Source: Erysipelotrichaceae bacterium NK3D112 (GTDB lineage: Bacteria; Bacillota_I; Bacilli_A; Erysipelotrichales; Erysipelotrichaceae). Taken from it: a stretch of DNA of 64,000 bases. The notes under the pieces were generated by a model that did no database searches, was not told the origin of the DNA, and saw nothing but the letters and a program-made list of their open reading frames with translations. The DNA lies in NCBI GenBank assembly GCA_000701725.1, contig JNJQ01000013.1, positions 1 to 64,000 on the forward strand, read 5' to 3'. Made by a program: the position numbers and the translations under genes. Shown here in pieces: positions 1-64,000 of this stretch; position 1 is the first letter of the stretch; every line of letters starts with the position of its first letter.

Positions 1-41
1 TGAATCAATCAGATACCGTTGATTTTAGCTATTCAGATCCG

Positions 42-78
42 GTCCCCCATGAAGGTCCCCCACGAATGAAGTCCCCCA
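42..78. repeat. Three GTCCCCCA direct repeats
   Basis: The octamer GTCCCCCA occurs at 42-49, 55-62 and 71-78, just downstream of the tRNA terminator. The spacing of 13 and 16 bases is too short for CRISPR. It may be the edge of a repeat or IS end lying mostly left of the window. No function can be assigned. Confidence 0.4.
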
Positions 79-96
79 TGGAATTTGGAGACCCAG

Positions 97-130
97 AAAA
101 ATCCGCTGCTGATGATCAGAGCGGATTTTT
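97..130 (-). terminator. Intrinsic terminator of tRNA-Arg
   Basis: An 11-bp perfect stem (AAAAATCCGCT at 97-107 with AGCGGATTTTT at 120-130) is followed by T residues when read on the minus strand, immediately 3' of the tRNA. Confidence 0.8.
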
Positions 131-133
131 GCA

Positions 134-210
134 TGGCGTGCTCAAGGAGATTCGAACTCCTGACCCCCAGCTTCGGAGGCTGGTACTCTATCCAGCTGAG
201 CTATGAGCAC
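134..210 (-). tRNA. tRNA-Arg (anticodon CCG)
   Basis: The minus strand folds into a full cloverleaf: a 7-bp acceptor stem (GTGCTCA with TGAGCAC), a D-arm around AGCTGGATAGA, a 5-bp anticodon stem CCAGC/GCTGG with loop CTCCGAA, and a T-arm containing GTTCGAATC. Anticodon CCG reads the arginine codon CGG. Discriminator G and CCA are encoded, giving 77 nt. A terminator follows directly, so it is transcribed alone. The gene is divergent from the HAD phosphatase at 256. Confidence 0.95.
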
Positions 211-225
211 AATTGCGCATCAATG

Positions 226-254
226 ATTTTACCACGTTATGGTATAATTTCAAA
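226..254. promoter_or_regulatory. Interleaved divergent promoters (tRNA-Arg / HAD)
   Basis: On the minus strand TTTGAA (249-254), a 17-nt spacer and TAAAAT (226-231) form a promoter for the tRNA. On the plus strand an extended -10, TG-n-TATAAT (240-248), lies inside that spacer and drives the phosphatase gene. The two polymerases should compete for this DNA. Confidence 0.55.
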
Positions 255-255
255 G

Positions 256-1071
256 ATGACAGCAAACACAGAAAATATAAAATTGATTGTCTGCGATATC
301 GACAGCACGATCATTCCCGCAGGACAGCATGAGATCTCCCCGCGTCTGAGAGAGGATTTTCACAAGGCAATGGACAGGGGTCTGAAGATCATGATCAACA
401 CCGGCCGCCACTTCACATTTCTGCAGCCCAGTCTGTTCGACGATCTGCCCATGGAAATCATCGGCACGATCAACGGCGCCTGCGTCAACAGAAGGGATGG
501 AAGTGTCATTGAAAAACATCCGATGAGCGAGGCTCAGATGAATGCGATCACGCTTCTCTGCCTTGAAAAGGGGATCGGCCTTGGCTTCAAGTTTGAAGAC
601 CGCATTGTCACTTATGCCAACCACCGCAAATTCGTGGAAGGCTACGTTCAGAAGGGAACACCGTATGAACTGACGGTGCTCAATGACACATATAACCGCA
701 CCCACCATCTGAAACACGGTTATCCGCTTGGCACATTCCTGATCGGCGCTGATAACTCCGTCCGTGAGTTTATCCGCATGGTTCCCGATCTGCAGTTTGC
801 CTGGAGCTTCCGCGGCGGCTTTGATGTCTTTTCCAGCAAAGTCACAAAAGCCACTTCCGTTGAATGCGCTTTAAGAGAGTATGGCCTGGGATGGGAAAAT
901 GTCATCGCCTTCGGTGATGCAGGCAATGACACGCCGTTCTTAAAACCCGCAGCCATCGCGGTTGCCATGGAGAACGGAAAGGATGATGTCAAAAGCGTTG
1001 CCGATATCATCGCTCCGCCATGCGCAGAGGATGGCGTTGCCCGTGTGCTGGAAGAATTGAAACTCGTATGA
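256..1071 (+). CDS. Cof-type HAD-superfamily phosphatase
   Basis: This 271-residue protein is a cytoplasmic Mg-dependent phosphatase of the HAD Cof/YidA group, which usually dephosphorylates sugar phosphates or nucleotides. Motif I DIDST (residues 14-18) carries the nucleophilic and acid/base aspartates; the C-terminal GDAGND motif binds Mg2+, and the middle is a type IIB cap. The reading frame stays open upstream to 85 but would run through the tRNA, so the start is set at the ATG at 256. That ATG lies 7 nt after a TATAAT box with no ribosome site, so the mRNA is probably leaderless. Substrate unknown. A terminator follows at the stop codon. Confidence 0.88.
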   Translation: MTANTENIKLIVCDIDSTIIPAGQHEISPRLREDFHKAMDRGLKIMINTGRHFTFLQPSLFDDLPMEIIGTINGACVNRRDGSVIEKHPMSEAQMNAITLLCLEKGIGLGFKFEDRIVTYANHRKFVEGYVQKGTPYELTVLNDTYNRTHHLKHGYPLGTFLIGADNSVREFIRMVPDLQFAWSFRGGFDVFSSKVTKATSVECALREYGLGWENVIAFGDAGNDTPFLKPAAIAVAMENGKDDVKSVADIIAPPCAEDGVARVLEELKLV

Positions 1072-1096
1072 TCCGGTTGAGAAACCGGATTTTTTC
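1071..1096 (+). terminator. Intrinsic terminator of HAD gene
   Basis: The stem ATCCGGTT/AACCGGAT with a GAGA loop is followed by a run of T, overlapping the end of the HAD gene. Confidence 0.85.
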
Positions 1097-1189
1097 TTTG
1101 CAGACTGCCGGATGGGTCTGTTTCAGAAATGCATGACAAAGAAAGAAAACGCCTTTCGGCGCTTCTGTTAAACTGATTTTTTACAGTTG

Positions 1190-1237
1190 AGGTGCAAAAT
1201 TGCACCTGAAAACTGCATTTTAGCAATTCGGGTGCAA
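1190..1237. promoter_or_regulatory. 18-bp perfect palindrome plus extra half-site
   Basis: AGGTGCAAAATTGCACCT (1190-1207) is a perfect palindrome. A third GGTGCAA half-site lies at 1231-1237. The cluster sits between two convergent genes, after the terminator of one and before that of the other, so no adjacent promoter explains it. It could be an operator for an unseen transcript, a nucleoid or replication-control site, or a repeat element. Confidence 0.45.
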
Positions 1238-1275
1238 TTTTGATGGAATGATTCGGGTATGCCGCTGATCCAGAA

Positions 1276-1311
1276 TCACAAAAAAACCGGCTTCGTTTTC
1301 ATAAAGCCGGT
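1276..1311 (-). terminator. Terminator of membrane protein gene
   Basis: On the minus strand an 8-bp stem ACCGGCTT (1286-1293) / AAGCCGGT (1304-1311) is followed by seven T. It touches the stop codon of the gene at 1311-2174. Confidence 0.85.
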
Positions 1312-2174
1312 CAGCTTTCGTTGTATTTCGCCAGGTAGTAATCCACTTTCCGTCCGCCTCTGATCACCATATGGGCTGACATGACAATCATGATTGCAAA
1401 CACGACGGTTCCGGTGGCCAGGTTGAGGATTCTGTGTGTTTCGGCATTGTCGGTGAACATCGGCAGGAATGCGGTCTGAAGGGAAAGCACACCGAGCAAA
1501 GCGGCACTGATGGAAATCATCTGGTTGCCGGAAAGCAATGGGGAACGGTAGTGCCTGTGACGAAGGAATCCGCCCACCGCGGATACAATCAGATAGAGTG
1601 AGAATCCGGCAGCCGCATAAAGGGAATGACCGGGATAATGAACGATGTAATGCTCATTGACAATCATCACGGTCATCAGGAACAGACAGCTCATCATCGC
1701 AAACATGAGATAGCCGATCATCATATAAAGACGGTACTGCTGCAGCATGCTCGGCTTGTCGAACTGATAGGTTCTCAACATCGCGAATCTGGCCGCGGTC
1801 AGGGATGCGTAGAAGAAGGCGGAATCGATGAACCATTGGTTATGATAGCGGATGGAGACATAGGCATAATAGATGGACATCAGCAGATTCAGCTCCATGG
1901 AAAGACATAAGCCGAGACTGTTTTTCTGCATGATCTCAAACACTTCAAGATCTTCCTGAAGACGTTTCGAGCTGATAAAGAGCCAGATCCAGTAGATGGT
2001 CATGACGGATGTATAAATGACAAGCGTCCAGATCGGAATTAACAGCCACAGACTGTGAATGGCAAAAAAGCGAACGCATGTCAAAAGCAGACCGCTGAGT
2101 GCGATCAATATAAAGATCACCTGGAAGGGCACATCCACAATGATATAAAACCATTCAAGAAACTTCTGTTTCAT
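1311..2174 (-). CDS. Multi-pass membrane protein, unknown function
   Basis: I do not recognise this 287-residue protein. It has about eight hydrophobic segments joined by short charged loops, no signal peptide and no catalytic motif I can name. The open frame extends further upstream, but the start at 2174 (MKQKFLEWFY) is preferred because a TATCAT -10 box lies only 6 nt before it on the minus strand. There is no ribosome site, so this is another candidate leaderless gene. It is a monocistronic unit, convergent with the HAD gene and divergent from the ABC-F gene. Confidence 0.7.
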   Translation of the reverse strand: MKQKFLEWFYIIVDVPFQVIFILIALSGLLLTCVRFFAIHSLWLLIPIWTLVIYTSVMTIYWIWLFISSKRLQEDLEVFEIMQKNSLGLCLSMELNLLMSIYYAYVSIRYHNQWFIDSAFFYASLTAARFAMLRTYQFDKPSMLQQYRLYMMIGYLMFAMMSCLFLMTVMIVNEHYIVHYPGHSLYAAAGFSLYLIVSAVGGFLRHRHYRSPLLSGNQMISISAALLGVLSLQTAFLPMFTDNAETHRILNLATGTVVFAIMIVMSAHMVIRGGRKVDYYLAKYNES

Positions 2175-2376
2175 ACTGAAATGATAACTGATTCCTTTGA
2201 AAAAGTGTATATACACACCGGTTTTGTCATGGTATGATCCGTAACAGAGAAAGGTCACTGCATGATTGCGGTGAAGTGATAGGATGAAGCTGTAAGCATT
2301 GGAAAAACCGCACCCGGAATACTTCGCGAACATTTATTTTTTTCATGTGTTTTCAGATCACGGGAGAATTAAAACA

Positions 2377-3918
2377 ATGCTGCAGATACAGAATCTGACT
2401 GTCACATACAGACGGGATCAGAGAGTTCTCGTCGATCATTTCAGTATGACTCTGAACAGCCGCGACAAGGCTGTTTTAATCGGTGAGGAGGGCAACGGGA
2501 AATCAACGCTGCTTAAATGGATTCATGATCCTTCACTGATTGAGGATTATGCCGAAGCAAGCGGCACAAGAATCATGAATCACGAAACCACCGGCTATCT
2601 TCCCCAGCAGTTATCTTCGGAAGATGCTTCGAAAACCGTATATGAATTTTTCCTGGATGAGCCCCGCTTTATGGAGTGCGGTGTGAAAGAACTTGGGACT
2701 CTCGCCTCGGAAATTCATATTCCCCACGATATCTTTTATTCGGATCAGATCATGGGCACGCTCTCCGGCGGAGAAAAGGTCAAGGTGCAGATCGCAAGAC
2801 TGCTGATCGCAAACCCCACTGTTCTCTTGCTGGATGAGCCGTCCAATGACCTGGATATTGAAACATTGCAATGGCTGGAACAATTCATACAGAATGCATC
2901 GCAGGCGGTATTGTTCATTTCGCACGATGAGGTGCTGATTGAGCGCACCGCCGGCCGGATCATTCATATGGAGCTTTTGCAGAGGAAAACCAGAAGCAGA
3001 ATCACCGCCGCTTCCCTGACATACAGTGAGTATAAAAAACAAAGAGAAGATCTCTTTGCAAAGCAGATGCAGAAGGCGGTATGGGAAAGAAGGGCGGACG
3101 CACTGCGCATGGAGCGCTTCAGGCGCATTGAACAGCGGGTTCATCATGAGCTCAATACTGTCTCAAGACAGGATCCGCACAGCGGCCAGCTGCTCAAATC
3201 CAAAATGAAGGCGGTCAAATCGATGGAAAAGCGCTTTGAGAAACAGCGCGAAAACATGACCGAAATCCCCGAAACCGAACAGGCGATCGGATTTAAGTTT
3301 TCAGACGCATGCATGATTCCCGCCGGCAAGAAGGTGCTCGAAATACACATGGATGAGCTGAAAGCACCGGACGGACGGCTTCTCGCAAAGAATATCCATC
3401 TGAATATCAACGGTCCCGAAAAAGTATGCATCATCGGCTCCAACGGCTGCGGAAAGACCACTCTGTTGAAAAAGATCGCTGAACAATTGCTTGCCAGAGA
3501 TGACATCAAAGCGGCATATATGCCCCAGAATTATGAGGATCTTCTCAACCTGGACATCACACCCGTTCAGTTTCTGGCTCCGAAAGGAGATAAGGAAAGC
3601 GTCACAAAGGCAAGGCAGTATCTTGGCGCGATGCGCTATACAACCGATGAGATGGAACATGGCATCCGTGATCTTTCCGGCGGTCAGAAGGCGAAAGTCC
3701 TGCTTCTGAAAATGAATCTGGATGAAGCCAATGTGCTGATTCTGGATGAGCCCACCCGCAACTTCTCTCCGCTTTCCGCACCGGTCATACGGCAGATGAT
3801 CGCTGAATTCGGCGGCTGTGTGATCAGTGTGAGCCATGACAGGCTTTATATCAGTGACACAAGCGATGTGATCCTGCGCTTATGCGCCGACGGACTGCAT
3901 GAAATTGAGAAATCTTAA
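2377..3918 (+). CDS. ABC-F family ATPase (ribosome-associated)
   Basis: This 513-residue protein has two ATP-binding cassettes and no membrane segments, the layout of ABC-F factors that act on the ribosomal E site in translation control or antibiotic protection. NBD1 shows the Walker A motif GEEGNGKST, LSGGE and LLLDEPSNDLD. A charged linker of about 90 residues (ARE-type interdomain linker) precedes NBD2 with GSNGCGKTT, LSGGQ and LILDEPT. The second D-loop reads RNFSPLS instead of NHLD, a hallmark of a Firmicutes subgroup. The start at 2377 is supported by a GGGAG ribosome site at about 2361. Whether it gives drug resistance cannot be told from sequence. Confidence 0.88.
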   Translation: MLQIQNLTVTYRRDQRVLVDHFSMTLNSRDKAVLIGEEGNGKSTLLKWIHDPSLIEDYAEASGTRIMNHETTGYLPQQLSSEDASKTVYEFFLDEPRFMECGVKELGTLASEIHIPHDIFYSDQIMGTLSGGEKVKVQIARLLIANPTVLLLDEPSNDLDIETLQWLEQFIQNASQAVLFISHDEVLIERTAGRIIHMELLQRKTRSRITAASLTYSEYKKQREDLFAKQMQKAVWERRADALRMERFRRIEQRVHHELNTVSRQDPHSGQLLKSKMKAVKSMEKRFEKQRENMTEIPETEQAIGFKFSDACMIPAGKKVLEIHMDELKAPDGRLLAKNIHLNINGPEKVCIIGSNGCGKTTLLKKIAEQLLARDDIKAAYMPQNYEDLLNLDITPVQFLAPKGDKESVTKARQYLGAMRYTTDEMEHGIRDLSGGQKAKVLLLKMNLDEANVLILDEPTRNFSPLSAPVIRQMIAEFGGCVISVSHDRLYISDTSDVILRLCADGLHEIEKS

Positions 3919-3928
3919 GAACCGGATA

Positions 3929-3985
3929 TTGCCATCCTGCACAGTCATGTGTATATAATGAAAGTGTGAATTGACCGACGGTCAA
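3929..3985 (+). promoter_or_regulatory. Promoter with downstream TetR-type operator
   Basis: TTGCCA (3929-3934), a 19-nt spacer and TATAAT (3954-3959) form the promoter. Between the predicted transcription start and the ribosome site lies TTGACCGACGGTCAA (3971-3985), a perfect 15-bp palindrome. The same pattern TGAC-N3-CG-GTCA is found before the TetR gene at 54181, before VanZ at 55724 and before the gene at 57166. Confidence 0.65.
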
Positions 3986-3997
3986 AAGGAGGACAAT

Positions 3998-4342
3998 ATG
4001 TTGAAGTCATTTGCAAAACTCGCCGTTGCGGCAGCCTCCACAGCAGTGATTGCCGCAGTCACAATCATCTCTTCCGTCAAACTTGCGCAGAAGATTGAAG
4101 ATGAGCTTGATAAGAAGGACAAGGAAGAGGACAAACCCGAAGCCGAAACAGAAGCACCCGCTGAACCCGTGAAGGAAGAACCGGCAGAAGAACCTCAGGA
4201 AGAAATTCCTGAAGAAGCTGCAGAGGTACCTGCAGAAGAAACAGCGCCGCAAGCGGCTGAAGAACCGGCAGAGGAGCCTGCGGAAGCTGAGGCACCTGCA
4301 GAGGAAGCTGCCGAAGAGCCGGCAGAAGAAACAGGAGAATAA
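3998..4342 (+). CDS. Membrane-anchored acidic Pro/Glu/Ala-rich protein
   Basis: The 114-residue protein begins with a hydrophobic segment (about residues 5-28) that could be an uncleaved anchor. After a short charged stretch (about 30-47) comes a tail made almost only of Glu, Pro and Ala in short degenerate EEPAEE-like repeats. The tail should be extended and strongly negative. An AAAGGAGGA ribosome site at about 3984 fixes the start. No enzymatic domain is visible; a cell-surface spacer or a low-complexity scaffold is possible. It has its own promoter with a TetR-like operator and a terminator at 4358, so it is monocistronic. Confidence 0.75.
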   Translation: MLKSFAKLAVAAASTAVIAAVTIISSVKLAQKIEDELDKKDKEEDKPEAETEAPAEPVKEEPAEEPQEEIPEEAAEVPAEETAPQAAEEPAEEPAEAEAPAEEAAEEPAEETGE

Positions 4343-4357
4343 CATTCAATATGAGAG

Positions 4358-4382
4358 AACCGGAGCGATCCGGTTTTCTTTT
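4358..4382 (+). terminator. Terminator of acidic protein gene
   Basis: AACCGGA (4358-4364), loop GCGA and TCCGGTT (4369-4375) are followed by TTCTTTT. Confidence 0.8.
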
Positions 4383-4403
4383 GCCTGAAAGGGATGATGC
4401 ATT

Positions 4404-4426
4404 AAAAAAGCCCGCGTTATGCGGGC
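4404..4426 (-). terminator. Terminator of patB-like gene
   Basis: On the minus strand the stem GCCCGC/GCGGGC (4410-4426) is followed by six T, just past the stop of the lyase gene. Confidence 0.85.
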
Positions 4427-4433
4427 ATGATTG

Positions 4434-5654
4434 TCAGTCGTTGAAGACGTGCTGATCCAGTCTGTCAAATGCTTCTTTGACTCTGCAAAGCGGCAGTGCA
4501 AGATTCATGCGGATGGAATACTGACCATGGAACGGTCTGCCGTCCTGCCAATAGACACCGTACTTCCAGCCTTTGTGCAGAAGGGTGTCCATGTCAATGC
4601 CATGGGCTTTGCAGTAGCCTTCGCAGTCAATGAATAACATGTATGTGCCCTGCGGTCTGGACAGGGTGACACCTTTGAAATTCTGCTCAATATAATCGCA
4701 GGCATAGGCAACGTTTTCAGAGAGAACCTCCTTCAGCTCATCTACCCATTCATATCCTTCCGGCTGATAGGCGCCGATCAGGGCATACATCGAAAGCACA
4801 TTCATGGAGTTGTAATGGGAGAGGGAGGATTCCTTCTCGATTCTTTCACGCAGCCAGTCATTGTAGATGATGTGATAGCTGCCGATCAGTCCGGCCAGGT
4901 TGAATGTCTTGCTCGGCGCATAGAACGCAGCGGTATGATTGTGTGCATATTCATTGACACTCTGTGTGGGAATGTGGCTGTTTCCGTTAAGAAGCAGATC
5001 GCTCCAGATCTCATCGGAGATGACCCAGACATTGTACTTTTCATAGATTGCCATCGCTTTTTCTAGCTCTTCCTTTGTCCAGACGCGGCCGCTGGGATTG
5101 TGGGGGTTGCACATGATGGCCACATGGATTTTATGATCGACGATCTTCTTTTCCATGTCCTCATAATCCATTCTCCACACATTGTTCTCATCCTGATAAA
5201 GCGGGGAATGAATGATATTGTATCCGTTGTTTTCCAGTGACATTGTGAAGCCGATATAGGTCGGGGAATGAACCAGCACATTGTCGCCTTTTGAGGCAAG
5301 CACGTTCATGGCGCTGACCACACCGCCAAGCACGCCGTTTTCATAACCGATGTGCCTGTTTTCCAGACCGCTTACGTGATTGCGTGTCTCCTGCCATTTG
5401 CGGATCAGTTCAAAGTATTCATCCCTCGGGGAGAAGTAGCCGAAAGCTGGATGGTTCACTCTGTCGATGACAGCTTTCTGGATGGTCGGCACAACCGGGA
5501 AGTTCATATCCGCCACCCACATCGGGATGACATCAAAGCCTTCCTCACGCTTTACCGCCGCATAATTGCCGAGATAGTTTTCGGGCAGATCAACCGCGAT
5601 GGCATCATAGCCTTTGCGGTCAATGATGGATGTAAAATCATACTTCATGTTCAT
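4434..5654 (-). CDS. patB: MalY/PatB-type PLP C-S lyase / aminotransferase
   Basis: This 406-residue fold-type I PLP enzyme resembles PatB/MalY cystathionine beta-lyases, which cleave C-S bonds of cystathionine or cysteine conjugates. Visible are the family signature MWVADMNFP (residues 45-53), CNPHNPSGR (182-190), SDEIWSDL (213-220) and the PLP lysine in SKTFNLAG (K249). Its first ATG overlaps the stop of the pseudouridine synthase gene (ATGA); the second ATG at 5648 has better spacing to the GGAGA site, so the true start may be two codons later. The two genes form an operon. A role as aminotransferase cannot be excluded. Confidence 0.88.
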   Translation of the reverse strand: MNMKYDFTSIIDRKGYDAIAVDLPENYLGNYAAVKREEGFDVIPMWVADMNFPVVPTIQKAVIDRVNHPAFGYFSPRDEYFELIRKWQETRNHVSGLENRHIGYENGVLGGVVSAMNVLASKGDNVLVHSPTYIGFTMSLENNGYNIIHSPLYQDENNVWRMDYEDMEKKIVDHKIHVAIMCNPHNPSGRVWTKEELEKAMAIYEKYNVWVISDEIWSDLLLNGNSHIPTQSVNEYAHNHTAAFYAPSKTFNLAGLIGSYHIIYNDWLRERIEKESSLSHYNSMNVLSMYALIGAYQPEGYEWVDELKEVLSENVAYACDYIEQNFKGVTLSRPQGTYMLFIDCEGYCKAHGIDMDTLLHKGWKYGVYWQDGRPFHGQYSIRMNLALPLCRVKEAFDRLDQHVFND

Positions 5655-6547
5655 TTCTCCAATCCGAATATCTGATATTCACTGTTTTCTCTATCGTGAA
5701 TCTTATGTTTCTTTCTGGTCAGTGGACTGCGGAATTCGATCTCATCCGCCCATAAGCCCATCGATTCAAAATCACGGGACACTTTTCCATAGAGCGGATC
5801 GTTCACAATCGGATAGCCACGGTTGGCAAGGTGAACCCTGATCTGATGGGTTCTGCCGGTTTCAAGCGTGCAGCCGATCAGAAGGTATTTGCCTTTCTTC
5901 GCAAGGATTTCCGCTTTGGTGCAGGCACTGACACCGGTTTTGGATACACGGAATGCGCCGCTTCTGTGGCGGTCCTTGCCGATCGGCTCATTGCATGTGA
6001 ACTTCGTGCCGGCTTCGCCTTTGCCATAAACAATTGCCAGATAGTGTCTTCTGATCTGCTTGCTTTCCATCTGCGCATCGAGCCAGGGCTGAAAGAAGGG
6101 GATCTTTGAATACATGACAAGTCCCTGTGTGTCTCTGTCCAGTCTGTGCAGCGGACGCACCGGAATGTGCAGATCATGGTCTTCAAGCCATCTGGCCGCC
6201 ATCGCATTGAGACATTCCGTATCATTCTCATCGCCATGGATGATGACGCCTGCCTCTTTGTGAACCACATAGACAAAGGCATCCTCATAGACAGCCTCAC
6301 AGGGCTTTTCCGCCTTGACCCAGTCAATTTCCGTTTCCTCATTGACGATACAAAGATCGCGCATGCCGATGAGCTGTGAAAAATCCTTCACCGGCTCATC
6401 GTCCAGAAGAATTCTCTGATCCCTCTGCAGGATGTACTTATTCTTTTTTGACTGTGCATATTCATCCAGAAAAGCCTCGACTATTTTATGGCGCAGCGCC
6501 TCACAGGCGGGGATTCTGATCAGATTGTCATGGATTTCGTATTTCAT
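5651..6547 (-). CDS. RluA-family RNA pseudouridine synthase
   Basis: This 298-residue cytoplasmic enzyme isomerises uridine to pseudouridine in rRNA or tRNA. The catalytic aspartate is in HRLDRDTQG (residues 134-142, D137), followed by the family blocks ETGRTHQIRVHLA and DPLYG. The N-terminal 80 residues look like an S4-like or degenerate binding region. The position modified (RluD-like or other) cannot be chosen. An extended -10, TGATATGAT, lies upstream on the minus strand and the gene leads the operon with the patB-like gene. Confidence 0.9.
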   Translation of the reverse strand: MKYEIHDNLIRIPACEALRHKIVEAFLDEYAQSKKNKYILQRDQRILLDDEPVKDFSQLIGMRDLCIVNEETEIDWVKAEKPCEAVYEDAFVYVVHKEAGVIIHGDENDTECLNAMAARWLEDHDLHIPVRPLHRLDRDTQGLVMYSKIPFFQPWLDAQMESKQIRRHYLAIVYGKGEAGTKFTCNEPIGKDRHRSGAFRVSKTGVSACTKAEILAKKGKYLLIGCTLETGRTHQIRVHLANRGYPIVNDPLYGKVSRDFESMGLWADEIEFRSPLTRKKHKIHDRENSEYQIFGLEK

Positions 6548-6603
6548 AAGATGCTTTCTTTCTCAAACACGATGATCATATCATGAACTGAATGTTTGCA
6601 CAC

Positions 6604-6627
6604 AAAGAAAACCGCCCGCAGGCGGTT
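6604..6627 (-). terminator. Terminator of aminotransferase gene
   Basis: The stem AACCGCC/GGCGGTT (6610-6627) read on the minus strand is followed by TTTTCTTT. Confidence 0.85.
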
Positions 6628-6635
6628 CATGAAGA

Positions 6636-7835
6636 TTATTTTCCGAGTTCCTCTTTGTAGCAGGCAGCCAGCTTTTCAAAAGCGGGCAGGGAACGTCTGA
6701 TCATATCGGTTGCCACGCAATAGGCGATTCTGACATAGCCGGGTGTTCCGAAGGAATCCGCCGGAACCAGCAGAAGGTTGAACTGCTTGGCCGCTTCAGA
6801 GAATGCATTGGCATTTTCAATCGGTGATTTGACAAAGAGATAGAAAGCGCCGTCCGGATGAACGCATTTGAAGCCCATCTCAGTCAGAGCGTTGTAAATG
6901 AGATCTCTCTTCTCACGGTATTCATTGATATCGGAAACCTGGCCGGTGCATTTTTCCAGAACATGCTGCATCAGGGAAGGTGCACATACATAGCCAAGCG
7001 CTCTGCCCGCACCGCATACCGCCACATAGACATCTCTTGCGTCAGTGATTTCATCCGGCACCAGCACATAGCCGATTCTTTCTCCCGGCAGTGCGAGTGA
7101 CTTGGAATAGGAATAGCACACAACCGTGTCACGGTAATACTTTGTGACAAAGGGAACTTCGATTCCGTCATAGACAAGCTCACGGTAGGGCTCATCGGTG
7201 ATCAGATAGATCGCATGGCCGTATTCCTGTGATTTCTCCTCAAGGAGTTTTCCCAGCCTGATAATGTTTTCTTCGGTATAGACAACGCCGCTGGGATTGT
7301 TGGGCGAGTTGACAATGACCGCCTTGGTGTTTTCATTCAGAGCAGCTCTCAGATTGTCAAAATCAATCTGCAGTGTGTCCGGATCAGTCGCGCACGCCAC
7401 ACACTTCGCACCGCTTGTCTCAATGAAGACACGGTATTCCGGGAAGAAGGGAGTGAAGACGACAACCTCATCGCCGGGTGTATAAAGCGCGGTGAGAATG
7501 ATCTTGAGCGAAGCAGCCGCACCGCAGGTCATATACAGATTGTCCTTGCGGAAGTCCGTGCCGAAACGGCTGTTGAGATCTTTCACAATCGCTTCACGGC
7601 AGGCAGCGTCGCCCTGGGCGCTGGTATAGCCATGCAGATAAATATCATTCTTTGTATTCAGCAGCTCAATCATCGTCGCATTGACATCGGCCGGCGCAGC
7701 CACATTGGGATTGCCCAGGGAGAAGTCAAACACATTGTCAGCTCCGACAACAGCCTTGCGCTGGTTGCCGAATTCAAACAGGTCGCGGATGACGGAACGG
7801 TTGTTGCCATAGTTCTTCATTGCTTCATTGATCAT
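6636..7835 (-). CDS. Class I/II PLP-dependent aminotransferase
   Basis: The 399-residue enzyme transfers amino groups between an amino acid and a 2-oxo acid. It has FSLGNPNV (residues 38-45), the substrate-carboxylate motif NSPNNPSG (176-183), TDEPYREL and the PLP lysine in SYSKSLALPGERIGY (K245). The start at 7835 is chosen because AAAGGA lies 9 nt before it; an ATG six codons upstream lacks a site. Substrate (aspartate, aromatic or branched-chain) is undetermined. It has its own strong promoter and terminator. Confidence 0.88.
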   Translation of the reverse strand: MINEAMKNYGNNRSVIRDLFEFGNQRKAVVGADNVFDFSLGNPNVAAPADVNATMIELLNTKNDIYLHGYTSAQGDAACREAIVKDLNSRFGTDFRKDNLYMTCGAAASLKIILTALYTPGDEVVVFTPFFPEYRVFIETSGAKCVACATDPDTLQIDFDNLRAALNENTKAVIVNSPNNPSGVVYTEENIIRLGKLLEEKSQEYGHAIYLITDEPYRELVYDGIEVPFVTKYYRDTVVCYSYSKSLALPGERIGYVLVPDEITDARDVYVAVCGAGRALGYVCAPSLMQHVLEKCTGQVSDINEYREKRDLIYNALTEMGFKCVHPDGAFYLFVKSPIENANAFSEAAKQFNLLLVPADSFGTPGYVRIAYCVATDMIRRSLPAFEKLAACYKEELGK

Positions 7836-7870
7836 AAGAACAGGTCCTTTCATCTTTATTCAATGTTTAA

Positions 7871-7899
7871 AGTTTAGTACGTTGAAGCGCTGAAGTCAA
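7871..7899 (-). promoter_or_regulatory. Sigma-A promoter of aminotransferase gene
   Basis: On the minus strand TTGACT (7894-7899), a 17-nt spacer and TAAACT (7871-7876) lie about 36 nt before the start codon. Confidence 0.7.
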
Positions 7900-7924
7900 T
7901 CACTGAGAACCCGGATGAGCCGGG

Positions 7925-8116
7925 CAAAAAGCTCTCCGCACCGGCAGAGCATGCATCAGTGAATGATGATCCCTCTGCAATACAGGCCTGTGAAGTGCGG
8001 AAGCCAAACCGGGTGATCTGAATTCCTTCTGTATTTCGCCATCATCCCGCATTCCCTTACTCTGTTCCTGTTTTCCTTATTCCGGAAAGCATTTTAAGGG
8101 AAAGATTGGTTTGGCA
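7925..8116 (-). ncRNA. Candidate structured small RNA, about 190 nt
   Basis: This stretch has no gene but folds strongly. Read on the minus strand, a 5' domain is closed by GCCAAACC/GGTTTGGC (8108-8115 with 8003-8010) and contains TTCCCTTA/TAAGGGAA (8095-8102 with 8052-8059) and a TTTCC/GGAAA hairpin. A 3' domain nests TCCGCAC/GTGCGGA (7995-8001 with 7935-7941), GCAGAG/CTCTGC and CATCA/TGATG, and ends in GAGCTTTTTG, a terminator shape. A weak promoter (TTGCTT, CATAAT or TAATAT at 8118-8147) precedes it. I see no tmRNA, SRP, RNase P or T-box hallmark, so its class is unknown. Confidence 0.42.
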
Positions 8117-8165
8117 GATATTATGATCATGATGGAAAAGAAAGCAAGTCAAACATTGAATTTCA

Positions 8166-8200
8166 TAAAAAAACGTCCCCATCGGATATGAAGGGACGTT
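8166..8200 (-). terminator. Terminator of rlmCD-like gene
   Basis: AACGTCCC (8172-8179) pairs with GGGACGTT (8193-8200); seven T follow on the minus strand. Confidence 0.8.
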
Positions 8201-8249
8201 ATGTTTCATCAGATGAAGTATCCGGACAGGTGCTTCATGCACAGGATTT

Positions 8250-9563
8250 TTACGCCTTTGCTTTCTGCAGTACAGTGATTGATTCGATGTGCGGGGTATT
8301 GGGAAACAGATCAAAGGGCATGACTGTCTCCACCAGATACTTTTCCTTGAGCACTTTGATATTTTTGGCAAGGGTGGCCGGATTGCATGAGACATAGATG
8401 ATCTTTTCCGGCTGCACACGCAGAATCGCTTCGAGCATATTGTCATCCATGCCGCTTCTGGGCGGATCTGCCAGCAGGATGTCCACCTTGTCCATGCGGG
8501 CTGCCCGGTAAAGACCGTCCGCCGCATCCGCCGCGAAGAATTCTGCATTCGTGATGCCGTTGGCTTCGGCGTTGCGCTTTGCATTTTCCACCGCGTCTTT
8601 GACATATTCAATGCCGATCACCCGCTGTGCTTTTTTCGCAGCCATTAAGCTCATGGCGCCGATGCCGCAATACGCTTCGACGAGAAGACCGCACGGATCA
8701 ACTTTGGAAACAGCTGTTTCATAGAGCTTTTCCGCCTGCGGGAAGTTGAGCTGGAAGAAGGACTCAGGGGAAAGATTCAGGGTGATATCCCCGGTTTTCA
8801 CCTCAATTGTTTCCTTTCCGGCCAGAAGGGTGCAGCGACTGCCGAAGAAAGCGGTGCCTTTGAGTTCGGTATTGACCGACTGGAATACAGAGGTCATATA
8901 TCTGATTTTCATCAGATCATTGATGCACGCCTGATCAATCCGGTCCTTACCGGTGATCAGTGTGCACTGGGTCTGATTATTCAGATGGCGCAGGATGAGA
9001 TAGCGGATGCCGTACTGCGCTTTTTTGTCATAGGCGCGCATATGGTATTTGTTCAATACATCCAGAACCGCTTTTCTTGCCTCTTCCAATTGCGGATCAT
9101 GAATCAGGCAGGAGGGGATTTCCGTAAAGTGGTTGGAGCCGGGCTTGTACATGCCGGTTACGAGCTTTCCATCTTTTTCCGCCACCGGCAGTTTGCATTG
9201 GTTGCGGTAGCCGGAAGTCAGGGGACTTTCATGGAATTTACGCACAAAGTGGCGCTTCACATTGCCGTATTTGTATAGTGCTTCTTCAAGCAACTGTGTT
9301 TTGATCTGTGCCTGGGTCATATTGCGCACATGCATGAGACTGCAGGCGCCGCATTCCTCATAATAGCGGCAGAAGGGCTTCCTTCTGTTTTCAGAACGTT
9401 CAATGATGCGGATCAGCTGTGCTTTGGCGTAGGTTTTTTTCCGTTCTGTGATTTCCACTTCGGCGGTTTCGCCGGCGAGCACGCCTTCACAGAAAACAGG
9501 CATGCGGTCCGCGTATCCGATGCCTTCGCCGTTGATGCCTGTTTTGACAAATTTCATTTTCAT
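8250..9563 (-). CDS. rlmCD: 23S rRNA (uracil-5-)-methyltransferase, RlmD/RlmCD type
   Basis: The 437-residue SAM enzyme methylates C5 of uridines in 23S rRNA (family TrmA/RumA). An iron-sulfur cysteine cluster is visible near the N-terminus (C65, C71, C74 in CRYYEECGAC), then the SAM motif EAYCGIGAMS, DPPRSG and the catalytic nucleophile in YVSCNPATLA. The usual N-terminal TRAM domain is short. It begins 6 nt after the stop of the DHHW gene with no clear ribosome site, so it is probably translated by coupling as the last gene of an acetylation operon, an unexpected combination. Confidence 0.9.
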   Translation of the reverse strand: MKMKFVKTGINGEGIGYADRMPVFCEGVLAGETAEVEITERKKTYAKAQLIRIIERSENRRKPFCRYYEECGACSLMHVRNMTQAQIKTQLLEEALYKYGNVKRHFVRKFHESPLTSGYRNQCKLPVAEKDGKLVTGMYKPGSNHFTEIPSCLIHDPQLEEARKAVLDVLNKYHMRAYDKKAQYGIRYLILRHLNNQTQCTLITGKDRIDQACINDLMKIRYMTSVFQSVNTELKGTAFFGSRCTLLAGKETIEVKTGDITLNLSPESFFQLNFPQAEKLYETAVSKVDPCGLLVEAYCGIGAMSLMAAKKAQRVIGIEYVKDAVENAKRNAEANGITNAEFFAADAADGLYRAARMDKVDILLADPPRSGMDDNMLEAILRVQPEKIIYVSCNPATLAKNIKVLKEKYLVETVMPFDLFPNTPHIESITVLQKAKA

Positions 9564-9569
9564 AAGTTT

Positions 9570-10700
9570 TTACCAGAGTATGGACAGATTGCTGTCAGCC
9601 GCGAATGTCTCAACGCCGTAGATGACATAGACATCCGTATGTTCCATGTCGGTGAGCCAGGTGCTGACCTGCTCGTGATAATACCTCAGATCGAAGACTT
9701 CCAGCTCTTTGTATTCACATGCCAGATAGGGGATGAGGATATGGGAGTAGGAATCCTTGAGGATGATGGCTTTGCGGTCGGAATCAGCGTCTGTGCTGAT
9801 GTGCACATGCGCGTGGTTGCCGTCGAGATAATACGTGTATTTGTCCTTGATTTCAAGGTTTTTGTCCATGAAGAGCGAATCGGTTTCGGTGCCGTTGTCA
9901 TAGGTGACTTTCACATTCAGCCCGTCCGTCGGATCCATCCGGTAAATCGGATCGCCCTTTGTCCAGAAGGCGCCGCTTTTTGAATACATCGTTCCCTTGA
10001 AATCATCCGCAACTTTGGTCAGCGTGAATGCGTAAGGCTCTTTGTTCAATACATTGCGGCAGATCGCCTCATAGCCGGCCTGCGCGCCTTTCTCATTCCA
10101 GTGGTGATCGGTTTTGAACCAGCTCTGTTCCTTGGTGCCAATCACTTCGGTCAGATCGATGCAGTTCTGATCGCTCAGCTTGCCGTTGATCTGTCTGATC
10201 AGGGCACGCTCATCCACATTGGCGGCACCGATCGGAAGATAGCCGGATTCGCCATAAGCGGCGCCAGGCACCAGCATGACATTGAGCTTCACATTGTTTT
10301 CCGCTGCGAATTCATTCAGATAGGAGATGTTGTCCTCGACGGTTTTTTCGTCATAGCTCATAAACTGCTGGATGAGTCTGCCGTCATGGGCCATGTAAAC
10401 ACCGTTGTTTTCAATTGCGCCTAGATCTTTGCGCACGCTGGATTTGATCTCGATCCATCTGTCTCTTAACATGAAATGATCCGAGAACCAGGTTTCAAAT
10501 TCCGTATCGAAATCGCCGAAGAAGATATTGGAGGCCGAAGCGTTGACACCCGGCGAAAGGGCGCGGTTCTCGTTGTCTGAGAAATACACCTTCGGCCAGA
10601 AGATATTCAGAATGGTCAGTACGAAAACAAACGCGATGAAAACCAGGCATGTCGCGCACTGCACAATCAGTTTTCTTTTTTTTCGGTCTGCTTTCTTCAT
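9570..10700 (-). CDS. DHHW-family exported O-acetylation partner protein
   Basis: This 376-residue protein has an N-terminal signal anchor (about residues 12-35) and an extracytoplasmic SGNH-like fold. The eponymous DHHW motif is at residues 198-201 (FKTDHHWNEKG) and a KDSYSH block carries a candidate serine. DHHW/AlgJ-AlgX-like proteins work with MBOAT acyltransferases to O-acetylate surface polysaccharides; the MBOAT gene lies immediately upstream (11-nt gap), which supports that role here. The glycan modified is unknown. Confidence 0.87.
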   Translation of the reverse strand: MKKADRKKRKLIVQCATCLVFIAFVFVLTILNIFWPKVYFSDNENRALSPGVNASASNIFFGDFDTEFETWFSDHFMLRDRWIEIKSSVRKDLGAIENNGVYMAHDGRLIQQFMSYDEKTVEDNISYLNEFAAENNVKLNVMLVPGAAYGESGYLPIGAANVDERALIRQINGKLSDQNCIDLTEVIGTKEQSWFKTDHHWNEKGAQAGYEAICRNVLNKEPYAFTLTKVADDFKGTMYSKSGAFWTKGDPIYRMDPTDGLNVKVTYDNGTETDSLFMDKNLEIKDKYTYYLDGNHAHVHISTDADSDRKAIILKDSYSHILIPYLACEYKELEVFDLRYYHEQVSTWLTDMEHTDVYVIYGVETFAADSNLSILW

Positions 10701-10711
10701 ATGTTCTCTTT

Positions 10712-12109
10712 CTAGAATCTGAAATAAAGGAACGGATTATAGGAGGCATCCACGATGAACGCGGTGCACACGATGAAGGCGATCAGCACAAGCGGGGCAA
10801 TGAGTACCGAGAAGCGCTCACGTCTGAACGGGTTGAGATCGCTCTTCGCGATGGGCGAGCAGGCAATGGCCGCAACGCACATCAGAACCAGGTTGTTGCG
10901 TAAGAAGAAGATTGCCTCCTTATTGACAAAGGATGAGGCGAAGCCGAACATCGTGCCGAGATACTTCACTGCCTGCGAAAGATCGGTGAAGGCAAAGAAG
11001 ACCCAGGCGATGATGACGATGAACATGGTGTACACATGGGTGAGCCATTCCGGCATCTTCTCCAGCTTTTTGAGCAGGAAGAGCTTTTCGATAATCAATA
11101 CGATTCCATAGAAGACTCCCCAGATCACAAAGTTCCAGGAGGCGCCATGCCAGAAGCCTGTCAGCAGCCATACGATCATGATGTTGATGATCTGTCTTCT
11201 GAATCCCCTGCGGTTGCCGCCAAGGGGAATATACACATAATCGCGGAACCAGTAGGACAGTGACATGTGCCATCTGCGCCAGAATTCTGTGACGGATTTT
11301 GAAATGTAGGGGTAATTGAAATTCTCCAGGAAGTCAAAGCCGAACATCTTGCCCATGCCGATGGCCATATCCGAATATCCGGAGAAATCAAAATAGATCT
11401 GGAAGGTATAGCAGATGATGCCCACCCAGGAAGCGATCACGCTTGATTGGGAAGCGGGAAGGGCACGGACGGCTTCAAACACCTGTCCGCAGCTGTTGGC
11501 AAGCAATACCTTTTTGGAAAGACCGACGGTAAAGCGCAGCACGCCTTCATAGAACTGATTCAGATTTTCACGCCGGCTCATCAGCTGGGCGGCAATATCC
11601 TTGTAGCGCACGATCGGTCCAGCGATCAATTGCGGAAACATCGTGACATAGGCGCCGAAGCTGATCACGCTCTTTTGCGGATCGGTGTCAGAACGGTAGA
11701 CATCAATCGGATAGGACATTGCCTGGAAGGTATAGAAGCTGATTCCGATCGGCAATCCCAGATGCAGAGGCTTGATAAACGATAAGCCGATGGCATTCAT
11801 ATTCTCGGCGAAGAAATCCCAGTATTTGAAGAAGCCAAGCAGAAGCAGATTGAACACCACGCATGCGATCAGCCACTTCTTCGCTTTTTCCTTGTCATCT
11901 GTACGGTATTTGCCGACCATCTTTCCGAAGAACCAGTTGGCGATGATGGAGAATATCATCATCAATACATAGACCGGCTCACCCCAGCCATAGAAGAACA
12001 GTGACACAATCAGCAGCACCAGATTGCGCCATTTGGGCGGGCATACAAAATAGACCGCCAGAACGACGGGAAAATATGCGAATAAGAATGTCAGACTGCT
12101 GAATACCAT
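10712..12109 (-). CDS. MBOAT O-acyltransferase (AlgI/DltB-like)
   Basis: This 465-residue polytopic protein moves acyl groups across the membrane to an acceptor glycan. Signatures are YWFRDYVYIPLGGNR and the catalytic histidine in GFWHGASWN, with about ten hydrophobic segments. The start at 12109 (MVFSSLTF) is preferred because the more upstream ATG lies on top of the TATTAT promoter box; AAGGG precedes the chosen start. It heads the operon with the DHHW protein. No dlt genes are nearby, so polysaccharide acetylation is more likely than D-alanylation. Confidence 0.9.
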   Translation of the reverse strand: MVFSSLTFLFAYFPVVLAVYFVCPPKWRNLVLLIVSLFFYGWGEPVYVLMMIFSIIANWFFGKMVGKYRTDDKEKAKKWLIACVVFNLLLLGFFKYWDFFAENMNAIGLSFIKPLHLGLPIGISFYTFQAMSYPIDVYRSDTDPQKSVISFGAYVTMFPQLIAGPIVRYKDIAAQLMSRRENLNQFYEGVLRFTVGLSKKVLLANSCGQVFEAVRALPASQSSVIASWVGIICYTFQIYFDFSGYSDMAIGMGKMFGFDFLENFNYPYISKSVTEFWRRWHMSLSYWFRDYVYIPLGGNRRGFRRQIINIMIVWLLTGFWHGASWNFVIWGVFYGIVLIIEKLFLLKKLEKMPEWLTHVYTMFIVIIAWVFFAFTDLSQAVKYLGTMFGFASSFVNKEAIFFLRNNLVLMCVAAIACSPIAKSDLNPFRRERFSVLIAPLVLIAFIVCTAFIVDASYNPFLYFRF

Positions 12110-12186
12110 CTCTTTGCCCTTATATAATACCGCAAGCAATTATAGCAACAATTCACTTGGAAATACAACGAATGCGCGTATCTGAA

Positions 12187-12210
12187 GAAAGCCTCACAGG
12201 CATGAGGCTT
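12187..12210 (-). terminator. Terminator of SGNH hydrolase gene
   Basis: AAGCCTC/GAGGCTT forms a hairpin overlapping the stop codon; TTCTTC follows on the minus strand, so it is a modest terminator. Confidence 0.55.
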
Positions 12211-12889
12211 AAGAAAGAATTTCCTGCAGGCGTTTTCTGATCTCAGGTGTCCACCAGAAACGGTAGCCGGCCTTGGCAGGATGAATGCCGTCAGCCATAT
12301 AGAGATCATAGGTTTCTCTGGCAATCTCATTCATCGGATGATTCCAGAGATCGATGATCTCAATGTCATGAACCTTCTGAATCTCATACAGAAGATCGAT
12401 CATCTTTTTGTATTGCGGGCTGTCATATACCGTGCCGGTATAGAAGATGACGGGACAGTTCCACGTCTTCTTCGCATATTCAATGATATATTCAATCGCT
12501 CCCGCCACCGTTTCCGTGTCATGGTTTCCAATGGTTCCAAGATCAATCATCTTGGTGGCATCGTTGGTGGAAAGCTGACAGACCAGCGCATCGGCTTTGA
12601 GATCCAGCGGGATGGTCTTCATTCTGGCAATGTAGGAGTCATCCTTCAGATCGGCGAGGGTGGTGCCCGAGACCGCTTCCTTATATGGAATCACGCCGTC
12701 TTCTGCTGCCAGGAATTCGACGAAGCTCTGTTCAAGTGAGCATGCGCCATAGGTGACCGAACTGCCGAGAAAAATAATCCGTTTGCCTCTCAGGGTGCTG
12801 GTTTCATCCTTTGTGCATGAGGATACATCGTATTCTTCCGCGTTGCCGGGATGTCTTTTAATCATTTCCAGGTATTCTTCGTACGTCAT
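12209..12889 (-). CDS. SGNH/GDSL-family hydrolase
   Basis: The 226-residue cytoplasmic esterase-like protein shows block I GSSVTYG (nucleophile S44), block II SGTT, block III STND (residues 107-110) and block V DGIHP (D200, H203), the full SGNH set. Substrates are typically acyl esters on sugars or lipids. The start at 12889 has AGGAGGCG 5 nt upstream. It lies directly upstream of the MBOAT/DHHW operon on the same strand and may deacetylate related glycans, but that link is inference. Confidence 0.87.
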   Translation of the reverse strand: MTYEEYLEMIKRHPGNAEEYDVSSCTKDETSTLRGKRIIFLGSSVTYGACSLEQSFVEFLAAEDGVIPYKEAVSGTTLADLKDDSYIARMKTIPLDLKADALVCQLSTNDATKMIDLGTIGNHDTETVAGAIEYIIEYAKKTWNCPVIFYTGTVYDSPQYKKMIDLLYEIQKVHDIEIIDLWNHPMNEIARETYDLYMADGIHPAKAGYRFWWTPEIRKRLQEILS

Positions 12890-13045
12890 AAGCGCCTCCT
12901 GCTGTCTGTTCAAAGATCATTTTAATCGATCGTTCTGCCGCTGAAAACCGTCCTTCATGATTGCATGCAAGCAAAATGCGTGACGTTTTCAGAAAAATGT
13001 TAAGAATATTCATTGCCTTTCGGTGATATTTCAAGCCTCAAGGCA

Positions 13046-13100
13046 TTGATTCATCTTTTTGGACCATCTAAAATATATTTGTGTGAAAAGAAATTTCACA
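13046..13100 (+). promoter_or_regulatory. Promoter and 19-bp palindrome of nucleoside importer operon
   Basis: TTGATT (13046-13051), a 17-nt spacer and TAAAAT (13069-13074) form a good promoter. TGTGAAAAGAAATTTCACA (13082-13100), a perfect 7-5-7 inverted repeat, sits in the 5' leader directly before GGAGG and could be an operator or a hairpin that masks the ribosome site. Confidence 0.65.
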
Positions 13101-13113
13101 ATGGAGGAAAAGA

Positions 13114-14289
13114 ATGAAGAAAATCGTATCTTTGATGCTCGCTGGCGTTATGAGCTTCTCACTCGTTGCGTGCAGCGGCGGCAATGCTCCGGCAGCTGAC
13201 GAAGGCGCAAAGGAAGACGAACAGCAGACAGAACCGGCTGCTGAAGCTTCCGACGTCAAGGTTGCCATGGTTACCGACTACGGCAAAATCACAGACCAGT
13301 CTTTCAACCAGACAACTTATGAGGCTTGCAAGGCTTTCGCTGATGCAAACGGTCTCGAATTCACTTACAAGCAGCCGGCTACTGACGCTGACGCTGACCG
13401 TATGGCTTCCATCGAGCAGGCGATTGAAGAAGGCTACAATGTCATCGTTATGCCTGGCTATGCATTCGCAGAAGCTATTTACCAGGAAGCTCCTGTTTAC
13501 CCGGATGTCAAGTTCGTCGCTCTGGACGTTTCCGAAGGCGATCTGACAGCTTATGGTGCAAGAGAATTCAAGGCTGACAACGTTTACTCCGCAGTTTACC
13601 AGGAAGAACTCGCTGGTTACATGGCTGGCTACGCAGCTGTCAAGCTCGGCTACACAAAGCTCGGCTTCCTCGGCGGTATGGCTGTTCCGGCTGTTCAGCG
13701 TTATGGCCACGGCTTCGTTCAGGGTGCTGATGAAGCAGCAGTTGAACTCGGCCTCAGCGATCTGGAAATCAAGTATGTCTATGGCGGACAGTTCTTCGGC
13801 GATGCTGATATCACAGCTGTTATGGACACATGGTATGGCGCAGGTACAGAAGTTGTCTTCGCTTGCGGCGGCGGCATCTACACATCTGCAGCTGAAGCAG
13901 CAGCCAAGGTTGGCGGAAAGGTCATCGGCGTTGACGTTGACCAGGCTCCGATCATTGACGGCGACTATGGCGAAGGCATGACAGTCACTTCCGCTATGAA
14001 GGGTCTCGCTCCGACAGTCAAGACACTGCTCGGTGCCATCGTTGAAGGCAAGTGGGATTCCTACAAGGGTCAGATCCAGACTCTCGGTCTTGTTTCCGAA
14101 AATCCGGAAGAGAACTATGTACAGCTCCCTGCTTCCACACAGTTCGAAGACGGCAAGTTCACAGAGGATGACTACAAGGCTCTCGTAAGCAAGCTCTACA
14201 AGGGTGAGATCACAGTTTCCAACGCAACTGATGCAATTCCTGAGACAAAGGTTGCCAAGGTTGACGATCAGGGCGCAATCAAGGGTTAA
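13114..14289 (+). CDS. nupN: BMP-family nucleoside-binding lipoprotein
   Basis: This 391-residue lipoprotein has a signal peptide ending in the lipobox LVAC (Cys20), a Gly/Ala/Glu linker and a PnrA/BmpA-type purine-nucleoside-binding domain (VAMVTDYGKITDQSFNQ at its start). It would be lipid-anchored outside the membrane and hand nucleosides to the ABC importer encoded next. Codon use is very biased, with runs of GCT and CTC, suggesting high expression. A terminator after the gene would give more binding protein than transporter. Confidence 0.93.
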   Translation: MKKIVSLMLAGVMSFSLVACSGGNAPAADEGAKEDEQQTEPAAEASDVKVAMVTDYGKITDQSFNQTTYEACKAFADANGLEFTYKQPATDADADRMASIEQAIEEGYNVIVMPGYAFAEAIYQEAPVYPDVKFVALDVSEGDLTAYGAREFKADNVYSAVYQEELAGYMAGYAAVKLGYTKLGFLGGMAVPAVQRYGHGFVQGADEAAVELGLSDLEIKYVYGGQFFGDADITAVMDTWYGAGTEVVFACGGGIYTSAAEAAAKVGGKVIGVDVDQAPIIDGDYGEGMTVTSAMKGLAPTVKTLLGAIVEGKWDSYKGQIQTLGLVSENPEENYVQLPASTQFEDGKFTEDDYKALVSKLYKGEITVSNATDAIPETKVAKVDDQGAIKG

Positions 14290-14302
14290 TTTCTTATTCA
14301 CG

Positions 14303-14342
14303 AAAAGACTGACAGATGCTTTCATCTGCCGGTCTTTTTTTT
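14303..14342 (+). terminator. Internal terminator/attenuator after binding protein
   Basis: AAAAGACTGACAGATG pairs with CATCTGCCGGTCTTTT with one or two mismatches, followed by T8. Read-through presumably feeds the transporter genes; a TATAAT box (14343-14348) just downstream may add a second promoter. Confidence 0.7.
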
Positions 14343-14381
14343 TATAATAGAGGACGAAGAAAGAGCAGGAGGAAAACGATC

Positions 14382-15926
14382 ATGGATGCTCCATATGCAA
14401 TTGAGATGCTCAATATCACCAAACGTTTTCCCGGTATCATCGCCAATGATAATGTAACCATCCAGCTGAAGAAGGGTGAAATCCATGCGCTTTTAGGAGA
14501 AAACGGCGCTGGAAAATCCACTCTGATGTCTGTTCTTTTCGGCCTTTACCAGGCGGAAGAGGGCATCATCAAAAAAGATGGCGTGGAAGTTAAGATCAAT
14601 GACCCGAACGACGCGAATGATCTGGGAATCGGAATGGTGCACCAGCATTTCAAATTAGTACAGTGCTTTACCGTATTGCAGAATATCATTCTCGGTGTAG
14701 AAACAACCAAGCACGGCGTTCTGCAGATGGATGAGGCAAGAAAAAAAGTTATCGAGCTGTCGGAAAAGTACGGACTTTACGTTGATCCGGACGCGGTGAT
14801 TGAAGACATCACCGTCGGTATGCAGCAGAGAACGGAAATTCTCAAGATGCTTTACCGCGACAACGAAATTCTGATTTTCGATGAGCCGACCGCTGTATTG
14901 ACACCGCAGGAAATCGCCGAACTGATGCAGATCATGAAGAATCTGGCCAGAGAAGGCAAATCCATTCTGTTTATTTCCCATAAACTGAACGAAATCATGG
15001 AAGTCGCGGACAGAGTCAGTGTCCTCCGCAAAGGCAAATATATCGGCACCGTCAATGTCAAGGACGTCAATGAGGCGGAGCTTTCCAGAATGATGGTCGG
15101 CCGTGACGTTCAGCTTGTCGTTGAAAAGGAACCGGCAAAACCCGGCGATGTCGTTCTGGATATCCAGAATATGACAGTTGCCTCCAAGGTTCACAAAAAC
15201 AACGCGGTCAAGAATGTGTCGCTTCAGGTCAGAAGCGGTGAGATTGTCTGTATCGCAGGAATTGACGGCAACGGCCAGTCCGAATTCGTCTATGGTCTCT
15301 CAGGCCTTGAACCGCTTGTTTCCGGAAAGATCACACTCTGCGGAAAAGACATCACCAAGTCATCCATCCGCAGCCGTTCCGAACTGATGAGCCATATTCC
15401 GGAAGACAGACACAAGCACGGTCTTGTTCTGGATTACTCTCTGGAATACAACATGATTCTGCAGCTTTACTTCGAACCTGAGTTCACCACCAAGGCAGGT
15501 TTCCTCAAGAGAAAGGAAATCAGAGAATATGCCGACAGGCTGATCGATGAATACGATGTCCGTTCCGGCCAGGGCGCCATCACCACCACCCGCGCCATGT
15601 CCGGCGGCAACCAGCAGAAGGCAATCATCGGCCGTGAGCTTGACAGACCGCATGAACTGCTGCTGGCGGTTCAGCCGACCCGCGGACTTGACGTCGGCGC
15701 AATCGAGGGTGTCCACCGCAACCTGATCAAGGAAAGAGATGCCGGCAAGGCAGTCCTTCTGGTTTCACTGGAACTTGAGGAAGTGCTCAATGTATCCGAC
15801 CGCATCCTTGTCATGTATGAAGGTGAAATCGTCGGTGAGCTTGATCCGAAACAGACAACACCCGAAGAACTCGGTCTTTATATGGCAGGCGCAAAGCGCA
15901 GCACGCCGAAGGGAGATAAAGCATAA
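14382..15926 (+). CDS. nupO: Nucleoside ABC importer, ATP-binding protein
   Basis: The 515-residue protein has two fused ATPase domains, as in sugar and nucleoside importers of the RbsA/YufO type. NBD1 has the Walker A motif GENGAGKST and a Walker B ending in IFDEPTAVL; NBD2 has the degenerate P-loop GIDGNGQSE, the signature SGGNQQK and VQPTRGLD, the usual asymmetry of this class. AGGAGG at 14367 fixes the start. Its stop overlaps the next start (TAATG), so subunit synthesis is coupled. Confidence 0.93.
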   Translation: MDAPYAIEMLNITKRFPGIIANDNVTIQLKKGEIHALLGENGAGKSTLMSVLFGLYQAEEGIIKKDGVEVKINDPNDANDLGIGMVHQHFKLVQCFTVLQNIILGVETTKHGVLQMDEARKKVIELSEKYGLYVDPDAVIEDITVGMQQRTEILKMLYRDNEILIFDEPTAVLTPQEIAELMQIMKNLAREGKSILFISHKLNEIMEVADRVSVLRKGKYIGTVNVKDVNEAELSRMMVGRDVQLVVEKEPAKPGDVVLDIQNMTVASKVHKNNAVKNVSLQVRSGEIVCIAGIDGNGQSEFVYGLSGLEPLVSGKITLCGKDITKSSIRSRSELMSHIPEDRHKHGLVLDYSLEYNMILQLYFEPEFTTKAGFLKRKEIREYADRLIDEYDVRSGQGAITTTRAMSGGNQQKAIIGRELDRPHELLLAVQPTRGLDVGAIEGVHRNLIKERDAGKAVLLVSLELEEVLNVSDRILVMYEGEIVGELDPKQTTPEELGLYMAGAKRSTPKGDKA

Positions 15927-17050
15927 TGAAACAGAGTTTATTCAAAAAACCGGCTGTGCAGACGCTGCTTTCCTCCTTGATCTGTATCGTGGCGGGCCTT
16001 CTGGTCGGATTCATCATCCTGACCATCATCAACCCGTCAGGCAGCGGCCAGGCCATCACAACCATTATTCTCAACTTCATCACCAGAAGTTCCGGTCCCG
16101 CCAAACTCAAGGCGTTCGGAAACACCCTGGCAAAGACAGCGCCGCTTCTGATGTGCGCGCTCAGTGTATGCTTCTGCTATAAGGTCGGTCTCTTCAACAT
16201 CGGCGCGGCCGGTCAGTATGAGGCAGGCGCCTGCGCAGCTCTCTTCATGGCAATCTCGGTTGGCGCTCCCTGGTATGTATGTCTGCTTGCGGCAGCGGCA
16301 GCCGGTGCCGTTCTCGGCGCCATCAGCGGCTTCCTCAAGGCATACCGCAACGTTAATGAAGTTATTTCAGGAATCATGCTCAACTGGATCACGTTGTATC
16401 TGACCAACATGGTGCTTTCCAACCCGGCAATCAAGGATCCGGCTTCCCCTTACACAAAGCCGCTTTCCTCCGCAAATGCAAAGGGCATGCTGCCGACGTT
16501 GGGACTGGACGCATTGTTTGCCAATAACCGCTATGTCACCTTGGCGGTTCCGCTGGCTGTGATCATTGCGATTCTGATCTGGATGATTCTGGAAAAGACA
16601 AGATTCGGCTACGAATTAAGAGCGACCGGTTTCAATAAGGACGCTTCCCGTTATGCCGGTATGAAAGAAAAGAGAAACATCATCGTCACTCTGGCAATGG
16701 GCGGCGCGCTGGCAGCAGTCGGTGCAGCCTTCCTGTTCCTGAGCGGCTATCAGCAGTGGTCCACCACCCAGACATCCGTTCCGGGCATGGGCTTCAACGG
16801 TATCGCGGCGACATTCCTTGGCGGTCTGTCCCCGATCGGAACGATCTTCTCAAGTTTCTTCATTCAGTCCATCACGGATGGCGGCGCATTGATCAACCGT
16901 TCCCTGTATCCGGCTGAAATCTCCGATCTGATTTCCGCTGTCATCATCTATCTGTGCGGCTTCGTGCTCTTCTTCAAGACTGTCATGAACGGATGGATCG
17001 CTAAGAATGAAGAGAAAAAAGCACTGAAAGCGAAAGGAGGTAACGCATAA
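15926..17050 (+). CDS. nupP: Nucleoside ABC importer, permease subunit 1
   Basis: This 374-residue polytopic protein belongs to the BPD_transp_2 permease family (about ten hydrophobic segments). The conserved EVISGIMLNWITLYL stretch and the GLFNIGAAGQ block match guanosine/nucleoside permeases such as YufP. It overlaps both neighbours by one base (TAATG junctions) and pairs with the next permease to form the channel. Confidence 0.92.
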   Translation: MKQSLFKKPAVQTLLSSLICIVAGLLVGFIILTIINPSGSGQAITTIILNFITRSSGPAKLKAFGNTLAKTAPLLMCALSVCFCYKVGLFNIGAAGQYEAGACAALFMAISVGAPWYVCLLAAAAAGAVLGAISGFLKAYRNVNEVISGIMLNWITLYLTNMVLSNPAIKDPASPYTKPLSSANAKGMLPTLGLDALFANNRYVTLAVPLAVIIAILIWMILEKTRFGYELRATGFNKDASRYAGMKEKRNIIVTLAMGGALAAVGAAFLFLSGYQQWSTTQTSVPGMGFNGIAATFLGGLSPIGTIFSSFFIQSITDGGALINRSLYPAEISDLISAVIIYLCGFVLFFKTVMNGWIAKNEEKKALKAKGGNA

Positions 17051-17991
17051 TGGTACTCCTGGTTCAGTACACGATTATTTTCGCCTCCGTATTGATGCTT
17101 GTCGCCCTGGGCGGCTGCTTCTCCGAACACTCCGGTATCATCAACCTCGGTCTTGAGGGCATCATGGTCATCGGCGCGCTGGGCGGAGCTCTGATTATGA
17201 ATCTTCTGCCGGCCGGCACCAACGGCTTTGTCATGGTGGTTGTCACCGCGCTTGCGGCGGTCGGCTTCGGCATTCTCTATTCCTGCCTGCTCGGTGTTGC
17301 GGCAATCCAGTTCAAAGCTGACCAGACCCTGATCGGCACAGCCATGAACATGCTGGCAACAGCAGCGGCGACCGTATTCGTTTCCGCATTCAATGCGTCA
17401 AAGAATCCGGACAACACTTCATCCACACTGCAGTACATCTCTCAGAAGAACGCATTCATCGTCCGTATCGGGGGCTTTGAGTTCAACTGGTTCATGCTGC
17501 TGGCAGTCATCCTGCTTGGCATTTCCTGGTTCATTCTTTACAAGACAAGATTCGGGCTCCGTCTGATGGCATGCGGTGAAAATCCGCAGGCAGCTGACTC
17601 GGTCGGTATCAATGTCAAGAGAATGAGATGGAGCGGTGTGTTGATCTCCGGCGCACTCGGCGGCCTTGGCGGTATCGTCTACATTCTCGCCGGTGTTTCC
17701 GAGTGGAAGTTTGAAGTCGGTGTTGCCGGTTTCGGTTTCCTTGCTCTGGCGGTTATGATCTTCGGTCAATGGAAGCCGACAAAGATCGCGCTTGCGGCGC
17801 TGCTCTTCGGTTTCTTCCGCGCACTCTCCAACGTATATACAGGCTTCCCGTTCCTGGCGAATCTCGGTATTCCGAGCACCATCTACAACATGATGCCGTA
17901 TATCATCTCACTCGTCATTCTTGCCTTCACTTCGAAAAACTCGAAAGCACCGAAGGCGGAAGGCATTCCTTACGACAAGGGAATGCGTTAA
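17050..17991 (+). CDS. nupQ: Nucleoside ABC importer, permease subunit 2
   Basis: The 313-residue second permease (YufQ/NupC-like) has the conserved GIINLGLEGIM block near the N-terminus, about nine hydrophobic segments and the cytoplasmic coupling region TRFGLRLMACGENPQAADSVG. An AAAGGAGG site precedes the start and a terminator follows the stop, ending the operon. Confidence 0.92.
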   Translation: MVLLVQYTIIFASVLMLVALGGCFSEHSGIINLGLEGIMVIGALGGALIMNLLPAGTNGFVMVVVTALAAVGFGILYSCLLGVAAIQFKADQTLIGTAMNMLATAAATVFVSAFNASKNPDNTSSTLQYISQKNAFIVRIGGFEFNWFMLLAVILLGISWFILYKTRFGLRLMACGENPQAADSVGINVKRMRWSGVLISGALGGLGGIVYILAGVSEWKFEVGVAGFGFLALAVMIFGQWKPTKIALAALLFGFFRALSNVYTGFPFLANLGIPSTIYNMMPYIISLVILAFTSKNSKAPKAEGIPYDKGMR

Positions 17992-18005
17992 TCCTGATTC
18001 ATTTC

Positions 18006-18034
18006 AAGCCGGATCCGGAAGGGTCCGGCTTTTC
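18006..18034 (+). terminator. Terminator of nucleoside importer operon
   Basis: The stem AAGCCGGA (18006-18013) / TCCGGCTT (18024-18031) is followed by TTTC. Confidence 0.75.
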
Positions 18035-18087
18035 ATTTACGGATAATAAAAAATCAACCATGACGTGCATGGCTGATCAGGGACTGA

Positions 18088-19596
18088 TTAAGGATAAGTT
18101 TCCATATGGGCGGCTTCGGGATTCACATATTCGCTGCGCCAGGATGTCTGAACGTTCTCCCAGGCATCGATGATTGTTTCCCAATCCTTGTTTTCATATG
18201 CGTCTTTGTATTGTGCAATGAATGTTTCAGTGATATCCTCACCGGTCTTTTTGTCTGTGATGGTGAGATATTCATATGTGTCAAACCGTCCGTCCTCATA
18301 AGAGCCGGGCCAGACTTTTTCAGGATCATTTTCGAAGATCCTTCTGAACGTGTAAATGGTTCCGTCATTCAGACTGATATGTTTCTCATATTCACCGATC
18401 AGTTTTATCAGCTGATCACTTGCCTTGTGAATACCGTAATTCGGCTCATCCAGCATCCAGATGCCGTTGTCTGCCTTTAGCACAAAGAAGACGGTGCTGC
18501 TGGATGTCGGATCATCATCGGAAAGGGCGATTTCATAGAACTTTTCAGGGAAGCCGGTTTCATCCTGTGAATCTGTCATGGTGAACTCGTTTTTGGTAAC
18601 GGACCAGACGCCGCTAGGCTCACATGAGAGAATGGCTTCTTTCAGCGCATCGTTATATTCCCTGTCATAACTCAGATAATAGTCAAAGCGGTGTGAGCTC
18701 TTCCACTCATTGGTGACTCTGGGAATTTCATCATCCGCGCTGATCTTAATGCTGTAGATCTCATCGCATCTGATCACGGGCGGATCGTTATACGGCCTGA
18801 ACATGAGAATCCGGTTCCAGTGCAGAATGGCTCCGTAATAGAGCAATACTGATACAAGCGCGCTGAGGATGGATCCGATGATGACAATCGGCTTTTCCGC
18901 CTTGCTGTAGCGCTTTGAGAGGAAATAGGTGATATTTCTCAGCATGATCCAGATCAGGATGATCCCGCACATGGTGAGCATTCCCTTGAGGAAGAAATGG
19001 CCTTCCGTACCGTTGTTGCGGATGCTTTCCCGCCAGCAGACATTGCCTGCGCTGAAGATCAGAAGGATCAGTACGATCACCGCCAGTACGACGGAGCCTT
19101 TGCGCTTGCGCTTCCATAACAATGGTTTGAAGATGGGGAAGAACCACTGGAAGTGGCCGAAGGATTCGACAAACAGTTCGGATGTGTAATTGAGCACATC
19201 CTTTTTCAGATCATTGAATCCGGACGGCTTTTCAGAGGCGATCCGTTCAAGATAACGGTCGGCGTCAAGCTCATTGATGGAGATATGTTCTTTCTCAATC
19301 TCTTCACAGATGGTCTTTGCCTCATTCATGGAGGCAATTTCCTGATCGATGCGCCTGCGGGTTTCATCCAGCGCCGCATTCAGATCTTTGGTGCCGTTCA
19401 GGATTTCACGGATATCCGCAACCGGCACATTCAGTTTTCTCAATACAAGTACTTTTTTCAGCCGCTCCACATCCTCATCGGAATAGTCACGATATCCGTT
19501 CGCCTTGCGGGCAGGGAAGATCAATCCTTCCGACTCATAGTAGCGGAGGTTGTCTTTGGAGATGTTCAGCAGCTGTTCAATCTCTTTCACCTGCAT
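18088..19596 (-). CDS. Membrane-anchored MerR-family regulator
   Basis: The 502-residue protein starts with a MerR winged helix (residues 1-70; DNLRYYESEGLIFPAR is the second helix pair) and a coiled-coil region (70-120). It then has three predicted membrane segments (168-186, 202-224, 236-258) and a 240-residue C-terminal part that should lie outside the cell. I do not recognise that domain. The start at 19596 has an AAGGAGG site. This is a one-protein design in which an outside signal could be passed directly to a DNA-binding domain. Its own promoter carries the 19-bp spacer typical of MerR targets. Confidence 0.85.
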   Translation of the reverse strand: MQVKEIEQLLNISKDNLRYYESEGLIFPARKANGYRDYSDEDVERLKKVLVLRKLNVPVADIREILNGTKDLNAALDETRRRIDQEIASMNEAKTICEEIEKEHISINELDADRYLERIASEKPSGFNDLKKDVLNYTSELFVESFGHFQWFFPIFKPLLWKRKRKGSVVLAVIVLILLIFSAGNVCWRESIRNNGTEGHFFLKGMLTMCGIILIWIMLRNITYFLSKRYSKAEKPIVIIGSILSALVSVLLYYGAILHWNRILMFRPYNDPPVIRCDEIYSIKISADDEIPRVTNEWKSSHRFDYYLSYDREYNDALKEAILSCEPSGVWSVTKNEFTMTDSQDETGFPEKFYEIALSDDDPTSSSTVFFVLKADNGIWMLDEPNYGIHKASDQLIKLIGEYEKHISLNDGTIYTFRRIFENDPEKVWPGSYEDGRFDTYEYLTITDKKTGEDITETFIAQYKDAYENKDWETIIDAWENVQTSWRSEYVNPEAAHMETYP

Positions 19597-19618
19597 GGTA
19601 TGCCTCCTTTCTGACTTC

Positions 19619-19649
19619 ATCATAAAGGGTGGAGTGACTTCAAGGTCAA
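19619..19649 (-). promoter_or_regulatory. MerR-type promoter with 19-bp spacer
   Basis: On the minus strand TTGACC (19644-19649) and TATGAT (19619-19624) are separated by 19 bp. The spacer contains the near-palindrome GAAGT-C-ACTCC, the usual binding site of MerR activators, which twist long-spacer promoters into an active form. Autoregulation is likely. Confidence 0.7.
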
Positions 19650-19772
19650 GAGAAAACCGGAAAAAATTGAAAATTAAACTGTTTTCGCTCAATTTAACAG
19701 TCTGACAGTACTGTTTCAAAAATGCTTAACACTGAAAAAAATAAAAAAAGACTTTCACCATTGCGGAGAAAG

Positions 19773-20513
19773 TCAGTGAAGAAACAGCATTTCAATGCAT
19801 TTGAACAGAGCGAAGAATACATGAATCATGATGATGCAGAAGCAGATCAGTCCGCCGGTGTAGCTAATTCCGTCACCGGTGATTCTGCGGATGACTTCCA
19901 GCATCGGATTACCGTATGTATCCCGCAGAAACATGAAGTTTTTATCAAATCTGCAGTCAATGACATAAATGACTGCCGCAAGAACAATGATTTTCAGTAT
20001 GGAAAGCCAGACGCCCGGATAGGTCAAAGGGATTTCCTTTGCCGCAAAGCGGGCAATGACATATGCGATGATCAGTCCATGATAGACAAACTGATGAATC
20101 GTATAGAAATTGAATGCCGGCAGGGTGGAAGTCGTCGGAAACAGGACTGCCATGATCGCAGCCGGAAGAAACAGTGTCAGCAGCATTTCCGGGAAGAAGG
20201 TATTTCCGATGAATATGGAATCACAGACGATGAAGTAGGCGGCGAAGCTGCAGATCTCAAGCGGCAGATATTCTGAAAGCTTTACATCCGAGAAAGCAAT
20301 CAGAACCATTTTGATGATGTCAATCAGAATCAGCACCGCGCCGGTTGTCCGCAGAAAGAGGATTCTTCCCGCCTGATCCGCCTGCAGATACCACATCACG
20401 GAAAGAATGACACAGACCGCAACAGCCGCAAGATACAGCAGGTGCTTCCAGGTGAACTGGCCGTATCCCATGCCTTCGGGAATATTATCCTTGTGTGTCC
20501 AGAAGCTGTTCAT
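19773..20513 (-). CDS. YwaF/TIGR02206-like membrane protein
   Basis: This 246-residue polytopic protein has seven or so hydrophobic segments and motifs resembling the YwaF family (LPLEICSFAAY, NFYTIHQFVYHG). Its function is unknown. The frame continues 29 codons upstream, but the ATG at 20513 is preferred: TATAAT ends 9 nt before it on the minus strand and no ribosome site exists, so the message may be leaderless or nearly so. Confidence 0.72.
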   Translation of the reverse strand: MNSFWTHKDNIPEGMGYGQFTWKHLLYLAAVAVCVILSVMWYLQADQAGRILFLRTTGAVLILIDIIKMVLIAFSDVKLSEYLPLEICSFAAYFIVCDSIFIGNTFFPEMLLTLFLPAAIMAVLFPTTSTLPAFNFYTIHQFVYHGLIIAYVIARFAAKEIPLTYPGVWLSILKIIVLAAVIYVIDCRFDKNFMFLRDTYGNPMLEVIRRITGDGISYTGGLICFCIIMIHVFFALFKCIEMLFLH

Positions 20514-20630
20514 AACAATTTCATTATAGTACATCAGACTTTCCGTAACCGTTTCTGTCACGGGATTTGAAAAAAGATAAAGAGGGAACTCTTTGCTCAT
20601 TGATGTGCTTCAAAAACAAATTGTAATGCA

Positions 20631-20649
20631 TATAGTCAAAATGACTATA
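20631..20649. promoter_or_regulatory. 19-bp palindromic operator before pfoR-like gene
   Basis: TATAGTCAAAATGACTATA is a perfect 8-3-8 palindrome. It overlaps the predicted -35 region of a promoter whose -10 (TATAAC) lies at about 20670, upstream of the EIIC-like gene. A repressor bound here would block transcription. Confidence 0.65.
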
Positions 20650-20702
20650 CAAATAAAAATGTTTGTGATATAACTTCCCTGGAAACAAAGGAGGGCACAT
20701 TC

Positions 20703-21758
20703 ATGAGCAATGTCAGAGAATTCCTTGAAAAGAAAGATGTCACGATTTCCGCGCACAGATATGTCATTGACGCGATGAGCGCCATGGCACAGGGTCTGTT
20801 TGCGTCTTTGCTGATCGGCACAATCATTGAGACCCTCGGATCTCAGCTGAACATCCAGTTCCTGATCGACGCGGGAACATTTGCCAAAAGCGTTGCCGGC
20901 CCCGCCATGGCGGTTTCCATCGGCTATGCCCTGCATGCGCCTCAGCTGGTGCTCTTCTCTCTGATCGCGGTCGGCGCCGCTGCCAATTCACTTGGCGGGG
21001 CAGGGGGACCTCTGGCCGTTTATGTAATCGCGATTATCGCATGTGAATGCGGCAAGCTTGTATCAAAGGAAACAAAGGTTGATATTCTGATCACTCCGGC
21101 TGTGACAATCCTTGCCGGCAGTCTGCTCAGTGTTCTCTTTGCGCCTTATATCGGCAAAGCGGCAAGCTCTCTTGGCACCCTGATCATGTGGGCAACCGAA
21201 CTGCAGCCGTTCTTCATGGGTATCATCGTCTCCGCACTGGTGGGCATTGCCCTGACACTTCCGATCTCAAGTGCAGCCATCTGTGCAGCACTCGGACTGA
21301 CCGGTCTTGCCGGCGGGGCTGCGGTGGCAGGCTGCTGCGCGCAGATGGTCGGCTTTGCGGTAATGAGCTATAAGGAAAACGGCATCGGCGGTCTGGTATC
21401 CCAGGGCCTGGGCACAAGCATGCTGCAGATGTCCAACATCATCAAAAATCCGAAAACATGGCTTCCTCCGATCATCGCATCGATGGTTACCGGTCCGCTT
21501 GCCACATGCGTGTTTCATATGGAAAACAACGGTCCGGCAGTCGCTTCCGGCATGGGCACATGCGGTCTGGTCGGACAGATCGGTGTGTATACCGGCTGGG
21601 TCAATGATGTGGCAAACGGCGTGAAAAGCTCGATCGGTGCCATGGACTGGATCGGTCTCATTCTGATCTGCTTTATTCTTCCGGCAGTGATCAGCTGGCT
21701 GGTATGCGAAGCGGAGCGCAAAGCGGGATGGATCAAAGAAGGCGATCTCAAGCTTTAA
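20703..21758 (+). CDS. PTS EIIC-like membrane protein (PTS_EIIC_2/PfoR family)
   Basis: The 351-residue protein has about nine hydrophobic segments rich in Gly/Ala and matches the EIIC-like PfoR family, named after a regulatory protein of perfringolysin. Such proteins lack EIIA and EIIB partners and their substrate is unknown. AAAGGAGGGC before ATG at 20703 is a strong ribosome site. It is monocistronic, with a conspicuous operator upstream. It could be a transporter not energised by PTS phosphate, or a membrane sensor. Confidence 0.82.
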   Translation: MSNVREFLEKKDVTISAHRYVIDAMSAMAQGLFASLLIGTIIETLGSQLNIQFLIDAGTFAKSVAGPAMAVSIGYALHAPQLVLFSLIAVGAAANSLGGAGGPLAVYVIAIIACECGKLVSKETKVDILITPAVTILAGSLLSVLFAPYIGKAASSLGTLIMWATELQPFFMGIIVSALVGIALTLPISSAAICAALGLTGLAGGAAVAGCCAQMVGFAVMSYKENGIGGLVSQGLGTSMLQMSNIIKNPKTWLPPIIASMVTGPLATCVFHMENNGPAVASGMGTCGLVGQIGVYTGWVNDVANGVKSSIGAMDWIGLILICFILPAVISWLVCEAERKAGWIKEGDLKL

Positions 21759-21934
21759 AATAGCAGGCGGGTGTTTTTCACAGCGGCGCGTTTCACAAAT
21801 TGTCAAGAAACAAACAGGCTAATGTTCTTAAGAGAAAATGATTCAGCTTCGTGATATGCTAAGATGAAATTAATCAGCGGACATCTTTCATGTTTCTCTG
21901 CTTTCTTCGCACACATATCATTGATTAAAATGAA

Positions 21935-21993
21935 GGCCTCAAAACGGCCGGAAAGGAGCGGCAGACAGTCATTGTTATGATTGTGATCTGCCG
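21935..21993 (+). promoter_or_regulatory. Structured leader of lipoprotein gene
   Basis: Two hairpins lie in the leader: GGCC (21935-21938) with GGCC (21946-21949), and CGGCAGA (21959-21965) with TCTGCCG (21987-21993). The only strong Shine-Dalgarno motif, AAAGGAG, lies between them, about 45 nt before the start at 22005. Post-transcriptional control is possible. Confidence 0.4.
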
Positions 21994-22004
21994 GATGAAT
22001 CATC

Positions 22005-23069
22005 ATGAAAAAAAGCATCCTGGTCTCTCTTTCCGCATTACTTCTTTTAAGCGGATGCAGTTCAGCAGTTTCACAACAGAGCAATGAATCTGAAAACACA
22101 GCTGCCGTCAAAAACGCGGAATCTGTCACCCTTGACAGTGATGCAGGTGAAAGCGAACTTGAAACCATATCATTGACCAGAGCACCGGAACCTAAGCAGG
22201 GCGGTGCGTTCATCAGCATCAATTCCTCACTGAATCCCTACGAGCCATCGCTCATGCTTTACAGCGACTGGACCTTCGTCTTTACGGAAAACTGCTATGA
22301 GGGACTCAAAACTTACCGCGGAATCTATACGGTCATTGGGGATGATGTGATCTGTGCAGTCCAGGAACAGGAATATCCGGAATATGCGCACAAGGATGAG
22401 CTTCGCTTCAAATACCTCAACGAGTACATTCTGCAGAGTGAACAGGATATCGTCGCAACCGCCGCAGGAGATCTGTTTGTCTATGTCAATCAGATCAAGG
22501 GGCTGGGAACGTTCTATAACGTAACCCCCGGCACTTTCAATGAAGGACTGGAACCGACGGTCACATTCAATGATGACGGAACCTTCGAAATGGTTGAAAA
22601 TCTGCTTGCGGCAATGGGAGAATACAAAGGCCTCTGGCTGTATGACGGCAGCCAGTACCGCTGCAAAGTCCAGGACATCAGTTTCAGCGGTTTTGCCGGT
22701 GACAGCGTGAAGGAGATCAGCTTCCGCAATGCAGGCAGCGGCTATCTTTATCTCACAACGGACCTTTGCGGATCACGGAGCGGCCATATCTTCAAATTCA
22801 CCGAGAAAGAGGGCAACAAACCCGAAGAAACCGCGAAACCGAAGGAAAAGAAGGGAACCGTCTTCATCGTGGCCGGTGCGGATTCCAACCGGATCAAAGT
22901 CAGAAACGGACCCGGTCTTTCCGCCGCGGATACTGGTGAGCGCAAATACTCCGGTGACAAGGTTACCGTCTATGAGGAGGTTTCCAAAGACGGCTACACA
23001 TGGTACCGGATTGATACTGATAAATGGATGGCAGGCAACGGCACATCCTTCGGCATCAAATTCGAGTAG
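22005..23069 (+). CDS. Lipoprotein with C-terminal SH3-like domain
   Basis: The 354-residue protein has a lipoprotein signal (LLLLSGC, Cys18). Two similar central segments of about 110 residues follow, each containing a LMLYSDWTFVF- or VTFNDDGTFEM-like strand, then a charged Lys/Glu/Pro linker. A bacterial SH3-type domain (about 278-354; IKVRNGPGLSA) ends the protein; such domains bind cell-wall peptides. The central repeats are not known to me. It is likely a wall-binding surface protein. Transcription ends at a strong bidirectional terminator. Confidence 0.82.
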   Translation: MKKSILVSLSALLLLSGCSSAVSQQSNESENTAAVKNAESVTLDSDAGESELETISLTRAPEPKQGGAFISINSSLNPYEPSLMLYSDWTFVFTENCYEGLKTYRGIYTVIGDDVICAVQEQEYPEYAHKDELRFKYLNEYILQSEQDIVATAAGDLFVYVNQIKGLGTFYNVTPGTFNEGLEPTVTFNDDGTFEMVENLLAAMGEYKGLWLYDGSQYRCKVQDISFSGFAGDSVKEISFRNAGSGYLYLTTDLCGSRSGHIFKFTEKEGNKPEETAKPKEKKGTVFIVAGADSNRIKVRNGPGLSAADTGERKYSGDKVTVYEEVSKDGYTWYRIDTDKWMAGNGTSFGIKFE

Positions 23070-23080
23070 GCACTGACAAA

Positions 23081-23106
23081 AACAGCAGACCGCGCGGTCT
23101 GCTGTT
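23081..23106. terminator. Bidirectional terminator
   Basis: AACAGCAGACC and GGTCTGCTGTT form an 11-bp stem with loop GCGC, flanked by A5 on the left and T4 on the right. It serves the convergent genes ending at 23069 and 23121. Confidence 0.88.
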
Positions 23107-23120
23107 TTGATGAGGAATCA

Positions 23121-23456
23121 TTAAATCTCTTTGTCCACGCAGACGGGCAGCTCCGGATGCTTTGTAACATACCGGATGCGGATTCTCTGGCCCACGGTGA
23201 AGGCACCGTTCGGATTGGACAGAACGGCTTCCACGGTTTCATTTGCCTGGTTGCGGTAGACAATATGAACATCATATGTCCGTTTGACAACGGTATCGAG
23301 ATCGGCCGATTCATGCTCAACGATGGATGTGACCGTGGCATAGGTTTCAATTCCTCTGGTTCTGACCTGAATCTGATAATACAGCACATAGAGAGCTCCG
23401 ATCGCCAGGATCGCGATGATGATATATGAGAATGGATCGTCACTGAATGTCGGCAT
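23121..23456 (-). CDS. DUF3592-like membrane protein
   Basis: The 111-residue protein has one N-terminal membrane helix (about residues 10-30) and a small beta-rich domain (TVTSIVEHES...YDVHIVYRN...FTVGQRIRIRY) typical of DUF3592. Function unknown; proteins of this type are small anchored accessories. Start at 23456 follows GGAGGTGA at ideal distance. Confidence 0.75.
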   Translation of the reverse strand: MPTFSDDPFSYIIIAILAIGALYVLYYQIQVRTRGIETYATVTSIVEHESADLDTVVKRTYDVHIVYRNQANETVEAVLSNPNGAFTVGQRIRIRYVTKHPELPVCVDKEI

Positions 23457-23626
23457 GCTCACCTCCGTTTTTTTCATCAAAGCCCAAAGATGAAGAAAAG
23501 AACACATTCATGCAAAGTATCATACCTGGATTTTCTCAAAAAAAATAAAAAATTCACGCGCAGAAAAAATCAATCCTTTCTGAATATAAGTGATGAGACG
23601 GCAAAGCCGTGGAAAGGATATTGATT

Positions 23627-24274
23627 ATGACTGAAAAAGAATTTCTCCCTCTGACACATCCGCGTGTCTTTCCTGTGTTTGTGCATGAACATCCTGACAT
23701 GTTCAAAGAAATTGTTCATCTTTTCTTTCCGGATGTGGAAATCAAAAGACTGATTCCTTCCGGCGCGTTCTGGGAATATTTCGGAATCCATACGGATATG
23801 GATGAGGAATCCGCACAGCTGAATCCGGATGAAGCCGAATATCTGATCGATGACATTGCGTATCAGCCAGACGGCACGGCCGAAGTCAGACTGCTGAGAT
23901 TTCCCCTTGATGATGAGGATTGCGAGGAAAGGGAAACGGAAATGATCGCCTGTCTGTTTTCCCGCAAGCCCGCGAACAGCCCGGGAAATGCGCTGAGCAG
24001 ATTTGAGGTGGTGGATATCCTTAATGAAAACAGAAGATTAGATTATTCACCGCGCATCCTGAGTGTCAGCTTCTGTACGGATGATGAAAAGCTCAATGAT
24101 GAGCAGAAGGCATTTCTCAAATATCTGAGAGAAGGAAAACCGGGAAAAGGTTCTACCCCTCTGGTGAACAAAGTCCATGGAGAGGTCATTGCCATCAACC
24201 GTGATCAGGGCTGGCACACATTCATGAATTTCATCGAATCCATTCAAAGCTGCGAAGCATACGAAGCGGATTAG
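23627..24274 (+). CDS. Hypothetical cytoplasmic acidic protein
   Basis: I do not firmly recognise this 215-residue protein. Its overall pattern, with an N-terminal IVHLFFPDVEIK stretch, a central acidic strand region and a C-terminal block ending INRDQGWHTFMNF, faintly recalls Rpn/PD-(D/E)XK transposase-like nucleases, but a clear D...ExK active site is not visible. Start at 23627 follows AAGGATA. It is monocistronic with a strong terminator. Treat the nuclease idea as weak. Confidence 0.6.
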   Translation: MTEKEFLPLTHPRVFPVFVHEHPDMFKEIVHLFFPDVEIKRLIPSGAFWEYFGIHTDMDEESAQLNPDEAEYLIDDIAYQPDGTAEVRLLRFPLDDEDCEERETEMIACLFSRKPANSPGNALSRFEVVDILNENRRLDYSPRILSVSFCTDDEKLNDEQKAFLKYLREGKPGKGSTPLVNKVHGEVIAINRDQGWHTFMNFIESIQSCEAYEAD

Positions 24275-24327
24275 AATCTGTCCCGGATACAGGCGGCTTT
24301 CAACAGAAATCATCTGAATTGCATACG

Positions 24328-24353
24328 GAAGCACGGAATCCCGTGCTTCTTTT
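24328..24353 (+). terminator. Terminator of gene at 23627
   Basis: GAAGCACGG (24328-24336) pairs perfectly with CCGTGCTTC (24341-24349), followed by TTTT. Confidence 0.8.
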
Positions 24354-24387
24354 CGCGCTCTGTGATACGATTTTGCGGGTGATAATT

Positions 24388-25599
24388 ATGAAAATGACAA
24401 GAGAATTCCCTTTTGCAAGGGTGAGCAGAAAACAGGAGGCCTCATTGAAGAAAGGCCATCCGTGGATTTATGAGGATGAGATCAGTGAAACTGACGGTGA
24501 AATCACCAACGGCTGTCTGATCGATGTGTTCGGAACGAAGAACAATTATCTCGGCACCGGTTTTTACAGTGAGAAATCAAAGATCCGCATCCGCATTCTC
24601 GGCACCAATGCCAATGAGAAATACGATGATGCCTTCTTTGAGAGAAAGGTGCGCTACGCCTTGCAGTACCGTAAGGATGTCATGGCGGATGATATGAAGG
24701 CATGCCGTCTCATCCATGGCGAGGCGGACGGTCTGCCCGGTCTGACCGTTGACCGCTACAATGACATTCTTGTCACGGAAGTGGCAAGCTATGGCACCGA
24801 AATGCACAAGGATGTCATTTACAAAGCTTTGATTGATCAGCTGAGTGAAATGGGCGAAACCATCAACGGCATCTATGAGCGCAATGAGGGCGATCTGCGT
24901 CTGAAGGAAGGCCTGCCCCAGTACAAAGGCTGGTATGGCGAAAAACATCCTGAAAGCTGCGTGACTGAAATCCTGGAAAACGGTATTTATTATGAAGTGG
25001 ATGTGGAGAACGGTCAGAAGACCGGATTCTTCCTTGATCAGAAATACAACCGCAGAGCCATCTGGAACATTGCGAAGGGCAAGCGTGTGCTTGACTGCTG
25101 CACGCATACCGGCTCCTTTGCCCTCAATGCGGCAAAGGCAGGCGCAAAGAGTGTGCTGGCAATGGATATTTCCGAAACCGCACTGCAAATGGCGAAGAAG
25201 AATGCGGAAAGAAATAATCTGCACCTGGATTTCAGACAGGGTGATGTGTTTGAAGTGCTGCCCCAGTTAAGAGCGGAACATGCGCAGTTTGATTTCATTA
25301 TTCTCGATCCGCCCGCATTCACCAAAAGCAGAAAGACTTTCCATAATGCCAAGGGCGGCTATAAGCAGATCAACAAGGAGGCGATGAGACTTCTGGGCAG
25401 GGGAGGATATCTTGCCAGCGCTTCCTGTTCGCATTTCATGCCGGTTAAAGAATTCCGCAATATGTTAAGCGAAGCGGCTTTTGAAGCGGGCGTTTCCATC
25501 CGTATTATTGAGGAGAGACATGCCTCAATGGACCATCCGGTATTGCCGGATGTGCCGGAAACTGAATATTTGAAGTTTTTTGTTGTTCAGATTATATAA
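24388..25599 (+). CDS. rlmI: 23S rRNA m5C methyltransferase, RlmI type
   Basis: This 403-residue SAM enzyme has an N-terminal PUA domain (residues 1-90; GHPWIYEDEI), a central adaptor and a Rossmann methyltransferase domain with VLDCCTHTGSFALNAA and the DPPAFTKSRK motif. It matches RlmI, which methylates C1962 of 23S rRNA. GGGTGAT, complementary to the 16S tail, lies just before the ATG at 24388. A further ATG two codons later is possible. Monocistronic. Confidence 0.9.
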   Translation: MKMTREFPFARVSRKQEASLKKGHPWIYEDEISETDGEITNGCLIDVFGTKNNYLGTGFYSEKSKIRIRILGTNANEKYDDAFFERKVRYALQYRKDVMADDMKACRLIHGEADGLPGLTVDRYNDILVTEVASYGTEMHKDVIYKALIDQLSEMGETINGIYERNEGDLRLKEGLPQYKGWYGEKHPESCVTEILENGIYYEVDVENGQKTGFFLDQKYNRRAIWNIAKGKRVLDCCTHTGSFALNAAKAGAKSVLAMDISETALQMAKKNAERNNLHLDFRQGDVFEVLPQLRAEHAQFDFIILDPPAFTKSRKTFHNAKGGYKQINKEAMRLLGRGGYLASASCSHFMPVKEFRNMLSEAAFEAGVSIRIIEERHASMDHPVLPDVPETEYLKFFVVQII

Positions 25600-25632
25600 A
25601 CATATGATATAGTATTTCTTTTGTTTCTCGCC

Positions 25633-25661
25633 TTGGAAAAAAATGTCCAAAATGGTATAAT
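25633..25661 (+). promoter_or_regulatory. Promoter of carD
   Basis: TTGGAA (25633-25638), a 17-nt spacer and an extended -10 TGG-TATAAT (25656-25661) lie 27 nt before the start codon. Confidence 0.75.
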
Positions 25662-25687
25662 TTATCCAAGAAAGCGGGGAAAAACCT

Positions 25688-26188
25688 ATGTACAAGGTGA
25701 ATGACATAGTAGTTTACAGACGCGATGTATGCAAGGTTGTCGGCAAGCACCGCAGCGACTTTACAGGCGAAATGTGCTATGACCTCGTGCCGTACCGGAA
25801 TCAGGACGGTTCCGTGAAAATGCAGGTGCCGATTTCCAACAAGGCCGGAAATCTTCGCGATCTGATCACGGAAGAACAGATTCAGCAGCTGATCAAGGAC
25901 ACACCTGACATTGAAACACTTGAAAACAAGCCTGCAAATATGAAGAGCCAGTACGCGGCGCTGCTCAAGGGCAACGAGGTATCGGATCTGGTGCGCATCA
26001 TCAAGACCTCCTACGGCCGCAACAAGGCCCGTATGGAGCAGCACAAGAAGCTGGCCAGTATTGATGATGAATATCTGAAGAAGGCTGAGAAATACCTTTA
26101 CGATGAAATCTCGGTGGCGCTGGGAATGACTTATGATGAAGCCAAGGCGCATTTTGAGGACGAGGTCGCAAAGATCACAGGTGAATAA
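25688..26188 (+). CDS. carD: CarD/CdnL-type RNA polymerase-binding regulator
   Basis: The 166-residue protein has an N-terminal Tudor-like RNA polymerase-interacting domain (residues 1-60; VNDIVVYRRDVCKV) and a C-terminal helical DNA-binding domain. CarD proteins stabilise open complexes at many promoters, chiefly those for rRNA. The length and order match the family. It is monocistronic with a near-consensus promoter and terminator, fitting a housekeeping role. Confidence 0.88.
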   Translation: MYKVNDIVVYRRDVCKVVGKHRSDFTGEMCYDLVPYRNQDGSVKMQVPISNKAGNLRDLITEEQIQQLIKDTPDIETLENKPANMKSQYAALLKGNEVSDLVRIIKTSYGRNKARMEQHKKLASIDDEYLKKAEKYLYDEISVALGMTYDEAKAHFEDEVAKITGE

Positions 26189-26200
26189 ACCATCCAAAGG

Positions 26201-26223
26201 GAAGAGAGATCTCTTCTCTTTTT
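26201..26223 (+). terminator. Terminator of carD
   Basis: GAAGAGAGATCTCTTC (26201-26216) is a perfect palindrome followed by TCTTTTT. Confidence 0.78.
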
Positions 26224-26250
26224 GCTGTGGAAAACAATGAGGATTTTTTT

Positions 26251-26892
26251 ATGGGCATGTATGGAATTGATATTTCCGAACACAACGGCGAAATTGATCT
26301 TTCGCAGTATAAAGATCAGTTCGTGATCATCAGGGCCGGCTGGGGCTGGGCCATTGAACAGAAGGATAAAATGTTTGAGCGCAATGTGCGTGAGTGCATC
26401 CGGCTGAATATTCCCTTCGGCGTCTATTGGTATTCCTATGCAGTGGACATCGAAAGCGCAAGAGCGGAGGCGCAGGTCTTTCTGAGAGTGATTGCCCCGT
26501 ACAGGGATCAGATCAGACTTGGCGTATGGGTGGACCAGGAGGATGCGGATGGCTGGAAGGTCAAAAACGGTTTCCGCATCAATCGGGAATACATTACGGA
26601 AATCACAGCCCTGATGTGTTCCATGATCGAGGCGCAGGGCTATTATACCGGCATCTACTGCTCATACAGCTGGCTTGGGTATCTTGGTGAAAAGTGCGCG
26701 CCGTATGACCGCTGGGTGGCGCATTGGGGAACAGACAACGGTGAAAAGCAGAATGACATGTCTCAATACGGTTCCATCCATCAGTTCACCACGAAGCCGC
26801 TTGACCGTGATTACACGAACAGGGATCTGTCCGCTTTCAAAGCGAAGAAAGCGAAAACGGACATGAATCAGGGCGTGATTGACATTGCCTAA
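26251..26892 (+). CDS. GH25-family lysozyme-like hydrolase
   Basis: The 213-residue single-domain protein matches glycosyl hydrolase family 25 muramidases: the opening strand YGIDISEHNG carries the first catalytic aspartate, and a WVDQEDAD block the acidic pair after strand four, with IYCSYSW following. It has neither signal peptide nor wall-binding domain, unlike typical secreted autolysins, so it may need a holin or lysis to reach its substrate, or may be a prophage relic. GAGGAT precedes the start at 26251. The stop overlaps the promoter of the next transcript. Confidence 0.82.
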   Translation: MGMYGIDISEHNGEIDLSQYKDQFVIIRAGWGWAIEQKDKMFERNVRECIRLNIPFGVYWYSYAVDIESARAEAQVFLRVIAPYRDQIRLGVWVDQEDADGWKVKNGFRINREYITEITALMCSMIEAQGYYTGIYCSYSWLGYLGEKCAPYDRWVAHWGTDNGEKQNDMSQYGSIHQFTTKPLDRDYTNRDLSAFKAKKAKTDMNQGVIDIA

Positions 26893-26921
26893 AGGCATAC
26901 CGTCATGTTATATTTATCAAG

Positions 26922-27080
26922 AATGGGGGAGTAGCGGACGTATCTGTAAAGACGTGGAGAGGTCGTCATCACGGCATAGACCCGGCCCTTCTTAATCCGC
27001 GAGACTCATGCAGCCATTTTTCAGCTGTGTGGGTATGAATCATCAACTCAGCAAGCAGCTGGAAACTGCTTGCTTTTTTC
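26922..27080 (+). ncRNA. yybP-ykoY (Mn2+) riboswitch with terminator
   Basis: The leader carries the family core: GGGGGAGTAGC at the 5' side, GTCGTCATCACGG in the middle, a CCGGCC element and GCGAGACTCAT at the 3' side. ATG/CAT flanks pair as P1, giving an aptamer at about 26922-27011. The expression platform is a perfect terminator stem AGCAAGCAG (27050-27058) / CTGCTTGCT (27066-27074) with T6; an upstream CAGCTG could pair with the stem as antiterminator. A promoter (TTGCCT-18-TATATT) lies at 26885-26914. The gene controlled is the Na/phosphate symporter at 27096, not a classical Mn exporter. Confidence 0.85.
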
Positions 27081-27095
27081 CATAAGGGGGAATTT

Positions 27096-28763
27096 ATGAC
27101 ATTAGCTTCATTGGACTGGGGGATGATTCTTGGCGGTTTCGGACTCTTCATGTTCGGAATCAAATTCATGGGAGACGGCCTTAAGGCAGTTGCCGGAGAC
27201 AGGCTCAAGGATCTGATCAACAAGTACACATCCAACCGTCTTTCCGCACTTCTGATCGGTATTGTTCTTACCATCATCATGCAGTCTTCCAGTGCCACCA
27301 GCGCCATTTCCATCGGCCTTGTCCGTGCAGGCCTGATGACGCTTGAACAGGCGGCAGGTATTATACTCGGTGCGACGATCGGTACAACCGTCACATCATT
27401 CCTGATTTCCATCAGTATTGAAAAATACGCGATGTTCATCATCTTCGCGGGCTGTGCGCTGATCTGCTTCTCCAGCCGCACAAAGCTCAAGCAGAGCGGA
27501 AACGTATTGCTTGGCTTCGGACTGATCTTCTTCGGTATGGCGGCGATGGGCGATGCCCTTGCTGCTCTCAAGGAGCTTCCGCAGTTTGAGGCAATCGCTC
27601 TGAAAATGAGTGAACAGCCGTTGCTGGCACTGCTTGCCGGTATTCTTCTGACTGCCGCTGTACAGTCTTCCGCTGCCACCATCGGTGTCATCCAGAAACT
27701 GTATATGGCTGGTGCGGTCAGCTTCTCCGCTTCGCTTCCGTTCATGTTCGGCGCCAACATCGGCACAACCATGACCGGTATTCTGGCAGCGATCGGCGGC
27801 TCCACCGAAGGCAAGCGCACCGCGGCACTGCATACAACCCTGAACGTGATCTCCACGATTTTCGGAATGCTGCTGCTTAAACCGTATGCAGCCTTCATCC
27901 AGTCGGTCTTCGGAAATCTCAATCCGATGATGCAGATCGCGATGGCCAACATCGTCTTCAAGACAGTCACAACCCTGCTGTTTGTTCCGTTTGTCAATCA
28001 GCTGGTTGCCTTCGTCAAGAAGATCATCCCCGGCGAGGAAAAAGAATCCTACGACTACGGCTTCGATCAGCTTGAAGCGGATGTCGGTGCCGTCCTTCCT
28101 TCCGCTGCGGTTGATGTGGCAAAACAGTTCATTCTCAAGATGGTCGATATCGTCCGTTACAATACATCTGAGGCGCTCACCTATATGAAGAACAAGGGCG
28201 GGGATGAACTCAGACAGAAGATTGACGAACGTGAGGCTCTGATCAACCAGTTCGACCTCAAGGTCACTGAATATCTGATCAAGCTTTCCCAGAAACCCAA
28301 CCTGACAATCAATGACACAAACAACATCCGTTCCTATCTTGACGCCCTGAAGAACTTCGAAAGAGTGGGCGACCTGACCCAGAACCTGATTGAATTCTTC
28401 GAAATGGCATATGAGAAGAAGGAAGACTTCACCGAAGATGCCAGAGCTGAAATGGAAGCGATGTTTGAAAAGCTGATCGAGATGTTCGATGTCGCGGCGG
28501 AAGTCTTCGTTACCAACGACGAGGCAACATACGAGAATCTCAGAAGACTTGAACATGATCTGGATACAATGGAACTGGATGCCAGACGCCATCACTTCAG
28601 AAGAATGCGCGACGGCTCCTGCAACGGTCAGGTCACATCAAGCGTCTACTGCGATATCATCGGTACTCTGGAAAGAATGGGCGACCATTGCTGCAACGTC
28701 GGCAAGGCGACTGTCACAGGCTTTACCAGCGACCTCTCCGATGACGAGATTATTCCGGCTTAA
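27096..28763 (+). CDS. Na/Pi cotransporter with C-terminal PhoU domain
   Basis: This 555-residue protein joins two tandem Na/Pi-cotransporter II repeats (residues about 1-310; the QSSSATSA and QSSAATIG motifs are the duplicated QSS signatures) with a cytoplasmic PhoU-like helical domain (about 345-555). The NptA/YjbB family moves phosphate with sodium, in some bacteria outward. AAGGGGG precedes the ATG. Control by a yybP-ykoY riboswitch suggests expression rises with manganese, linking phosphate or metal-phosphate flux to Mn homeostasis; that link is inferred from position only. Confidence 0.92.
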   Translation: MTLASLDWGMILGGFGLFMFGIKFMGDGLKAVAGDRLKDLINKYTSNRLSALLIGIVLTIIMQSSSATSAISIGLVRAGLMTLEQAAGIILGATIGTTVTSFLISISIEKYAMFIIFAGCALICFSSRTKLKQSGNVLLGFGLIFFGMAAMGDALAALKELPQFEAIALKMSEQPLLALLAGILLTAAVQSSAATIGVIQKLYMAGAVSFSASLPFMFGANIGTTMTGILAAIGGSTEGKRTAALHTTLNVISTIFGMLLLKPYAAFIQSVFGNLNPMMQIAMANIVFKTVTTLLFVPFVNQLVAFVKKIIPGEEKESYDYGFDQLEADVGAVLPSAAVDVAKQFILKMVDIVRYNTSEALTYMKNKGGDELRQKIDEREALINQFDLKVTEYLIKLSQKPNLTINDTNNIRSYLDALKNFERVGDLTQNLIEFFEMAYEKKEDFTEDARAEMEAMFEKLIEMFDVAAEVFVTNDEATYENLRRLEHDLDTMELDARRHHFRRMRDGSCNGQVTSSVYCDIIGTLERMGDHCCNVGKATVTGFTSDLSDDEIIPA

Positions 28764-28779
28764 CAAAAAAATCAAAAAT

Positions 28780-28808
28780 GCAGATCTCATTGAGGTCTGC
28801 TTTTTTTT
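28780..28808 (+). terminator. Terminator of Na/Pi symporter gene
   Basis: GCAGATCTCA and TGAGGTCTGC pair with one mismatch, followed by T8. Confidence 0.85.
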
Positions 28809-28899
28809 ATCGACTAGGAAAGTTCTGTTTTGGTCAAAAAATGTCTGGAAATGAATCTCCATGACAAAAAGACGTAAAAACTGATGTAAAATTTGAACG

Positions 28900-30400
28900 C
28901 ATATATGTGTACTTCAAGTTTTGCCGGAATGAAACTTGCAGTAGTTTTGGGGCCAGGGTGTGACTGCTTCGCATCCTGGTTTTGTTGTCAACGCGCAGAT
29001 GATTTCACTCCTTTATGAGCCAGGTTCATCCGGACCTCATCGTAAATCCTACGTTATGTGATCGGATATCCGGAATTGCTTACGGCGGTTCACCACCAGC
29101 CCTGAAGCGCGGAAGAACATAGGAGTCGACAAATACCATGTAATGACCGCAAGTACACAGAAGCGGGTCTACACCGAAAGTGTCGATCAAAGGCAGCCGG
29201 TAATGTTTCGGCCGGTTAAGATCAGGTTTATATGAATTCTGTTTCAGAAGTCTGAGTTTTACCGCTTTCTTCAGTTTATGATCACAGGTGGCATAAATGC
29301 CATAATAGCGAACCATCTTGAATTGAGGAGGTGGAATATGACGGAGCAGCTTCCATATGAAGTTGAAAATGCTTTCCTCAACTTCGATACGTTCTTCGGT
29401 TTTATGATCCTGATAGAAATATCTGATGGTTTTGCAGTTCTTGTTATAGGAGATGATCCTACTCTGAGCCATCGCGGGCTTACCGGCATAACGAATCATG
29501 TATTTGACAACATGATCCTTTCCTGAAGCCTTCATATCTCTTGGAGGGGCGTGCACATAGAAACCATTCGTATCATCCTGATATAAGACATTGATAAGTC
29601 TTTTAAAGCTCTTCAGCTTTTTGGAATTGTCAGACAGGGCATCACGCATTTTGTCGAGAAGCTGCTTCATTAAAGACTTGCGGAGAGAAGCGTAGTTTAT
29701 GTACTCCAAAGCCGTGTAAACACTATCCTGGTTCATCCCGCCTTCAGTGCACAAAACGTGGACATGCGGATTCCATTTAAGATCACGGCCGTATGTATGA
29801 AGCGTAATGATAAAGCCGGGTGTGATTGTTGATTTCTTTTTCCGCTTGCGGCGTTTCTTTTTTGCGCAGCTGGTTTGAAGAACTTTTGGATTTGTCAAAT
29901 GTATAGAATATAGCTTCCCTTGCGGCTTCAAAAAGAAAATGAAGCCATTCGGGATGAATCCAGAAGAACTCACGCAAACGTTCATCAATAGTGAAAACCA
30001 TATGGCGATGATTGACATCAAGAGTTGACCTGGCGATAAAGAAAGCTTTGGCCCGGGTGGCTTTGGAACCGCAGGAAGGGCAGAATCTGCTTTTGCAGGT
30101 ATAACAAATGATGTGGTGACGATGACAGTTTGGACACTCATATATTTCAAAACCCATATCAAGTGTTCCGCATGCCATCATGCGTTTAATCTCATCTATT
30201 TTGAATTGAGGTAATTTAACATTCTTCTTTTTGCAGGCCGCAAGAAAAGCTTCCCAATGATTATGAAAGATCAACTGGAAAGTTGGCTTATTGGGATCAT
30301 AATGATGTTCAAATGCTTTCGCGGCCGTTTTAACTATCGGTCTAGCCCAATCGTCGTGGATCATGATTGCGGCTTTCTTATCTACAGTATAGACGACCGC
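28900..30400 (-). mobile_element. IS91-like insertion sequence, approximate limits
   Basis: The element is defined by a Y2 (HUH) transposase split by a frameshift. It is inserted between the terminators of two unrelated genes. IS91 elements lack classical inverted repeats and make no target duplication, so the ends are estimated. The gene-free 28813-29079 stretch holds two hairpins, CAAGTTT/AAACTTG (28915-28938) and a CCAGG/CCTGG stem (28953-28979), which may be the rolling-circle terminus; otherwise nothing coding is seen there. Confidence 0.6.
29080..30364 (-). pseudogene. IS91-family transposase, frameshifted
   Basis: The N-terminal part (30364 to about 29860) carries a zinc-binding domain (CPNC, CKSRFCPSCG) and the HUH-side stretch NHRHMVFTI. 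The C-terminal part, in another frame, carries LHTYGRDLKWNPHVHVL and the catalytic Y2 region (KYMIRYAGKP). The break is at a run of six A before G (plus-strand T6 at 29858-29863). Removing one A restores one reading frame of about 428 codons. It is either an inactivating insertion or a slippage site producing full-length enzyme at low level. The ATG at 30364 has no ribosome site. Confidence 0.82.
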
Positions 30401-30448
30401 AAAAAAATGACTTAAGGGGAAGTGCTTTCCTTCACCTTAAGTCATTTT
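30400..30448 (-). terminator. Terminator of GH43 gene
   Basis: A 14-bp perfect stem AAAATGACTTAAGG (30404-30417) / CCTTAAGTCATTTT (30435-30448) is followed by T on the minus strand. Confidence 0.82.
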
Positions 30449-30459
30449 GTTCGAGATGA

Positions 30460-31911
30460 TCAGGCAACAGAGAAACTGAAGAAGTCCGTTCTGCCCTCTG
30501 ATTTCCAGGTGAAGAAAAGGGGATATACGCCGCTGACCGGCTGTAATTCTGCCTTGAAATCAATTCTCTCTGCGGAAGGCGCAACATGAATGAAGGCTGC
30601 CGCTTCTTCGTTTTCACCATAGCGGACTTCCATAATTCCTTCCGTATCTGCCTTCACCCTGACTGTAATTTCTGTCTGGTTTTCAAACTTAAAGTATTTG
30701 AATCCGGCTGTACTGCCGTCATTGAGGTTGCATATATACTGATCGGGATCGCTCATTCTGTCTTCGCCTGTCTGGGTGAATGAGGGGTGCAGGTCCTTGT
30801 TTTTGATTTTGTTTATTTTGCATGCACCTTCCTTTGATTTGAGTACACACGCAATCCGGGCTTCATAGGTGCCGCTTCCATTCAGCGGTCCGCCATTGAG
30901 GCCGCAGCTTGTCATCTCTGCCATTTCGAAACGGCCGTTTTCATCCATACGGATTTCTTCCGCGACTCCCTGCCTGGAGAATTCGTGGTAATTGGTCTGC
31001 CGGTGGCCGAATACATAGAACTTTCCGGCGACCCGCTCGATGGATCCGTGATTGTTGCCCCAGTAGCACTGGGCTTCATGACAGTCTCCGTACCCGATGT
31101 TTCCGTTGGAATGAAGGGGTCCGCCATATACAAAACCGCGGTCCGGTCCTTCCTCACTGACCGCATAGGCGAGTTCATGGGACAGCATCGAAGAATAGAT
31201 GAAATAATACTTGCCGTCAAACTTACGCATTGAACTGGCTTCGTAGAATTCATGGCCTTCGAAAGGCGAACCTTTGCCGTTGGCTCTTCCCGGAATAATT
31301 TTGACCGGTTCGGTTCTGATTGTGATCATATTCGGTTCCAGTTCGATGCAGTCGCATCCGGTTTCGGTTGTTTCATTTCCCAGCCTGCGGCAGATTTCTG
31401 CGGAACCGAAACCTGAATACAGCCATACTTTGCCGTCATCGTCGGTAAACACAGCGGGATCAAAGGCGAACTCATCACCGGCACGCTTGCCGTAAAGCGT
31501 TCCGTCTTTGTGATGCACATCTCCAAAGAATTCAAACGGTCCGGCCGGATTGTCTGCGGCTGCCACGGAAATCACGCCGGCAAAATCCAACGCATAGTAA
31601 AGATAGTATCTGCCATCCGGGCCTTTTGTGACGTCCGGCGCGTATAAGTAATGCCTTGTGCCTTTGAAAGGGTTTGGATACACATTGAAATTCGGATCCT
31701 GTTCCGGGCGGTAGATGACACCTTCATAACACCATTCGGAAAGATCTGCTGCCGGAGCGCTCCAGCATACGTAATCATTCATGCAGTAATGCGTGCCATT
31801 GAACCGGTCATGGCTGCCGTAGATATAAAGTCTTCCATCAAATAAATGCGGTTCCCCATCCGGAATATACTCCCATGAGGGCAGGTATGGGTTGAATGCC
31901 TGGTTTTTCAT
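30460..31911 (-). CDS. Glycoside hydrolase family 43 protein
   Basis: The 483-residue protein has a five-bladed propeller typical of GH43 (beta-xylosidase / alpha-arabinofuranosidase). Visible are the first catalytic-blade motif around PDGEPHLFDGRLYIYGSHD, YAPDVTKGPDGRYYLYY, FDPAVFTDDDGKVWLYSG and a FYEASSMRKFDGKYYF block holding the general acid. About 110 C-terminal residues form a beta-sandwich-like accessory domain. No signal peptide is present, so it acts on imported oligosaccharides. GTGGGGA before the ATG at 31911 sets the start. It lies beside the LicR-type regulator of the catabolic island. Confidence 0.87.
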   Translation of the reverse strand: MKNQAFNPYLPSWEYIPDGEPHLFDGRLYIYGSHDRFNGTHYCMNDYVCWSAPAADLSEWCYEGVIYRPEQDPNFNVYPNPFKGTRHYLYAPDVTKGPDGRYYLYYALDFAGVISVAAADNPAGPFEFFGDVHHKDGTLYGKRAGDEFAFDPAVFTDDDGKVWLYSGFGSAEICRRLGNETTETGCDCIELEPNMITIRTEPVKIIPGRANGKGSPFEGHEFYEASSMRKFDGKYYFIYSSMLSHELAYAVSEEGPDRGFVYGGPLHSNGNIGYGDCHEAQCYWGNNHGSIERVAGKFYVFGHRQTNYHEFSRQGVAEEIRMDENGRFEMAEMTSCGLNGGPLNGSGTYEARIACVLKSKEGACKINKIKNKDLHPSFTQTGEDRMSDPDQYICNLNDGSTAGFKYFKFENQTEITVRVKADTEGIMEVRYGENEEAAAFIHVAPSAERIDFKAELQPVSGVYPLFFTWKSEGRTDFFSFSVA

Positions 31912-32002
31912 CTTGTTTCCCCACTTTTCATTTTTATTATTAGTTGAATAAACAGTATTTCCATCAAGTTTTTTACCATTACAAAACGGTACATGGACAG
32001 AG

Positions 32003-32040
32003 AAAAAACAGAACAGCATTTTTCAAATGCCGCTCTGTTT
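32003..32040 (-). terminator. Terminator of LicR-type regulator gene
   Basis: AAACAGA ... CATTT-TTC-AAATG ... TCTGTTT forms an interrupted stem; the minus strand continues with TTTTTTC. Confidence 0.65.
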
Positions 32041-32084
32041 TCATTTGGATCTGTCTGTTCAGTGTTATCTGCGCTGCCGTGTGT

Positions 32085-33980
32085 TCAGTCAATTCTGACA
32101 GTGCCCAGTATGCCGATCAGGGTGGAGTAGCTCGGATCCTTGATCAGCTGGTCAACCATTCTTCTGTCGGTGATGAAATGGGAAGTGACCTCATAGAAGA
32201 GCTGAGTCGGTTCTTCGTCATTCATGGACAGAAACGCGCAGAGCAGAACCTGGATCTCATATCTTCCCCAGAAGACCGGTTTGTCCAGTACCGCGACAGC
32301 CACAATATCCTCTTCAGTGATCAGTTTTGTCGGGTGGGGAACTGCGACATAAGGGCTGTAATCGGTTGAATGAAGGGCTTCTCTTTCCATAACGGATTCA
32401 TAGAATCCTTCCGGCAGTTTTACGTTTCTGCTCATCCGGTCACAGAGCTGTTTCAGAATGTCCGCTTTGTCGGTGACCCTGATATCCGTGAAAAACATGT
32501 TGGGATGGAAGAATCGGTCAATGACGGAAAGGCGGTGTCGGATCAGCCCGGCTTCGATTGTGCTGTTTTTGGAAAAGAGACTGATATCATCCACCATCAT
32601 GACCGGAATATCCACGGGCAGGGCCGCGCTGACAGTGCATAATATAAAGTCGATGTCCGAAAGATCGAGGGATTTCACCTCATGCAGGGTGGCGAATGTG
32701 ACATTGCCCACATATTCGGAATAATTGCGTTCAATCTGATATTTCAGCAGCTGTGAACTGGCTCTGCCTGCCTGGCAGACAACAAGCACATTCATCTTCT
32801 GCCGTATTTTCTGGTCATGGATGCCGGTCGCGAAAATCAGCGCCAGCCAGTCTGTTTCAGAATTTGGTACTTCCGTGTTGTATTCCCGCTTTAAGACAGC
32901 GACCGCTTCACTGGCCAGCGAATAGGCGTAGGGATAGCCAGCCTGGATATCCAGGTAGGCGTTATTTGTCAGTGCGATCCGGTAGCGCAGCCTGACGTCA
33001 AGCGAGATCAGATGCTGCGACAGCATGATCCGCAGGCGGAAGTTATTGGAGAAATCCACTTTGTAGATATGGCGGATCGATTCAAAGATCTTTTCCGTCA
33101 GCCCGTCGATTCTGGCCGTGATGACTGCGCGGGCATGGATGTCATCCGCCATATTCGCCCGCATGGCGGCGATGTAAATGGCCAGATGATTGATTTCCGG
33201 TTCAGTCACCCGGATGCCAAGCTCATTGAAGATGTCCCTGGCGGCTTCAAAGCCGGCGGTATTTTCGGCTTTGCGCTGCGTGTCGACGATCTGGAAACCG
33301 CGGCCAAAGCGGATAATGCTCAGGAAGACATATGCGGCGGCCGACTGCAGTGAGATTTCTGTCAGATGGATATGATGGCTCTGCAGGCAGTCGATCAGGG
33401 TATCGATGATTTCCGGGATTGGCTCACTTTCACCCTCATGTTCTTCAAAGAAGGTGCCGAATTCATGCTGGAAACAGCTGACGATGCAGTTTCTCTTGCT
33501 GAATTCCGATCCGATCAGCCGCAGGCCGTAATACGGCTTGCGCTCAAGGGTCAGATGGTGATATTCAAACAGCGCTTCACAGTCCTTCAGGGTTTCCGAG
33601 ATGATCTGCGGCGAAACATAAAGCTGGTCGGCGAAATCCGAGGTCTTGATATAATCGTCCGCGGTCAGCAGTTTCAGGGCGATATAGGAAATACGCTCCT
33701 GCGAGCTTCCCTGGGAAGCTTCCCGGGAAAGCGCATGGCTGCTGAAATACGCATTCCATTTGTCCCGGTCTGAAATCTCAAGCCTGAAACCGTAGCGGGG
33801 CCGGGAAATAATCTGGGCGCCCTGGTCTTCGATCAGAGTGTTGATTTCAGCGATACGGGTGCGCGCCGTTTTCTCGCTGACATGAAGAAAATCCGCGATA
33901 TCCTTCGCGGTCATATATTCCCGGGATGATAGTTTCGACAGGATTGCTTCAGGGCTGACGCGGTTTTTTCTGCCTTCCAT
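32085..33980 (-). CDS. LicR/BglG-type PTS-regulated transcriptional activator
   Basis: The 631-residue regulator has an N-terminal HTH pair (residues 1-130; MTAKDIADFLHVSEKTARTRI), two PRD domains (roughly 170-390) with regulatory histidines, an EIIB-like domain (LVVCQAGRASSQLL with the phosphorylatable Cys) and a C-terminal EIIA-like domain (VAVPHPTK). Such regulators are switched by phosphorylation from their own PTS and activate its operon. It is divergent from the rhamnosidase and adjacent to EIIBCA, its likely sensor and target. The start at 33980 lies 7 nt after TATAAT with no ribosome site, so the message is probably leaderless. Confidence 0.88.
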   Translation of the reverse strand: MEGRKNRVSPEAILSKLSSREYMTAKDIADFLHVSEKTARTRIAEINTLIEDQGAQIISRPRYGFRLEISDRDKWNAYFSSHALSREASQGSSQERISYIALKLLTADDYIKTSDFADQLYVSPQIISETLKDCEALFEYHHLTLERKPYYGLRLIGSEFSKRNCIVSCFQHEFGTFFEEHEGESEPIPEIIDTLIDCLQSHHIHLTEISLQSAAAYVFLSIIRFGRGFQIVDTQRKAENTAGFEAARDIFNELGIRVTEPEINHLAIYIAAMRANMADDIHARAVITARIDGLTEKIFESIRHIYKVDFSNNFRLRIMLSQHLISLDVRLRYRIALTNNAYLDIQAGYPYAYSLASEAVAVLKREYNTEVPNSETDWLALIFATGIHDQKIRQKMNVLVVCQAGRASSQLLKYQIERNYSEYVGNVTFATLHEVKSLDLSDIDFILCTVSAALPVDIPVMMVDDISLFSKNSTIEAGLIRHRLSVIDRFFHPNMFFTDIRVTDKADILKQLCDRMSRNVKLPEGFYESVMEREALHSTDYSPYVAVPHPTKLITEEDIVAVAVLDKPVFWGRYEIQVLLCAFLSMNDEEPTQLFYEVTSHFITDRRMVDQLIKDPSYSTLIGILGTVRID

Positions 33981-34044
33981 GTATATAATTATACAATACA
34001 GACATATTTTTTCAGCCATGTCATTTGAGCTATGATATGACTGT

Positions 34045-34060
34045 CAGGGAAAATTACCGC
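34045..34060 (+). promoter_or_regulatory. Degenerate TTACCGC operator before rhamnosidase
   Basis: GGGAAAATTACCGC (within 34047-34060) matches one half of the perfect palindrome TTGCGGTAAATTACCGCAA found before the PTS operon at 36419. The intergenic region (33981-34139) is shared by the divergent LicR-type gene and the rhamnosidase gene. Confidence 0.5.
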
Positions 34061-34139
34061 ATTATTCAAGTAAAACAGATGAAGGATATTGACCTCTGAA
34101 ACAGGCATACTGATGATGAACAATAATCAGGAGGCATTT

Positions 34140-36413
34140 ATGTCAGTCAGAAACTGGATCTGGACCAAAGAACAATACGATCACGAAAAACCCGTCATGG
34201 TTTTCTTCCGCCGCAGCTTCACGCTTGCACAACTGCCCGCTGAACCTGTCTTTGTACAGGTAAGCGCCGATACAAGATACCGCTTTTATGTCAACGGCCA
34301 TTTCGTATGCACCGGGCCGAGAAGAGGCGATGACAAACAGTGGTTCTACGAACGCGCAGACATCCGCAGGTTCCTGAAGGAAGGTGAAAATGTGCTCGCC
34401 GCCGCCGTGCTGCGCTATCCGCCGGTTCCTTACCGCGGATTCCGTTCCGCCTGGCGCACCCAGACGCCCGGCTTCATGTTAATCAGCGAATGTGAGGCAG
34501 TCCCGTCTTCCGATGTATCCTGGAAGTGCAGAATTGCGGAAGAAATCGAAGTCGGCTGCCGCGACCGTGAATATATCCGCCTGTTCCAGGAGGAAACCGT
34601 GAAGGGAAATCTTCTTCTGAAAACCTGGAACAAAGCCGGCTTTGACGACGAAAGCTGGAATGAGCCGATGACATACCCGCCGTTCCTGCTTGTGCCTTCC
34701 GTTTCTCCTCTGTTTATGAAGGAAAGAACGGTTCCGCTCATGTATCAGACAGCAAAGCGCTTCACAGGCGTTCATCATATCGTCAGCTCTGTCCTTGAAA
34801 AAGACGCGTATGACGCCATGCTGGCAGGAAAGGGAAGCGTGCGGATTCCCGCCGGCAGCCATGAAATCATCGACATCCTGGCAGAAAAGCTGACAACCGG
34901 CTACCTTGAGCTGTCCGTATGCGGCGGCAAAGGCGCAAAAGTATCAATACTGGAATCGGAAGCCTACGCGAAGATGACCGAAATCGACGGCCGGCCTTCC
35001 ATGATCAAGGCAGACCGCCTGGATTATACCTGGGGTGAGCTCATGGGCCCGGTGGACATCTTTTATCCGGCCGGATACGGCACTGAGGAAGACCCGGAAG
35101 TCTATGAACCGTTCGCGTTCCGTGAGTTCCGCCTGATCAGACTGGAAATCGAAACCGCTGACGAAGAACTTGCCATCCATGAGTTCTCTTACCGGGAAAC
35201 CGGCTATCCGCTCGATGTGAAAACAGAGATCAGGACCAGCGATCCGTCACTGGCAGATATCTGGCGCATTTCAGAAAACACGCTGCGGGCGTGCATGCAC
35301 GAAACCTATGAAGACTGCCCGGGCTATGAACAGCTGCAGTATGTCATGGACACCAGATCGCAGATCCTCTTTACCTACGTCAGCAGCGGTGATGACCGCC
35401 TTGCCAGACAGGCAATCGACGATATTTCCAGATCCCAGAGGGCGGACGGACTGATCGCAGCCTGCTATCCGAGCTTCAAGTCCAACGTCATCCCGGTATT
35501 CTCTGTGTATTACGTGCTCATGCTGTATGACCACATGATGTATTTCGGCGATAAGGCGTTCCTGAAACATTACTGGCCGTCCGTCATGCGCGTGTGCAGC
35601 TTCTTCACGGATCATATTGATGAGACAGGCATGGTCGGAACCATTGAGAACATGGGCGGCCTCGACAAGTGCTACTGGGGCTATATTGATTCCACCGACG
35701 AGTGGGTGCTCGGCATTCCGCCCGTTGAAGAAGGAAAGCATGTCACAATGCTGTCGCTGCTGACGATGACGCTGCTCGACGCATCCGCGAAGATCGCAGC
35801 GTATATCGGCTATCGTGATCTGGCTGACGAATACCGCCAGGCAAACGACGCCATGCGCAGCGCCGTTCAGAATACATGCGTTTCTGAAACAGGCCTTGTC
35901 CAGGATACGCCGGGTGTGGAAATGTTCTCCCAGGTTTCGCAGATCTTCGCCGTCCTCAACGATGTGCTGAAAGGGAAAGAGGCGAAACAGGCAATGGCGA
36001 AGTCTCTTGCGGGCGGATTGACGCCTTGCAGCCTGCCGATGGTTTTCTACCAGCTGCGGGCCCTGGAAAAGACAGGTCTTTATGAACTGAGCAATGATAT
36101 CATGGAGAGGTGGAGAACCATGCTTAAGCTGAACCTCTCCACAACCCTTGAACACGATTCCCCCAACCAGCAGAGAAGCGACTGCCATGCCTGGGCTTCA
36201 ATCCCCATGTATGAAATGGCGGCTGTCATGCTCGGCATCCGTCCGGCGGAACCGGGATACGCAAGCGTATCTTTCAGCCCGGTACCCGGCTGGCTCGAAT
36301 GGGCCGAAGGCGATGTCATTACCCCGAAGGGCATGATCCATGCATCGTGGAAGAAGGAAAACGGAGAAATCGTCAAAACAATCGACCTTCCCGAAGGCCT
36401 GAAAACAGTCTGA
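34140..36413 (+). CDS. GH78-like alpha-L-rhamnosidase
   Basis: This 757-residue protein has N-terminal beta-sandwich domains (about 1-370; YRFYVNGHFVCTGPRRGD is the carbohydrate-binding-like strand), then an (alpha/alpha)6 barrel with YEDCPGYEQLQYVMDTRSQ (about residues 388-406), TDEWVLG and SDCHAWAS, and a C-terminal beta-sandwich with PEGL. This is the GH78 layout; the enzyme removes terminal rhamnose from glycosides. It has no signal peptide, so substrates are imported. AGGAGG before ATG at 34140 fixes the start. It leads the island transcribed toward the PTS. Confidence 0.83.
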   Translation: MSVRNWIWTKEQYDHEKPVMVFFRRSFTLAQLPAEPVFVQVSADTRYRFYVNGHFVCTGPRRGDDKQWFYERADIRRFLKEGENVLAAAVLRYPPVPYRGFRSAWRTQTPGFMLISECEAVPSSDVSWKCRIAEEIEVGCRDREYIRLFQEETVKGNLLLKTWNKAGFDDESWNEPMTYPPFLLVPSVSPLFMKERTVPLMYQTAKRFTGVHHIVSSVLEKDAYDAMLAGKGSVRIPAGSHEIIDILAEKLTTGYLELSVCGGKGAKVSILESEAYAKMTEIDGRPSMIKADRLDYTWGELMGPVDIFYPAGYGTEEDPEVYEPFAFREFRLIRLEIETADEELAIHEFSYRETGYPLDVKTEIRTSDPSLADIWRISENTLRACMHETYEDCPGYEQLQYVMDTRSQILFTYVSSGDDRLARQAIDDISRSQRADGLIAACYPSFKSNVIPVFSVYYVLMLYDHMMYFGDKAFLKHYWPSVMRVCSFFTDHIDETGMVGTIENMGGLDKCYWGYIDSTDEWVLGIPPVEEGKHVTMLSLLTMTLLDASAKIAAYIGYRDLADEYRQANDAMRSAVQNTCVSETGLVQDTPGVEMFSQVSQIFAVLNDVLKGKEAKQAMAKSLAGGLTPCSLPMVFYQLRALEKTGLYELSNDIMERWRTMLKLNLSTTLEHDSPNQQRSDCHAWASIPMYEMAAVMLGIRPAEPGYASVSFSPVPGWLEWAEGDVITPKGMIHASWKKENGEIVKTIDLPEGLKTV

Positions 36414-36418
36414 GCAGA

Positions 36419-36450
36419 TTGCGGTAAATTACCGCAATAAGGCGGTAATT
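36419..36450 (+). promoter_or_regulatory. 19-bp perfect palindrome before PTS operon
   Basis: TTGCGGTAAATTACCGCAA (36419-36437) is a 9-1-9 palindrome, followed by another half-site GGCGGTAATT at 36441. The motif is shared with the rhamnosidase promoter region, so it is likely the binding site of the LicR-type activator or a second island regulator. A hairpin (GGCGC/GCGCC) lies further down the leader. Confidence 0.65.
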
Positions 36451-36555
36451 CATTTGATGGATGTGTTGATTGAACAAAATTATTATGTAATTGTCAGGAA
36501 ACGAAAGGCGCTTCGGCCGGGCGCCCGAATGGAATGAATAGAAAAGGAGACACGG

Positions 36556-36864
36556 ATGAGAAACATTATTCTGGTATGCAACGCAGGCATGTCAACCGCA
36601 CTGCTGACCAACGCCATGCGCAAGGCGGCGGCAAAGGAAAATTACGAGTGCGAGATTCACGCCTACGGCGTAAGGGCTGCCGCGAAGCAGATCCGCGAAG
36701 CGGACATTGTGCTGATCGGTCCCCAGATCTCATTCGAGCTTCCGCAGCTGAAAAAAGACTTCCCGGACACGAACTTCATGGAAGTCGATACAGAAGACTA
36801 CGGACTGATGAGAGGCGCCAAAGTTCTCCATCAGGTACAGAAAGCATTAGGTGACAGTGAATAA
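36556..36864 (+). CDS. PTS lactose/cellobiose-type EIIB
   Basis: The 102-residue cytoplasmic EIIB carries the phosphorylated cysteine in VCNAGMST (C9). It receives phosphate from EIIA (38155) and passes it to the sugar entering through EIIC (36878). AAAAGGAGA precedes the start. It is the first gene of the EIIB-EIIC-EIIA set. The exact sugar is unknown; neighbours suggest a rhamnosyl- or arabino/xylosyl-glycoside. Confidence 0.92.
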   Translation: MRNIILVCNAGMSTALLTNAMRKAAAKENYECEIHAYGVRAAAKQIREADIVLIGPQISFELPQLKKDFPDTNFMEVDTEDYGLMRGAKVLHQVQKALGDSE

Positions 36865-36877
36865 ACAAGAGGGGTAA

Positions 36878-38158
36878 ATGAAAATGACATTCGCTGAAAA
36901 AGTAGAAAAAAAGCTTGGTGAGTTAAGCGCGGCGCTTAACAACAATAACGTTCTTCAGATCATCCGTGACGCGATGCTGGCATATGTACCGGTCACAATC
37001 ATCACTGGTCTGTTCCTGATCCTCGCGTTCTTCCCGGTACAGGGTGTTGTGGACTTCTTCTGCGGCATCTTCGGAATTGACAACGGCACATGGATCTCCA
37101 CTCTGACAATGCTCTACAATGTCGGTCTCGGCATCGGCGGCTTCCTCGTCCTGCTGACAGCTTCCATCGCTGCTGCGAAGAAGCTCGGCATTGATGAGTC
37201 CTCCATCATCCTTACAAACGTCATGTCCTTCCTCGTCCTGATCCCGCTCAAGGAAGGCAATCAGATTGCGACAAGCGACCTCAGCGCCAACAACATGTTC
37301 ATGGCTCTGGTTGTCGCCCTGATCGGTTCCTACCTGTTCAAGTATCTGACAGACAAGAACATCAAGATCAAGATGCCGGACGTTGTCCCTCCGATGGTAT
37401 CCAAGCCCTTCGAATCCCTGATTCCGGCTGCTGTCGTCATGTCCATGTTCTGGATCATCCGTCTTGTTCTCGCCGGCTTCGGCATGACATTCGCGGAATT
37501 CATCGTTACAGTACTCGGCACACCGATGCGCTTCGTCGGCGGCAACATCTTCGGTGTTGTATTCACAAACATCTTCATGCAGCTGCTGTGGTTCTTCGGT
37601 ATCCACGGTTCCTCCATCACACAGGCATTCACAACTCCTATTTACCAGGTTCTCTCTGAGGAAAACAGAGTTGCTGCCATGGCCGGCCAGCCGGTTCCGA
37701 ACATCATCTCCGCTGAATTCTCCAACTTCTGCGCCATCGGCGTCGTCGGCGCTGTCATCGCAGCCCTGATCGTCGCAAGATCCAGACGCTACCGCGAAGT
37801 CGCAAAGATCACAGCTGTTCCTTATATCTTCGGTGTCGGCGAACCCGCTCTCTTCGGTTTCCCGCTGATGATGAACTTCACATTCTTCATCCCGTTCGTA
37901 TTCGGCAACGCCATTTCCGCTCTGATCGCCTACATCGGCATGAAGACAGGTCTTGTCGCAATCCCCACCGGTCTGATGAGTGTTCCCTGGACAACACCGT
38001 TTATCCTCAAGGGCTTCTTAACCAACCAGTCCATCTCCGGCGCACTCCTCGAAATTGTCCAGCTGGCAGTCGCAACTGCTCTCTGGCTGCCGTTCATCCG
38101 TATTGAGGACAAGCGCATCTGCGAACAGGAAGCAGCTGAAGCAAAAGCTGCGGAATGA
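36878..38158 (+). CDS. PTS lactose/cellobiose-type EIIC permease
   Basis: This 426-residue permease has about ten hydrophobic segments and family blocks such as LWFFGIHGSSI and GVGEPALFGFPLMMN, the latter binding the sugar. Its ribosome site AGAGGGGT fits the second ATG (36884) better than the first, so the start may be two codons later. The stop overlaps the EIIA start (ATGA), coupling synthesis. Confidence 0.93.
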   Translation: MKMTFAEKVEKKLGELSAALNNNNVLQIIRDAMLAYVPVTIITGLFLILAFFPVQGVVDFFCGIFGIDNGTWISTLTMLYNVGLGIGGFLVLLTASIAAAKKLGIDESSIILTNVMSFLVLIPLKEGNQIATSDLSANNMFMALVVALIGSYLFKYLTDKNIKIKMPDVVPPMVSKPFESLIPAAVVMSMFWIIRLVLAGFGMTFAEFIVTVLGTPMRFVGGNIFGVVFTNIFMQLLWFFGIHGSSITQAFTTPIYQVLSEENRVAAMAGQPVPNIISAEFSNFCAIGVVGAVIAALIVARSRRYREVAKITAVPYIFGVGEPALFGFPLMMNFTFFIPFVFGNAISALIAYIGMKTGLVAIPTGLMSVPWTTPFILKGFLTNQSISGALLEIVQLAVATALWLPFIRIEDKRICEQEAAEAKAAE

Positions 38159-38451
38159 ACAGCCGAACAGAATTGCAGATCACACAGATGATCGGCTACG
38201 CGGGAAGTGCCCGCAGCCACTATATCAAAGCAATTGACGCGGCCGCGGATCCGGAAGAATTTGAAAAACTGATTCAGAACGGAGACAGCTGCTTCGATCA
38301 GGCACACCGGATTCATTTCAATCTCCTTCAGGAAAATCCCGACGGGATCGCTGAAGGAATGCTGCTGATGATCCACGCTGAAGATCAGATGTCGGCAGCT
38401 GAAACATTCCGGATTCTGGCCCGCAAGTTCAGAGATATACAGCAGAATTGA
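38155..38451 (+). CDS. PTS lactose/cellobiose-type EIIA
   Basis: The 98-residue three-helix EIIA has the phosphorylatable histidine H74 in LLMIHAEDQMS, the position expected for the usual VHAQDHLM motif, with the second His replaced by Gln. It is translationally coupled to EIIC. A terminator follows, so the reductase genes downstream are expressed at lower level or from another signal. Confidence 0.9.
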   Translation: MNSRTELQITQMIGYAGSARSHYIKAIDAAADPEEFEKLIQNGDSCFDQAHRIHFNLLQENPDGIAEGMLLMIHAEDQMSAAETFRILARKFRDIQQN

Positions 38452-38456
38452 CACAG

Positions 38457-38491
38457 AACAGAGGTTCATAGATTATGATCCTCTGTTTTTT
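38457..38491 (+). terminator. Terminator/attenuator between PTS and reductase genes
   Basis: AACAGAGG (38457-38464) and CCTCTGTT (38480-38487) form a stem followed by T6; the next gene starts 20 nt later. Confidence 0.78.
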
Positions 38492-38510
38492 AGAAAGAAA
38501 GGCGAATCAT

Positions 38511-40439
38511 ATGAAACATCTGAAATATCCGCATCTTTTCGAGCCGGTCCAGGTTGGAAACACGATGTTCAGAAACCGCGTCCTCGCGGCCCCGATGGGG
38601 GTACCCAGAGCCATCCAGCCCAGTACAGACAATTACGGCGGCATCTCGCTGTATGACAAATCCCTCGGCAAAGCCGCCGCAGTCACTGTGACCGGACATT
38701 ATCTGGCACTGATCGCCCATGAGAAATCCGCTTTTGACAAATATGCCCGCGATCTGACAAGAGAAACACTTTCCGTCATGAAGCAGGGCGGCTCTCTTGC
38801 CCTCTATGAACTCATGTTTCATTCACACAAAAGGGCAGACGGCACAAATCAGGCTCCTTCTGACGGCATATTCCTGAACGGGGAAACAGCCGGTGCCATG
38901 AGCAGTCAGGAAATCACCGCCTGTATTGAAGAGGCCGCAAAAGAAGCGGCAGAGGCCCGCAATTTCGGATTCGACGGGGTCATGCTTCATTTCGGCCATG
39001 ACTCCCTGAATTCACTCTTCCTTTCGCCGGTATGGAATCAGAGAACCGACGGATACGGCGGCTCACTGGAAAACAGATGCCGTCTGGGCATCGAAGCCCT
39101 CAGGGCAATCCGCTTGGCTGTCGGAAAAGATTATCCGCTGATGATGAGAATCTCCAGGCATCTCGGCGTAAAGGAAAGCTATGCGGAAGATGACATGATG
39201 TACTTCCTGAAACAATGTGAAGGGCTGGTAAACATTGTCAACGTATCGATGGGCATGGACTGCTATGGCGGCACCATCGACCGCTATGAGGCAAACGGCT
39301 TTGCTCATTCCACCGTCTTTGAGCCCCGCATGCATAATCTGGCATTCTGTGAGCGGCTGAAAAAAGAAACAGCTCATACCGTCTGTATCGTCGGCGGTGT
39401 CAATGATCCGGCTGAATGCGAAAAAATCATCGAAGAAGGTAAAACTGACTTTGTCATGCTCGGCAGACAGCTCGTGGCGGATCCTTTCTGGCCTCTGAAG
39501 GCTCAGGAAGGCAGGGACGATGATATCGTTCCGTGCCTGAGATGCCTGAACTGCTATCACATATCCACTGAACATTACAATACCCAATGCTCTGTCAACC
39601 CCCGCTTCCGCAGGGAAAACAGAGTGCCTCTGAAACTCTCAGAAGCGGAAGTCACCAGAAAGGTCATGGTCATCGGCGGCGGTCCGGCCGGCATGAAAGC
39701 GGCCCTGACCGCGAAAGAACGCGGCCATGAAGTGATCCTGGCTGAAAAGAGTGATCAGCTCGGCGGCATGCTGAAATACGCGGATTACGGGGACCATAAG
39801 AAGGATCTGCGCAGATTCCGCGAATACCTGATTCACCAGGTTGAAAAATCCGGAATCAGGGTTCTTCTGAATACAGAGGCGGATCAGGATCTGATCAGAC
39901 GTGAAGATCCGGACGCGCTGTTTGTCTGCGTCGGCTCAAAGCCGGCAGTCCCGCCCATCGCCGGCATTGAAAATACAGTCCAGGCACTTTCTGTTTACAG
40001 GAACCAGGAAAACTATACGGGCAGGATTGCGATCATCGGCGGCGGCGCGATCGGATGCGAACTGGGAATTGAACTGGCAGATGGCGGCTGTGAAGTGACA
40101 GTCATCGAAATGGCCGCGCTTCCCGTCCCGAAGGAAAACTGGCTTTACCGCCATGGGTTCACAAGGGCTCTTGCTAAACGGGACAATATGAAAGTCCTGA
40201 CGGAATGCAGGGTAAAGCAGGTCAGTGAAAACAGCCTGACCTATATCACAAAAGACGGCACTGAAGTCACCCTTGAGACAGATCATGTCATCAATGCGGC
40301 CGGCATGGTTTCGTTAAAGAAGGAAGCTAATGCCTTCTATGGACTGGTGCCTGACACATACCTCATCGGCGACTGCGCAAGAATCGGCAACGTCATGTCA
40401 GCGGTCAATGAGGCATATTTCCTGGCGGCAAACTTATGA
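38511..40439 (+). CDS. Old-yellow-enzyme / 2-enoate reductase-type flavoenzyme
   Basis: The 642-residue protein has an N-terminal FMN TIM barrel (1-330), a 4Fe-4S motif (Cys 342, 345, 348, 360) and C-terminal FAD and NAD(P)H domains (IGGGPAGM; IGGGAIGCELG). It resembles enoate reductases and bile-acid or 2,4-dienoyl-CoA reductases, which hydrogenate alpha,beta-unsaturated carbonyls using NADH. Position after a glycoside PTS suggests an aglycone substrate, such as a plant enone or cinnamate, but this is inference. The stop overlaps the aldo-keto reductase start (ATGA). Confidence 0.88.
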   Translation: MKHLKYPHLFEPVQVGNTMFRNRVLAAPMGVPRAIQPSTDNYGGISLYDKSLGKAAAVTVTGHYLALIAHEKSAFDKYARDLTRETLSVMKQGGSLALYELMFHSHKRADGTNQAPSDGIFLNGETAGAMSSQEITACIEEAAKEAAEARNFGFDGVMLHFGHDSLNSLFLSPVWNQRTDGYGGSLENRCRLGIEALRAIRLAVGKDYPLMMRISRHLGVKESYAEDDMMYFLKQCEGLVNIVNVSMGMDCYGGTIDRYEANGFAHSTVFEPRMHNLAFCERLKKETAHTVCIVGGVNDPAECEKIIEEGKTDFVMLGRQLVADPFWPLKAQEGRDDDIVPCLRCLNCYHISTEHYNTQCSVNPRFRRENRVPLKLSEAEVTRKVMVIGGGPAGMKAALTAKERGHEVILAEKSDQLGGMLKYADYGDHKKDLRRFREYLIHQVEKSGIRVLLNTEADQDLIRREDPDALFVCVGSKPAVPPIAGIENTVQALSVYRNQENYTGRIAIIGGGAIGCELGIELADGGCEVTVIEMAALPVPKENWLYRHGFTRALAKRDNMKVLTECRVKQVSENSLTYITKDGTEVTLETDHVINAAGMVSLKKEANAFYGLVPDTYLIGDCARIGNVMSAVNEAYFLAANL

Positions 40440-41407
40440 GAAAAAGGATCAATGAAATCAATGCCTGCTTTGCCCTCGGCACAAGCAGGGCAGGAAGAGC
40501 CTATGACGGCAGAGAGGCAGATCTCCTGTTCGACACATTCCTGGACAACGGCGGCTGCGTGATTGACACTGCCCATGTCTATGCCGACTGGATGCCGATT
40601 GAACGTTCAATCAGCGAACGCTGCATCGGCGATTACCTGCAGAGATCAGGCCGCCGGGATGAAATCTTCCTGATCACAAAAGGCGGCCATCCGGAACTCA
40701 GCGGTAAAGGGTATAATGGCGACGATCTCCACGCGCCAAGGTTAAGCCGCAGAGAAATGCGCAGAGATCTCGAAGGGTCGCTGGCAAAACTGAGAACTGA
40801 TCATATCGACCTGTATTTCTACCATCGGGATGATCCATCCATAGAGGCAGGGGAACTGATCGAAACAATGGAAACCTTTGTCAGAGAAGGTAAGATTCTG
40901 GCGTACGGCTGCTCCAACTGGAAAACAGACCGCATTCTCAAAGCGCAGGAATACGCCCGGGAGCACGGATATACCGGATTTGCGGCCAACCAGGCTCTCT
41001 ATAATATCGGCACGCTGGCCCGCGATGTGCAGTGGGATGATACATGTGTTACCGTAAATCATGAAATGCTCAGAATGCATGAAGAGCATCCGGAAATCCT
41101 GCTGATGCCGTACAGTTCCGTTGCAAACGGCTTCTTTCACAGACTTCTGACAGAAGGGAAAGAAGAACTCCGCAAAGCCCCTTATTATTCTTTGGAAAAT
41201 ATCCAGACCGCTGAAAAACTCAGAGAACTCTGCACAAGAAAACAGTGCACGCTTGCCCAGGCTATGCTCGGCTGGTTCACGGTTCAGAATGTCAGATGCC
41301 TGCCATTGTACGCAACCCATCAGCCTGAGCGGGTAAAGGAAGCCCTGAAAACTGCGGATTTACATTTTGAACAGGAAGACTTCTCGTTTGCAAAGCTGAA
41401 ATACTGA
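40436..41407 (+). CDS. Aldo/keto reductase
   Basis: The 323-residue TIM-barrel NADPH enzyme reduces aldehydes or ketones. The catalytic tetrad is visible: Asp and Tyr in DTAHVYADW, Lys in LITKGGH and His in YFYHRDD. It is coupled to the enoate reductase gene by an ATGA overlap, so the pair probably acts in series on one compound (C=C reduction and C=O reduction). Terminator follows. Confidence 0.9.
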   Translation: MRKRINEINACFALGTSRAGRAYDGREADLLFDTFLDNGGCVIDTAHVYADWMPIERSISERCIGDYLQRSGRRDEIFLITKGGHPELSGKGYNGDDLHAPRLSRREMRRDLEGSLAKLRTDHIDLYFYHRDDPSIEAGELIETMETFVREGKILAYGCSNWKTDRILKAQEYAREHGYTGFAANQALYNIGTLARDVQWDDTCVTVNHEMLRMHEEHPEILLMPYSSVANGFFHRLLTEGKEELRKAPYYSLENIQTAEKLRELCTRKQCTLAQAMLGWFTVQNVRCLPLYATHQPERVKEALKTADLHFEQEDFSFAKLKY

Positions 41408-41414
41408 ATTTGAA

Positions 41415-41452
41415 AAGAAGAAACCAGTGATGATGGGATTTCTTCTTTTTTT
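41415..41452 (+). terminator. Terminator of reductase pair
   Basis: AAGAAGAAA (41415-41423) pairs with TTTCTTCTT (41439-41447), followed by T5. Confidence 0.75.
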
Positions 41453-41468
41453 AATACATTCTTTTCAG

Positions 41469-41517
41469 GTTGAAAACGGTTGATAAAAGTTGAAAACAGT
41501 TGATGCCGTGATACAAT
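41469..41517 (+). promoter_or_regulatory. Tandem 16-bp repeats overlapping promoter of RHH operon
   Basis: GTTGAAAACGGTTGAT (41469-41484) and GTTGAAAACAGTTGAT (41489-41504) are direct repeats with a 20-bp period, two helical turns. TTGAAA of the second copy, a 16-nt spacer and TACAAT (41512-41517) form the promoter. The next gene encodes a ribbon-helix-helix protein, and such proteins bind tandem repeats, so autoregulation is likely. Confidence 0.65.
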
Positions 41518-41538
41518 GAAATACATAAGGGGACTGGG

Positions 41539-41724
41539 ATGCCAAGGGAAAGAAAAGACGGACATTATATCAATCTGAGAATTGACAGAACGCTTTATGA
41601 CCGTTTCTCAAAGTATTGCGACCAAGAGGAACGGACAAAAACCGCAGCGCTGGAACGGATGCTGCGGGCGTATCTGGATGCCTATGAAAAACAAAAGAAC
41701 GCAGGCACCCCCGGGAGGTTATGA
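41539..41724 (+). CDS. Small ribbon-helix-helix DNA-binding protein
   Basis: The 61-residue protein has the pattern of Arc/CopG-type dimers: a short strand (HYINLRID) followed by two helices (RTLYDRFSKYCDQEE; RTKTAALERMLRAYLDAYE). It probably represses its own promoter through the tandem repeats upstream. The stop overlaps the next gene's start (ATGA). An AAGGGG ribosome site is present. Confidence 0.68.
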   Translation: MPRERKDGHYINLRIDRTLYDRFSKYCDQEERTKTAALERMLRAYLDAYEKQKNAGTPGRL

Positions 41725-41930
41725 AAAAGGGGAAAAGACTGAAACTGCTGCCGTTTACAATCCTGCTGAGCGCACTTTCATTCACGGTCTATGTGCCGGG
41801 AATCCTGCTCATGCAGAATGCCAGAAATGAGATATCCATCCAGATTCAGGATATCGAGAAGCAAATTGAAAGCCTCGAGGAAGTCAATCGCGAACTGTCC
41901 GCAGAGGTGGAGAATCTGAGAAATGCATGA
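41721..41930 (+). CDS. Small membrane/coiled-coil protein (DivIC/FtsL-like shape)
   Basis: The 69-residue protein has a basic N-terminus, one membrane helix (about residues 8-31) and a heptad coiled coil (33-68; IQIQDIEKQIESLEEVNREL). The shape resembles FtsL/DivIC division proteins or phage-type anchors, but it is far shorter and homology cannot be claimed. It is coupled to the RHH gene and ends at a strong terminator. Confidence 0.6.
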   Translation: MKKGKRLKLLPFTILLSALSFTVYVPGILLMQNARNEISIQIQDIEKQIESLEEVNRELSAEVENLRNA

Positions 41931-41955
41931 CCGCACAGCCGGTCATCTTTTTTTT
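41927..41955 (+). terminator. Terminator of RHH mini-operon
   Basis: ATGACCG (41927-41933) and CGGTCAT (41940-41946) form a stem followed by C and T8. Confidence 0.85.
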
Positions 41956-42027
41956 GAGACAGATGCGTGAATACACGCAGCGTATGCTATTGTAGTAACA
42001 GAGAAACAAGAACCGGAGGTCAGGAAT

Positions 42028-43065
42028 ATGGTCTACCCGAAGCCGCTGTCTGAAAAATCATTGAAAAAGAAATATCTGGAAGCTGAAATCAGTGATGAGG
42101 AGCAGGTTCTTTTTCACCGGCTCTTTGATGCCTGCGCTGCCCTGTACGGATTGTTAACTGTACAGGAAGCCTATGATCTGTATGAAGGGTACAGAAAGAA
42201 GAACAATCATCAGAAAATCAATAAGGCAAAACTGCTCGCTTTTACAGACATCGCCAGACGCGAAGAACTTCCGTATTATGTCTATGAAATGAAAGAGGTT
42301 TTCGATGAGGAAACTGAAAAAAAAGAAGACAGGCTTCTCATTCGCCGGGAACTCGTCACCAACGGTATGAACCGCTTCCATAATGTCTATTCGATCTCGG
42401 AGAAAGGATCACAATACCCTCCGTATGTTCCGGAAGATCTGTTTGCGCCGGTTGAAGACTATATATCTCTCGCAGAAATCAAGTTGCAGAGTTATCTTGA
42501 CAATCTCGTCTCTGACGCAAAGGAAATTAAAATTGCCTATAACAAAACCATTCCGAATCCGAACCGCGGAAAAAAGCTCAGACGCTTCAGTTTTGAAAAC
42601 TCATTTGAACGATATGTATCGGAAAAGGGTGTGAATCCTCATGATCAGATGAGCTATTTCCGTAAAAGATCAGAATACCTGAAAAGCATTCCGGCTTCCG
42701 AAAGAGTTATGGAAGAATTGAAATTCACTGAAAACATCGGATTTATCAGTATCACCGATTATCTGAACATGATGTTCGACGACCTGGAAGAAATGGGTGT
42801 GAAGATTACGGATTCAGTAATGAGCAGGATGGCAAAGCTTGTGATGGATTTCCATAACAATTTTCACAGCTGGTCAATGAACGGCTGGTCTCCGGCTGAA
42901 CTTACACGCTCAATGCCGAAAAGCAAAGGGCCGGTCCAGATTTCATTCGGTCCGAATATTGAGAAGATGATTGCAAACGGCGAATATGACCGTAAAGAAC
43001 TCGTGGAGATGGCTGAGAAAGCAGGCCTTCGGGTTGAACCGAATTCCAGGAATGGTAAGTCCTGA
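42028..43065 (+). CDS. Hypothetical protein, SEC-C-like Firmicutes type
   Basis: I do not recognise this 345-residue cytoplasmic protein with certainty. It is rich in charged helices; a C-terminal block (HNNFHSWSMNGWSPAEL) recalls regions found in uncharacterised, sometimes SEC-C-bearing, Firmicutes proteins, but no SEC-C zinc motif is present. GGAGGT precedes the ATG. It stands alone between two terminators or promoters. Confidence 0.68.
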   Translation: MVYPKPLSEKSLKKKYLEAEISDEEQVLFHRLFDACAALYGLLTVQEAYDLYEGYRKKNNHQKINKAKLLAFTDIARREELPYYVYEMKEVFDEETEKKEDRLLIRRELVTNGMNRFHNVYSISEKGSQYPPYVPEDLFAPVEDYISLAEIKLQSYLDNLVSDAKEIKIAYNKTIPNPNRGKKLRRFSFENSFERYVSEKGVNPHDQMSYFRKRSEYLKSIPASERVMEELKFTENIGFISITDYLNMMFDDLEEMGVKITDSVMSRMAKLVMDFHNNFHSWSMNGWSPAELTRSMPKSKGPVQISFGPNIEKMIANGEYDRKELVEMAEKAGLRVEPNSRNGKS

Positions 43066-43183
43066 GATGCATAAGGATCATTCGAACCATTTCAAAAAAC
43101 TGATGTTGTCATTGAATTGCTTGATTTTCTGATGTATCCGTTTCATACTGTCATGGTGCAGGTAATTTGCAGAAAGTTTTTAT

Positions 43184-43759
43184 ATGAACGTTTTTATTTT
43201 TGCCCTTAACAGCATGGCCCTTGGCTTCGGACTGGCAATGGATGCCTTCTCCGTATCGCTTGCCAACGGTCTTCATGAACCGCAGATGAAACTGAAACGG
43301 ATGTTTGTGATCGCCGGAACGTTCGCCTTCTTCCAGTTTCTGATGCCGATGCTCGGCTGGATCTGCGTGCATACACTGCTGGAATACTTCAATGCCTTCT
43401 CAAAACTGATTCCTTATATCGCGCTTGGTCTGCTTGCCTTTATCGGCGGAAAGATGCTGATTGAGGGAATCAAGGGTGAAGAAGGGGAGAGTGAAGAGGT
43501 CGGCAAAGGAGCGCTCTTCGTGCAGGGCATCGCCACATCCATCGATGCGCTATCCGTCGGCTTTACGATCGCCCATTATCAGCTGTTTGAAGCACTCATT
43601 GCCTCATTGATCATCGGCACCGTCACGCTTGTGATCTGTCTGGCAGGCCTTAAGATCGGCAGAACCTTCGGTATGAAGCTGGCCGGCAAAGCATCCATTC
43701 TCGGCGGAGTCATCCTGATCGCGATCGGTCTGGAAATCTTCATCACCGGTGTATTCTGA
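43184..43759 (+). CDS. mntP: Manganese efflux pump MntP
   Basis: The 191-residue protein has six membrane segments arranged as two repeats with the signature aspartates LAMDAFSVSL (TM1) and IATSIDALSVGF (TM4), exactly as in MntP, which exports Mn2+. A promoter TTGATT-17-CATACT lies about 60 nt upstream. No yybP-ykoY element is seen, although mntP is the classical target of that riboswitch. The ribosome site is weak. Confidence 0.94.
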   Translation: MNVFIFALNSMALGFGLAMDAFSVSLANGLHEPQMKLKRMFVIAGTFAFFQFLMPMLGWICVHTLLEYFNAFSKLIPYIALGLLAFIGGKMLIEGIKGEEGESEEVGKGALFVQGIATSIDALSVGFTIAHYQLFEALIASLIIGTVTLVICLAGLKIGRTFGMKLAGKASILGGVILIAIGLEIFITGVF

Positions 43760-43766
43760 AATGTCT

Positions 43767-43791
43767 GGAACGGATATCGTTCCTTTTTTTT
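43767..43791 (+). terminator. Terminator of mntP
   Basis: GGAACG-GATAT-CGTTCC followed by T8. Confidence 0.87.
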
Positions 43792-43802
43792 GAGCCAATT
43801 GA

Positions 43803-43826
43803 AAAAGGTCCCGGACGGGAACTTTT
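43803..43826 (-). terminator. Terminator downstream of orphan EIIB
   Basis: AAAAGGTCCCG (43803-43813) pairs with CGGGAACTTTT (43816-43826) with one mismatch; TTTTTC follows on the minus strand. It is about 90 nt past the EIIB stop. Confidence 0.6.
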
Positions 43827-43917
43827 CATTCAATTATACATTTGCATGAGTACGGGCGGAAGAAAGCGGCAGATTCAATACTTCCGATACTCCGGCCCCA
43901 TATCAGCTTTCACTCAA

Positions 43918-44214
43918 TTATTTGAAGAACTTTTCAGCAATTTTGATGACGCCTGCGCCATCCATCAGACCGTATGTGCGCATGTCAATGTCACTGACTG
44001 GTGTATCCGGATAAGCAGCCTGGACTTTCTTGAGCGCATAGCGGACCTGCGGACCGATCAGAATGACATCGGAACCTTCGCCCTTGGCGAGATCATCGAG
44101 GGAATAAGCGGCAATATCATAATCCTTGCCGTCTTTTTTTGCGATTTGCTGCATTTTGGTAACGAGCATACTTGTGGACATGCCTGCGCAGCAGAAGAGT
44201 GTGATTTTTTTCAT
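43918..44214 (-). CDS. Orphan PTS lactose/cellobiose-type EIIB
   Basis: The 98-residue EIIB has the phosphocysteine in FCCAGMST (C9) and resembles the EIIB at 36556, but no EIIA or EIIC gene adjoins it. It may serve the island PTS as an alternate subunit, or act in signalling. The start at 44214 follows a weak CGGAAAAC site. A 19-bp perfect palindrome lies directly upstream. Confidence 0.88.
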   Translation of the reverse strand: MKKITLFCCAGMSTSMLVTKMQQIAKKDGKDYDIAAYSLDDLAKGEGSDVILIGPQVRYALKKVQAAYPDTPVSDIDMRTYGLMDGAGVIKIAEKFFK

Positions 44215-44224
44215 GATGTTTTCC

Positions 44225-44243
44225 GTATACAGAAACTGTATAC
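44225..44243 (-). promoter_or_regulatory. 19-bp palindromic operator of orphan EIIB
   Basis: GTATACAGAAACTGTATAC is a perfect 8-3-8 palindrome ending 10 bases before the EIIB start codon. It may bind a GntR- or RpiR-type repressor, or form a hairpin in the leader. Confidence 0.62.
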
Positions 44244-44552
44244 ACTTCCTTTCTCCCCTTTGTTTACCGTCCAAGGGCCGACTCTTTTTCGGACGCCGAT
44301 TGTTTCAGACCGGATGATTGATGTGCGCATGCCATCATATTTCTGCCGTAATGAATGCAATGGCCGGAATGCACAAAAAGAATGATCTGAATCCTCGATG
44401 ATGTTGTGCGGTCGGGATGCGCTCACGCTCATATGCTTGTAAAATGAACGGATCACACCGGTGTATTTCTGATTTCATCATAAAACGCATGCATGTATGA
44501 CGCAATTGTTTTGCTATATGCAATGCGCGAAAATATGCAAATTCCGGAAATT
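44244..44552. other. Gene-free stretch
   Basis: About 310 bases between the EIIB operator and the sir2 terminator contain no gene I can support, no strong promoter pair and no RNA fold I recognise. AAAGGGGAG at about 44258-44266 resembles a ribosome site on the minus strand but no convincing frame follows. Confidence 0.5.
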
Positions 44553-44579
44553 ATAAAAGACACAGCATGGAGCTGTGCC
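44553..44579 (-). terminator. Terminator of WYL-sir2 operon
   Basis: CACAGC (44561-44566) pairs with GCTGTG (44572-44577); TCTTTTAT follows on the minus strand. Confidence 0.7.
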
Positions 44580-44611
44580 TATATCAGTCAGTTTCACATA
44601 CGTGAATGGTT

Positions 44612-45337
44612 TTAAACTTTGATTTTGGGCAATACGTTGGCGAAACTGTCCTGGATGAGCAGGTCCGCTTCGGAATCATATGCGGTAATGGAGCGGTTGA
44701 TCAGCACCAGATGTTTGCCATGGAAATAGCGGATCAGTCCGGCTGCCGGATAGACAACCAGGGAGGTGCCAAGCACAATCAGAACATCCGCGCTGGAAAT
44801 AGCCGCAACCGCCGCATTGAGAACGTAAGAGTTGAGTCCTTCCTCATAAAGGACCACATCCGGCTTGATGATGCCGCCGCATTTGGGACAGCGGGGAACG
44901 CCTTTGGAATTGGCAATGAATTCCGCATCATAGAACGCGTTGCAGTCCATGCAGTAATTGCGCAGCACGGAACCGTGCAGTTCATAGACTCTCTTTGAGC
45001 CTGCCTTCTGGTGAAGTCCGTCGATGTTCTGTGTCACAACACCGAGTGACTTTCCTTTCTTCTCCAGTTCCGCCATCAGTTTATGGGTGAAGTTGGGCTC
45101 TGCATCCAGATAGAGCATCTTGTCCTTGTAGAAACGGTAGAACTCTTCCGGATCCGCATCGAAGAAACTGCGTGAAATGATGGTCTCGGGCGGATATCTG
45201 TACTGCTGGTTGTACAGGCCGTCCTGGCTTCTGAAATCGGGAATGCCGCTGTCGGTGGACACACCGGCGCCGGTGAAGAAAACGATCCGCTTTCCTTCAT
45301 CAATGATTTTCTGGAGCTTCTCAATTTTATCTTCCAT
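44612..45337 (-). CDS. cobB: NAD-dependent protein deacylase (sirtuin)
   Basis: The 241-residue sirtuin removes acyl groups from lysines using NAD. It has GAGVSTDSGIPDFRS (about 23-37), TQNIDGLH, the catalytic His in ELHGS and a four-cysteine zinc site (CMDC, CPKC). AGGAGGATC sets the start at 45337, one base after the WYL regulator's stop codon, so the two are coupled. Class assignment (deacetylase or desuccinylase) is not possible from the sequence alone. Confidence 0.93.
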   Translation of the reverse strand: MEDKIEKLQKIIDEGKRIVFFTGAGVSTDSGIPDFRSQDGLYNQQYRYPPETIISRSFFDADPEEFYRFYKDKMLYLDAEPNFTHKLMAELEKKGKSLGVVTQNIDGLHQKAGSKRVYELHGSVLRNYCMDCNAFYDAEFIANSKGVPRCPKCGGIIKPDVVLYEEGLNSYVLNAAVAAISSADVLIVLGTSLVVYPAAGLIRYFHGKHLVLINRSITAYDSEADLLIQDSFANVLPKIKV

Positions 45338-45338
45338 A

Positions 45339-46322
45339 TCAATGATCCTCCTGTATCTGATATGTTCTGATGAGACTTTCGCCGATGTCATTCATCCGCT
45401 GTCTCAATGATTCCGGTCGAATGACCTCCATCCGGTCATAGAACTGCAGCAGCCAGCTGATCAGGGTGGGGGTGATGGCGCTGCGGATGGAAGCGATGAA
45501 GTGCTTCTCATCCACGGCTGATATGATGATATCCTTGCCGAATTCATCGAATACGATATTCGCAAGGGAAAGCTCAAAGCGCACGGTGATGGTTTCCGCC
45601 TCGCCATGGTACATATTGAATGAGGAGCGGATGTGATCTTTCAAAGAGAAATAAACAGGATCCGCCTGTTCCTCCTCAATCACATGGATCATGTCCATCT
45701 TGTCAATGCGGTAGTTGGCAAAGGACTGATGTACCGGTGAATAGAATACACAATAATAGCGGCCTGAATCCGACAGCAGGGCATAGGGAATCAGATGATA
45801 CTTCTTATTTGCCTTGCGGTATTGTTTCTTCCTTGTCACGCTCAGATCATAATAGCGGAATTCCACCGGGTTTCTCTGCGGGATGGCCTTCAGTAAGATC
45901 CCGATTGTTTTCAATATCTGATCATTTTCCGTCTTCGCAGCCGAAAGCAGGTTTTCAGGCAGGCTTTTACGCTCATGTTCACTGAGCATTGAACGGATCT
46001 TTCCGGAAAACCGCATGCTGGTATCCGCGCTTAACGCATTGGACACATTGACGGCATCAATCAGAAAGAAGGATTCCGCCAGCGTGAACGGATGACGGAT
46101 GCGGTAGCCCTGTTTTCCGTTTTTCGCCTCATAGACGATTTCATCCCCGTATTCATTGAGGGCATTGATTGCCTTGTATATACTGCGTCTGTCCGCCTCA
46201 TAGCCCATTTCGGAAAGATACTGTCTGATTTCGCGCATTTCGACCATATGTTCCGCGTCGCTGTGGGCAAGCAGGATTTCCCTGACCATCAGGGGCAGAT
46301 AGATGATATCGGCATGTTTCAT
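45339..46322 (-). CDS. WYL-domain HTH transcriptional regulator
   Basis: The 327-residue regulator has an N-terminal winged helix (about 15-70; MREIRQYLSEMGYEADRRSIYKAI), a linker and a WYL ligand-binding domain (about 135-220; YHLIPYALLSDSGRYYCVFY) plus a C-terminal WCX-like extension. WYL proteins sense nucleic-acid or nucleotide ligands. It is divergent from a membrane/CDF/EamA operon with a palindrome between them, and it carries sir2 downstream. Start at 46322 follows AAGGAAAAG. Confidence 0.88.
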   Translation of the reverse strand: MKHADIIYLPLMVREILLAHSDAEHMVEMREIRQYLSEMGYEADRRSIYKAINALNEYGDEIVYEAKNGKQGYRIRHPFTLAESFFLIDAVNVSNALSADTSMRFSGKIRSMLSEHERKSLPENLLSAAKTENDQILKTIGILLKAIPQRNPVEFRYYDLSVTRKKQYRKANKKYHLIPYALLSDSGRYYCVFYSPVHQSFANYRIDKMDMIHVIEEEQADPVYFSLKDHIRSSFNMYHGEAETITVRFELSLANIVFDEFGKDIIISAVDEKHFIASIRSAITPTLISWLLQFYDRMEVIRPESLRQRMNDIGESLIRTYQIQEDH

Positions 46323-46347
46323 GAATCTTTTCCTTTTTTTTCTTAAT

Positions 46348-46365
46348 TGTACACCGCCGTGTACA
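46348..46365. promoter_or_regulatory. 18-bp palindrome between WYL regulator and transport operon
   Basis: TGTACACCGCCGTGTACA is a perfect 7-4-7 palindrome. It overlaps a TACAAT-like -10 for the regulator and lies upstream of a TATGAT box for the divergent operon, so it is a good candidate for shared repression by the WYL protein. Confidence 0.62.
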
Positions 46366-46415
46366 GCCTGCCAAACGAAAATCCATATGATTTAAGTGTA
46401 AGAGGGGAAAAGAAT

Positions 46416-46925
46416 ATGAATGAGAAAACAACGATGATGATCAATGAGGGAATGCTGATCTGGGCATTCGGATGCGCGGTGAACCATGAGGATACAGCTG
46501 CCATCGTGATTGCAATCCTGGCTGTGCTTTATACAATCCATACCTATGGTGCTCACATCAGAGCGAATGTGCTCAAAGGCCTTGCGGCGGTGGATCTCTG
46601 CCTGGTATTTGCCCATATGTGCGGGCTTTCCCATATCGTGCCGGCAATCGGCGCGGTAATCGCGGCCAATACATTCTTCGCCGTCATGACACTTGCCAAC
46701 AGCTGGAAGCTCATGGATCAGGCGGTAAATGTTCATACATGGCTTCTGCTTGGCTATGGCGCAATGGCATTCATCCTTCCGTCGGATCAGTTCACCTTCG
46801 CCCAGCTGCTTGCGCTGCTGCTTCTGATCTTCGCGCCGGTGATGGCTGTTTATGCGGCAAGAGTGTTCGCGGAAGGTCCTGAGAAGACTTATCATGGCGG
46901 CAGACTCACAAATGATATAGAATAA
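46416..46925 (+). CDS. Small polytopic membrane protein, unknown
   Basis: The 169-residue protein has five or six hydrophobic segments and no recognised motif. AGAGGGGA precedes the start. Only 13 nt separate it from the CDF gene, so it is the first gene of a likely three-gene membrane operon divergent from the WYL regulator. Confidence 0.68.
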   Translation: MNEKTTMMINEGMLIWAFGCAVNHEDTAAIVIAILAVLYTIHTYGAHIRANVLKGLAAVDLCLVFAHMCGLSHIVPAIGAVIAANTFFAVMTLANSWKLMDQAVNVHTWLLLGYGAMAFILPSDQFTFAQLLALLLLIFAPVMAVYAARVFAEGPEKTYHGGRLTNDIE

Positions 46926-46938
46926 CTCTTGTAATTAT

Positions 46939-48111
46939 ATGACCGAATGGCTGATTGCAAGATTTGTAAAAGACGCGGAAAACACCAATGATCCGGCGGT
47001 GCGCGTGAGATACGGAACCTTCAGCAGTATGACAGGCATTGCCTGCAATATACTGCTTTTTCTGCTGAAAGGGGGCATCGGTCTGTTCTCCGGCTCGATT
47101 GCGGTCGTTTCAGATGCCTTCAACAATCTTTCCGACTGCCTTTCCTGTCTGATTTCACTGTTCGGCTACCGCATGGCCGCAAAGCCGGCGGACAAGGAAC
47201 ATCCATTTGGCCACGGCCGCAGTGAATATGTTGCTTCATTGTTTATTTCGCTGATCATTTTCCTGGCCGGGTTTGAACTGCTGATCACCGGTGTTTCAAG
47301 AATCATTCATCCTTCGCCGGTGCGCTTTTCCTGGATCATGGTCATCATTCTGATCTTCTCCATCCTCGTCAAATTCTGGATGAGCACGTTTTATATGAAT
47401 ATCGGCAGACGCATTGACAGCTCAACCCTGATCGCATCAGCCCAGGATTCCAGAAACGATGTGCTTTCAACGGCACTGACACTGGGAGCGATGCTGGTAT
47501 CGCTCAGCGGCATCTCATTTCCGCTGGACGGGATTGCCGGATGTGTGATCTCATTGCTCATTCTGAAGGCGGGCTATGACATTGCAAAGGAAATCATCAC
47601 CCAGCTGCTTGGCAGACCGCTTGATCCGCAGCTGAGCAAAGCCATCCGTGAACAGATTCTCTCCCATCCGGAAATCCTCGGTGTTCATGATCTGATTGTT
47701 CATGATTACGGACCCGGTGTGCAGATCGGCAGCGCCCATGCGGAAGTGGATGCGGACATGACATTGATCAAAGCGCATGAGATCATCGATGCGGCGGAAG
47801 AGGAGATCAATGAGAAATTCCATGTGAATATCACTCTGCATACAGATCCGGTTGAAACGCACAATGAAACAATGGCTAGATACAAAGCTGCTTTTGAAGA
47901 GGTTCTGAACCATCTGGATCCGGATCTCAGTCTTCATGATTTCCGCTTAAGAAAGAAGGGGGATTGCGAAGAGGCAAGCTTTGATATTCTGATTCCCTAT
48001 GACTGCGCTTTGACACAGGAGCAGATCCATGCTCAGCTCAAAGAGGTATCCGAAACCATCGGCATTCGGATTTCCGTCATTTATGATCACGACTATACAG
48101 GTGAAGCCTGA
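46939..48111 (+). CDS. Cation diffusion facilitator (Mn/Zn/Fe exporter)
   Basis: The 390-residue CDF protein has six membrane segments (1-215) with the metal-site motifs SDAFNNLSD in TM2 and DSRND in TM5, a HPFGHGR loop and a C-terminal cytoplasmic dimer domain (to about 290). A further 100 residues form a second, ferredoxin-like repeat. The DxxxD in TM5 favours Mn or Fe over Zn, but this is not decisive. The stop overlaps the next start (TGATG). No ribosome site is obvious, so translation may be coupled to the gene before. Confidence 0.9.
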   Translation: MTEWLIARFVKDAENTNDPAVRVRYGTFSSMTGIACNILLFLLKGGIGLFSGSIAVVSDAFNNLSDCLSCLISLFGYRMAAKPADKEHPFGHGRSEYVASLFISLIIFLAGFELLITGVSRIIHPSPVRFSWIMVIILIFSILVKFWMSTFYMNIGRRIDSSTLIASAQDSRNDVLSTALTLGAMLVSLSGISFPLDGIAGCVISLLILKAGYDIAKEIITQLLGRPLDPQLSKAIREQILSHPEILGVHDLIVHDYGPGVQIGSAHAEVDADMTLIKAHEIIDAAEEEINEKFHVNITLHTDPVETHNETMARYKAAFEEVLNHLDPDLSLHDFRLRKKGDCEEASFDILIPYDCALTQEQIHAQLKEVSETIGIRISVIYDHDYTGEA

Positions 48112-49001
48112 TGAACAGCCGGATGAAAAGCAATCTTCTGTTGCTATTGACAGCACTCATCTGGGGTGTGGCGTTTGTTGCACAGGCAAGCTCCATGGAA
48201 CATATCGGACCATGGACATTCACCTGTGTGCGCTCCTTCATCGCGGGTTTTACGCTCTGCATATTGATGCCTTTGCTTGATCAAATCAGAAGCGATGTCC
48301 GCAAACCCGTGACGGATGATGAGAAAAAGCATCTGCTCAAGGCGGGCATTGTCTGCGGCGTGTTCCTGTGCTTTGCCAGCATGTTCCAGCAATATGGAAT
48401 TCTTTATACCACCGTTGGCAAGGCGGGATTTCTGACCGCGCTCTATGTGGTGCTTGTGCCTTTGCTCGGGTTATTCCTTGGCCATCAGAGCAGCGTGAAA
48501 ATCTGGATTGCCGCATTCATTGCGCTGTGCGGTTTCTGGTTTCTTTCCGTCAGGGAAAACTTCACGGTCGGCTTCGGCGATCTTCTGCTTGTCATCTGTT
48601 CCCTGCTGTTTGCCGGCCATATTCTGGTGATCGATCATTACGGACCGGGCACAGACGGCATCCGGCTCTCATGCATTCAGTTTTTTACCGTCGGAGTGAT
48701 CTGCCTGGTCCCGATGATCCTTGAAAAGCCTTCGCTTTCCGATTTGTTCAAAGCGGCCGTACCCGTTCTTTATGCAGGCGTGCTTTCCAGCGGGGCAGGC
48801 TACACATTGCAGATATTGGGACAGAAGGATGCCGATCCGGCTGTGGCGGGGATGATTCTTTCCCTGGAGTCGGTCTTCTCGGCACTGGCCGGGTATGTGC
48901 TTCTGCATCAGGTATTGAGCATGCGCGAACTGCTTGGCTGCGCATTGGTATTTGCGGCTGTCATTCTTTCCCAGCTTCCCGGAAAAAAGAAAACGGAATG
49001 A
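48111..49001 (+). CDS. EamA-family DMT transporter
   Basis: The 296-residue protein has ten hydrophobic segments as two EamA repeats (LLTALIWGVAFVAQ at the start of the first; SSGAGYTLQILGQKDADP in the second). DMT transporters move metabolites or drugs; the substrate is unknown. It is the last gene of the operon and ends in a bidirectional terminator. Confidence 0.88.
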   Translation: MNSRMKSNLLLLLTALIWGVAFVAQASSMEHIGPWTFTCVRSFIAGFTLCILMPLLDQIRSDVRKPVTDDEKKHLLKAGIVCGVFLCFASMFQQYGILYTTVGKAGFLTALYVVLVPLLGLFLGHQSSVKIWIAAFIALCGFWFLSVRENFTVGFGDLLLVICSLLFAGHILVIDHYGPGTDGIRLSCIQFFTVGVICLVPMILEKPSLSDLFKAAVPVLYAGVLSSGAGYTLQILGQKDADPAVAGMILSLESVFSALAGYVLLHQVLSMRELLGCALVFAAVILSQLPGKKKTE

Positions 49002-49032
49002 GAAATTTTCACATCTCATCCCGTATTTTTTT
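48993..49032. terminator. Bidirectional terminator (EamA / htpG)
   Basis: ACGGAATGAGA (48993-49003) pairs with TCTCATCCCGT (49014-49024) with one mismatch, followed by T8; the minus-strand reading also ends in TTTTC. Confidence 0.75.
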
Positions 49033-49039
49033 TACTTCT

Positions 49040-50938
49040 TCAGTTGGAATGGATCATCAGTTCGGTGATCTTTCTTGCGTAGGCAGCCGGATCCTCAATC
49101 GGTAATCCCGCAATCAGCAATGCCTGGTTGTAGAGGACATCGGTGTAATCCTTCAGTCTGTCAGGATTTTCCGTATTCACTTCCTGCAGTTTTGCGAAGA
49201 CAGGGTGGTCCGGATTGATTTCCAGAATCTTGACAGCCTTCATGCCCTGGCCTTTCGCCATCGGATCATTGGCCATGTATCTTTCCATTTCCAGGGAGAG
49301 ACCCTCATCCGCAACGATGCAGACGGGATCGTCCTTGAGTCTTGAGGAGATGCGGACATCCTTGACCTTGCCGTCCAGGGCATCCTTCATGGCGCTGAGC
49401 ATATCCTTGTTGGCTTCAGCCTTTTCTTCCTTTTCCTTCTTCTCTTCCGCGGAATCCAGATCCAGATCGCCGGCTGTGACGGACTTGAATGCCTTGCCGT
49501 CATAGTCTCTCATGATCTGTGTGCAGAATTCATCGCGCTCATCCAGGAAGTAGAGAACCTCATAGCCCTTGTCTCTGATTCTGCTCATGACAGGCAGCTT
49601 TTCGATTTCTTCCGCGCTTGAACCGCATGCGTAGTAGATCTCTTTCTGATCCGCAGGCATTCTTTCAACATACTCTTTCAGAGTGACATACTTTCCTTCC
49701 TTTGAGGAATGGAAGAGGATGAGATCCTGGAGTTTGTTCTTGTTGATGCCGTAGTCTTTGTAGATACCGTATTTCAGGTTGAGACCGAAGTTGTCGAAGA
49801 ACTTCTCGTAATTCTCACGCTCATCTTTGAGCATGTCTTCCAGTGAGGACTGGATCTTCTTTTCAATGGATCTTGCCAGCATCTTGACCTGTCTGTCCTG
49901 CTGGAGGATCTCTCTTGAAATGTTCAGGTTGAGATCATCGCTGTCAATCAGACCTGTGACAAAGCGGAAGTGATCAGGCAGAAGGTCCTTTGCCTTATCG
50001 AGGATGAACACACCCTTGGAATAGAGCTGCAGACCGGATTCATAGGTCTGGTAATAGAAGTCATACGGTGTGCGTCCGGGAATGAACATCAGCGCTGTAT
50101 AGGAGAGGTTTCCTTCAACACTGTAATGCATGACCCTGGCCGGGTCTTCCCAGTCCATATATTTCGCCTTGTAGAATTCGTTGTATTCTTCCGGCTTGAT
50201 TTCACTCTTGGGTTTCTTCCATAACGGAATCATCGAGTTGAGGGTTTCCATTTCCTTGGTGTCAATGGTCTTTTTCTCATCGGTGGGATCGGGAATGGAC
50301 TTGGTGACTTCCATCTGGATCGGATATCTCACATAGTCGGAATATTTGCGGACAAGATCCTTGATCTTGTACTCTTCCAGATATTCGGAATATTTCTCAT
50401 CCTCGGTATCCTCTTTCAGGTTGAGGGTGATCTTTGTGCCGACGGTATCTCTGTCGGACTCATTGATGGTGTAGCCGTCCTCACCGCTGGAAATCCATGT
50501 GTGGGCAGGTCCGCCGTTTACGGAAAGGGACTCCACCGTGATTTTGTCAGCGACCATGAAGGCGCTGTAGAAACCGACGCCGAACTGACCGATGATATCG
50601 ATGTTGTTTTCGGCTTTCTCAAGCTGTGCGCGGAATTCCGCGGAGCCGCTCTTGGCAATTGTGCCGAGATTCTTTTCCATCTCCTCATCCGTCATACCGA
50701 TACCGGTATCCTCGATGATGAGCTGCCTGTTCTCTTTGTCAATGGTCAGGGTGATCTTCAGATCGCTCTGATCGATCTTCTTTGACGGATCTGTCAAAGA
50801 AAGATAATGTCTTTTATCCAATGCGTCAGATGCGTTGGAAATCAGTTCTCTTAAGAAAATCTCTTTATTCGTATAGATCGAGTTGATCATCAGTCCGAGC
50901 AGACGTTTTGACTCTGCCTTGAATTGTTTCTTAGCCAT
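49040..50938 (-). CDS. htpG: HtpG, Hsp90-type chaperone
   Basis: The 632-residue protein has the GHKL ATPase domain (FLRELISNASDALDK; EDTGIGMT; GQFGVGFYSAFMVADK), the middle client domain and the C-terminal dimer domain of bacterial Hsp90. It is ATP-dependent and cytoplasmic. AAGGAGG precedes the ATG at 50938. Its promoter carries a CIRCE element, so it belongs to the HrcA heat-shock regulon in this organism. Confidence 0.97.
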   Translation of the reverse strand: MAKKQFKAESKRLLGLMINSIYTNKEIFLRELISNASDALDKRHYLSLTDPSKKIDQSDLKITLTIDKENRQLIIEDTGIGMTDEEMEKNLGTIAKSGSAEFRAQLEKAENNIDIIGQFGVGFYSAFMVADKITVESLSVNGGPAHTWISSGEDGYTINESDRDTVGTKITLNLKEDTEDEKYSEYLEEYKIKDLVRKYSDYVRYPIQMEVTKSIPDPTDEKKTIDTKEMETLNSMIPLWKKPKSEIKPEEYNEFYKAKYMDWEDPARVMHYSVEGNLSYTALMFIPGRTPYDFYYQTYESGLQLYSKGVFILDKAKDLLPDHFRFVTGLIDSDDLNLNISREILQQDRQVKMLARSIEKKIQSSLEDMLKDERENYEKFFDNFGLNLKYGIYKDYGINKNKLQDLILFHSSKEGKYVTLKEYVERMPADQKEIYYACGSSAEEIEKLPVMSRIRDKGYEVLYFLDERDEFCTQIMRDYDGKAFKSVTAGDLDLDSAEEKKEKEEKAEANKDMLSAMKDALDGKVKDVRISSRLKDDPVCIVADEGLSLEMERYMANDPMAKGQGMKAVKILEINPDHPVFAKLQEVNTENPDRLKDYTDVLYNQALLIAGLPIEDPAAYARKITELMIHSN

Positions 50939-50950
50939 ATTCAAACCTCC

Positions 50951-51009
50951 TTAGCACTCTTTCTATCTGACTGCTAAACCATCTTAGCACTCGTTGTATG
51001 CTTTTGCAA
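50951..51009 (-). promoter_or_regulatory. htpG promoter with CIRCE (HrcA) operator
   Basis: TTGCAA (51004-51009), 17 nt, TAAGAT (50981-50986) on the minus strand form the promoter. Just downstream lies TTAGCACTC-N9-GACTGCTAA (50951-50977), the CIRCE inverted repeat with one mismatch from consensus. A further TTAGCACTC half-site (50984-50992) overlaps the -10. HrcA binding here would block initiation. Confidence 0.87.
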
Positions 51010-51052
51010 GATTCACATCTTCGTTTTGAGGAAAGCATGATAATATATCGGC

Positions 51053-51901
51053 ATGAAAGAGATCAATGTCAGAAAGATTGAGGACGCCATCGCGTCCATG
51101 TGCTCTGAGATCGCCGTTGTATACAACCGGCCCATCCGCAGAGCGCTCGAAAAGGCGAAGGAAGCGGAAACCGGCGAAAGAGCATCCGCGGTCATGGAGA
51201 TGCTGATTGAGAATGCGGAAATCGCGGAAAAGGAGAACATTCCCATCTGCCAGGATACCGGCATGGCCATCGTCTTTTTAAAGATCGGCCAGGAAGTGCA
51301 TCTTTGCGGCGGCTCACTGAATGAAGCAGTCAACCGCGGGGTTGAAAGAGGCTATGGCGAGAATTATCTGCGCGCTTCGGTGGTGGCTGATCCGCTTTAT
51401 GAACGAAAGAATACAAAGACCAACACACCGGCTGTGATCTATACAGAGATCACGGAAGGTGAAGAGGTTGAAATCGAAATCATGGCCAAGGGCTTCGGTT
51501 CCGAAAACAAGTCGGCGGTGAAGATGCTGACACCGGCGGATGGTGAGAAGGGAGTCATTGACTTCGTTGTCGAAACCGTGAAGAATGCCGGCCCCAATGC
51601 CTGCCCGCCGTTTGTGATCGGCGTGGGCATCGGCGGCACATTTGATTACTGTGCCGTGCTTTCCAAGAAAGCGTTATTGAGAAATGTCGATGAGCATAAC
51701 CCCGATGAAAAATTCGCGAAGCTTGAGGAAGTGCTTCTGAATGAAATCAACGCGCTGAATATCGGCCCCATGGGCTTCCATGGCAAAACGACAGCGCTGG
51801 CCGTGCAGATTGAACAGGCACCCACCCATATTGCCGGGATGCCGGTGGCGGTCAATGTGTGCTGCCATGTATGCAGACATGCAAAGGCGGTGATCCGATG
51901 A
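51053..51901 (+). CDS. Class I fumarate hydratase / tartrate dehydratase, alpha subunit
   Basis: The 282-residue subunit carries the 4Fe-4S cluster (Cys66 in CQDTG, Cys in NACPPF, Cys in CHVCRH) of iron-dependent fumarases that convert fumarate and malate, or dehydrate L-tartrate. The beta subunit follows with an ATGA overlap. A TAATAT box lies 6 nt before the ATG and there is no ribosome site, so the message is likely leaderless. Oxygen-sensitive enzyme, fitting an anaerobe. Confidence 0.92.
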   Translation: MKEINVRKIEDAIASMCSEIAVVYNRPIRRALEKAKEAETGERASAVMEMLIENAEIAEKENIPICQDTGMAIVFLKIGQEVHLCGGSLNEAVNRGVERGYGENYLRASVVADPLYERKNTKTNTPAVIYTEITEGEEVEIEIMAKGFGSENKSAVKMLTPADGEKGVIDFVVETVKNAGPNACPPFVIGVGIGGTFDYCAVLSKKALLRNVDEHNPDEKFAKLEEVLLNEINALNIGPMGFHGKTTALAVQIEQAPTHIAGMPVAVNVCCHVCRHAKAVIR

Positions 51902-52425
51902 AAAAACTGAGACTTCCCTTAAGCGAAGAAGAACGCATGAGCCTGAAGGCGGGAGAGCCGGTGCTTCTTTCCGGTGAGATCTATACCGCCCGTGACGCCG
52001 CTCATAAAAAACTTCATGAACTGATAGCCCAGGGAAAAGAGCTTCCCGTCAATCTGGAAGGCGCGACAATCTACTACGTCGGTCCCACACCCGCCAAAGA
52101 AGGCCAGGCCATCGGTTCCGCCGGTCCCACCACCAGCGGCAGGATGGATCCTTATGCCCCCGAACTGCTTGATCTTGGCTTAAAAGGCATGATCGGCAAG
52201 GGCAGACGCAATCAGGCGGTCAAAGACGCGATTATCCGCAACAAGGCGGTTTACTTTGTGGCCGTCGGCGGTGCCGGCGCTTTGCTTTCCCATTCCATCA
52301 AGAAGCGGGAGATGGTCGCCTTTGAGGAGCTGCTTGCCGAAGCATTGACCAAATTAACTGTCGAAGACTTCCCGTGCTTTGTCGGCATCGACTGCACAGG
52401 CACTGATATCTATGATCTTGATTAG
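51898..52425 (+). CDS. Class I fumarate hydratase / tartrate dehydratase, beta subunit
   Basis: The 175-residue subunit completes the active site: YYVGPTPAKEGQAIGSAGPTTSGRMD binds substrate and GKGRR and VGGAGALL blocks are conserved. Coupled to the alpha subunit by an ATGA overlap; its 3' end overlaps the DUF523 gene by 14 bases. Confidence 0.92.
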   Translation: MKKLRLPLSEEERMSLKAGEPVLLSGEIYTARDAAHKKLHELIAQGKELPVNLEGATIYYVGPTPAKEGQAIGSAGPTTSGRMDPYAPELLDLGLKGMIGKGRRNQAVKDAIIRNKAVYFVAVGGAGALLSHSIKKREMVAFEELLAEALTKLTVEDFPCFVGIDCTGTDIYDLD

Positions 52426-52849
52426 CGCATGCCTGGCAGGCGTCAACTGCAAATACAGCGGCGGCAATAACGAAGTCCCCGAACTGAAAAAACTCTGGGA
52501 GGAGGGCAAAGCCGTACTGGTCTGCCCGGAAGTCATGGGCGGATTAAGCACACCGCGCATTCCGTGTGAAATCAGAAACGGCCGTGTGTATAACACAGAA
52601 GGGGAAGACAAAACGGAAAATTATGTACGCGGGGCAGAAAAAGCTCTAAAGATCTGTCTGGAAAACAATTGCAGGATTGCGGTTCTCAAGGCAAACAGTC
52701 CTTCCTGCGGACCGGATGAAATCTACGACGGCACCTTTACCCATACAAAAATCAAAGGCAGCGGCATCTTCGCGGCCATGTTGAAAGAAAAAGGCATCCC
52801 CTGCATCAGTGAAAAGGATGATCTGCAGATCCTCAATGATTATCTTTGA
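52412..52849 (+). CDS. DUF523 family protein
   Basis: The 145-residue protein has the DUF523 pattern: SACLAGVNCKYSGGNN near the N-terminus, CPEVMGGLSTPR in the middle and LKANSPSCG near the C-terminus, with conserved cysteines. The function is unknown. The overlapping start inside the fumarase beta gene indicates co-translation with the fumarase. Confidence 0.87.
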   Translation: MILISACLAGVNCKYSGGNNEVPELKKLWEEGKAVLVCPEVMGGLSTPRIPCEIRNGRVYNTEGEDKTENYVRGAEKALKICLENNCRIAVLKANSPSCGPDEIYDGTFTHTKIKGSGIFAAMLKEKGIPCISEKDDLQILNDYL

Positions 52850-52862
52850 TTGACGGAATGCG

Positions 52863-52899
52863 TGAAAAGGCGGATGATTTGAATGTGGCTTTTCTTTTG
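52863..52899 (+). terminator. Weak terminator after DUF523 gene
   Basis: GAAAAG and CTTTTC flank a 20-nt loop, followed by TTTT. The long loop makes it a tentative call. Confidence 0.35.
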
Positions 52900-52933
52900 A
52901 GAAGTGACACTCAGCAATATAAGGAGGTTCCCC

Positions 52934-53272
52934 ATGGAATCAGTGCTTCACATTATTCATACCATTGTCAGCGGCGCCGCATCGATCGGCTGCCTGGTGC
53001 TTGAGCTCTTCGGCGTTGCCATTCTCATCTTCAACGGCGTCAAGGCCTTCATTCATTATATCGACAACAATCCCGAGACTTCGGTCAATCTGGGTGAGGG
53101 AATCGCCATGGGTCTGGAATTCCTGCTTGCCGGAGAAGTTCTCAACACAGTCAATGCCTCACAGCTTTCCGATCTGTATCTGCTTGGCGGTCTTGTGCTG
53201 TTGAGGGGACTCATGACCCTTGAGATCCATTGGGAACTCAAACACGAAAAGGAAGAGATGAAAAAGGAATAA
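52934..53272 (+). CDS. DUF1622-like membrane protein
   Basis: The 112-residue protein has three hydrophobic segments, a GEGIAMGLEFLLAGEVLNT block and LRGLMTLEIHWELKHE at the end, matching DUF1622. The function is unknown. AAGGAGGTTCCCC precedes the start at 52934. Confidence 0.82.
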   Translation: MESVLHIIHTIVSGAASIGCLVLELFGVAILIFNGVKAFIHYIDNNPETSVNLGEGIAMGLEFLLAGEVLNTVNASQLSDLYLLGGLVLLRGLMTLEIHWELKHEKEEMKKE

Positions 53273-53332
53273 GGCATACATTTCGCAAATCCAAAAGCAT
53301 ATGAAAAAAAGATATTCATATCAGAGGGCTGA

Positions 53333-54106
53333 TCACTGAGTATCTTTTCTGTATACATGAATGATGAACTGGGCAGTGATTTCAAGCTGCTCTTTTTCTT
53401 TGAGTCTTGCCTGATCCTCTTTGGAAGTGCGCCATGCGTAGGGGGTCATGGCAAACAGCGCTTCAAGCTCTTCCTGTTTACAGGTGAATTTCTGTTCGAT
53501 CTGTTCTCTTTGAATCAATGTCATTCCGGTATCGGGTTCAGAGACCTCATTCTCATAAGGATGCTCATAAAGGACTTCCTTCATTTCAAACAGATGCTTC
53601 GGTCCGGGAGTGACAAAGATGAACCTTCCGCCGGGTTTGAGAACACGCAGGATTTCCTCTTTGGCCAGCGGCGCAAAGCAGGTGACGCAGACATCCGCAC
53701 ATGCCTCAGGCAAAGGAAGACGGAAAATCGATGCGATTGTGTAATGCGTATTTCTGTCATGCTTTGCCGCATGCTTGAGCGCGTCCTTAGACAGATCAAA
53801 GCCGTATTTTTCAGGCGCGTCAAACGCACTGGTGTAATAGCCTTCGCCGCATCCGAGATCGCAAAGCACTTCGCTTCCCGCAGCCAGCTGCGCAATCCGG
53901 TCTCTTAAAAAGCCATATGCGCCGCTGTTCAGAAACAGACTTCTGGCTTTGACCATGGCCGCATCATCGCCATGGACCTTCTTGTTTGAAACCAGAAGAT
54001 TCAGATATCCGCTTTTTGCATAATCAAAATGATGATTGTTTTCACAGATCGCTTCTTTATTGATTTTTTCAAGCGGTTTCCCGCAGACAGGACAGATCAG
54101 CCTCAT
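53333..54106 (-). CDS. rlmA: 23S rRNA (guanine-N1) methyltransferase, RlmA type
   Basis: The 257-residue enzyme has the N-terminal zinc ribbon of RlmA (C5, C8, C21, H25) and a SAM-binding Rossmann domain (CDLGCGEGYYT). RlmA methylates G745 or G748 of 23S rRNA. The ATG lies 7 nt after TATACT on the minus strand with no ribosome site, so it is probably leaderless. The promoter faces the TetR gene and the TetR-like operator lies upstream of its -10, so it may be co-regulated. Confidence 0.9.
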   Translation of the reverse strand: MRLICPVCGKPLEKINKEAICENNHHFDYAKSGYLNLLVSNKKVHGDDAAMVKARSLFLNSGAYGFLRDRIAQLAAGSEVLCDLGCGEGYYTSAFDAPEKYGFDLSKDALKHAAKHDRNTHYTIASIFRLPLPEACADVCVTCFAPLAKEEILRVLKPGGRFIFVTPGPKHLFEMKEVLYEHPYENEVSEPDTGMTLIQREQIEQKFTCKQEELEALFAMTPYAWRTSKEDQARLKEKEQLEITAQFIIHVYRKDTQ

Positions 54107-54113
54107 TGTTGAA

Positions 54114-54159
54114 AGTATAGCACACAGGTATTGACTGTCGGTCAGTCAGTATGTATATT
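54114..54159. promoter_or_regulatory. Divergent promoters with TetR-type operator
   Basis: Plus strand: TTGACT (54131-54136), 17 nt, TATATT (54154-54159) drive the TetR gene. Minus strand: TATACT (54114-54119) drives rlmA. The motif TTGACTGTCGGTCAGTCAG (54131-54149) overlaps the -35 and spacer and fits TGAC-N3-CG-GTCA, the likely autoregulatory site. Confidence 0.72.
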
Positions 54160-54180
54160 GAACTTGACGGAGGTGATACT

Positions 54181-54747
54181 GTGCAGGAGAACAGAGACGG
54201 CGGGGAAGAACGCAGAAATGAATTCGTTGACGCGGCGGAAAAGCTGTTCCGGGAAAACGGCATCGTTGACACGACGATCAGTTCGATCGTCAAGGAAATG
54301 AATGTCGCCAAAGGACTCTTCTATTATTACTTCAAGTCAAAGGATGATGTGATTGACGCAATCAGCGAGAAATACAACGAAGTGTTCAATGAGATGATGA
54401 ACGCATCCATGGATCATTCGGACTATCCGAGCAGACTCAGGCAGTTTGTTTCCAACACGGTCGCATCATTCCGCGATCTTGATAACAAGCTTTCCACCGC
54501 AGAGGATGTCGATCTTTCACAGCTCAGCATGCGCTCCATCGAAGAGGCCAAGGCCAATGCGATTGACGCATTAACGGCACTTTTTGAAGAGGGCAACGAA
54601 AAGGATGAGCTGATGCTTGTGCATCCCAAATACTACGCGGACATTCTGATCAGCGGCGTGATCGAGCTGGTAAGCCAGAAGGAAGCGGAAGACGATGAAA
54701 TCAAGGAGATTATCCTGGACCTGATTGAACGGGCCGGAAAGGACTGA
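54181..54747 (+). CDS. TetR/AcrR-family transcriptional regulator
   Basis: The 188-residue regulator has a TetR HTH (residues about 12-58; TTISSIVKEMNVAKGLFYYYFKSK) and a helical ligand/dimer domain. A GTG start at 54181 follows GGAGGTGAT at ideal spacing; the upstream ATG at 54151 lies on the promoter itself. It is followed 4 nt later by a small coiled-coil gene. Operator-like motifs before itself, VanZ-RDD, the DUF6054-like gene and the acidic protein at 3998 suggest a small envelope-related regulon. Confidence 0.9.
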   Translation: MQENRDGGEERRNEFVDAAEKLFRENGIVDTTISSIVKEMNVAKGLFYYYFKSKDDVIDAISEKYNEVFNEMMNASMDHSDYPSRLRQFVSNTVASFRDLDNKLSTAEDVDLSQLSMRSIEEAKANAIDALTALFEEGNEKDELMLVHPKYYADILISGVIELVSQKEAEDDEIKEIILDLIERAGKD

Positions 54748-54751
54748 AAAC

Positions 54752-55066
54752 ATGTCAGAAGACTTCAATGCAAAAGTAAATGAATTTGTCGAAAAGGCAG
54801 GAAAGACCATTGAGGAAGGCTCCAAAAACCTTCTCTCAAAACTGGATTATGAAAAGCGCAAGGCTGAGATCCGCTCCGAAATCGGACATGCCTCAAGAGA
54901 TCTCACCAAGGCGTATGAAAGACTGGGACGCGAGTTCTATGAAGCAAAGGTGAACAACCGTGAATTCACCGACAGCTGCAACACTTTCGAGCTGATCCGC
55001 ACCAAGGAAAAGGTGCTTGAACTGCTTCATGAAAGGCTGACCCGGGTCGAAAACGAAAATCAGTAA
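54752..55066 (+). CDS. Small coiled-coil protein co-transcribed with TetR
   Basis: The 104-residue, highly charged, helical protein has no signal or membrane segment and no motif I recognise. AAAGGA precedes the start, and it is separated from the TetR stop by 4 nt. It may bind the envelope or act with the regulator; unknown. Confidence 0.75.
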   Translation: MSEDFNAKVNEFVEKAGKTIEEGSKNLLSKLDYEKRKAEIRSEIGHASRDLTKAYERLGREFYEAKVNNREFTDSCNTFELIRTKEKVLELLHERLTRVENENQ

Positions 55067-55072
55067 AAAATG

Positions 55073-55114
55073 ATGCCTTAAGGTGAGTTTATTTTTCACC
55101 TTAAGGCATTTTTA
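55073..55114 (+). terminator. Terminator of TetR operon
   Basis: A 14-bp perfect stem from ATGCCTTAAGGTGA (55073-55086) to TCACCTTAAGGCAT (55096-55109) is followed by T5. Confidence 0.9.
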
Positions 55115-55169
55115 TTTCTGATCAAATCCGGATGTTTCAAGTTACAATGGAAACATCACAGGAGACGAT

Positions 55170-55619
55170 ATGAGTGAAATTACGACAGGTGTACAGATTG
55201 TTCTGTCACAGCATTGCAACGGAAACGAACGTCCGCGTCTTTTCGGCGGACAATTGATGGCGTGGATCGATGTCATCGGTGCGGTTGCCGCAAGAAGATA
55301 TGCGCACAAACCGGTCACCACCGCATGCATCGACAATCTCAGCTTTCTCAAGGCTGCTTATCTCAATGACATCATCATCCAGGAGGCCAGAGTCACATGG
55401 ACGGGCAGAACGTCCATGGAAGTGCGGGTGGATTCCTATATCGACCACTATGGCGATAAGGAACTGATCAACCGGGCTTATCTGGTTTATGTGGCCCTTG
55501 ATGAAAATGAAAAGCCTTCCCCGGTGCCGGAATTTGTGCCCGCGGATGAGGAAGAGGAAGAAGAATACGCAGCCGCCGTTGAGCGCAAGATCATGCGCAT
55601 GGCAAGCGGCGACAAATAA
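55170..55619 (+). CDS. Hotdog-fold acyl-CoA thioesterase
   Basis: The 149-residue protein has the single hotdog domain of YciA-like thioesterases: a NGNERPRLFGGQLMAWIDVIGAVAA core with the Gly-Gly turn and the long helix, and DNLSFLKAAYLND. It hydrolyses acyl-CoA thioesters. The tail is strongly acidic. AGGAGACG precedes the start. Confidence 0.85.
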   Translation: MSEITTGVQIVLSQHCNGNERPRLFGGQLMAWIDVIGAVAARRYAHKPVTTACIDNLSFLKAAYLNDIIIQEARVTWTGRTSMEVRVDSYIDHYGDKELINRAYLVYVALDENEKPSPVPEFVPADEEEEEEYAAAVERKIMRMASGDK

Positions 55620-55647
55620 GAAGTACAAAACAGCAGCACGACCGCAG

Positions 55648-55668
55648 GAGCCTTCGGGCTCTTTTCGT
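55648..55668 (+). terminator. Terminator of thioesterase gene
   Basis: GAGCC-TTCG-GGCTC tetraloop hairpin followed by TTTTCG. Confidence 0.72.
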
Positions 55669-55675
55669 TTAAGAA

Positions 55676-55707
55676 TTGACCATCGATCAGTCTGTTTGGT
55701 GTAAGAT
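55676..55707 (+). promoter_or_regulatory. vanZ-RDD promoter with TetR-like motif
   Basis: TTGACC (55676-55681) and TAAGAT (55702-55707) with a 20-nt spacer flank TTGACCATCGATCAGTC, which fits TGAC-N3-CG-RTCA with one change from the autoregulatory site. Confidence 0.5.
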
Positions 55708-55723
55708 GACATCAGGTGAAGCC

Positions 55724-56917
55724 ATGAACTCTTATTTGACCTCGATTATCACTGCCTGCACACTCTTCCCGCTGGTTGCGGCTGTTTTCACATTGCCTTT
55801 TGTGATTGTGCATTACAGAAAATACGGCGGTATTCCCGTGATCAGGGTGATGGTCGTTTATTCCTTCATCCTCTATTCGATGTGCGCATTGTTTCTGACC
55901 GTGCTTCCGCTGCCTTCGATCAATGCCGTGGAAGCGATGAAACCAAAGCCTGCCGGACTGATACCCGGAAAAGATCTTTACCAGACACTGATCGATGCCG
56001 GCTTCTCATTCAAAAACCTTTCCACATTCGGGAATATCCGTTATTGGAAGTCCATGTTCGGCTCCTTCGGCTTCTTTCAGATCGTTGCCAATATCATCAT
56101 GCAGGTGCCCTTAGGCATTTATCTGCGCTATTATTTCCGCCTGGACTGGAAGAAGACACTTCTGGCCGGCTTCTTTGTCAGTCTCTTTTATGAACTGACC
56201 CAGTTCACCGGTTTATGGTTTATCTATCCCAAAGCTTACCGATATGCGGAAGTGGATGATCTGATCAACAACACACTTGGCTGTATGATCGGCTACTGGA
56301 TCACACCATTGTTCCAGATGTTTCTGCCCAAGCGCGATGAGATCGATCAGATGTCATATAGCAAAGGACTTTACGTCACACTCATCCGCCGGTTTTTCGC
56401 CTGTTTCTTTGATCTGGTTGTCTTCGGTATGATCAACGCGCTCTTTGTATATTTCCATCAGCCTTCCTTCAACGGCAAACTGTATAACCTGCTGTGGTTC
56501 TGCGTATTCATATTGCTGTTCGGCCTGCTTCCCGTGCTTTGCAAAGGCAGCACACCCGGACAATTATTGGTGCGTTTAAGAGTGAAGAATGAGGACTGGG
56601 TGAAGGATGCCACATTCCTTCAGCACCTGTTGCGCAATACACTTCTGTATGTCCTGGAAACCGGCATGGTCGGACTGTCTGGCGCGTTCCTTGGCTTTGC
56701 GGTGTATCTGCTTGCCGGCAATGCGCAGACACCTTTTCCCAGGCTGCTTGTAATCCTTGTGACGGTCGGCATTCCGGTATTGTTTTTCTGGTGGTGCGCG
56801 CACTGCTCAAGAAAGTATCACACCTTGCCGCATTCCCATTACAGCAAGACGTCCCTGGTGCCGATTCCGGTAAGCGTCAGGATCAGAAACCGCGATGACC
56901 GTGATGAAAACAATTGA
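55724..56917 (+). CDS. VanZ-RDD fusion membrane protein
   Basis: The 397-residue protein joins a VanZ-like domain (residues about 1-190; IIMQVPLGIYLRY and FYELTQFTG are VanZ signatures, VDDLINNTLGCMIGYW follows) to an RDD domain (about 215-370; RFFACFFDLVVFGMINALF; PGQLLVRLRV). VanZ lowers teicoplanin binding in resistant strains, but most chromosomal homologues have unknown envelope roles. CAGGTGA sets the start at 55724. The TetR-like operator places it in the neighbouring regulon. Confidence 0.85.
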   Translation: MNSYLTSIITACTLFPLVAAVFTLPFVIVHYRKYGGIPVIRVMVVYSFILYSMCALFLTVLPLPSINAVEAMKPKPAGLIPGKDLYQTLIDAGFSFKNLSTFGNIRYWKSMFGSFGFFQIVANIIMQVPLGIYLRYYFRLDWKKTLLAGFFVSLFYELTQFTGLWFIYPKAYRYAEVDDLINNTLGCMIGYWITPLFQMFLPKRDEIDQMSYSKGLYVTLIRRFFACFFDLVVFGMINALFVYFHQPSFNGKLYNLLWFCVFILLFGLLPVLCKGSTPGQLLVRLRVKNEDWVKDATFLQHLLRNTLLYVLETGMVGLSGAFLGFAVYLLAGNAQTPFPRLLVILVTVGIPVLFFWWCAHCSRKYHTLPHSHYSKTSLVPIPVSVRIRNRDDRDENN

Positions 56918-56954
56918 TTTTATTTTGCCGTGCATAACAGCTGATTGAAACCTA

Positions 56955-56982
56955 TTGACTCGCGGTCAGTTTCTGCTATCAT
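56955..56982 (+). promoter_or_regulatory. Promoter with TetR-like operator before riboswitch
   Basis: TTGACT (56955-56960), 16 nt, TATCAT (56977-56982) with TG extension. TTGACTCGCGGTCAGT overlaps the -35 and matches the TGAC-N3-CG-GTCA pattern. The riboswitch starts a few bases downstream. Confidence 0.6.
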
Positions 56983-56990
56983 AGGAACAG

Positions 56991-57147
56991 ATGAGGGAGT
57001 AGCGGCTGTTGCATAACAGTCTGCGGACCGTCAAGACGGGGAACAATCCTCCGGTCTGCAAATCTTCCGCAAGACTCATGTGTGGTTTCTGCCATGCGTG
57101 GGATGATATGTCAAAATTCCGGATGCGCAGAAAACGCATCCGTTTTT
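56991..57147 (+). ncRNA. Second yybP-ykoY (Mn2+) riboswitch with terminator
   Basis: The leader has the family core ATGAGGGAGTAGCGGC, CCGTCAAGACGG, CCGGTC and GCAAGACTCAT, with ATGAG/CTCAT closing P1 (aptamer about 56991-57080). The expression platform is the stem CGGATGCG (57120-57127) / CGCATCCG (57135-57142) with T5. The downstream AGGAGGT and start lie after the terminator, so the switch acts on transcription. The target is a DUF6054-like gene, not a known Mn transporter. Confidence 0.83.
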
Positions 57148-57165
57148 GACAGGAGGTAAGAATAT

Positions 57166-57510
57166 ATGGCAAAGATGGAAACAATCGTACTGGCTGATTT
57201 CGATGAACTCGTATATGTGGTTGAAAACTGCATTCTGGACGGCAGCGCCACCGCCTCGCTTGAGGATGGCAGCGACTATGCCTATGACCACGCCAGATGC
57301 GCGGTGCGCGTGTTTGAACGCTTCAGTATGGCCGGCAATAACCGTGTGTCAATGAATGTCACATTCTTTGAGGGCGAGCCGGGAAGGGTTCATGTCTCAG
57401 CCATCACATCCGGCGGTTCGCAGGCGATGTTCTTCAAAGTGAACACCTGGGGAGAGGAGACCTTCCTGGACAAATTGCGCGATGTTCTCGACCGCTTCAG
57501 GACAATGTAA
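57166..57510 (+). CDS. DUF6054-like small protein
   Basis: The 114-residue cytoplasmic protein has a conserved look (GSATASLEDGSDY, CAVRVFERFSM, SAITSGGSQAMFFKVNTWGE) that I associate with DUF6054; its function is unknown. It carries no obvious metal-binding motif. The combination of a Mn riboswitch and a TetR-type operator suggests a role in metal or envelope stress. Confidence 0.75.
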   Translation: MAKMETIVLADFDELVYVVENCILDGSATASLEDGSDYAYDHARCAVRVFERFSMAGNNRVSMNVTFFEGEPGRVHVSAITSGGSQAMFFKVNTWGEETFLDKLRDVLDRFRTM

Positions 57511-57526
57511 CAGGCAGGACCATATG

Positions 57527-57558
57527 AAAAGAACATGGATGAGAGTCCATGTTCTTTT
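57527..57558. terminator. Bidirectional terminator
   Basis: AAAAGAACATGGA (57527-57539) pairs with TCCATGTTCTTTT (57546-57558), a 13-bp stem ending both the DUF6054-like gene and queH. Confidence 0.88.
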
Positions 57559-58220
57559 TAACGGAATGAGAAGATACATCCGCAATAGTTCTGTTTATAA
57601 AGATTGTATGCGTCGCAGATCTCGTTGGATCTGCGCTGTCCGTCCGCTTTCTTGAAGTCGGAAACGAAATATTTTGTATTCTGATATTTCTGCTGCAGCT
57701 TTAATCCGATCTCATTGAGCTTCTGTGAATCCTTCTGTCTTGAGAAGGTCATGACCGTGGTGAAATAATCAAAGCCGTTTTCATCCGCATAGCGGAAGGC
57801 TTCATCCATCCGCTTTTCATAACAGAAGAAACAGCGTTTCCATCCTTCCGGATCATCTTTGCCAAAGGCCAGCGAATCCATATATTCCTGACCGTTGTAT
57901 TCCGTGACGATCAATCCGATCTGATCATTCCATCTTTCATGAAGATACCGCTTGAGCTCACTCAGACGGTGATCATATTCCTCTTTGGGCCAGATGTTCG
58001 GATTGTTGTAAATCAATGTGATATCAAACGCATCGGCAAGAAAGTCCATCGGCCAGCACGCGCATACCACACAGCACGCATGTAACAGAATGCGGGGCTT
58101 ACGGTCGGGAAATTTTTCTTTCAGGGATTCGATCTCTTTCAGCGATTCCTTGTAAAAGTTTCTCTTGAAGGAGGATTTTCTGCCTTTGATGTATTCGATA
58201 TATTCTTCCTGATCATTCAT
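57558..58220 (-). CDS. queH: Epoxyqueuosine reductase QueH
   Basis: The 220-residue enzyme matches QueH, the non-cobalamin epoxyqueuosine reductase. It shows LLHACCVVCAC with clustered cysteines (C49, C50, C53, C55), YNNPNIWPKEEYDHR and the C-terminal NYCGCIFSFR; the cysteines bind a 4Fe-4S cluster and a metal. It performs the last step of queuosine synthesis in tRNA and overlaps queA by 8 bases. Confidence 0.92.
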   Translation of the reverse strand: MNDQEEYIEYIKGRKSSFKRNFYKESLKEIESLKEKFPDRKPRILLHACCVVCACWPMDFLADAFDITLIYNNPNIWPKEEYDHRLSELKRYLHERWNDQIGLIVTEYNGQEYMDSLAFGKDDPEGWKRCFFCYEKRMDEAFRYADENGFDYFTTVMTFSRQKDSQKLNEIGLKLQQKYQNTKYFVSDFKKADGQRRSNEICDAYNLYKQNYCGCIFSFR

Positions 58221-59252
58221 TGGTGATTAACATGCAGTCGCCGAAGGAGAAGAAGCGGTACTTCTCGCTTACCGCATGGCGGTATGCCTCAAAGGTCAGA
58301 TCATAGCCCGCAAATGAGGCGATCATCATGATCAGGGTGCTCTTGGGAAGGTGGAAGTTGGTGATCATGCAGTCGATGGTATGCCACTCATAGCCCGGAT
58401 AGATGAACAGCTGGGTGGCGCCTGTGCATTCCTCGAACTTTCCGAAACGGTTCCATACCGATTCAAGGGTTCTGACCGAGGTGGTGCCGATGGCAATGAT
58501 TCTTCTGCCTTCCTCCTTTGCCTGATTCAGGATGTCCGCGGTTTCTTTGGACATCATATAGACTTCGGAGTGCATTTTATGATCCTCGATGTCTTCGGTG
58601 TCCATGGGACGGAAGGTGCCAAGTCCCACATGCAGGGTGACTTCGGCAACCGTGACGCCTTTGGCACGGATCTCATCGAAGTATTCAGGTGTGAAATGAA
58701 GTCCCGCAGTCGGTGCGGCGGCGGAGCCTCTGACTTTTGCATATACGGTCTGATAGCGCTCGGGATCATCGAGCTTCTCCCGGATATAGGGAGGCAAAGG
58801 CACATTTCCAAGCTCATCAAGAATCTCATTGAAGATGCCGTCATAAAGCATCTTCATGAAACGGATGCCTTTTTCACCGATGCCGGTGCATTGCGCTCTG
58901 AGCCTGCCGTCATGGAAGGAGATGATGGTTCCCATCTTGATGACTTTCGCATTTCCTGCTAAGCACTCCCAGATATCATCCTCATTCTGCTTGAGAAGAA
59001 GCAGTTCCACATGCGCGCCGGTTTCCTCTTTTGTGCCGAAGAGTCTTGCCGGAATGACACGGGTGTTGTTGCGGACAATCACATCGCCGGGCTTGAGATA
59101 ATCCAGAAGATCACGGAAATTCTTATCTTCATATGTTCCCTGATTCTTATGGATGACCATCATCCTGGATGCCGTTCTGTCCTTTAAGGGTGTCTGGGCA
59201 ATCAGCTCCTTGGGCAGTTCGTAATCAAAATCACTTGTTTTACTGTATTTCA

Positions 59253-59253
<1 letters not shown>
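58213..59253 (-). CDS. queA: S-adenosylmethionine:tRNA ribosyltransferase-isomerase
   Basis: The 346-residue QueA adds the ribosyl moiety of SAM to preQ1-modified tRNA. Visible blocks are FDYELPKELIAQ at the N-terminus, DRTASRMMV, PPYIREKL, AAPTAGLHFT and TNFHLPKSTLIMM. It lies between tgt (1-base overlap) and queH in the same operon, so the three enzymes are coordinately made. Confidence 0.96.
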
Positions 59254-60401
<1,148 letters not shown>

Positions 60402-60461
60402 CTACAGTATAGCAAAGATTCAATGAAAGCGCGTCAATGGCTTAAGTGATATAATCATCTC

Positions 60462-60911
60462 ATGAAGTCACAGGTGATCAGGATCCGCAACTTACCCGCT
60501 ACAAGAAGTGTGCTGCAGCGCTATCAGCTCAAGCCCACGCTTTTGCTTGTGAGCATGATTATTATCGGAATGCTGCTGGTGGCAGCCAGACCGTATCTCT
60601 TGCTCGGAGGCATCATGATGACGATGCTCGGGGCATTCTGTCTGTTTGTGATGCCGGACGGCATCCTCTGTGAATTCACAAGGGAATATCTGATTTTATA
60701 CAACCGCAGACGCAGCGATGACTGCATGCTCATCTATTGGGATGAGATTGTGTCGTGGAAATATGAAAAACATTCCAATGCCGATGAGCTGATCATCACA
60801 CTTGTGGATGGCTCCACGCAGAAACAGGAATGCTATTCAAAGCGGATCTGCATCTATATGAGAATTTATGTGCCCGAGAAGGAGGCGCGTGTGCGCGCGA
60901 GAAAGTTATGA
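60462..60911 (+). CDS. Membrane protein with PH-like cytoplasmic domain, unknown
   Basis: The 149-residue protein has two adjacent hydrophobic segments (about residues 26-63) and a C-terminal beta-rich domain (ILYNRRRSDDCMLIYWDEIVSW) of the bacterial PH-like kind. Function unknown. The ATG lies 6 nt after an extended -10 (TG-A-TATAAT) with no ribosome site, so it is a strong leaderless candidate. It is coupled to the ArsR gene by an ATGA overlap. Confidence 0.75.
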   Translation: MKSQVIRIRNLPATRSVLQRYQLKPTLLLVSMIIIGMLLVAARPYLLLGGIMMTMLGAFCLFVMPDGILCEFTREYLILYNRRRSDDCMLIYWDEIVSWKYEKHSNADELIITLVDGSTQKQECYSKRICIYMRIYVPEKEARVRARKL

Positions 60912-61246
60912 TGAAGGAAAAGCTGATCAATCCCGAAGCAGTGGAACAGTGCCGCAGGGAAATGCTCTGTGAAAAGGAATATGACGATCTCAGTCTGATC
61001 TTCGACATGTTCGGGGACAGCACAAGACTCAAGATCATGAGCGCGCTGTTCACAAGCGAGCTTTGCGTCGGCGATCTGGCCGCACTGCTTGAAATGAGCA
61101 CCAGCGCAATCAGCCACCAGCTTTCCTCACTCAAGAAGACCAAACTGGTCACGACCCGCAAAATCGGCAAGAATGTCTATTATTCAATGGCCGATGAACA
61201 TATTGAGAACATCTACCGGATGGCACTGGAACATATCAGGGAGTAA
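60908..61246 (+). CDS. ArsR/SmtB-family metal sensor
   Basis: The 112-residue winged-helix regulator has the family motif GDSTRLKIM and ELCVGDLA (C53). Helix alpha5 shows D96, H98, H109 and E112, spaced exactly as the zinc ligands Asp84, His86, His97 and His100 of CzrA, with the last His replaced by Glu. It is therefore likely a zinc-type repressor with altered metal preference. It overlaps the preceding membrane protein gene by ATGA; no exporter adjoins it. Confidence 0.88.
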   Translation: MMKEKLINPEAVEQCRREMLCEKEYDDLSLIFDMFGDSTRLKIMSALFTSELCVGDLAALLEMSTSAISHQLSSLKKTKLVTTRKIGKNVYYSMADEHIENIYRMALEHIRE

Positions 61247-61249
61247 TGT

Positions 61250-61807
61250 GTGAAGATAACGGCAATTGATTTTGAAACGGCAAACGGCAGTCCGGCAAGT
61301 GTATGCGCGGTCGGCATCTCGGTGATGGAGGACGGCGCCATTGAGGAGAAGTATTACACTTTGATCCGTCCGGAAGCCAATGTGTCTCATTTTTCACCGA
61401 TGAACATTTCCATTCATCATATCCATCCCCAGGATGTCATACAGGCACCGGACTTCCGCCAGGTATATGCAGAGATGCGTGAATACTTCGAGGATGCGGT
61501 GGTGGTTGCCCATAACGCCCGCTTTGATATGGGCTGCCTGAAAGCCGCCTGCCTCAACACCGGTCTGCCGGTTCCCGTACTGACTTATTTTGATACGGTG
61601 GAACTGAGCCGGCGTGTGTTTCCCAATCTTGCAAGGCACAGACTCAATGACATGTGCGATTATCTCGGGGTTGAGCTGGACCACCATAACGCGCTCAGCG
61701 ATTCCTATGGCTGTCTGATGATTGTCGCAAATGTGATGAATCTGACCGGCATCTATGAACCGCTGGATCTTGTCAGCGCATGCAATGTCCGTTTAAGAAA
61801 TCTCTGA
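61250..61807 (+). CDS. DnaQ-like DEDD 3'-5' exonuclease
   Basis: The 185-residue protein has the DEDD exonuclease motifs: AIDFETAN (Asp7, Glu9), VAHNARFDMGCL and the HxxxxD block HHNALSDSYG. It fits the epsilon-like or oligoribonuclease-type nucleases that trim DNA or RNA 3' ends. The GTG start at 61250 follows AGGGAG. It lies 3 nt after the ArsR stop, so the three genes form one operon. Confidence 0.87.
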   Translation: MKITAIDFETANGSPASVCAVGISVMEDGAIEEKYYTLIRPEANVSHFSPMNISIHHIHPQDVIQAPDFRQVYAEMREYFEDAVVVAHNARFDMGCLKAACLNTGLPVPVLTYFDTVELSRRVFPNLARHRLNDMCDYLGVELDHHNALSDSYGCLMIVANVMNLTGIYEPLDLVSACNVRLRNL

Positions 61808-61809
61808 AA

Positions 61810-61847
61810 TTGACAAAAAGGTGCGAAATATCGCTGATTATGCGATA
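61810..61847 (+). promoter_or_regulatory. Promoter region with inverted repeat
   Basis: TTGACA at 61810-61815 is a perfect -35; the best -10 is a TG-C-GATAAT box at about 61841, too far for a normal spacer. TATCGC (61829-61834) and GCGATA (61842-61847) form an inverted repeat across this region, possibly an operator. Confidence 0.4.
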
Positions 61848-61883
61848 ATAACTGATGACCCAAGAGAAAACAGGAGGTTGAAC

Positions 61884-63764
61884 ATGGCTACAAACTATGA
61901 AATCCTGATGAGTCTTTCGAAAAAACAGATGGCTGCTTTCATTCATTCGCTTGTCAATAAGGAAGTCAGCAGATATATCGACTGGAACGCATGGCTGCTT
62001 TCCGAGAATCCCGAACCGCCTTACCGCGGAGAGGCCGCCTTCCTCAAAGAGGACGGTCAGGAAACAGAATGTTTCCTGCTGGAAGAAAAAGAGGAGAACG
62101 GTGTCCGTACAAGAACCGTCTTCATTCCGGGTGAAAAGGGCAATGTGATTCTGAAACAGATGGAAGCCCATTTTGTCAGAAAGGCATCCGAAGCGATTTA
62201 TCCGGCCGCCCCGCTGCCCGAGCTTGATGAAGAAGAGCTGAAAGCGGCTGCCGATGAGAGTGATCTGGTTCTTGAAAGCCTGCTGAATGAAACCGAGCAG
62301 GAAGCGGAAGAACTGGATCAGTTGATCAATGAATCGATCGATCTCGGTCTGGAAGAAAAGACGGAAACACCGCAGCCGGAAGAAACCGCTGCTGAAGAAA
62401 CAGCACAGCCGGAAGAAGTCACACCGGCCGCTGAACCTGAGCCGGAAGAACCGCAGCTGCCGGAAACAGAAGCGGAAACAGAACCGGAAATCGAAATTCC
62501 TGAAATGAAGTTTGATGAGATTGAAACAATCTCACAGACAGATGATGAAATCAAAGCTGAAAAGGCCGTGATTGAAGGGGATGATGAGATTCCCGATATC
62601 GCGTTAAGTGAAATCATCGCCGAAGCTTCTCCGCTTGAAGAAGAACCCGGACTGCCAAAGAATCTGCCGCTCACCGAAGCGGATGATGAACCGTTAAGCT
62701 TTGAGGAGCCGGAAGAGGATGACCTCGTTCTGCCTCCGTATACACAGATGACACCGGCGGAAGAACGCACCCGCCAGCTGGAAATCCAGGCGCTGCTGTT
62801 TGATGATGACGATGAGGATGAGCAGCCGATGCAGGAAAAACCTGAACCGGTCATCACAAAAGCTGAACCCGAGTCTGTCACAGAAGAACCTGAGCCCGTC
62901 AAAAAAGAACCGCAGCCGGCAGTCGTTGAACCGGAACCCGAAACAGCCGAAGAAGAGGATGATTTATTCGACTTTGATCTGAGTCTTCTCGATGAGCTTG
63001 ACAGTGCCGTTCTTGCAGCGGAACAGAAGGAAACCGAAGCGACTTCCTCATTGAACTTCAAGGATCTGCAGACAGCGGAAACACCGGTGAAGAAACCGGA
63101 AGAGCCGGTGAGTGAAGAAGAACAGCCGGAAGAGGATGAAGTCGTTGACTTCTTCGATGAGCAGGACCGTGCAGCTGCCTCTGAACCGGACTATTACAGC
63201 CGCGGACGCATTGAGCTGCTCAAGGAATCACTCTTTGATGATTATGATGAACCGCCGCTGGGAACCGGAGACCTCGTCTTCCAGGAAACCACCGCGATTG
63301 AGATCGACCGCAACGAGCAGAAGCTGCCCGAAGCCGCTGATCTTGACGAAGGAATTGCCTTTGCCGATGTGGAGATCCCCGAAAAGATGATCGAAACCGC
63401 CAAGAAGGCTGAATCCACTTCTTCCATGGAACTGCAGGAGGATGAGGATGCCGATTCATTCTTCGACCGCTTCCGCGAACTGACTGAAAGCGAACCCGAG
63501 GATGACGCGACGGCAGAGCTTGATCTTGAGGAACTCAAGAAGGAAAGCTCCGTGCTTGGCCGTCTGGCAGACAAAAATGCGCAGAAAGAACCGGAGAAAA
63601 CACCGGAGGAAGAGGAACGCGACTTCCGCAGTGATACGCTGGCGATGTTACTGATTGACAAGAAGAAGACATCGATGCTCTATGATCCCAACGATCCCGA
63701 GGATCAGGAGCTGCCGACCATCGCTTTCTCCGCCATTGACAACGAAGAGGAACAGATGTTCTGA
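61884..63764 (+). CDS. Large acidic Glu/Pro-rich protein, unknown
   Basis: The 626-residue protein has a folded N-terminal domain of about 110 residues (NYEILMSLSKKQMAAFIHSLVNKEV ...) that I do not recognise. It is followed by about 500 residues dominated by Glu, Asp and Pro in short degenerate repeats (EEPEPVKKEPQP-like). No signal peptide or membrane segment is seen. The composition resembles the tail of the anchored protein at 3998. A scaffold, cell-cycle or metal-buffering role is possible; unknown. AGGAGG before ATG at 61884 sets the start. Confidence 0.78.
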   Translation: MATNYEILMSLSKKQMAAFIHSLVNKEVSRYIDWNAWLLSENPEPPYRGEAAFLKEDGQETECFLLEEKEENGVRTRTVFIPGEKGNVILKQMEAHFVRKASEAIYPAAPLPELDEEELKAAADESDLVLESLLNETEQEAEELDQLINESIDLGLEEKTETPQPEETAAEETAQPEEVTPAAEPEPEEPQLPETEAETEPEIEIPEMKFDEIETISQTDDEIKAEKAVIEGDDEIPDIALSEIIAEASPLEEEPGLPKNLPLTEADDEPLSFEEPEEDDLVLPPYTQMTPAEERTRQLEIQALLFDDDDEDEQPMQEKPEPVITKAEPESVTEEPEPVKKEPQPAVVEPEPETAEEEDDLFDFDLSLLDELDSAVLAAEQKETEATSSLNFKDLQTAETPVKKPEEPVSEEEQPEEDEVVDFFDEQDRAAASEPDYYSRGRIELLKESLFDDYDEPPLGTGDLVFQETTAIEIDRNEQKLPEAADLDEGIAFADVEIPEKMIETAKKAESTSSMELQEDEDADSFFDRFRELTESEPEDDATAELDLEELKKESSVLGRLADKNAQKEPEKTPEEEERDFRSDTLAMLLIDKKKTSMLYDPNDPEDQELPTIAFSAIDNEEEQMF

Positions 63765-63773
63765 TGAACCATG

Positions 63774-63812
63774 AAGCCGTTTTGCGACAGCTGCCGCAGG
63801 CCGGCTTTTTTC
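63774..63812 (+). terminator. Terminator of acidic protein gene
   Basis: AAGCCG (63774-63779) pairs with CGGCTT (63802-63807) around an inner GCG/CGC pairing, followed by T6. Confidence 0.75.
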
Positions 63813-63892
63813 TTTGAAGGAGATCAGTGACACGGTGTTACGCAATTTGAATGATTTGTGAATCTGTCAAAATGAAAAATCTTACATTCCGT

Positions 63893-63911
63893 TTGATGTT
63901 GTTTACATCAA
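63893..63911 (+). promoter_or_regulatory. Inverted repeat in the promoter of the last gene
   Basis: TTGATGT-N5-ACATCAA is a perfect 7-5-7 repeat. TTGATG doubles as a -35 with TACAAT at about 63918 as -10, so a bound repressor would block initiation. Confidence 0.5.
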
Positions 63912-63963
63912 CTGTCTACAATGATATGATAGGTGCACTTGAGAAAGGTTTGACTAAACTGTT

Positions 63964-64000
63964 ATGGCACAATATGAAAACAATGCTTACTTCTGGCAGA
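63964..64000 (+). CDS. 5' end of a gene cut by the window
   Basis: ATG at 63964 begins an open frame of 12 codons (MAQYENNAYFWQ) running off the right end. The residues faintly recall the N-terminus of an inorganic pyrophosphatase, but 12 residues are too few for a call. A promoter with an inverted repeat lies upstream. Confidence 0.5.
   Translation, partial: MAQYENNAYFWQ

Follow-up and report, generated by a model that had tools for sequence, protein, structure and literature searches.

The yoaB riboswitch of L. lactis, a yybP-ykoY RNA, controls a P-type ATPase and folds around a four-way junction. In crystal structures of the class, N7 of a discriminator adenosine in loop L3 makes a Mn-specific contact with Mn2+, and mutating this adenosine abolishes the Mn-induced docked state (PMC6754395). 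The mgtA Mn/Ca riboswitch of S. pneumoniae has a three-way junction aptamer and controls a Mn2+/Ca2+ ATPase (PMC9495176). Among phosphate transporters, NptA of S. aureus and YjbB of E. coli carry Na_Pi_cotrans domains and a C-terminal PhoU domain, and nptA is under PhoPR control (PMC13170248). In the literature searched, no Mn riboswitch was found on S. aureus nptA or E. coli yjbB.

In the window, the whole stretch of 64,000 nucleotides analysed here, a Na/Pi symporter gene of the NptA/YjbB type directly follows a yybP-ykoY leader. The leader shares with yoaB the L1 core GGGAGUA/AGAC, a related L3 type containing the discriminator A, the switch helix P1.1 and, as judged here from folding, a transcriptional ON logic. 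It differs from yoaB in its target, which is a Na/Pi symporter and not a P-type ATPase, in its three-way junction, which resembles that of mgtA, and in a separate anti-P1 hairpin between aptamer and terminator.

Architecture of the leader RNA

The leader, at 26920-27095, and the gene behind it comprise the following parts, all on the + strand (R1 and R2 are covariance models described below).

26885..26914, +: candidate sigma-70-type promoter, TTGCCT-18-TATATT with TG before the second hexamer (consensus scan; weak)
26923..27009, +: yybP-ykoY (Mn2+) riboswitch aptamer, three-way junction (R1, R2 and covariation; helices from sequence)
26923-26927 (AUGGG) / 27005-27009 (CUCAU), +: P1.1 of the aptamer
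26928-26933 (GGAGUA) / 27001-27004 (GAGA), +: L1 of the aptamer
26934-26937 (GCGG) / 26997-27000 (CCGC), +: P1.2 of the aptamer
26938-26941 / 26952-26955, +: P2 hairpin of the aptamer
from 26956, +: P3.1 of the aptamer
26963-26971, +: L3 of the aptamer, UCGUCAUC, with the discriminator A at 26968
27004..27034, +: anti-P1 hairpin, 27004-27014 with 27024-27034, excluding P1.1 (MFE structure)
27017..27065, +: antiterminator, 27017-27032 with 27050-27065, its 5' strand common with the anti-P1 hairpin (duplex)
27050..27079, +: intrinsic terminator, 9-bp stem 27050-27074 and U-run (sequence and folding)
27096..28763, +: Na/Pi symporter with C-terminal PhoU domain, NptA/YjbB superfamily, 555 aa (Pfam, NCBIfam)

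The original prediction had set a conserved core and a terminator directly before the gene, and these positions were borne out, with the aptamer at 26923-27009, the terminator at 27050-27074 followed by its U-run, and the ATG at 27096. The asymmetric loop L1, GGGAGUA / RAGAC, lies between P1.1 and P1.2 (26927-26937, 26997-27009), and A26968 in L3 is the equivalent of the Mn2+-contacting A41 of L. lactis and A48 of X. oryzae (alignment A2). The promoter scan gave one match where 0.4 were expected; if this weak candidate is used, the transcript would start at the 5' end of the aptamer.

Assignment to the yybP-ykoY class

The original prediction had made its assignment depend on an RF00080 covariance score above threshold, and, taken literally, this failed: the window leader was unmatched at the gathering threshold, and neither a 301-base search at E<=10 nor a search of the genome gave a match. 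RF00080 also fails on leaders directly 5' of mntP in relatives (L070, L071), and it matched 9 of 198 genomes of the class, none of them over its cut-off. Because the model misses the mntP leaders of relatives as well, this test is uninformative here and we rejected RF00080 as the decider; its threshold marks a limit of the database, which lacks power here, and not a property of the RNA itself.

A covariance model, R1, was constructed from 11 leaders outside Erysipelotrichaceae, whose downstream genes encode MntP, CaCA antiporters, P-type ATPases and an ArsB-like transporter. Ten of these leaders were sub-threshold RF00080 matches, while the eleventh, the mntP leader L070, came from DNA similarity to the window, so the independence of the model is nearly, not fully, complete. 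On the 64-kb window R1 returned exactly two sites, 26916-27016 (32.3 bits, E=1e-4) and 56984-57086 (29.7 bits, E=3.6e-4), the E-values being rough owing to a short calibration. A 25-sequence model, R2, scored the symporter leader at 66.3 bits and the second element at 61.6 bits, and was positive in 110 of 395 genomes of the class.

In an alignment of 24 distinct aptamers, which was fitted to the model and is biased towards it, 90.8% of cells were paired compared with 30-50% in slid controls, double changes numbered 142 against at most 34, and 18 of 22 pairs varied on both sides. GGGAGUA and AGAC were kept in 224/224 distinct aptamers, as was the L3 discriminator A, recognised by pattern in all but five and by eye in those five. 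A search with a strict DNA motif found nothing, the distance between the motifs in the window probably being shorter than the pattern allowed. The single-sequence fold z-score of the leader was -0.92, that is, its global fold energy is not unusual; since the leader encodes competing structures, this value is uninformative. The leader is thus well supported as a yybP-ykoY riboswitch, and the proposal that such an RNA controls the symporter stood up through R1, the covariation, the metal-contact residues, the computed ON switch and the repeated pairing, though not through RF00080.

Predicted switch between terminator and antiterminator

The free fold of the leader consists of the anti-P1 hairpin and the terminator, at -51.4 kcal/mol. 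When P1.1 and P1.2 were enforced, the terminator was lost and 27017-27032 paired with 27050-27065, at -47.0 kcal/mol; ligand binding would have to supply the gap of 4.4 kcal/mol between the two folds. The antiterminator duplex, with the terminator loop included, reached -16.1 kcal/mol, and 2 of 200 shuffles were as good, while a first test that left out the loop was non-significant for the window leader. In the 100 leaders whose terminator could be recognised, the 3' strand of P1.1 paired downstream significantly in 90 (at most 10/200 shuffles as good), a significant antiterminator was present in 78, and both pairings fell on one common strand in 69; about a third of the tested leaders did not have both alternative pairings at significance. 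By folding, P1.1 is coupled to the terminator as a switch helix, and the same ON logic has been described for the L. lactis switch (PMC11087558).

At low Mn2+, the 3' strand of P1.1 (CUCAU...) would pair downstream into the anti-P1 hairpin, leaving the terminator stem free, and transcription would end at about 27079. Mn2+ bound between L1 and L3 would close P1.1 and release the strand 27017-27032, which would then sequester the 5' arm of the terminator by base pairing, so that RNA polymerase could continue into the symporter gene. The symporter may then adjust cytoplasmic phosphate within a broad Mn-stress regulon. Aptamer membership, the mutually exclusive structures and the recurrence of the pairing were established by computation, and an ON direction in vivo is what the folds predict. 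We put the probability that the leader is a Mn2+-responsive transcriptional ON switch of the symporter gene at about 0.8, a figure from which the direction of transport is excluded.

Recurrence of the riboswitch before symporter genes

The riboswitch was present in 61 of 70 genomes of the genus; most genomes compared here are metagenome-assembled. In a first set, 22 of 145 distinct sites preceded a Na/Pi symporter, spread over no fewer than 21 of the 70 genus genomes, and 21 of these symporters were 60-100% identical to that of the window, the other being a 28%-identical paralog. When named symporter loci were inspected, 19 of 80 had the riboswitch directly upstream, all 19 clustering with the window's gene in one clade of 35 rows, 20 of them positive. 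The element was absent from 15 of the 35 orthologs in this clade, two of which have too little or no upstream sequence, and is therefore not indispensable for the symporter. Six state changes are needed on the symporter tree, and the distribution is consistent with one gain and several losses within the clade. At locus L241, 5' of a symporter gene, GGGGGAAUAAC, GUCAGCAC and a terminator remain while the aptamer has lost its 3' half; by eye, this leader appears to be a decayed or truncated riboswitch remnant.

In another genus of the family, the riboswitch precedes a 34%-identical symporter paralog in all three genomes checked. The other upstream regions that were sampled, from further genomes and from the pst-neighbouring paralog of the source genome, were negative for the riboswitch. 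As such, symporters seem to have recruited the riboswitch at least twice and probably three times, which is hard to square with chance.

The L3 subtype tracks the target gene: mntP leaders almost all carry UCAACA (alignments A2, A3, A4, A7), which occurs in 0 of 23 symporter leaders, mostly UCGUCA or CCGUCA. This split could reflect ancestry, affinity tuning or altered specificity.

Other genes downstream of the same RNA

The second R1 site in the window, missed by the original prediction, has the following parts.

56984..57086, +: second yybP-ykoY aptamer (R1, R2)
57120..57147, +: terminator hairpin and U-run of the second element (sequence)
57166..57510, +: DUF6054 protein, 114 aa, presumed target of the second element (Pfam PF19524, 1.6e-38)

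An aptamer of the class is also paired with a DUF6054 gene in another genome (L108). The mntP gene of the window (43186) is without the riboswitch, as had been noted.

In a sample of 224 sites, picked by score and not a census, the downstream genes encoded MntP (42), CaCA antiporters (40), P-type ATPases (40), Na/Pi symporters (23), SPFH proteins (20), a protein of ~560 aa (14), ABC ATPases (14) and CitMHS/ArsB-like transporters (12), with DUF975, CNNM/CorC, DUF6054 and singletons being rarer. No fewer than six copies occur in the source genome alone; the genes behind them encode the symporter, a CaCA antiporter, an ABC ATPase, the ~560-aa protein, a CitMHS-type transporter and a DUF6054 protein. 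Considering that RF00080 misses a large branch of the riboswitch class, and most of its members in these bacteria, the Mn regulon as known so far is probably an underestimate.

The SPFH proteins were flotillin FloT-like and HflK-like (L088, L091, L095, L125, L148 and others), and no report of this riboswitch in front of SPFH genes was found in the literature searched. The ~560-aa protein (L062:3475-5160 and 13 homologs) has apparent membrane segments, lies repeatedly 3' of the riboswitch and had no match in Pfam or NCBIfam.

The symporter and its genomic setting

The 555-residue product matched Na_Pi_cotrans (PF02690, 6.8e-59, in two stretches) and PhoU (PF01895, 8.5e-23) in Pfam, and NF037997 in NCBIfam with 217 bits against a cut-off of 50. 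In alignment A5, QSSS at 63-66 is invariant, as are Q190 and S192 of the QSS at 190-192. The two Na_Pi_cotrans repeats, which carry QSS motifs, and the PhoU domain at the C-terminus place the protein in the NptA/YjbB superfamily, with an identity to E. coli YjbB of only 23%. A literature search on Mn binding by PhoU gave nothing usable. Downstream of the symporter gene, at 29080-30364 on the minus strand, two overlapping ORFs resemble pieces of one zinc-finger-type transposase and are possibly a broken insertion sequence.

Alternative explanations

The lack of an RF00080 match is what a decayed or unrelated leader with a chance likeness to the motif would give, but the E-value of R1, the covariation, the conserved position before orthologous symporters, in which the pairing recurs, and the computed switch rule out this reading, to which we leave hardly any probability. 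A genuine yybP-ykoY fold whose specificity has moved to Ca2+, Mg2+, Co2+ or Cd2+ would explain the non-Mn targets. Such variants are expected by Breaker's group (PMC7266159), the three-way junction aptamer of S. pneumoniae mgtA reportedly binds Ca2+ more tightly than Mn2+ (PMC9495176), and symporter leaders have the L3 type GUCA where nearly all mntP leaders have AACA. However, the discriminator A and the entire L1 core are unchanged, and the L. lactis aptamer, whose L3 (UCA41AU43UC) is similar to the GUCA type, has been proven to sense Mn2+ (PMC6754395), so that we consider a shifted ion unlikely. Mn2+ as the ligand is supported because classical Mn targets dominate the downstream genes, and the conserved residues, together with the occurrence of this RNA beside mntP and P-type ATPase genes, argue strongly for it.

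With Mn2+ as the ligand, the direction of transport may still be inward: the symporter would import phosphate under Mn excess, and phosphate or polyphosphate would buffer or precipitate Mn. This is a sub-reading of the favoured explanation and differs from it in transport direction alone. S. aureus NptA, of similar architecture including the PhoU domain, imports Pi (PMC13170248), whereas E. coli YjbB, a proposed exporter, promotes phosphate export upon overexpression (PMC11389368). Against import stands that the source genome has a dedicated import system elsewhere, Pst; a few kb downstream of it lies a second gene of the NptA type, which lacks the riboswitch, and no PitA-type transporter was found in the genome. 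These findings argue mildly, without demonstrating export, that the main importer is a protein other than the Mn-controlled one. The original prediction had raised export of phosphate or Mn-phosphate as a possibility; we lean slightly, and speculatively, towards outward transport of phosphate, alone or with associated metal, and give import somewhat short of an even chance.

Implications for manganese and phosphate homeostasis

The RNA is of an already known kind, and Mn control of a phosphate symporter is unreported as far as the literature searched shows: our searches, which did not extend to the gene lists in Dambach 2015 and Price 2015, gave no Na/Pi symporter under a yybP-ykoY riboswitch. 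Manganese level probably turns the symporter gene on. With more confidence than doubt, we suggest that Mn2+ directly controls phosphate flux, in that a gut and rumen lineage of Erysipelotrichaceae repeatedly placed Na/Pi symporters under the Mn2+ riboswitch within a wide Mn-stress regulon of antiporters, flotillin/HflK-like proteins, ABC and CitMHS transporters and membrane proteins, and that Mn and phosphate homeostasis are coupled via a PhoU-domain transporter. A single RNA would thereby tie manganese sensing to phosphate transport, in an arrangement that seems to have arisen more than once, and with this pairing one can ask directly whether cells are protected from Mn by the efflux of phosphate or by its uptake.
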